Of a stretch of 23,188 nucleotides of DNA, positions 1-23,188 are shown piece after piece. Source of the DNA: a virus; IMG/VR virus record IMGVR_UViG_3300010396_000103, positions 1-23,188 of that record; one strand, written 5' to 3'. Within the stretch, counting starts at the first letter, position 1; every line of letters begins with the position of its first letter. Under the pieces are notes generated by a model, which was given only the letters and a program-made list of their open reading frames with translations, was not told where the DNA came from and ran no database searches. Both the position numbers and the translations under genes were made by a program.

Positions 1-1
1 T

Positions 2-157
2 GAGGTTCAATACCGGTCCGCCGTAGCCCGGGGAACGAGAAGCCTGGATCTGCTTACCCATCGTTTGGAAACCGCCAGAATGCTGTATCGGATGCTCAAA
101 CGTGGTGAGCCGGGAAAACAGACCGATATGTACGCCCTATTCGAACAGGTGAAGTAG
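2..157 (+). CDS. 3' end of an unknown gene
   Basis: An open frame enters from the left edge and ends at the TAG at 155-157, giving the last 51 residues of a protein. The visible part is basic and looks helical (SLDLLTHRLETARMLYRMLK), ending in MYALFEQVK. It shows no family signature I recognise. It lies 53 nt upstream of the nuclease gene in the same direction, so it may belong to the same early operon. The start and most of the protein are outside the window. Confidence 0.5.
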   Translation, partial: EVQYRSAVARGTRSLDLLTHRLETARMLYRMLKRGEPGKQTDMYALFEQVK

Positions 158-210
158 CCCTGTAGTTTTTAATCCGATTTTGCCCTATATCCTTATTAAA
201 AGCCTTTTGA

Positions 211-828
211 ATGAATATTCTTGAAAAGGAGGTCGAAGACCTCATTTACAATGCCGCGTTGCGCAATCCCGAGTCTGTCAACGATAAGGGATTGTACGTT
301 CCTCTCTCTCCAATTTGGTTCCGACAATTGAATCTAGGCTCATACGGTATCGCCGACCTTGTGGCTGTGTCCATCTACAAAAAGGTAGGCGGATATAGGA
401 CAATTTCGGTGGATGTATACGAATTAAAAAAAGAGGTCATTAACGTGGGCGTTTTGTTGCAGGCCGTCGGATACGCCAAAGCGATCGAACAACTCATAGG
501 CGATAGGCTGAAAAATACCTCCATCTCCTTCAAGTTTCATCTGGTAGGCAAAAAGATTGATACCTACGGCAACTTTGTCTATATGACAGATATGCTGCCC
601 AATATTTTCCTTTATGAGTATCGGTTGGATTTTTTCGAAGGTATGACCTTTGGTAGAATGCGGGGATATGCTCAGACTAAGCCTACTCTGCCTCCCTTAA
701 GCAAATTCGAAACGGACATCCGGCTTCAACTGCAGGAGAGAGTAGGGGCTTCATTTTCGTTTGATCCTTTCCCAGAAGAGCCCGTGCAGGAAAATGAATG
801 TGCATCTATAGAAGATATACCCTTTTAA
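211..828 (+). CDS. PD-(D/E)XK-fold nuclease-like protein
   Basis: A 205-residue protein. An amino-terminal helix (LEKEVEDLI) is followed by GIADLV with Asp49, then VYELKK with Glu71 and Lys73, then a helix carrying Gln84 and Tyr88 in LQAVGYAK. This D...ExK...QxxxY arrangement is the core of RecB-like PD-(D/E)XK nucleases and restriction-type enzymes. The last 60 residues are proline- and glutamate-rich and unassigned. Its place just before the replication initiator suggests a role in phage DNA metabolism, or in degrading host DNA, but the substrate cannot be read from sequence. The ATG at 211 is chosen because the conserved amphipathic helix starts right after it. No Shine-Dalgarno sequence is visible, as is usual in Bacteroidota. 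Confidence 0.65.
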   Translation: MNILEKEVEDLIYNAALRNPESVNDKGLYVPLSPIWFRQLNLGSYGIADLVAVSIYKKVGGYRTISVDVYELKKEVINVGVLLQAVGYAKAIEQLIGDRLKNTSISFKFHLVGKKIDTYGNFVYMTDMLPNIFLYEYRLDFFEGMTFGRMRGYAQTKPTLPPLSKFETDIRLQLQERVGASFSFDPFPEEPVQENECASIEDIPF

Positions 829-837
829 ATCCACACC

Positions 838-1698
838 TTGAAGCGTTTTACAGACACAAACCTGAACCGCGAGCCTTGGTTTCGCAAATTGAAACCCAAG
901 ACGAAGTGCGCCATTCGTTTTCTTTTTGACGAATGTAACGCGGCTGGAATATGGGTAATAGACATGGAGACCTTGAGCTACTTCGTAGGTGAAGAAGTAA
1001 CCCTTGATGAACTTTTACCGGCAGTCAATTCGGATAAAGCAGACAGAATCGAGGTGTTCAATGATGACAAACTTTTCATACCCGGTTTTGTGGAATTTCA
1101 GTATGGTCGACTGTCGGAGGACTGCAAGCCACATAAGAAAATAATAGCTCTTTTAAGTAAATATAATCTCCTTGATAGGGTATACAAAGGGTATACAAAG
1201 GGTATAAATACCCTACAGGAAGAGGAAGAGGATAAGGAAGAAGAAAAGGATGGAAAGGGGGCTGGGGGAAAACCTTCTCGTCGGGCGAACATACGCATCG
1301 ATAAGGCTGACAGCCCTGAAGTAAAAGCCGCCTACCAGGAGGTTCTTGCTACAGTCGGCGAGCTCGCTGATGTGAAAGAGCAGCGAAAGGCGGTCGGCGC
1401 TTTTATCGCCGAATGTCGCCCGAACTTTATCGAACCCTACATGGATCTGTGGAATCTTTCGGTGAAAAAATACGGCGTCGCTCAGGTGGAGAATGCCAGC
1501 GAAGGCCGGCTCAAGAAATTTAAAACTCGCATCCGGGAGCCCGCTTTTGACTTCATTAAAATCTTAACCGAGATCAATCAAAGCGACTACCTGCAGGGTA
1601 AGAAAAACGATTGGAAGATCGACTGGGATTGGATATTCGAGAACGACACGAACTACCTGAAAATCATAGAAGGCAAATACAGAAACTCCGGCAACTAA
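838..1698 (+). CDS. replisome organizer / replication initiator-like protein
   Basis: A 286-residue protein read from a TTG start 9 nt after the nuclease stop. The first 110 residues (LKPKTKCAIRFLF, GIWVIDMETLSYFVG) resemble the winged-helix amino-terminal domain of phage replisome organizers. Residues about 114-142 form a low-complexity acidic/lysine linker, and the rest is helical. The gene abuts the DnaB helicase gene, with TAA directly followed by ATG. That is the usual position of an origin-binding helicase loader (compare lambda O/P or DnaD-like proteins). The linker-coding DNA holds 11-bp direct repeats, listed separately. The next in-frame ATG (963) would remove much of the conserved start, so TTG is preferred. 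Function is inferred from layout and architecture. Confidence 0.6.
   Translation: MKRFTDTNLNREPWFRKLKPKTKCAIRFLFDECNAAGIWVIDMETLSYFVGEEVTLDELLPAVNSDKADRIEVFNDDKLFIPGFVEFQYGRLSEDCKPHKKIIALLSKYNLLDRVYKGYTKGINTLQEEEEDKEEEKDGKGAGGKPSRRANIRIDKADSPEVKAAYQEVLATVGELADVKEQRKAVGAFIAECRPNFIEPYMDLWNLSVKKYGVAQVENASEGRLKKFKTRIREPAFDFIKILTEINQSDYLQGKKNDWKIDWDWIFENDTNYLKIIEGKYRNSGN
1178..1213 (+). repeat. iteron-like 11-bp direct repeats and dyad inside the initiator gene
   Basis: Two exact tandem copies of gggtatacaaa (1178-1188, 1189-1199) are followed by a third, diverged copy gggtataaata (1200-1210). The third copy is half of an inverted repeat, gggtat-aa-ataccc, at 1200-1213. A nearly pure purine tract (about 1216-1265) follows at once. 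Direct repeats at one helical turn plus an asymmetric, easily melted tract inside an initiator gene is the layout of lambda-type origins. The encoded segment (VYKGYTKGIN) is a linker, so the repeats are probably not kept for protein structure alone. Confidence 0.45.
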
Positions 1699-3174
1699 AT
1701 GGACCTCACTAACTTAAACAAAGATCGAAAGAGAAGAAAGACACCGGCCGTCGACCTGGAGAGCATGGTCTATGGGAAAATTCCTCCGCAGGACCTGGAA
1801 GCTGAAAAGGCGGTCCTCGGTGCGATCATGGTCGAGAAAAGAGCATTGGCCGAGGTGACAGATCTGCTTTCACCGGAAAAATTCTATCGAGAAGGTCACC
1901 AGATCATCTATCGCGCCATCCTGAGCCTGGATTCCAGAGGTGCGGATATAGATGAAATCACTGTAGTCGGAGAGCTTAAGCGCATGGAAAGCCTTGATGC
2001 GGTAGGAGGTGCCTACCATCTTGTCGAGTTGACGAAAGGAGTCGCTTCATCGGCCAACATAGCCTCTCACGCCCGGCAGATAGTCGAATGCTGGATGGCA
2101 CGCGAAGTGATCCGGGTAGGCGGTGAGATGGTGCAAGCCGGATACGAAGACACTCAGGACCCCTTCGAGCTCCTCGATAAGGCTGAAAAGGGCATCTCCG
2201 CGATCATGGACAGTAACGACCGGGGGAAGATCACGCCTGTCTCGGCCTCCATGGTCCGGTTCCTTCAACGTCTGGAGAAACTGAGGGCGCAAGACAGCGC
2301 CATGACCGGCATACCGGCGGGCTATGGCGGCATCGATAACATCACCCACGGTTGGCAGGATACCGACCTGATCATCTTGGCAGCCCGCCCGGCGGTCGGT
2401 AAAACGGCTTTAGCCTTGAATCTTGCCCGTCACGCTGCGTTGCGATGCAATGTCCCTACCGCCTTCTTTTCGCTGGAAATGTCCGAGGGCCAGCTCATGC
2501 AACGCCTGGTTTCCGCGGAAACCGGAATATGGCTGGACAGCATCAAGACGGGCCGGATCAACGATGAGCAGTTGGCTTACATGTACAAGCACGGGCTAGA
2601 TACAATAGCCGAGGCACCTCTTTTCATCGATGACACGCCCGCGCTGAACATCTTCGAATTGCGGGCTAAGTGCCGCCGATTGAAAAACAAGCACAGGCTG
2701 GGCTTTATCATCCTGGATTACCTCCAGCTGATGGGCGGAACGGCCGGCAAAGGGGCGAACCGGGAGCAGGAGATCAGCCAAATCTCCCGATCGCTCAAAG
2801 CACTGGCGAAGGAGCTGCAGGTGCCGTTGATCGCCCTGTCCCAACTATCGCGGGCCGTGGAGAGCCGAACGGACAAGACGCCGGTCCTCGCGGATCTGCG
2901 GGAATCGGGCGCCATTGAACAGGATGCTGATATGGTCATGTTCATGTACCGACCGGAATACTACGGGGTGATGACTGATGAGAACGGCGGATCGGTCAAG
3001 GGGGAAACCCACATCAAGATCGCTAAGCACCGGAACGGTAGCCTCGACACGGTGAAGCTAATTGCGAAGCTGGAGATACAACGATTTGAGGGCTTCGATG
3101 AACTCTCTGTCGGTCCTGCGCCGGTGAAGACAATGTGGAAACCTGTCAACCTTCCCTATAAAGACGACCTATGA
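1699..3174 (+). CDS. dnaB: replicative DNA helicase, DnaB family
   Basis: A 491-residue hexameric 5'-3' helicase of the replication fork. Residues about 27-170 match the DnaB amino-terminal domain (IPPQDLEAEKAVLGAI, FYREGHQIIYRAI). The RecA-like motor follows: Walker A ARPAVGKT at 229-236, catalytic-Glu motif SLEMS at 259, Walker B FIILDYLQLM around 336-345, and the DnaB signature LADLRESGAIEQDAD at 398-411. Length is typical for DnaB (about 450-500). All catalytic motifs are intact. The gene begins directly after the initiator stop and overlaps the next gene by ATGA, so it sits in a tightly coupled operon. The protein presumably replaces or competes with host DnaB at the phage origin. Confidence 0.95.
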   Translation: MDLTNLNKDRKRRKTPAVDLESMVYGKIPPQDLEAEKAVLGAIMVEKRALAEVTDLLSPEKFYREGHQIIYRAILSLDSRGADIDEITVVGELKRMESLDAVGGAYHLVELTKGVASSANIASHARQIVECWMAREVIRVGGEMVQAGYEDTQDPFELLDKAEKGISAIMDSNDRGKITPVSASMVRFLQRLEKLRAQDSAMTGIPAGYGGIDNITHGWQDTDLIILAARPAVGKTALALNLARHAALRCNVPTAFFSLEMSEGQLMQRLVSAETGIWLDSIKTGRINDEQLAYMYKHGLDTIAEAPLFIDDTPALNIFELRAKCRRLKNKHRLGFIILDYLQLMGGTAGKGANREQEISQISRSLKALAKELQVPLIALSQLSRAVESRTDKTPVLADLRESGAIEQDADMVMFMYRPEYYGVMTDENGGSVKGETHIKIAKHRNGSLDTVKLIAKLEIQRFEGFDELSVGPAPVKTMWKPVNLPYKDDL

Positions 3175-3602
3175 AATGGACCCTATCCCATATCAACAAA
3201 TTACTGAAGGAGGGCAAGATAGTAGCCGCCGTGATCCCTGATAAGCCCAAAAAGCTGAAGGCGAACAAAGGAAAGGTGTTCGTGAAGCCGTCGAAGGAAA
3301 AGGCGTGGATCGGCTGGTATTTGAAAATCTGGTGCGCGGAACATGGTCTTGAGCTGGAGAACGAATTTAAGTTCGACGAGGACCGGGACTACAGATTTGA
3401 TCATTGCATAAGGGCGATAAAAGTTGCCATCGAGTACGAAGGGCTAATGAGCGCGAAGAGCGGTCACACAACGATTACCGGCTATACGAAGGACACAGAC
3501 AAGTACTTTTTAGCTGAGGCACATGGGTATCGAATCATCCGGCTTACAGCCCTCAATTATAAAACCCTTCCTGAAAAACTTAACCGCTTACATCCAAATT
3601 AA
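3171..3602 (+). CDS. small PD-(D/E)XK-like endonuclease
   Basis: A 143-residue protein. The central part has RYRFDH-like spacing with Asp77 (DYRFDH), then a strand with Glu88 and Glu90 (VAIEYEG), then a His/Gly loop (SGHTT), and a final strand-helix unit HGYRIIRLT. This resembles small endonucleases of the Vsr/DUF559/resolvase-like group, where D...ExE/ExK sits on adjacent strands. It overlaps the helicase stop by ATGA and the next start by TAATG, so it is translated with the replication genes. A Holliday-junction or branched-DNA role would fit the position, but specificity is not readable. The catalytic lysine is not in the textbook place, which lowers certainty. Confidence 0.55.
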   Translation: MKWTLSHINKLLKEGKIVAAVIPDKPKKLKANKGKVFVKPSKEKAWIGWYLKIWCAEHGLELENEFKFDEDRDYRFDHCIRAIKVAIEYEGLMSAKSGHTTITGYTKDTDKYFLAEAHGYRIIRLTALNYKTLPEKLNRLHPN

Positions 3603-4147
3603 TGGCAATTCCAAAAGTATATACATCGCAGTCGATAAGCTCGGAGGTCAACAGACTGATCCGCCTGCACCCCCGGGAAAAGCTAGGGACGGCAATACTG
3701 GCCTACATAGATGAAAATTTCATACCCAAATTGGAATTGAAAATAGAGGATAAGACGCTTGATCAATTCGAGGTAATGGCAATTGTCGAGAGCTATTTCG
3801 GAGTCGCAAAAGATCAGATGCTTATTCGTTGCCGACGCCGCGCCATTCTTTACCCGCGCCAGATGGCCCAGTTTTTCCTTTACCGGCACAGTCCGCTTCA
3901 TGCGACGGGCGTTGGCAATGAATTCAACATGGACCATACTTCGGTGCTGAGTTCAATCAACAGGATCGTTGGTCTTTGTCAGTCGGATTCGAAGGTTCAG
4001 GAAGATTTTGAGAAGATCACAAAATTATTGCTTGATAAAAAAAGAGAGCTATACGGGAAAGTTATGGAAGAAGATACTTCGCCTGTTCAAGAGGCCGTCA
4101 GCATTGGAGAAAGAAACGGCCAGGATCGACGCGCTGATCAAGCTTGA
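3602..4147 (+). CDS. stand-alone DnaA domain IV-like DNA-binding protein
   Basis: A 181-residue protein. Residues about 56-145 match the carboxy-terminal DNA-binding domain of DnaA: a helix ending FGVAKDQML, then RCRRRAILYPRQMAQFFLY, then the recognition signature MDHTSVLSSINRI (110-122). In DnaA the DHTTV segment and the preceding basic residues read the DnaA box. The AAA+ ATPase domain of DnaA is absent, so this is a binding module only. It follows the helicase and a nuclease with TAATG overlap. It may bind the phage origin or mask host DnaA boxes. The last 15 residues (IGERNGQDRRADQA) look unlike the rest and overlap another reading frame, see 4104-4229. Confidence 0.75.
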   Translation: MAIPKVYTSQSISSEVNRLIRLHPREKLGTAILAYIDENFIPKLELKIEDKTLDQFEVMAIVESYFGVAKDQMLIRCRRRAILYPRQMAQFFLYRHSPLHATGVGNEFNMDHTSVLSSINRIVGLCQSDSKVQEDFEKITKLLLDKKRELYGKVMEEDTSPVQEAVSIGERNGQDRRADQA

Positions 4148-4229
4148 TCCGGACGCCACGATAAAAGATTACGTCAAGCTCGGCAACTCTTCTCCCATGG
4201 GGATAGCGAGTGCAGAAAGACAGTTGTAA
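4104..4229 (+). CDS. possible small overlapping gene or +1-frame extension of the DnaA-like gene
   Basis: In the +1 frame relative to the DnaA-like gene a TTG at 4104 opens 41 codons ending at TAA 4229. The peptide ends with KLDPDATIKDYVKLGNSSPM and looks like real protein: a regular helix then an HTH-like turn. By contrast the annotated tail of the upstream gene looks non-native. It could be a separately initiated, coupled mini-protein, the product of a programmed +1 shift, or the trace of a single-base assembly error in the upstream gene. The sequence alone cannot separate these. Confidence 0.35.
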   Translation: MEKETARIDALIKLDPDATIKDYVKLGNSSPMGIASAERQL

Positions 4230-4248
4230 ACAGAACAAAAACAAATTA

Positions 4249-5781
4249 ATGCCTAAAAAGAATTCATATCTGACTTTTAAAGACTTATTCTGCGGCGCCG
4301 GCGGCAGCTCCCAGGGTGTTCGGAATTTATCCCGAAAGCAAGGCGGCGGCATCGAGGTCAAGGTGGCCCTGAATCACTGGCCTCTGGCTATTGAAACGCA
4401 CAATACCAATTTTCCAGAGACGATGCATGACTGCACGGATATATCGGCCAGCGATCCGCGGCGTTACCCGTCAACGGACGTTTTGATTGCCAGCCCGGAA
4501 TGCACGAACCATTCGCCGGCGTCGGGCCGGAAGCGCGCCAAAACGCAGATAGAGCTCTTCAAACAAGGAAAACTGGATCCTGCCGCCGAAAGATCGCGGG
4601 CGACCATGTGGGACGTGGTCCGCTTTTCAGAATTTCACAAGTACAACGCAATCATTGTTGAGAATGTGGTGGAGGCCCGCAGCTGGGTGCCATTCGAATC
4701 CTGGCTACATGCCATGCGGTCGCTCGGCTATGAACACAAATGCGTTTACCTAAACAGTATGCATTGTCACCCCACGCCACAAAGCCGGGATAGGATGTAC
4801 ATTGTTTTTTGGCGGAAAGGGAACAGGGCGCCGAACCTGGACTTTACCCCCGCGGCCTACTGCCAGAACTGCGGGAAAGACGTTCATTCTGTCCAGACCT
4901 GGAAAAACCCCAACGTCAAGGCCGGCAAATATAAGACGCAATATCTGTATTGCTGCCCATCCTGCGGCCGGGTGGTAGAGCCCTATTATTATGCCGCCTT
5001 CAATTGCATCGATTGGTCCGACCTGGGCACCCGGATAGGGGATAGACGAAAGAAGCTGGTGCCGAAAACCATGACCAGGATTGAGGCTGGCATAGAAAAA
5101 TACGGGTCTTCCCCATTTCAAGTGGTTAATTATTCTCCTGGCTATACAAAGTCCATGTCGGATAGTCTTGGCGCCATCACCTCGCAGGATCACCACGGGC
5201 TGTTCGTTCCTTTCATCGTCAAGTTGGAGCACGACTATAAAGCCGCTCCGGCTAGTCAACCGCTGCGCCCACAGACCGTGAGACACACGGACATGCTTGT
5301 CACGGCCAATGTCAAATCCGCTGGGGAAGCCCTCCCGACCCAAACAACCTGCCAGGGCATGGGCGTAGTAACGCCGCCCTTCCTTACTGTTATGCGCGGT
5401 CAGAGCACGACAATATCCTCCATGGACCCGTTGAATTGCATATCCGCCGGTGGAATTCATTCCGGCTTAGTAACCACCGACTCCTGGAATAGCTTCTTGG
5501 CGAGCAACTACAATGGTAGTCTATGCCTGAAACACATCAGCCAGGAAATGGGATCGCTTACGGCTGTAGATCGGCACGGCCTCGCTAGTTTCAAAACGCC
5601 AGACATCGAAGATTGTTTCTACCGGATGCTGAAAGCCCCGGAGGTGAAACGAGGAATGGCCTTCGCGGACGATTACGTCGTCCTGGGTAACAGCCGCGAC
5701 CAAGTCAAGCAATGTGGAAACGCCGTAACGCCGCCGGCTATGGAGATGCTGGCCGAAAGAGTAGTGGATTCATTTGCGTAA
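4249..5781 (+). CDS. DNA (cytosine-5) methyltransferase with inserted zinc ribbon
   Basis: A 510-residue enzyme transferring methyl from S-adenosylmethionine to cytosine C5. Visible motifs: I, FKDLFCGAGG (10-19); IV, ASPECTNHS with candidate nucleophile Cys85; VI, ENV (138-140); VIII, QSRDR (178-182); X, CGNAVTPP (489-496). Motif IV reads SPEC rather than the common GPPCQ, as I recall for a branch of phage methylases. A four-cysteine zinc ribbon (Cys205, 208, 236, 239) is inserted before the target-recognition region, which holds several short G/P-T-T repeats (ALPTQTT, SLTAV). The ATG at 4249 follows an A-rich leader and puts motif I near the amino terminus; a GTG at 4210 in frame is less likely. 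No restriction partner is next to it, so self-protection against host restriction is the likely role. Confidence 0.85.
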   Translation: MPKKNSYLTFKDLFCGAGGSSQGVRNLSRKQGGGIEVKVALNHWPLAIETHNTNFPETMHDCTDISASDPRRYPSTDVLIASPECTNHSPASGRKRAKTQIELFKQGKLDPAAERSRATMWDVVRFSEFHKYNAIIVENVVEARSWVPFESWLHAMRSLGYEHKCVYLNSMHCHPTPQSRDRMYIVFWRKGNRAPNLDFTPAAYCQNCGKDVHSVQTWKNPNVKAGKYKTQYLYCCPSCGRVVEPYYYAAFNCIDWSDLGTRIGDRRKKLVPKTMTRIEAGIEKYGSSPFQVVNYSPGYTKSMSDSLGAITSQDHHGLFVPFIVKLEHDYKAAPASQPLRPQTVRHTDMLVTANVKSAGEALPTQTTCQGMGVVTPPFLTVMRGQSTTISSMDPLNCISAGGIHSGLVTTDSWNSFLASNYNGSLCLKHISQEMGSLTAVDRHGLASFKTPDIEDCFYRMLKAPEVKRGMAFADDYVVLGNSRDQVKQCGNAVTPPAMEMLAERVVDSFA

Positions 5782-5803
5782 ACACTTTTGAAAGATAGAG
5801 CAT

Positions 5804-6334
5804 ATGCCAATAGAACGACCCATATTACGATACCACGGCGGAAAGTTTTTGCTGGCTCCCTGGATCATTAGTCATTTTCCCAAGCACAGCAATTACGTGG
5901 AGTGCTTTGGCGGCGCCGGCAGCGTGCTGCTAAGGAAAAGGCGAAGTTCTGCGGAGGTCTACAATGACAAATGGGATATGGTAGTCAATCTTTTTAAAGT
6001 GCTGCGGGACGATGTCCTAGCAGAAGAATTACGACGGGGTTCCAAACCTTTATTTTCGACACCGCGAATATGGCACCCGAAGGGGGCTATAGCTGGACGG
6101 GCCATATTGTCGAAGATTCCGCAGACTGCTGGCATGCCGGCGGCCTTACATTCTGGAACGACAATAATCCGATCTATCTCATCCTGCTTCGAATGGATAG
6201 CCTTGAGCTTCGTATACGGCAGCTGGAAGAGGCGCAACATCCCTTCGGAACTTGGGAGCAGATTGATCCCGGATTCTTCCAAAGCCCCTTACTTGATAGT
6301 CTTTTTCGACGTGTCGATTCTATCGGGGTTTTAA
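5804..6334 (+). pseudogene. truncated Dam-like adenine-N6 methyltransferase remnant
   Basis: The first ~78 residues are typical of Dam-family D12-class enzymes: [15 protein letters not shown], then [15 protein letters not shown] (SAM-binding motif I), then EVYND and [16 protein letters not shown]. After about position 6037 this frame becomes arginine/serine/isoleucine-rich sequence without any Dam feature. The catalytic DPPY motif is absent, and total length (176) is well below the roughly 260-300 of intact enzymes. The coding-like signal moves to another frame (see 6070-6363). The simplest reading is a deletion that joined the 5' third of a dam-like gene to another gene. It should have no methylase activity. 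It sits 22 nt after the C5 methyltransferase, so two modification enzymes once stood side by side. Confidence 0.7.
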
Positions 6335-6363
6335 TCCGGCCAACATATCAGATAACCTATTGA
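6070..6363 (+). CDS. hypothetical protein, probably a 5'-truncated gene fused out of frame to the dam remnant
   Basis: A 97-residue open frame, +2 relative to the dam remnant. Its sequence looks like genuine protein ([35 protein letters not shown], a helix [11 protein letters not shown], then WEQIDPGFF). The protein-like character appears to extend upstream of the ATG into [12 protein letters not shown], suggesting the original start was lost at the deletion junction near 6035. I recognise no family. Whether it is still expressed from the ATG at 6070 is uncertain. Confidence 0.4.
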
Positions 6364-6403
6364 TATCCAATCCCTACCCTGAAAAGTGAGAACGCAGTTA
6401 ACA

Positions 6404-6916
6404 ATGACACTTACAGAACGTTTAAACCAACAACTCGAAGAGAAAGACGAGACTATCCAGGAGCTTGAGGAAAAGATTGAATCACTGGAACGGCAATTTG
6501 ATTTCAACATGTTGACTTGGCAGATGCACCGGGCATTTGAAAATGATGACTTTTCAAAACAAATGCCGTATCCCCGCCTGGAAATGCAGTTGAGTCGAGT
6601 CAGCCTCGACAATTGGTATGCCATAGAGTGGACATACGGCTTGGTCTATAAGCATTATTCGGGCACTAGCGATGAAATGCTTCGATTCATTCCCTTTTCG
6701 CGCACGGATTCTAGTGGTGGCTCGGGAAAGTTTGAAAATTGGCTTTGTGGAGGAAAATTGAGCCAACCCCACAGAGATCGCTTTCACATCCGGTCTGAAG
6801 CCATGCTTTTAAACCTGCCCGCTTATATCGTTTGCCGGGAAAAAAACATTTGCGAGAAAATTGACTTCGATGGCTATCCAATCGACAACCTTGTGAAAGG
6901 TATGCGATCAAAGTAA
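6404..6916 (+). CDS. hypothetical protein with amino-terminal coiled coil
   Basis: A 170-residue protein. Residues 1-35 form a strongly heptad-like coiled coil (LNQQLEEKDETIQELEEKI), followed by a mixed, tryptophan-containing domain with no known signature. The segment SGKFENWL is also present in the protein at 9028, with near-identical DNA beneath it (6725-6744 against 9172-9191). The ATG at 6404 is preferred to an upstream in-frame GTG (6386) because of its A-rich leader. Function unknown; it opens the accessory region. Confidence 0.6.
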   Translation: MTLTERLNQQLEEKDETIQELEEKIESLERQFDFNMLTWQMHRAFENDDFSKQMPYPRLEMQLSRVSLDNWYAIEWTYGLVYKHYSGTSDEMLRFIPFSRTDSSGGSGKFENWLCGGKLSQPHRDRFHIRSEAMLLNLPAYIVCREKNICEKIDFDGYPIDNLVKGMRSK

Positions 6917-6923
6917 TCAGCAA

Positions 6924-6933
6924 TAAGTACTTA
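6924..6933. promoter_or_regulatory. 10-bp palindrome upstream of the LuxR-type gene
   Basis: taagtactta is perfectly self-complementary and lies 24 nt before the ATG at 6958 in a 41-nt gap. It could be an operator for one of the two HTH proteins encoded next to it. A 10-bp palindrome of A/T-rich sequence can arise by chance, so support is weak. Confidence 0.25.
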
Positions 6934-6957
6934 CTACTCAACAAAGAATAACATCCA

Positions 6958-7173
6958 ATGCCACTATCCAACGACCTATTAAAGCTCAGCAGCCGGGAGA
7001 TCCAGGTGATCAGAATGGCAGCAGAAGGACACTGCTACAAGGAGATCGGCCGCGATCTCGGCATCTCCTGGCGAACCGTAGCCAACCACATGGCGAGCGT
7101 GCTAGACAAAATGAAAGCAACGTCTCAGGCGAACGCTGTATACAAGTGTATGCAGGCCGGCATCATCGCATAG
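6958..7173 (+). CDS. LuxR/GerE-type helix-turn-helix protein, no sensor domain
   Basis: A 71-residue protein made only of a LuxR-type DNA-binding domain: LSSREIQVIRMAAEGHCYKE, then the recognition unit GISWRTVANHM (35-45) and an end helix (SQANAVYKCMQAGII) typical of GerE dimerisation. There is no receiver, PAS or autoinducer domain, so regulation must come from its level or a partner. It is followed 60 nt later by an Xre-type HTH gene. It could be a phage transcription switch or late activator; the target is unknown. Confidence 0.75.
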   Translation: MPLSNDLLKLSSREIQVIRMAAEGHCYKEIGRDLGISWRTVANHMASVLDKMKATSQANAVYKCMQAGIIA

Positions 7174-7233
7174 CGAAAATTGACCAGTTTTACGTGGAAC
7201 ATCCTACCCGCTAAAGTGAAAATATCCTCAAAA

Positions 7234-7578
7234 ATGAAAGCAATATTTGGAGCTAATTTAAAAAAGGCGCGAGAATTCAAGGGATGGACCCAAGAGAAGG
7301 CAGCCTCAATTGTTGGCGTGAGCCGACCCGCATTCGGAGCATATGAAGAGGGGCGAGCATTCCCCGGGGTCGATACCTTCATTCGGCTGGCCGAGATATT
7401 CCATGTCAAGGACCTGGTTGGGTTCGTGCGGAACGAAAAATTCGATCCCCGCTGCCAGGCGCAGAGAACTGAAATCCCCGCCGAAATGAGTAACCTTGTC
7501 GACAACTACCGCGCTGCAGATATCCGGGAAAAATTGGCTGTAAACATCTTGCTGGGTCTGGTAGACCTGGAGGGATAA
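7234..7578 (+). CDS. Xre/Cro-type helix-turn-helix regulator
   Basis: A 114-residue protein. Residues about 5-60 are an HTH_3 fold: FGANLKKAREFKGWTQEKAA, then VGVSRPAFGAYEEGRAFPG with the recognition helix near 28-38, then TFIRLAEIFHV. The carboxy half (about 70-114) is helical and could mediate dimerisation. The ATG at 7234 sits at the usual distance before the first helix; the longer frame from an upstream TTG adds residues unlike the family. It may be a phage repressor or Cro-like protein, but no divergent partner gene is present here. Confidence 0.75.
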   Translation: MKAIFGANLKKAREFKGWTQEKAASIVGVSRPAFGAYEEGRAFPGVDTFIRLAEIFHVKDLVGFVRNEKFDPRCQAQRTEIPAEMSNLVDNYRAADIREKLAVNILLGLVDLEG

Positions 7579-7598
7579 AGTCATCAAACAAAAAGAAC

Positions 7599-8144
7599 AT
7601 GCAACTATTTGTAACATCGATCATTGGAATAGCAGCAATCCTGTCAATGATCATTTTTGCGATCACGGCAATGCGCAGGCAGACGGAAATCCGACGACTT
7701 CACAAGCTTTTGGGCTCCGGCGAAACCATCATTGACGAACTGCGGGCGCGTTTAAAAGTCTCCCTTTGTGGCGAAAAGGAAAAAGAAGAGGCGATCAGGC
7801 GTTGCCATCATCTGCTAAAACAGGCCGATGAAATAATGCAGGGATACTCTAGGTGGGTCGATGTGCTGCGCGAGATTCTAAAGCGAACGGCGCCCTACAG
7901 CAGACTAATCTCGCACGATCTTGAAAAACTAGAAGTATGGCTGGAAAGGCTAAAAGGGCCAAAAGTGAAGATAAAAATCGCAGGCAATGCGGAAAAGGTG
8001 CTGACCGAAACGGCAGCGGCACTCAAGGCGACAAATCCCGCGATCGAAATTGAAGCGACCGCGCCGCAGAAGATCGAAAACCTGCGGTCTGTTCTGACGC
8101 CTCCGGAAAAGTTGGGCGGTAACGTCACGGGCTACGGCGAATAA
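7599..8144 (+). CDS. membrane-anchored coiled-coil protein, unknown function
   Basis: A 181-residue protein with one hydrophobic segment at residues 3-24 (SIIGIAAILSMIIFAI), followed by positive residues MRRQTEIRR. This suggests a single inward-facing anchor with the rest in the cytoplasm (N-out, C-in). Residues 30-125 are helical and charged; the end is flexible. It has no catalytic motif. A phage early membrane protein could act in exclusion or anti-defence, but nothing in the sequence proves it. The leader before the ATG is A-rich. Confidence 0.6.
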   Translation: MQLFVTSIIGIAAILSMIIFAITAMRRQTEIRRLHKLLGSGETIIDELRARLKVSLCGEKEKEEAIRRCHHLLKQADEIMQGYSRWVDVLREILKRTAPYSRLISHDLEKLEVWLERLKGPKVKIKIAGNAEKVLTETAAALKATNPAIEIEATAPQKIENLRSVLTPPEKLGGNVTGYGE

Positions 8145-8167
8145 ATAATACATTTAAAAAGCATAAA

Positions 8168-8395
8168 ATGAAAAGTTTGTTTGATATTTTCGCTTCCGAT
8201 AAAAAGTCACCGCAGGGGATTCGAATAAAGCCGTCTTACTCATTATCGTTTGCCCCGACGATGCCCGCAAAGCATGAGTTCCGGATGCGAACCATCGTAG
8301 ACATACAGCAGCTTATCGAAGCAGGCGAAAAGGACTTGGCAAAGCTAGAGGCTCAAAAATTAATTGCTCACCTTCAAAAAGAGTTTGGGGTATGA
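8168..8395 (+). CDS. small hypothetical protein
   Basis: A 75-residue basic protein whose carboxy half is an amphipathic helix (IQQLIEAGEKDLAKLEAQKL). It has an A-rich leader and its TGA overlaps the next ATG (ATGA), marking the first member of a coupled accessory cassette. No family recognised. Confidence 0.55.
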   Translation: MKSLFDIFASDKKSPQGIRIKPSYSLSFAPTMPAKHEFRMRTIVDIQQLIEAGEKDLAKLEAQKLIAHLQKEFGV

Positions 8396-8682
8396 TAAAA
8401 TTAGCGCAGGCTCTTTCAGCACACCGGGAATTTCAATTCCGCCCCAAGGATCATACTGGCAAATTCGATCACGATTTTTTCAAGAAAAGCATGAAACGGA
8501 TCGGGCCGATCAAAATAAGGACGGGTATCACGTCGGACGACTTTTTTTTCAATCGGTATTCCGTTATTATGGAGGCCAGAGGGGTGCGTATTCCACGGTT
8601 CATGAACCCGGTGCGAGGAAGGCGCCATGGTAAAGCAAAATCTTTCCAACAGAAAAATACAAAGTATGATCAAGGCAAATGA
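8392..8682 (+). CDS. small basic hypothetical protein
   Basis: A 96-residue protein, strongly basic towards its end (PVRGRRHGKAK). It is coupled to the previous gene by ATGA and overlaps the next gene by at least 17 nt. The middle (FDHDFFKKSMKRIGPIKIR) is ordinary in composition. No motif recognised; nucleic-acid binding is possible from charge only. Confidence 0.45.
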   Translation: MIKLAQALSAHREFQFRPKDHTGKFDHDFFKKSMKRIGPIKIRTGITSDDFFFNRYSVIMEARGVRIPRFMNPVRGRRHGKAKSFQQKNTKYDQGK

Positions 8683-9034
8683 ACTCAGGCTAGGAAACCT
8701 AATTCTCGTGCAGAATCAGCAGGTCGAGGTAACGGCTATTGAGGATGACGGCATCCTGGATACGACGGCCTTCTTTGCCTTCGGCATGGGCTGCTGCGGG
8801 TGCTCATGCGAAGAAGCCGATCCCGCACCGTTAACGGAAGAGTGGCTGAGAAATTTTGGATTCAAAATATCACCGATCTATCGCAAAGGATATTTCGAAC
8901 TTGAGTACGGTCACTTTTCCAAATGTTACCAATATCGTCAAGGCGAGGTTCTTTACAATATTCAATTCGTCCATCAGCTTCAAAACCTGTACTTTGCCCT
9001 TAACGGGGAAGAATTAACCATAAAGCCATGGTAA
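8666..9034 (+). CDS. ELRxGN-family phage protein, copy 1
   Basis: A 122-residue protein of a family I associate with Bacteroidota phages and mobile elements: it opens IKANELRLGN, has a central LTEEWLRNFGF (57-66) and ends FVHQLQNLYFALNGEELTI (101-119). A cysteine cluster CCGCSC (43-48) is specific to this copy. The ATG at 8666 is chosen over an in-frame ATG at 8627 because the family starts directly at this motif. Its biochemical role is unknown. A related gene follows with 7 nt overlap. Confidence 0.6.
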   Translation: MIKANELRLGNLILVQNQQVEVTAIEDDGILDTTAFFAFGMGCCGCSCEEADPAPLTEEWLRNFGFKISPIYRKGYFELEYGHFSKCYQYRQGEVLYNIQFVHQLQNLYFALNGEELTIKPW

Positions 9035-9462
9035 ACGCAACGGAGTTAAGACTGGGAAACTGTGTCATGTACGATGCTCGAACTTACACTGTCGACGAGA
9101 TTCGATATGAGCCGCAGGCGCCGGAATACAGATACCGGATCGGCCTTAAGAGCGCCGTCTGTATTCGAAGCGGAAAGTTTGAAAACTGGCTGCAGCCTGT
9201 GCCGGTCACCCCGGTACACCTTCAATTGCTGGGGTTGGCCGATCCTTCGGACAAAAACTTTGGGCTAATCCTCCGTTTAAATAACGATATAGAATTGACA
9301 TGGTATCTGGAAGATCAACTTCCTTACGGCGAGGCCCGAATAAAATACCGGGTGCGGGGAAGCAGCTCCACGATCGATTTTCGCGTCAAATCGGTTCATC
9401 ATTTACAAAACTGGTTCTTCGCTTTAACTGGCGAGGAGCTTACAATAAAAGAAACAACATGA
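9028..9462 (+). CDS. ELRxGN-family phage protein, copy 2
   Basis: A 144-residue paralogue of the preceding gene: VNATELRLGN at the start, VPVTPVHLQLLGL where copy 1 has the EEWL..GF motif, and VHHLQNWFFALTGEELTI at the end. The middle differs, with a segment SGKFENWL shared with the protein at 6404. Start overlaps the previous stop by 7 nt and its own stop overlaps the next ATG. Function unknown. Confidence 0.65.
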   Translation: MVNATELRLGNCVMYDARTYTVDEIRYEPQAPEYRYRIGLKSAVCIRSGKFENWLQPVPVTPVHLQLLGLADPSDKNFGLILRLNNDIELTWYLEDQLPYGEARIKYRVRGSSSTIDFRVKSVHHLQNWFFALTGEELTIKETT

Positions 9463-9740
9463 CGGATGCAATGGAATTTTCACCCCAGGAACTCGAAGCC
9501 CGCATGAAGATTTTCCAGGCTAGAGCGAATCACGCAGAAATTAGGGTTTTGCAACTCGAAAGGCAATTGGCGTCCGGGAATCTGAAGCGCGAATCCGAAA
9601 TGTTTACCAATGATCAGCTGATCGCTATATTGAACGGCCCCTTCGTCCCGGAGACGTATTTCGGATGTTCGGCCGAACTGTCGCGTTTGGCGGATAAAGA
9701 GTTATGCAGGAGGCTTGAACAAATAAAAGAAACAGTATGA
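9459..9740 (+). CDS. small hypothetical protein
   Basis: A 93-residue protein from the ATG at 9459, which overlaps the previous TGA (ATGA). Residues about 8-45 form a charged helix (ELEARMKIFQARANHAEIRV), and the end is a second helix (LSRLADKELCRRLEQIKE). The pattern resembles short phage coiled-coil proteins. No family recognised. Confidence 0.55.
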   Translation: MTDAMEFSPQELEARMKIFQARANHAEIRVLQLERQLASGNLKRESEMFTNDQLIAILNGPFVPETYFGCSAELSRLADKELCRRLEQIKETV

Positions 9741-10006
9741 CCATTATCGCCGCGAGGTACAACCAGGTGGAACAATACGACGTCGAGAATCTGGAGGAAG
9801 CCGTAAGACTTCTACGGGCATGGGAAAACGACGGCATGTGTTATGGGCTCGGTATTTACGATCCAGAAGCTAAAATCATGCACCTGCCAGACAACGCACA
9901 AATAGCTGGCCGATCCGAAGCCGAAGTGTTAGAGCAAAAGTCTGCTGCCTTTGAGGGCTTGGGACTGGATATACAGAAATTCGAATTTTTAAAAGAAATG
10001 GCATGA
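9737..10006 (+). CDS. small acidic hypothetical protein
   Basis: An 89-residue acidic protein (VENLEEAVRLLRAWENDGMC, then YGLGIYDPEAKIMHLPD). It is coupled by ATGA at both ends. The alternating strand and helix pattern looks like a compact alpha/beta fold. No motif points to a function; small acidic early phage proteins are often protein-binding inhibitors, which is only a general expectation here. Confidence 0.55.
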   Translation: MTIIAARYNQVEQYDVENLEEAVRLLRAWENDGMCYGLGIYDPEAKIMHLPDNAQIAGRSEAEVLEQKSAAFEGLGLDIQKFEFLKEMA

Positions 10007-10629
10007 CGCGCGTAATTTCTCACGAAGAACTTTTGGCCCGATTGGCTAATCCTAGAGCGTGGACGGTAAGTGCCGCTGGCGCGCCCGATGCAGCACTGGG
10101 CGTCGACGATTTCATATTTGAGATGAACATACAGACTGGTGAATGCCGGGAAATTATCACCGAAGACGCCGAAGTGGCCAATGTCGAAACCGTTCGCAGG
10201 AAACCCGACAAGGTTATCGTTATCGATCCTGAAGAAAAGGAAATAAGCCCTGAATGGCTGCTGGCACGAGGTTTTAAACAGATATCTCGAGCAGATGAAG
10301 ATTTTTCCAACAAGATGAGGGACTTTTTTGGCTATAACGAAAATGAAGGCGATCTCATATTTGTAGAGAAAGAGCTCGACCGTCAAAACTTTTGCGTTAT
10401 TCTAACGACTACTGGAGCTCGGCGGTCAGACGATTTCACCGAATCAGATGAATTGTTCCTCTGGAATATCATGGTGCGCGAGGACATCGGTTGCGGGTCC
10501 GTCGAAATCCCGGGTAACTGGTGCCGTATGACCGAATATCATTTCAGCCTGATCTATGAAGGAATTCGACGTCAAAAGCTCCCAATTTTCCCACAAACTC
10601 ACCTTTTGCCACCGGCTGGAGACAAATAA
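10003..10629 (+). CDS. hypothetical protein containing the WLxxxGF motif
   Basis: A 208-residue acidic protein coupled to the previous gene by ATGA. The centre, EISPEWLLARGFKQI (about 80-94), resembles LTEEWLRNFGF of the ELRxGN protein at 8666, but the ends of that family are missing. The rest contains FDFFGYNENEGD-like acidic loops and several aromatic residues. It may be a diverged relative or a fusion that captured this segment. Function unknown. It closes the coupled cassette. Confidence 0.6.
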   Translation: MTRVISHEELLARLANPRAWTVSAAGAPDAALGVDDFIFEMNIQTGECREIITEDAEVANVETVRRKPDKVIVIDPEEKEISPEWLLARGFKQISRADEDFSNKMRDFFGYNENEGDLIFVEKELDRQNFCVILTTTGARRSDDFTESDELFLWNIMVREDIGCGSVEIPGNWCRMTEYHFSLIYEGIRRQKLPIFPQTHLLPPAGDK

Positions 10630-10640
10630 ACTCCCACTTT

Positions 10641-10910
10641 ATGAGTATTTATAGCACAATCGAATTAACCCCTTCCGAGGCTATCAAATTAATAGCTGAG
10701 CACATTTGCGCTGACGCCAATGAACCCCAAATGCTCGAAAAATGGGGCGAACACACGCAGACTGACAATGATTTGCTTGCGATGATTCTGTTCCGACTGA
10801 CTGACGGGAATAAATACAGTCCGTTCCACCAAAATAATTACACCGTGACGGAACGCCCTAATCGCGACAGTGGCCTCGATCGCTTTAAAGAAGACAACTA
10901 TATTTCCTAA
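10641..10910 (+). CDS. small hypothetical protein
   Basis: An 89-residue protein, 11 nt after the preceding stop. It starts with a helix (TPSEAIKLIAEHICADANEP) and continues with a polar segment rich in Asn and His (FHQNNYTVTERPNRDSG). No family recognised. It is the last gene before a 96-nt gap. Confidence 0.5.
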   Translation: MSIYSTIELTPSEAIKLIAEHICADANEPQMLEKWGEHTQTDNDLLAMILFRLTDGNKYSPFHQNNYTVTERPNRDSGLDRFKEDNYIS

Positions 10911-11006
10911 TGGCACAGTCTCGCTAAATCCCGGCAAAATACTTTGCGGCGCCATGACCGGCCATTTTGATTGTCAATACATTAACATTAAAAACTTCGT
11001 TTATAC
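10911..11006 (+). promoter_or_regulatory. A/T-rich intergenic leader, possible promoter
   Basis: The gap before the SEC-C gene turns A/T-rich from about 10965 (ttttgattgtc, then acattaacattaaaaac). A TTTG/TTGATT-like element is present, but no good TAnnTTTG or TATAAT at the right spacing, so a promoter is only suggested. Confidence 0.2.
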
Positions 11007-11336
11007 ATGCATGAACCCGAATTGTGCCAATTCTGCGGGCGTCCCGCATACAAGACCGACGGATTAAGCCGCACGATCTGCCAACGTTATGCCGAAACCG
11101 GCAACTGCAAGGGGTTCACGCCTCGTACGGTAGAAAGGCGCCCTGGCCGTAATCATCAATGCCCGTGCGGCTCCGGAAAGAAGTATAAACGTTGCTGCGG
11201 GGCCGCGGCTCCAGCGTCAGTCATCGATATGACTCCAGCTGGAGGCCCCGACCTCTGTAAACCTGTCGAGGATCTACGTAATGCTATCAACAAAGAGATA
11301 GTCGCAGACATCATCCGTCAAGCCGCGAATAGGTAA
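11007..11336 (+). CDS. SEC-C motif zinc-binding protein
   Basis: A 109-residue protein with two cysteine-rich parts. The first has Cys7, Cys10, Cys25 and Cys34 (CQFCGRP, TICQRY, GNCKGF). The second is a textbook SEC-C motif, [14 protein letters not shown] (52-65), a zinc knuckle known from SecA carboxy termini and many small proteins, where it contacts proteins or nucleic acid. The tail is helical. It lies just before the terminase promoter. A role in packaging or expression is possible, but is inferred only from position. Confidence 0.7.
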
Positions 11337-11348
11337 ATATACCCATCC

Positions 11349-11377
11349 TTTGCCTACTAAAGTCTTTAGTACCTTTG
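11349..11377 (+). promoter_or_regulatory. Bacteroidota-type promoter in front of the terminase genes
   Basis: tttg at 11349-11352 and tacctttg at 11370-11377 are separated by 17 nt, fitting the Bacteroidota sigma factor consensus TTTG-N17-23-TAnnTTTG. The ATG of the small terminase is only 5 nt downstream, so transcription would begin at or near the start codon and give a leaderless or nearly leaderless message. Confidence 0.45.
11355..11371. promoter_or_regulatory. perfect 17-bp palindrome in the promoter spacer (candidate operator)
   Basis: tactaaag-t-ctttagta has two perfect 8-nt arms around one central base. It fills nearly all the spacer between the -33 and -7 elements and overlaps the first two bases of the -7 element. 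A protein bound here would directly control packaging transcription. Its half-site ctttagta recurs at 13220-13227 before the Com-like gene. Confidence 0.5.
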
Positions 11378-11381
11378 GGAT

Positions 11382-11876
11382 ATGCCCGTAGGCCGTCCAA
11401 AAAATATAGAATCCCCGGAACAACTCTGGATGCTTTTCCGGCAGTACGAGAAGTGGGCGAAAGAAAATCCTTACCTCAAACAGGACTTTGTCGGCAAGGA
11501 CGGTGATGAGATCACTCGTAAATTCGAACGGTCGCTTTCGTTTGTTCAATTCGAAGCCTTCTTATTAAAGCGTTTGATTATAAATGATTTAGGAGATTAC
11601 GCTAAGAATAAGGATGATCGTTACGCGGATTTTGCCCCCATCATACGCGCGATCAAAACAATTATCGAGGCGGATCAGTTCGACGGAGCCGTCGCCGGCA
11701 TTTACAAGGAGAACATCATCGCCCGCAAGCTCGGTTTGGCCGACAAGCAGGAGGCACGCCAAGTCGACAAGAACGGCAACGACGTTCCCGTCGGCCCTAC
11801 GGTCAGTGTCATTATGCCCGAAGGAATGAACATCGAATTTCCATCCAACCTGACAGATGACGGCACCGGCGGCTAA
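11382..11876 (+). CDS. terminase small subunit
   Basis: A 164-residue DNA-recognition subunit of the packaging motor. The start GRPKNIESPEQLWMLFRQYE and the internal LSFVQFEAFL...DYAKNKDDRYADF and GAVAGIYKENIIARKLGL match the pattern I know from Bacteroidota phage small terminases and gp3-like packaging proteins. Its end overlaps the large subunit by 20 nt in another frame, the usual small-then-large order. It would bind the cos or pac site, which may be in the adjoining intergenic DNA. The conserved amino terminus supports the ATG at 11382 despite the very short leader. Confidence 0.8.
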   Translation: MPVGRPKNIESPEQLWMLFRQYEKWAKENPYLKQDFVGKDGDEITRKFERSLSFVQFEAFLLKRLIINDLGDYAKNKDDRYADFAPIIRAIKTIIEADQFDGAVAGIYKENIIARKLGLADKQEARQVDKNGNDVPVGPTVSVIMPEGMNIEFPSNLTDDGTGG

Positions 11877-13140
11877 TCTCTTCCCGGAAACCGACCGGAT
11901 GCCCTTGTACTGGGCCAACTTTTTGGCGAAAGAAAAGATCGTCATAAACCCTGGGGGGACGTACTCGGGTAAAACACAGTCGTTGATACGCGTATGCCTG
12001 ACGTGGGCGTCGATAAAGTATTTTCCCAACGGGATCACTATCTGTTCGGGCACCCTCACCAAGCTCAAAGAAGACGGGATCGCAATTTTCGAAGGGTTGT
12101 TTTCTAAAAACGCCGCGCTTAAATCTCTCATTAAAGGGTACAACCGAAGCGAATTCAAGATCACGTTCAATACCGGCACAACGGTAAAGTTCACGTCTTA
12201 CGAAAACATCCTGCAAGCCGAAGGCGCGAAGTGCGATATCCTCTACATTTGCGAGGCGCCGCGCCTGTCGTGGGGGATTGCTTACCGGCTCATCTTTCGT
12301 ACCAATTTCAAGGTCTACATCGATTACAACCCATATCAAAACTTCTGGGTGGACGATAAGATCATAGAGTGTCCCGTAAACCCTAGAACCGGAAAGAAGG
12401 AGTTTTCCAGCGTGAAGATCCTGCGGAGCTGGCATATCCACAATCAATTCATTAGCCAGGAGAAGCGGGATGAGCTGGAGAATATAACCGACGAGGAAAT
12501 ATGGAAGGTGTATGCCCGTGGGCTAAAAGGGAAGCTGATGGGGCGTATTTACACCTTCAAAAAGGTTGATAAAATACCGCCTAACCTGCCTTTCGCGTTT
12601 GGCCTCGACTTTGGATATAACGTAGACCCCTGCGCCATCGTGAAGATTTATTACGACAAGCGCGACCGGTATTGGGAACCGCTGCTCTACCTCTCCGAAA
12701 ATGCCATACTTGACTTGCTGCAGAAAGATAATTTACGCATCTCAGTGCCGCAATATCTCGCCCGCATACTGAAGAACAACGGCTGTACGACATCAACATG
12801 GGTATGGGGCGATCACGATAAGAGCATGCAACTCTCGCTGCGCCGGGAAAGAATCCCCTTTCGGATGGCTAAGAAGGGACCAGGTAGCGTCATCGCCGGT
12901 ATCAGCAAGGTGAAGGCGTATAACAATTTCTATGTTGGTCATCCAGACCTGGAGCGGGAATTGGAGGCGTATACGTGGGACAAAGGCGTTGACCTAATGA
13001 CCGGCAACGAGGTTTATTTAGCAACGCCCTCGAAAGGCGCGCCGGATCATATCCTCGACGCAGGCCGATATGCAATCAAAGGATTGTCCATGCGCGAGAC
13101 GCCGGGCGCGCCCCCGGATCAGGATGGCGAAGAAGAGTAG
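11857..13140 (+). CDS. terminase large subunit (ATPase and nuclease)
   Basis: A 427-residue packaging motor. Walker A is GGTYSGKT (33-40). The Walker B/catalytic region is CDILYICEA with Glu133. The nuclease domain has FGLDFGYNVDP (Asp251), WGDHD (Asp319) and PDHILDAGRYA (Asp397 and Asp401), the RNase H-like acidic set. Length and motif order fit the family, and all key residues are present. Translation is likely coupled to the overlapping small subunit. It acts at the portal vertex and cuts the concatemer. Confidence 0.92.
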   Translation: MTAPAANLFPETDRMPLYWANFLAKEKIVINPGGTYSGKTQSLIRVCLTWASIKYFPNGITICSGTLTKLKEDGIAIFEGLFSKNAALKSLIKGYNRSEFKITFNTGTTVKFTSYENILQAEGAKCDILYICEAPRLSWGIAYRLIFRTNFKVYIDYNPYQNFWVDDKIIECPVNPRTGKKEFSSVKILRSWHIHNQFISQEKRDELENITDEEIWKVYARGLKGKLMGRIYTFKKVDKIPPNLPFAFGLDFGYNVDPCAIVKIYYDKRDRYWEPLLYLSENAILDLLQKDNLRISVPQYLARILKNNGCTTSTWVWGDHDKSMQLSLRRERIPFRMAKKGPGSVIAGISKVKAYNNFYVGHPDLERELEAYTWDKGVDLMTGNEVYLATPSKGAPDHILDAGRYAIKGLSMRETPGAPPDQDGEEE

Positions 13141-13184
13141 TTGCGCCATGCGGTTCGCAGCTTAGGAATGGTAATTATATGCAA

Positions 13185-13207
13185 TTTTGACCATTGCGTG
13201 GTCGAAA
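13185..13207. promoter_or_regulatory. 23-bp imperfect dyad after the terminase
   Basis: ttttgacca-ttgcg-tggtcgaaa: the 9-nt arms pair at 8 of 9 positions around a 5-nt centre. There is no following T-run, so an intrinsic terminator is unlikely. An operator or an RNA hairpin in the leader of the Com-like gene (start 13249) fits better. A tataat at 13226-13231 lies just downstream, without a clear -35 partner. Confidence 0.35.
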
Positions 13208-13248
13208 CCCTCCCAAATTCTTTAGTATAATGTATTTTTAATTCCAGG

Positions 13249-13470
13249 ATGCCTATTAATCAAGCCAGTAAGGATAAGCCGGTGCATTGTATCGCCTGCG
13301 GAAAGACCATAGCCAAGGGATACGTAATCGCAGGCTCCATCCAGATACCGTGCAAGTGCGGCGTGATGAATAGGATCGAGGCTGAAAATAAACCCGAGGG
13401 CCGCGAGAATGTGCAAAATGGCGATCCTATTGTGATAGATAGGGTCGGTATTCGCAGAATAGTGATTTAG
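13249..13470 (+). CDS. Com-like zinc-finger protein
   Basis: A 73-residue protein. Residues 12-43 (HCIACGKTIAKGYVIAG, then IQIPCKCGVMN) follow the pattern of the Mu Com translational regulator: CxxCxK.LAKG...I.C..C...N. The second knuckle here reads CxC (Cys35, Cys37), not CxxC, which is odd. Com of phage Mu binds mRNA and opens the mom start region; related Com-like proteins occur in many phages, often near mom-like genes. No mom-like gene is visible, so the target may be the adjacent hairpin or another message. A dyad stands upstream and a terminator downstream. Confidence 0.6.
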   Translation: MPINQASKDKPVHCIACGKTIAKGYVIAGSIQIPCKCGVMNRIEAENKPEGRENVQNGDPIVIDRVGIRRIVI

Positions 13471-13520
13471 AGCCCCAGTGTTGTCGTCTATAAATTAAGT
13501 CGCGCCAAAAAATAGTTTGA

Positions 13521-13558
13521 GCGCCAGTAGCATCGAAAGATGCTGCCGGCGCTTTTTT
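13521..13558 (+). terminator. intrinsic terminator or attenuator before the portal gene
   Basis: A stem with arms 13521-13534 and 13539-13552 pairs at 13 of 14 positions (one A-C mismatch, one T-G wobble), has a GAAA tetraloop, and is followed by six T. These are the features of a strong intrinsic terminator. It ends 11 nt before the portal ATG (13570), so readthrough or antitermination would be needed for transcription arriving from the terminase to reach the head genes. Confidence 0.75.
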
Positions 13559-13569
13559 CATTTACGCCC

Positions 13570-15033
13570 ATGAATAAAGTCGCCATTGCAGGACGGGAAT
13601 TGATAAAGGGTAATATCGGCAACGCTATTATGGCGATCGCGTCCAAGTCGGTCGCCTCTGAGCTTATCCAGCCATCCCGCTGGCGCAATGGCAATTTCTT
13701 CTTTGGGGTCAATGGCGCGGATAAAGCCTTCATCTGGGGAAACTTCAATAGCTCGTTGATCGCTTATCAATTCTGCCCGATCGTGTCGGCGGTGATCAAC
13801 AAGAAGGCGCAGGCCCTGGTCAACGGGAAAACCGTGGTCAAGACCGACGACGATAAGCGCGTCGCCAATACTGTGTATGCCAAGGCTATCCTGAAGCTCA
13901 TGAAGCGGCCCAACGCCTTGCAAACCGGTAAACAGTTCAAGGCCCAAGGGAATATCTACAAACAGATCTACGGCTATTGTCCTGTGCTGATCATCAAGCC
14001 GGTTGGCTTTGAGGGAGACCCGAGCGTCTGGAAGTTGTGGAATATCCCACCGTGGATGCTCCAGATCCGCGATAAGACCGACCTGTTCTATACCACCGGC
14101 GCACCGTTCCAATCTATCTGGCTCACCTATATGGGACATTCTGTTCAGTTAAACCCGGACAGCATCTTCTTTTTACGCGAGAACCAGATCAGCACCGGTA
14201 CCTACATGATGAACAACAGCACGGAAAACAACGTGTCGTTGTTCCTGCCCGACAGCAAGCTCTTCGCCCTGGAAAAGCCGATCGACAATTTCATAGCATC
14301 CCTCGATAGCCGAGGTTCACTGATCCGCAATCGTGGTCCTCAGTGGTTGCTCACCAACGACAGCAACGATACGCCCGAAGCCGGGATTTTCCCGAATGAC
14401 CCCGAAATGCTGTCCAACCTTCACAAGGACTTCCTACAATATGGCATCCGCAGCGGCCAGCGCAAAGCCATCATCACCGATGCGAAGCTGAAACTGCAGA
14501 CCGTCGGTTTTGACGTGGCTCAACTGAAATTACTCGAAGGCGAGCTTCAGGACGCCAAACAAATCTGCGACGGGCTCAATTATCCGCCGTATCTCCTTGG
14601 CCTGGTAGACGCCAAATTCGACAACCAGGATATCGCGGAACGCTCGCTGTACACCAATTCCATTATTCCTGACAGCGATAGCGACGATGAACAATGGTCA
14701 TACATCTTCGGGCTCGATGATCTGGGATTGAAGGTTACCACGGATTTCAGCCATCTACCCGCATTACAAGAAGATATCACGGAGCAAGGCCGCGGCCGCT
14801 GGTATATGGACCAAGCCCTGCTGATCGAGTTCACACACGACTTACTCACATGGAACGAATGGCGGCAACAACTCGGTATGGACACGGTCCCGGGCCGCGA
14901 TCTGTATTACAGCCAAATGGTCGCCCAAGGACTTATTGCTCCGCCGCCGGCCGCATCGGCAGGACCGAATGTATCGAGCGATACCGCTGCATCAAATTCT
15001 AATAACCAAAACAACAACAACAATGGAAACTAA
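13570..15033 (+). CDS. portal protein, HK97 type
   Basis: A 487-residue protein forming the DNA entry ring of the head. It follows the terminase and precedes the prohead protease, the standard order. Sequence features fit HK97-like portals: FCPIVSAVINKKAQALVNGK near the start, the membrane/stem-type region SLDSRGSLIRNRGPQWLLTN, and the late helix LLEGELQDAKQICDGLNYPP followed by YLLG and NQDIAERSLY. The carboxy end is an Asn/Ser-rich tail. The ATG at 13570 is preferred; an in-frame ATG at 13540 lies inside the terminator stem and adds non-conserved residues. Confidence 0.85.
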   Translation: MNKVAIAGRELIKGNIGNAIMAIASKSVASELIQPSRWRNGNFFFGVNGADKAFIWGNFNSSLIAYQFCPIVSAVINKKAQALVNGKTVVKTDDDKRVANTVYAKAILKLMKRPNALQTGKQFKAQGNIYKQIYGYCPVLIIKPVGFEGDPSVWKLWNIPPWMLQIRDKTDLFYTTGAPFQSIWLTYMGHSVQLNPDSIFFLRENQISTGTYMMNNSTENNVSLFLPDSKLFALEKPIDNFIASLDSRGSLIRNRGPQWLLTNDSNDTPEAGIFPNDPEMLSNLHKDFLQYGIRSGQRKAIITDAKLKLQTVGFDVAQLKLLEGELQDAKQICDGLNYPPYLLGLVDAKFDNQDIAERSLYTNSIIPDSDSDDEQWSYIFGLDDLGLKVTTDFSHLPALQEDITEQGRGRWYMDQALLIEFTHDLLTWNEWRQQLGMDTVPGRDLYYSQMVAQGLIAPPPAASAGPNVSSDTAASNSNNQNNNNNGN

Positions 15034-15130
15034 GCCGGTCGAGAAACCGAAAATCGATAAAGCCGCCCTGGAAACTCAACGCGAGATCAAGGACCGGCAG
15101 GTTAAAACAAATGAAATCGTCAAGAAATGA
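15023..15130 (+). CDS. 35-residue micro-gene between portal and protease
   Basis: An ATG at 15023 inside the last codons of the portal opens 35 highly charged residues (METKPVEKPKIDKAALETQR and so on) ending in a TGA that overlaps the protease ATG. It is one predicted helix, lysine/glutamate-rich. Overlaps at both ends suggest it is translated by coupling. It could be a scaffold-like or linker peptide of the head; this is inference. Confidence 0.5.
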   Translation: METKPVEKPKIDKAALETQREIKDRQVKTNEIVKK

Positions 15131-16140
15131 GTAAGCTATTGGCCCTGAAAGATTTGTCCGGTGCAACCCTCTTTAAGTATCTCATTGAGAACAAAGAGGC
15201 GCTGATCGCGGAAAAAAAATCGATCGTCAAACACAGCGATCCGTTTTCCTGCATGCCGGAAGTGAGCCGGCTAAAGGTGAAAAAGGACGGCTCGATCATC
15301 AAGGCCGATGCTACCGACGATGAGGACCAGGATGGCAATGCCGATGGCGGCACTATGATTCCCGACGACGATAGTGTTCATGTGACCGTCGTCGCCAATA
15401 CCGCTAATTGGTGTGACAGCCAGCTCGACGTACTCATTCCGGATTGCTGGAAGAACACGATCAAGCAGCGGAAGGGCATGATCCCACACCTGCACGATCA
15501 CATCCACCAGATCGAAGCTAAGATCGGTGAGGTAGCGAAGATCTACAGCAAGGATATGAAGTTGACCGATCTCGGGTTGAATCAAACCGGCTCTACCCAG
15601 GTCCTGATCTTCGAGACGGACGTCATGTCCTCCTACAACCAGAAAATTTTCAATCAGTATAAGCTAAAGAAAATCAACCAGCACTCCATCGGGCTGCAGT
15701 ACGTGAAAATATCGCTCTGCATCAACGATAAGGACAGCGAGAAGGAATACGACTTCTGGAACAAATACTATCCGCAGGTGATCAACAAGGAAGTTGTTGA
15801 CGCTCGCGGCTATTTCTGGGTCGTGACCGAGATCAAGCTGCTGGAAAACTCCTGCGTACTGTTTGGATCAAACGAATTGACGCCGACCCTCGATGTAAAA
15901 GCCGACACTGGCACCCAGCCGCTGCAAAGCACTGACAAGGACCAGCCGCCGCCGTTCGACAGTTTGGGCGCCATAAAAGGAATCGTCATGTGCCAGAACT
16001 GCACGACGATCTATAGCACCGATCAATCGAGTTCGAGCAAATGTCCGGGATGTGGGCAATACAATTCGCCTAACAGCACGTCGACAGAGGTTCCAACATT
16101 CGATTCGCTGGCCGCTATAGCAGAAACAAAATTTATTTAA
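15127..16140 (+). CDS. prohead maturation protease with carboxy-terminal zinc ribbon
   Basis: A 337-residue protein. The central domain matches HK97-type (S78) prohead proteases: PHLHDHIHQIEAKIGEV with candidate catalytic His in 121-125, INQHSIGLQYVKI with Ser187, and EIKLLENSCVLFGSN with Glu240. Beyond the protease domain there is a ~75-residue extension with a four-cysteine zinc ribbon (Cys289, 292, 306, 309) flanked by two copies of a short motif, PPFDSLGAI and PTFDSLAAI. An acidic segment (about 61-82) precedes the protease core. It would cleave the capsid amino-terminal domain during maturation. The extension may tether the enzyme to capsid protein or DNA. Confidence 0.8.
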   Translation: MSKLLALKDLSGATLFKYLIENKEALIAEKKSIVKHSDPFSCMPEVSRLKVKKDGSIIKADATDDEDQDGNADGGTMIPDDDSVHVTVVANTANWCDSQLDVLIPDCWKNTIKQRKGMIPHLHDHIHQIEAKIGEVAKIYSKDMKLTDLGLNQTGSTQVLIFETDVMSSYNQKIFNQYKLKKINQHSIGLQYVKISLCINDKDSEKEYDFWNKYYPQVINKEVVDARGYFWVVTEIKLLENSCVLFGSNELTPTLDVKADTGTQPLQSTDKDQPPPFDSLGAIKGIVMCQNCTTIYSTDQSSSSKCPGCGQYNSPNSTSTEVPTFDSLAAIAETKFI

Positions 16141-16159
16141 CCCGTTCAATTTTAAAACA

Positions 16160-17494
16160 ATGATCACGAAGGAAGAATTAGATGCTCTCGTAGCACAGCT
16201 CGGGCCGCAGATGGCGGCAAAGGTAAAAGCCGAGCTTGATGCCTACGAAGCCAAGGTCAAGCAGTTTGCGATCGATGCGGTCAAAAACGGTAATTACATC
16301 ACCAAGGAATCTTTTGAGGAGTACTCGAATGCCGCCAGGACCGCTGTTGAGGCTGTGAAGGCGATCTGCGAAAAGCAGGGTACGACCCTCGCCGAAGTGG
16401 CGCTCAAACTCAGCTCCGACCAGATCGGCACCAAATCGCCGGCCGAAGTGCTTCGCGCGGACAACGAGGAACTGCGCAAGATCTATTCGCAGGGCAATGG
16501 CAAAAAGGAGTACATGCTCAATGTCAACGCCAAGGGTGAATGGGTCATGAAACCGATCGACACGACCAAGACCACCGGGTACGAAGCCTCCGTTGCTGGT
16601 GTGCCCGCCGGCGCGGTTGCATCTATCACCCAAGCGCTGGATGCTGCTACACTGCTCCGCGTCGGAGCCGGTTCGATGATCAACAGCCAGTACCGCAACT
16701 CGGCCTGGATATTCGATCTGTGTAATACGATCAATGCGTCCTACATCTCCGCACAGCCTTTCGCTATGTGGTTTGACGAGCAGCCGAAAGTCGGTTCATC
16801 GGCTCAGGTCGCTGAAGGTGCAGCAAAACCCGGTACGCAGTACCTCTATCAGCTGAACAGCGCGACCTACAAAAAGGAAGCGACGCTGATCGGCATCACC
16901 GAAGAGTTTCATATCGACTTCGCCCAACTGGAGAGCGATCTGCTCAACAAAGGACGCATCGATGTGATCAACCGCGTCAACCAGGCCATTCTACCTAATA
17001 TCATCGCGGCTGCCACGCTGTATAACCAGGGTGTTGCCTTCAAGGGTGCGACCGGCGTTGCCAACGTGAACGACTTCGATGCTATCGCCGCACTCGCCGC
17101 TCAGGTCGATAATGCTACGTTCGGCGGAGCAAAGACCAACACGGCCATCATGGGGACCAACAAGAAGTACCGCATGGGCATTCAGAAGAACACGCTCGGC
17201 TCTTACCTGAACCCGCCGGAAGTACTGGCAGGAGTATCGTTCGTGGGCAACCCTTCGATCGACGCCTCTTCTCTGGGTGCTGACGGTTTGATTGCCGGCG
17301 ACCTCAAGCAGTACAACATCATCCTGCGCGGCGGGTTGATCGTACGGGTTGGTTACAACGGTAACGACTTCGGCAACAACTCATTCTCAACGGTTATGGA
17401 GCAGTTCTACTACGATTACATCTCTTCCGTTCGGAAGGTTGCGATCGTAAGCGGACCCGATTTCGCCACCGTCAAGGCCGCGATCTCCGCATAA
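16160..17494 (+). CDS. major capsid protein, HK97 fold
   Basis: A 444-residue protein. The first ~110 residues are a charged helical region resembling the HK97 delta (scaffold) domain that the protease removes. Then comes the shell domain: YEASVAGVPAGAVASI, WFDEQPKVGSSAQVAEGAAK, a long spine region (EATLIGITEEFHIDFAQLE), the A-domain segment GTNKKYRMGIQKN and GLIVRVGYNGNDF near the end. Codon use looks richer and more regular than in the accessory region, as expected for a highly expressed gene. The A-rich leader tttaaaaca precedes the ATG. Position directly after the protease confirms the call. Confidence 0.88.
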   Translation: MITKEELDALVAQLGPQMAAKVKAELDAYEAKVKQFAIDAVKNGNYITKESFEEYSNAARTAVEAVKAICEKQGTTLAEVALKLSSDQIGTKSPAEVLRADNEELRKIYSQGNGKKEYMLNVNAKGEWVMKPIDTTKTTGYEASVAGVPAGAVASITQALDAATLLRVGAGSMINSQYRNSAWIFDLCNTINASYISAQPFAMWFDEQPKVGSSAQVAEGAAKPGTQYLYQLNSATYKKEATLIGITEEFHIDFAQLESDLLNKGRIDVINRVNQAILPNIIAAATLYNQGVAFKGATGVANVNDFDAIAALAAQVDNATFGGAKTNTAIMGTNKKYRMGIQKNTLGSYLNPPEVLAGVSFVGNPSIDASSLGADGLIAGDLKQYNIILRGGLIVRVGYNGNDFGNNSFSTVMEQFYYDYISSVRKVAIVSGPDFATVKAAISA

Positions 17495-17524
17495 CCAATT
17501 TTATAACGCAAAAGCTCGAAAGTC

Positions 17525-17914
17525 ATGAACGAAGAACTGGATGAACTGGATGAACTGGAAGGACCAGAAGGAGCGCCGAAAGCTCAGGGCGAGACTACTG
17601 TCGATGTTCCGCCGATCCAAACGGAAACCATCAGCAAGCCGGAATCGAATGTTCTGCCGCTGATCATCTCGGGAGGAAATGAAGAATTGCCGGGCCGGCA
17701 TACGGTGATCGCCACTGTTTCTATGGCTTCGCCGGCCAACGCAGGTCAGCATGCTCCTTCCAGCCGGGTATCGGTGAAAATCGAATACCCGAAAAACTGG
17801 AAGAAAGACCGGCATTTCAAGGATGGAGACATTAAGGTAGTGGCACCCGAAACGGCCAAACAGTTCATCGCTATGGGAATCGCAACCATGTTTGACGAGC
17901 AAAAAGCGGAATAA
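17525..17914 (+). CDS. small head-region protein of unknown role
   Basis: A 129-residue protein. The start has a short tandem repeat (ELDELDELEG; the DNA repeats gaactggat), then a Pro/Thr-rich linker, then a strand-rich domain (RVSVKIEYPKNWKKD, KVVAPETAKQFIAMG). It follows the capsid gene and overlaps the next gene by TAATG. It could be a head decoration or connector-associated protein. No clear family. Confidence 0.55.
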   Translation: MNEELDELDELEGPEGAPKAQGETTVDVPPIQTETISKPESNVLPLIISGGNEELPGRHTVIATVSMASPANAGQHAPSSRVSVKIEYPKNWKKDRHFKDGDIKVVAPETAKQFIAMGIATMFDEQKAE

Positions 17915-18789
17915 TGTCCTTTATTGACGCATCATATTTTGTTGGCGAGCTCTCCCTTCCGAACACGGATGAAGCCGCGGTAGCCGAAAGGCTCACGCTG
18001 TTCATATCCAAATATGAACCGAGGTTCCTGCAGATGCTATTCGGCTATCCGCTGTACAAGGCTTTCGTCGCCGGCATGGCGGTCACGCCGACCCCGGATC
18101 AACGCTTCCTGGATATCCTGTACGGCAAAGAGTACACTGATTTTCAGGGACGTCTCCAAAAGTGGAAAGGGATCATCGTGACGGATTCGCCCATCTTCAC
18201 CATATCCGGCAACCTGGCTTACAAAAAGCCTGTCTACGTAACCGCTGGCACAACGCCGGGGTTTGTGCCCAACACAAACACGGCGACGCTCGATGGAACG
18301 AACGGTACGGATGACTGGCGAGGATGGACGCCTATTCATTTCCGCGATGGCAGCCCGATCTATCCGGATGTAGACTATTCCTGGGATATCGACACCGGCG
18401 TCCTGACGCTCCTTACTGATGGCGATGTGTGGGAGACTGGTGAAAAGATCTTTTCCCAGTTCGACCAGCGCACCGATTCTATCAACTCGGTCGATGTGAC
18501 GGGATCCGAAAGCTGTATTGCCAACTACGTCTACTACCAGTACAAACGGAATTACGCCACCCAAACCACAGACTTCGGTGAGGTTGTCACGCAAGCAGAA
18601 AATTCAAGGAATGCAAGCCCGCGTAAAAAGCTGGCCAGCGCCTGGAATGAAATGCACGAGTGGGTGAAACAGTTCTGCGAGTTCATGGAGGCTACAACCA
18701 ATGCAGATCCAACGATCTATCCGGAATGGACGCTCGCCGACGAACATCATGCGCTCAAGGTTTTTGGTTTTATGAACCCGATTTATTAA
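17914..18789 (+). CDS. head-tail connector/adaptor-like protein with an inserted domain
   Basis: A 291-residue protein. Residues 1-85 and 190-291 are helical and resemble a Bacteroidota adaptor family (YEPRFLQMLFGYPLYKAF, then CIANYVYYQYKRNY and a final helix LASAWNEMHEWVKQF). Between them, residues about 90-185 are strand-, Gly-, Thr- and Asp-rich (ISGNLAYKKPVYVTAG, PDVDYSWDIDTGVLTLLTDG), an insertion that looks like a beta-sandwich. The adaptor role rests on gene order after the capsid and helix pattern; the insert is unusual. Confidence 0.5.
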   Translation: MSFIDASYFVGELSLPNTDEAAVAERLTLFISKYEPRFLQMLFGYPLYKAFVAGMAVTPTPDQRFLDILYGKEYTDFQGRLQKWKGIIVTDSPIFTISGNLAYKKPVYVTAGTTPGFVPNTNTATLDGTNGTDDWRGWTPIHFRDGSPIYPDVDYSWDIDTGVLTLLTDGDVWETGEKIFSQFDQRTDSINSVDVTGSESCIANYVYYQYKRNYATQTTDFGEVVTQAENSRNASPRKKLASAWNEMHEWVKQFCEFMEATTNADPTIYPEWTLADEHHALKVFGFMNPIY

Positions 18790-18809
18790 CGATCAAATTT
18801 CATTCGATA

Positions 18810-19241
18810 ATGAAAACGTATTTGAAAAGCTCTTTACTGGCCGTCTGCCTGCTGGCGATGGCCTTCGCGGGGTCGGCGCAGACCACTATGCTGTCCACGA
18901 CCAGCGGCGGTTCGCTCGACACGGTGACCAATACCGGCGTCCGGATCATGGGGGTTAATACCGTCGGTTACAAGGAGACGATCACCGCGACCGTCGTGAT
19001 TACCAAAATTTCCGGTACTCAGGGCGGAACGATGGTCCCTGTTGGCAGCGATGACGGCACCAACTGGCACGACATCAGCCAGATCACCAAAGACACCGTA
19101 ACCGTTCCTAACCAGGCAAGCTATATCAAGGGGTATAGTTTCCAGCGCGGGTGGAAATGGTACGGGGTCCAATGGACCGGCACCGGTACCATGCAGGGGT
19201 CTATCAGCGGTAAACTCGTAGCCCGTAAACAGACCGACTAA
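18810..19241 (+). CDS. signal-peptide-bearing protein within the structural operon
   Basis: A 143-residue protein with a clear Sec signal: KTYLK, a hydrophobic core LLAVCLLAMAFAG (residues 9-21) and a probable signal peptidase I site AGSA-Q after residue 23. The Cys at 13 does not fit a lipobox. The mature part is Thr/Gly/Ser-rich and strand-like (ETITATVVITKISG, DDGTNWHDI, SFQRGWKWYGVQWTG), suggesting a beta-sandwich. Stop overlaps the next start (TAATG). Export of a phage structural-region protein is unexpected: it may be a virion protein that uses the host envelope, a secreted or surface-displayed exclusion factor, or a moron. Confidence 0.6.
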   Translation: MKTYLKSSLLAVCLLAMAFAGSAQTTMLSTTSGGSLDTVTNTGVRIMGVNTVGYKETITATVVITKISGTQGGTMVPVGSDDGTNWHDISQITKDTVTVPNQASYIKGYSFQRGWKWYGVQWTGTGTMQGSISGKLVARKQTD

Positions 19242-19789
19242 TGAGTACGGCGCCCTTATATATCGTTGATGTCATTGGCGAAGTGGTTAAGGCGGTGGAC
19301 TCTGTCCTTTTCCCCACGCTGAATGCCCATATCGACTATTTGTATGGGCGCCCCACTCAACTTCTCGCCGAGCTGCAGAAGATGGCTGGAGCCTCATCGA
19401 CAAAAGGCTTGCGCTATCCGCTGATCGCTTTGTTTATGGATTTCCCAGAGCAAGCCGGCACAGGATATTACGCGGAAGTGAAATTTCCTAAGATATCGAT
19501 CGCCACACTCACGGATTTCAATGACTCACCGGCGAAGCGATATCAGAAGACGTTCAAAAAGACGCTTTACCCGATCTACATGGAGTTCAAGCGGCAACTG
19601 GCATTGCATCCGAATATAGTCGGTAACGATCCTGGCGCTTTCTCCCTGCTGAAATGGGACCGGCCGGGAAATCAGCCGGAAGGCGGAAATATGAACGATT
19701 ACCTCGACGCGATCGAGCTCCAAAATCTTCAACTCACGTTCAAGACAGTTTCAACATGTACAAAACCTATTAAAATCAATTCAAGATGA
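19241..19789 (+). CDS. neck or tail-completion protein candidate
   Basis: A 182-residue protein placed between the connector genes and the probable tail tube gene. It has IVDVIGEVVKAVDSVLFPTL, a strand RYPLIALFMDF, and then FPKISIATLTDF and RYQKTFKKTLYPIYMEF, a layout seen in small tail-terminator or completion proteins. It overlaps both neighbours (TAATG and ATGA). The assignment is mainly positional. Confidence 0.45.
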   Translation: MSTAPLYIVDVIGEVVKAVDSVLFPTLNAHIDYLYGRPTQLLAELQKMAGASSTKGLRYPLIALFMDFPEQAGTGYYAEVKFPKISIATLTDFNDSPAKRYQKTFKKTLYPIYMEFKRQLALHPNIVGNDPGAFSLLKWDRPGNQPEGGNMNDYLDAIELQNLQLTFKTVSTCTKPIKINSR

Positions 19790-20715
19790 GTGCTATTGTA
19801 AGGGCGTGCTTAAAAGGCGCCACCATAAAAAACACAGGTGTCGAGTGTAATGAGTCCATGGGCCCTACCTCGATGCTTTACGCGGTTCCACCCGATCTCA
19901 CGTGGGACGATTCGGATTTGGAAGATTTCACAACCTGGCTGACGGATGCCATTCACGCCCCGCTGGGCCAGCGTATCTATCCGCTGTTCGGACCCGAAGT
20001 ACCTATCCGCAAGATCACCCTCAGCAAGGAAAGCGATGTGATCCCCGTTCAGGATGACGGCACTCCGATCTTCGTTCGGTACGGAACCCTCACCCGGGCA
20101 TTCGCTACGACCGAGGCAGGTATCTGCTATGCCGAGGCGCTCCAATCCCTGAACAAGTCGGGCTATTCCATCATCGAAGTGGACAACGCCAACCAGTTGC
20201 TGATGCGCAAGAACGAGGACGGCACCTACAGCGGTCTGCGCTGTACATTCATGTACAGCCCGTCGCCCGATCTGGCCGACTTCAAGAACCCGGGCTATAT
20301 CAACTTCCAGATCACCTTCACGCCGGCCGAGTACGTGGGCTTTGGGATCATCTTCCAGGGTGATTCTACGATCTCCGACCTCATGGGGTTGATCGATGCC
20401 GAAATCACGGACGCTACAGGATCCTCGGTTACCAAACTTAAGATTGGCATTCAGACCCTTTGCGGCATGGATGACCTGGTGGCCAAACTGGGCGCACCGC
20501 TGGCCGCCATCACCAATTTCGTCGTCACGCTGAAAAGCTCGAGGGCTGTTCAGACGATCAGTGCTGCAGCGATTGTTGGCGGACATATCGAGCTCACGGG
20601 GACTTTCGTCAGTGGAAGCGTGTATACCGTTGCCGGCGCAGCTGCTTCGGTCTGGCTCGCAGCGGATATCGATGGCTACGAGGCTATTCAATCGGTAGAT
20701 ATCACTATCCCATAA
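19786..20715 (+). CDS. probable major tail (tube) protein
   Basis: A 309-residue protein, strand-rich with many Thr/Gly/Asp residues, encoded immediately before the pre-tape-measure genes. Segments such as GLRCTFMYSPSPDLADFKNP and PGYINFQITFTPAEYVGF read as beta-strands of a tube domain; the last ~80 residues (FVVTLKSSRAVQTISAAAIV, then ELTGTFVSGSVYTV) form a separate strand-rich end that resembles an Ig-like decoration. Codon use is capsid-like, suggesting high expression. Family not named with certainty; position and composition carry the call. Confidence 0.6.
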   Translation: MSAIVRACLKGATIKNTGVECNESMGPTSMLYAVPPDLTWDDSDLEDFTTWLTDAIHAPLGQRIYPLFGPEVPIRKITLSKESDVIPVQDDGTPIFVRYGTLTRAFATTEAGICYAEALQSLNKSGYSIIEVDNANQLLMRKNEDGTYSGLRCTFMYSPSPDLADFKNPGYINFQITFTPAEYVGFGIIFQGDSTISDLMGLIDAEITDATGSSVTKLKIGIQTLCGMDDLVAKLGAPLAAITNFVVTLKSSRAVQTISAAAIVGGHIELTGTFVSGSVYTVAGAAASVWLAADIDGYEAIQSVDITIP

Positions 20716-20745
20716 CAATATTATTCACCTAGTAAATAATTCAAA

Positions 20746-20994
20746 ATGAGTTACAAAAGATTCGGACCGGCCGACGCCAACAAAATCAAGGCGGTTGACG
20801 TCAACCTGGATGCCTTCAGGGAATACAAGACCCTGGATGACCTGAAAAAGGAACCGGGGAAGATATTCGGCCATCTGTCTGCCTCCGCGCAGGATGCCGC
20901 CTATGAAGAACTCGCCGCTGAACTTGGTTTGCCCAAGGCAGCGCCTGCGGCTCAGACCGCGAAGCCCGTAGTTGCTTCGGCCGCTGCTCAATAA
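20746..20994 (+). CDS. small protein after the tail tube
   Basis: An 82-residue protein with a helical, charged first 60 residues (DANKIKAVDVNLDAFREYK, LDDLKKEPGKIFGHL) and an Ala/Pro-rich flexible end. It has an A/T-rich leader and is followed by a terminator-like hairpin. It could be a tail assembly protein; no frameshift partner overlaps it. Confidence 0.55.
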   Translation: MSYKRFGPADANKIKAVDVNLDAFREYKTLDDLKKEPGKIFGHLSASAQDAAYEELAAELGLPKAAPAAQTAKPVVASAAAQ

Positions 20995-20997
20995 TCC

Positions 20998-21029
20998 AAA
21001 AGGGGTCGTGAGAGATCGCGGCCCCTTTT
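20998..21029. terminator. terminator-like hairpin inside the tail module
   Basis: aaaagggg (20998-21005) pairs with cccctttt (21022-21029); the inner tcgtg/cgcgg segments pair with G-T wobbles around an agagat loop. The A-run and T-run on the two sides would allow termination in either direction. It sits between the 82-residue gene and the next tail gene and likely lowers expression of downstream tail genes relative to the tube. Confidence 0.65.
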
Positions 21030-21042
21030 CAAAATCTCCGCT

Positions 21043-21534
21043 ATGCTGGATGACTTCGCGCAACTGATAGCCAAATTGCAGGCTTTTGACTTCGGTCAAG
21101 AGTTGCAGACGATTGTTGAGGATAATACTGACGCGATTGCCGATTTGCAACGTGAGCAGATGCTCGAAGGGCGCGGAGTGGATGGGGAGTACATAAGACC
21201 ATTTTACAGCGAGAACCCATTTTTCAAAAAACCGGGTGCAGCGCAGCGGTATGCGGAATGGAAGCAGAAGATCACTCCAAATGCAAAAAGGCCCCTCGAT
21301 GTGCCCAATCTTTTCATTAACGGAAAATTCCACGACTCGCTTTCGGCTAAGGTTGATGGGGAGGTTTTTGAAATTGAGACGTCCGCTGAATTTGGAGATA
21401 AAGTATTTGAGGTTCATCAAAATGCACAGGGATTGGATGCAGAGAAAAGATTGGAATTCGCTGAAACTATTACGCTGCCGGCCGTAAAAGAGGCTTTGCA
21501 GGCGAAAACAGGGCTAACCATTACCAGTGAGTAA
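21043..21534 (+). CDS. hypothetical tail-region protein
   Basis: A 163-residue protein. It starts with a helix (FGQELQTIVEDNTDAIADLQ), then QMLEGRGVDGEYIRPFYSEN, PGAAQRYAEWKQKITPNAKR and PNLFINGKFHDSLSAKVDGE, ending in a helix. I recall similar R.PTYS...YA.WK...PNLF..G.FH patterns in Bacteroidota phage tail regions but cannot name a function. The gene begins 13 nt after the hairpin. Confidence 0.65.
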   Translation: MLDDFAQLIAKLQAFDFGQELQTIVEDNTDAIADLQREQMLEGRGVDGEYIRPFYSENPFFKKPGAAQRYAEWKQKITPNAKRPLDVPNLFINGKFHDSLSAKVDGEVFEIETSAEFGDKVFEVHQNAQGLDAEKRLEFAETITLPAVKEALQAKTGLTITSE

Positions 21535-21700
21535 CACGATCACCATATCGAAGGATGCTGTACGAGAATTGGCGAATGAGGTTGCCCGGGATCATGTTCT
21601 TACCCTATTAAAAGAATTGCAGCATTGGAAGGATAGTGGCAAAGATATTCAACGATACATTTTGATCAAACAACACCTCTATACCAAAGGAACCAGCTAA
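21527..21700 (+). CDS. 57-residue micro-gene with GTG start
   Basis: A GTG at 21527, inside the last codons of the previous gene, opens 57 residues (SNTITISKDAVRELANEVAR, then LLKELQHWKDSGKDI) ending in TAA that overlaps the next ATG as TAATG. It looks helical and fully protein-like, and fills what would otherwise be a 165-nt gap in a tightly packed operon. The position suggests a tail assembly accessory. Confidence 0.55.
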   Translation: MSNTITISKDAVRELANEVARDHVLTLLKELQHWKDSGKDIQRYILIKQHLYTKGTS

Positions 21701-22362
21701 TGCCTATTCCTCAAAATATCATCCAGCGGGCGGCCGATTGTACGGTGAAGCAATTCATGCAATGCAGTTTCGACGCTAGGTATAGAGTGCTACTGATTGA
21801 CGGAGATGGCAGTGAAGACGACCTTAAAATGGCCTTCGAATACATCTATGCAGAGTATGTCGATTATTCCGATCTGTACCAATCCCAGGAATTCGAGATC
21901 GTTGCCTATATCAACTCACTTGACACTCGCATCCAGTTTATACACCGGTTTGTTGACTTACAGAGGAAGTTCATGGAGCAGTTTGATATTCCATTCTTGC
22001 CGGGCCTGGATATGATCAAAAGATATGGGCATCATCTATACTGGGATGCAAATTATATGGATCGGGATGCTTTCTTCAAAAAACTCTTTCAGATCGAAAT
22101 GAAGGAGAAAAAATACGATACAAAGGTTGACCAAAAAGTTAAGGAGTTGGTCGAATTGCGGAAAAAGAAAGTGCAAAAAGAGCACACCATTTTAGAGAGT
22201 CGCAAGGATTTCGTGACCATGCTTAACCGCCTTCAGCAGGCCCGTTTCGTTATCGACAAAGATAGAACGACCGTAGAAGAGCTCGCTCTCATCATAAAGG
22301 ATCAACGCGACCAGGTAGAGGAAGCTAAAATGCAGAACAAAATTAAAACGAACCGAAGATAA
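21700..22362 (+). CDS. hypothetical pre-tape-measure protein, coiled coil
   Basis: A 220-residue protein. The first 120 residues are helical with aromatic clusters (EYIYAEYVDYSDLYQSQEFE, FIHRFVDLQRKF); the second half is a lysine/glutamate coiled coil (VDQKVKELVELRKKKVQKEH). It stands where tail assembly chaperones are usually encoded, just before the tape measure. No slippery frameshift arrangement was found. Confidence 0.6.
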   Translation: MPIPQNIIQRAADCTVKQFMQCSFDARYRVLLIDGDGSEDDLKMAFEYIYAEYVDYSDLYQSQEFEIVAYINSLDTRIQFIHRFVDLQRKFMEQFDIPFLPGLDMIKRYGHHLYWDANYMDRDAFFKKLFQIEMKEKKYDTKVDQKVKELVELRKKKVQKEHTILESRKDFVTMLNRLQQARFVIDKDRTTVEELALIIKDQRDQVEEAKMQNKIKTNRR

Positions 22363-22364
22363 CC

Positions 22365-23188
22365 ATGCCGGCGCAAAATATCATAGAACTTGGGTTCAAT
22401 ATCGATGAACTGACAGCTGAAAAAAAGCAGGTGCTAGACTTGTTTGTGGACCTCTTCGGGAAGCTGAAGGAATACGATGGCACCAAGTTCAATCCGTTGG
22501 GAGGTGGGGGATTGGCCGATCTGAAAAAGTCGATCAATGACGGCGCTCAGGCAATGGGCGAATTCCAGGCGAAGGCTGCTCAATACAACCAGACTATAAC
22601 AGATCAGGTTGCCAAACATCAGGAGGCTAAGAAAGCCAGCGACGCGCTGGCGTCATCGCAAAAGACCAACGTAGCTGCTGCAGACGGTCAGGCTAAGTCT
22701 CAGGATCAGCTTCGACGTCTGGCAGCACAGAACAAAGTAGCAATGGAAGATCTCGCCGCAACAATCGGAAAGCTCAGAAGCGCCTATGCTGAGGGGAATA
22801 TTGCTGCCGAAGACTATGCAAAAAGGCTTGAGCCGCTACTTGCTCAACAATTATCCCTCAAGGTCGCCAACGGAGATGTTACAAAGACGCTTACTGTCTT
22901 GGAAAAACAATTTCAATCGGCCGCAGGGTCCACAGTGCAGCTTGAAAATCGGCTTAAGGAGCTTCAACATGTTTATGATAATCTATCCCCAGAAGGGAAA
23001 AATGCAGACGCAGGTAAAGCGCTGCTTAGTGAGATAAAAGATGTAGACGCCGCTTTCAAAGCTTTAAAGGGTGACACGGGTCGTTTTCAAGATAATGTCG
23101 GTAATTACGCGGGTTCCTTATCGCCGGCGTTTGCGGCAGTGAGAGAACAACTCGCAGCCATCAACTCCCAGATAGGCGCGATGGAACA
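22365..23188 (+). CDS. tape measure protein, amino-terminal part (runs off the window)
   Basis: From the ATG at 22365, two nt after the previous stop, the frame stays open to the window end: 274 full codons. The visible part is almost all helix: NIIELGFNIDELTAEKKQVL, then a Gln/Ala-rich coiled coil (QEAKKASDALASSQKTNVAA), then KVAMEDLAATIGKLRSAYAE and the segment VGNYAGSLSPAFAAV, which resembles the NVGNYAG motif I know from Bacteroidota tape-measure proteins. It would set tail length inside the tube. The carboxy part is outside the window. Confidence 0.75.
   Translation, partial: MPAQNIIELGFNIDELTAEKKQVLDLFVDLFGKLKEYDGTKFNPLGGGGLADLKKSINDGAQAMGEFQAKAAQYNQTITDQVAKHQEAKKASDALASSQKTNVAAADGQAKSQDQLRRLAAQNKVAMEDLAATIGKLRSAYAEGNIAAEDYAKRLEPLLAQQLSLKVANGDVTKTLTVLEKQFQSAAGSTVQLENRLKELQHVYDNLSPEGKNADAGKALLSEIKDVDAAFKALKGDTGRFQDNVGNYAGSLSPAFAAVREQLAAINSQIGAME

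Follow-up and report, generated by a model that had tools for sequence, protein, structure and literature searches.

The terminase genes of this virus appear to be placed under the SOS control of its host. We consider it probable, at roughly 70%, that the palindrome in their sigma-ABfr promoter is the operator of the host's non-canonical, S24-type LexA, which would repress the packaging genes until DNA damage occurs; because the palindrome matches the SOS operator of Bacteroidota, the damage alarm of the host probably holds back, and then releases, the late genes of the phage. In the window (the entire stretch of 23,188 nucleotides that was analyzed), a TTTG-N17-TAnnTTTG promoter with a perfect 17-bp palindrome ahead of the small-terminase ATG was confirmed at 11349-11377 (Table 1). 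Exactly 17 nucleotides separate TTTG (11349-11352) from TAccTTTG (11370-11377), which is followed by GGAT and the ATG at 11382, and the palindrome, TACTAAA-gtc-TTTAGTA, has perfect 8-bp arms around a 1-nt centre. The original prediction placed the palindrome within the spacer; it is present there and also reaches into the -7 element, and the gap from this element to the ATG is 4 bases. The palindrome overlaps the promoter instead of just filling the spacer, since the TA at its 3' end doubles as the opening TA of the -7 element. The -33 TTTG adds little, because genome-wide data from flavobacteria show such an element weakly or not at all and, in F. johnsoniae, no -33 motif is evident genome-wide (PMC6847099).

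Table 1. Features of the window that bear on control of the packaging genes.
Feature	Position	Strand	Remarks
-33-like element TTTG	11349..11352	+	Weak evidence
Palindrome TACTAAAgtcTTTAGTA	11355..11371	.	Holds LexA-type box CTAA-N5-TTAG at 11357-11369
-7 promoter element TAccTTTG (TACCTTTG)	11370..11377	+	Overlaps palindrome; fits TAHHTTTG (PMC6847099)
TerS (small terminase subunit)	11382..11876	+	phrog_606, E 2.9e-19; PF16677 GP3_package
TerL (large terminase subunit)	11857..13140	+	phrog_2, E 1.1e-16; overlaps TerS
Second LexA-like box CCAA-N5-TTAG	13213..13225	.	One mismatch; ahead of zinc-ribbon/portal segment
Portal protein	13540..15033	+	PF04860, E 6.9e-15; phrog_2662; 3' of second box
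XRE protein without peptidase domain	7234..7578	+	Akin to non-canonical LexA DNA-binding domain; candidate co-regulator
GerE/LuxR-type HTH protein, 71 aa	6958..7173	+	PF00196, E 4.7e-16; not favoured as binder

Taken alone, neither the palindrome nor the promoter element is rare in the window. Inverted repeats with arms of at least 8 bp number five (2.5 expected), and TTTG-N15..23-TAnnTTTG is matched twice (0.65 expected). The exact dyads CTAA and TTAG with their 5-nt spacer (CTAAAGTCTTTAG at 11357-11369) occur as a single copy in the whole 23 kb, against an expectation of 0.33, and the chance of finding such a box directly before TerS is approximately 7e-4 for one given start. It is because of the position and the conservation of the box, not its size, that we regard it as more than a chance occurrence.

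The evidence on conservation comes from relatives at several distances. A search with TerL returned one close relative, L002 (82-84% identity), in which TerS is 39% identical to that of the window, with many gaps, and the upstream gene is different. This phage carries TACTAAA-tag-TTTAGTA 10 nt ahead of its TerS ATG, the same distance as in the window. Over the 29 nt that precede the ATG, the window and L002 agree at 14 of 14 arm positions and at 5 of the 15 remaining ones, a pattern that would be expected of the footprint of a protein-binding site together with the TTT of the -7 element; the -7 element of L002, TAgcTTTA, deviates from the consensus. A fortuitous inverted repeat lying over an ordinary promoter, which the frequency of similar-size repeats in the window might suggest, is largely refuted by the retention of these arms amid flanks and a spacer that are near random, and by the reappearance of the box before terS in a prophage that has nine such boxes, all intergenic (see below); we regard this explanation as very improbable. 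Conservation of the palindrome, which had been proposed as a check, thus holds for the terS promoters of L002 and of that prophage, in the Chitinophagaceae genome G092, but not for the more distant relatives L336, G340 and G285, in which no box was found at terS. Searches with TerS against viral contigs, with blastn against phages and with TerL against genome contigs yielded no relative. In another phage, L007, CTAA-N5-TTAG is absent from the terS promoter, and this phage was not counted. A different perfect palindrome, TATTAATTTAATA, overlaps TAACTTTG of that promoter (L007 1909-1930), and the phage has an S24 protein of its own; this palindrome may possibly be the operator of the phage's own repressor in the same place.

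The identity of the operator is suggested by published work on bacterial chromosomes. According to Sanchez-Osuna et al. 2021 (PMC8565304), CTAA-N5-TTAG is the EMSA-tested operator of the non-canonical LexA of Bacteroidetes, a CI-like S24 repressor whose binding is abolished by a change in either dyad or in the spacer and which governs large regulons in Chitinophagaceae, Sphingobacteriaceae and Hymenobacteraceae. By its letters, the window palindrome is an exact instance of this operator, identical in dyads and spacer. When approximately 85,000 species genomes were scanned with the palindrome followed by NNTTTG (TACTAAANNNTTTAGTANNTTTG), 103 places were found, mostly in Chitinophagaceae, Sphingobacteriaceae and other Bacteroidota, the first two being host families that the published operator shares; 70 of the 105 distinct genome sites were intergenic. 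Among 50 downstream proteins, Pfam identified radical-SAM proteins (9), 2'-5' RNA ligases (6), Peptidase_S24 (4), IMS DNA polymerases (2) and SRAP (1), and three downstream proteins were XRE-S24 proteins of approximately 252 aa, so that the genes 3' of the palindromic promoter look like an SOS regulon. The box stands beside lexA itself in all six host genomes tested.

A 55-kb prophage in G092 extends this picture from host genes to phage operons. Its TerS shares 47% identity with the L002 protein, and its capsid protein is 54% identical to the window protein at 16160-17494, which, judged by position, is likely the major capsid protein. Nine CTAA-N5-TTAG boxes lie in this prophage, every one of them intergenic; 0.29 were expected in its intergenic DNA, with a maximum of 3 over 500 shuffles, and each of eleven palindromes built from the permuted half-site occurred once or not at all. 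The boxes, which include three tandem pairs with members 21-23 bp apart, are located upstream of terS, the portal segment and two operons farther downstream, among others; the motif is enriched at the late promoters of related prophages. Two exact boxes occupy the place equivalent to the degenerate box of the window before the portal segment (13213-13225), and L002 has a matching one-mismatch box before its own zinc-ribbon/portal segment, at 7220. No S24 gene was found within the G092 prophage, and its host has, at 479.5 kb, a gene for non-canonical LexA whose promoter contains CTAAAAAAATTAG. At L369 1367-1406 (G092:C1:2171366-2171405), 3 nt lie between the end of tandem boxes and the ATG of a gene in the tail region; therefore, the operator there would overlap or follow the transcript start.

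Other phages carry the box as well. In viral contigs, the palindrome was intergenic at 28 of 76 distinct sites, compared with 12 of the 100 control matches listed for a same-composition palindrome (p 1e-4; fractions, not totals, were compared), and matches of the 17-mer inside coding sequence, such as those in the L011/L028/L036 group, were not taken as promoter sites. Clusters of boxes were found in G006 (nine in 36 kb), G004 (four in 7 kb) and G009 (three in 9 kb), in each of which the reversed motif was found zero times. Among the genes that boxes precede in these other phages are those for portal, head-protease, major-tail and antirepressor proteins. This distribution bears on a further explanation, namely that the palindrome serves in packaging, as a pac/cos site, or binds terminase and is not a transcriptional operator: the palindrome does stand beside terS in three phages, but the same motif also precedes portal, tail, protease, antirepressor and host SOS genes, and we consider a packaging role highly improbable. 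None of the 17 records with a palindrome match, many of which are fragments, contained an S24 match, the sole such match being in the record of L007, which is not one of these 17; likewise, no S24 repressor was found in the G000 or G001 records, both fragments, and neither an S24 repressor nor an integrase was found in the window record, an absence that is not decisive because this record is a linear fragment. On contig L049 (3247-4396), LexA-type boxes precede two genes: one box stands ahead of a gene for a probable antirepressor (Ant), and two in tandem stand ahead of the next gene, of 450 aa. L034 (7031-7483), an integrase-bearing provirus, has a GerE/LuxR-type HTH gene 76 nt 3' of the 17-bp palindrome, which suggests that other phage regulators may also be under LexA-type boxes.

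The original prediction looked to LuxR, Xre or Com-like proteins of the phage as the factors bound at this site. Such regulators are not needed if the palindrome is the host's non-canonical LexA box, and host LexA is the binder that we favour from the motif. NarL binds heptamers, and a comparison with NarL underlies the view that the small GerE/LuxR-type protein of the window binds the palindrome as a 7-3-7 inverted repeat. TACTAAA loosely resembles the NarL heptamer, and the L034 arrangement described above puts the palindrome near a GerE gene; against this, the palindrome is identical to the one that marks host SOS genes and lexA and fits the EMSA-tested LexA motif, which leaves a GerE-based mechanism hardly credible. 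The GerE reading was rejected because the genome scan pointed to SOS genes.

The XRE protein of the window deserves more weight. It might be the main regulator, as a repressor or a late activator, with host LexA being irrelevant or a competitor. Its HTH is of the LexA type (36% identical over 58 aa to the G092 LexA), and of 9 host genomes, 8 have LexA as the protein that matches it best, with LexA ranking second in the ninth; moreover, an XRE gene ends just 5' of the palindrome in L002 and lies just upstream of a probable terS in G018. However, most other XRE-bearing phages are without the box, nothing closer than a distant XRE is present in the box-rich phages or the G092 prophage, the recognition helix differs (SRPAFG in XRE; NRSRLG/KRSLLG in LexA), and the promoter of the XRE gene itself has no box. 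We therefore consider XRE unlikely to be the main regulator. The idea that the box tracks the phage XRE was rejected, as phages with boxes lack an XRE of the window type, most phages that do encode it have no box, and the two distributions do not go together. A combined arrangement is tentatively conceivable, in which host LexA holds the late promoters shut and the peptidase-less XRE, whose gene directly precedes terS in relatives, works on these operators or next to them; XRE would then time late expression or sustain repression after LexA cleavage, and the system would be a Bacteroidota counterpart of the GIL01 switch, independently evolved on an unrelated LexA.

In the temperate Bacillus thuringiensis phage GIL01, host LexA represses the late promoter P3 through boxes inside the promoter, and gp6, a homologue of the LexA DNA-binding domain, activates P3 (PMC6182141). 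The two phages are alike in having a LexA box inside a late promoter, and the absence of a dedicated phage repressor from GIL01 is paralleled by the lack of S24 proteins noted above for G000 and G001 (fragments) and the G092 prophage. The XRE of the window is, like gp6, similar to the LexA DNA-binding domain, its action at the promoter being putative here. In contrast, GIL01 is a tectivirus of a Firmicute host with a canonical LexA, whereas the window derives from a tailed phage with a candidate site for a CI-like, non-canonical LexA at its terminase operon. LexA also controls phage genes in coliphage 186 (tum), N15 (antC) and CTXphi (rstA), and there it mostly governs a repressor or antirepressor gene; in our phage, by comparison, the candidate LexA site is directly on packaging and structural genes. 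That host LexA couples phage development to DNA damage is a general point made in PMC8565304. This paper, which nowhere uses the word "terminase", describes the Bacteroidetes operator for chromosomal SOS genes and lexA-like repressors, whereas the site considered here lies at phage packaging genes. That LexA can control phage promoters is already known; what would be new here is the combination of non-canonical LexA, Bacteroidota and packaging genes. A literature search, with most subscription journals outside its range, did not find non-canonical Bacteroidota LexA acting directly on packaging or structural operons.

On the LexA reading, a LexA dimer bound to the box would mask the spacer together with the first part of the -7 element, so that terS-terL transcription would be blocked in a healthy host. 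DNA damage would lead to RecA-stimulated self-cleavage of LexA, which would free the promoter to produce a nearly leaderless terS-terL mRNA, and the degenerate second box before the portal segment probably acts likewise, more weakly. We infer binding, repression and damage induction at the window site from the motif and its context. Regulated transcription of the packaging genes, as originally proposed, is well supported, the operator being both conserved and of known identity.

The possibly leaderless expression proposed at the outset is supported by the promoter geometry. In F. johnsoniae, the distance from TAHHTTTG to the start site is 4-5 nt (PMC6847099); therefore, the terS transcript is predicted to start at 11382-11383, on the ATG, and the terS-terL transcript to be nearly leaderless, the start position itself being a prediction. 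The spacing from the -7 element to the ATG recurs in L002, L086 and many host SOS promoters, and of 63 genome promoters, 19 have their ATG 9-11 nt after the palindrome. The window resembles the known sigma-ABfr promoters (TTTG / TAnnTTTG; PMC6847099, PMC7366714) in its TAccTTTG and in the 4 nt to the expected start. It differs in a predicted leader of near zero, as short leaders are uncommon at such promoters: approximately 3.7% are shorter than 10 nt in B. thetaiotaomicron, and 13% are 10 nt or shorter in F. johnsoniae (PMC6847099, PMC7366714).

Several further features of the window were observed. A terminator-like hairpin, GCGCCaGtaGCATCgaaaGATGCtgcCGGCGC, followed by T6 lies just 5' of the portal gene (13521-13558) and is kept in L002 with paired changes (ATCATC/GATGAT); because the listed portal ATG falls within this hairpin, the portal start is probably downstream of 13540. 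A small SEC-C motif protein (11007-11336) is encoded immediately 5' of the terminase promoter, where L002 has its XRE gene. Elsewhere, the window encodes a phage protein with a DnaA C-terminal DNA-binding domain (3602-4147; PF08299, E 2e-12) and a homologue of C5 cytosine DNA methyltransferases (4210-5781; TIGR00675, E 9.5e-24).

The SOS repressor of Bacteroidota was identified only in 2021 and is a proposed descendant of a phage repressor. Our analysis puts forward a specific mechanism for the control of prophage induction in this phylum: the phages appear to dispense with a cleavable phage-encoded repressor and to place packaging and structural genes on the damage circuit of the host, with boxes at several late operons of such phages. 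The 13-bp motif would predict which prophages respond to DNA-damaging agents, and leaderless late mRNAs, which are rare in this phylum, could be tested for at the terminase promoter.
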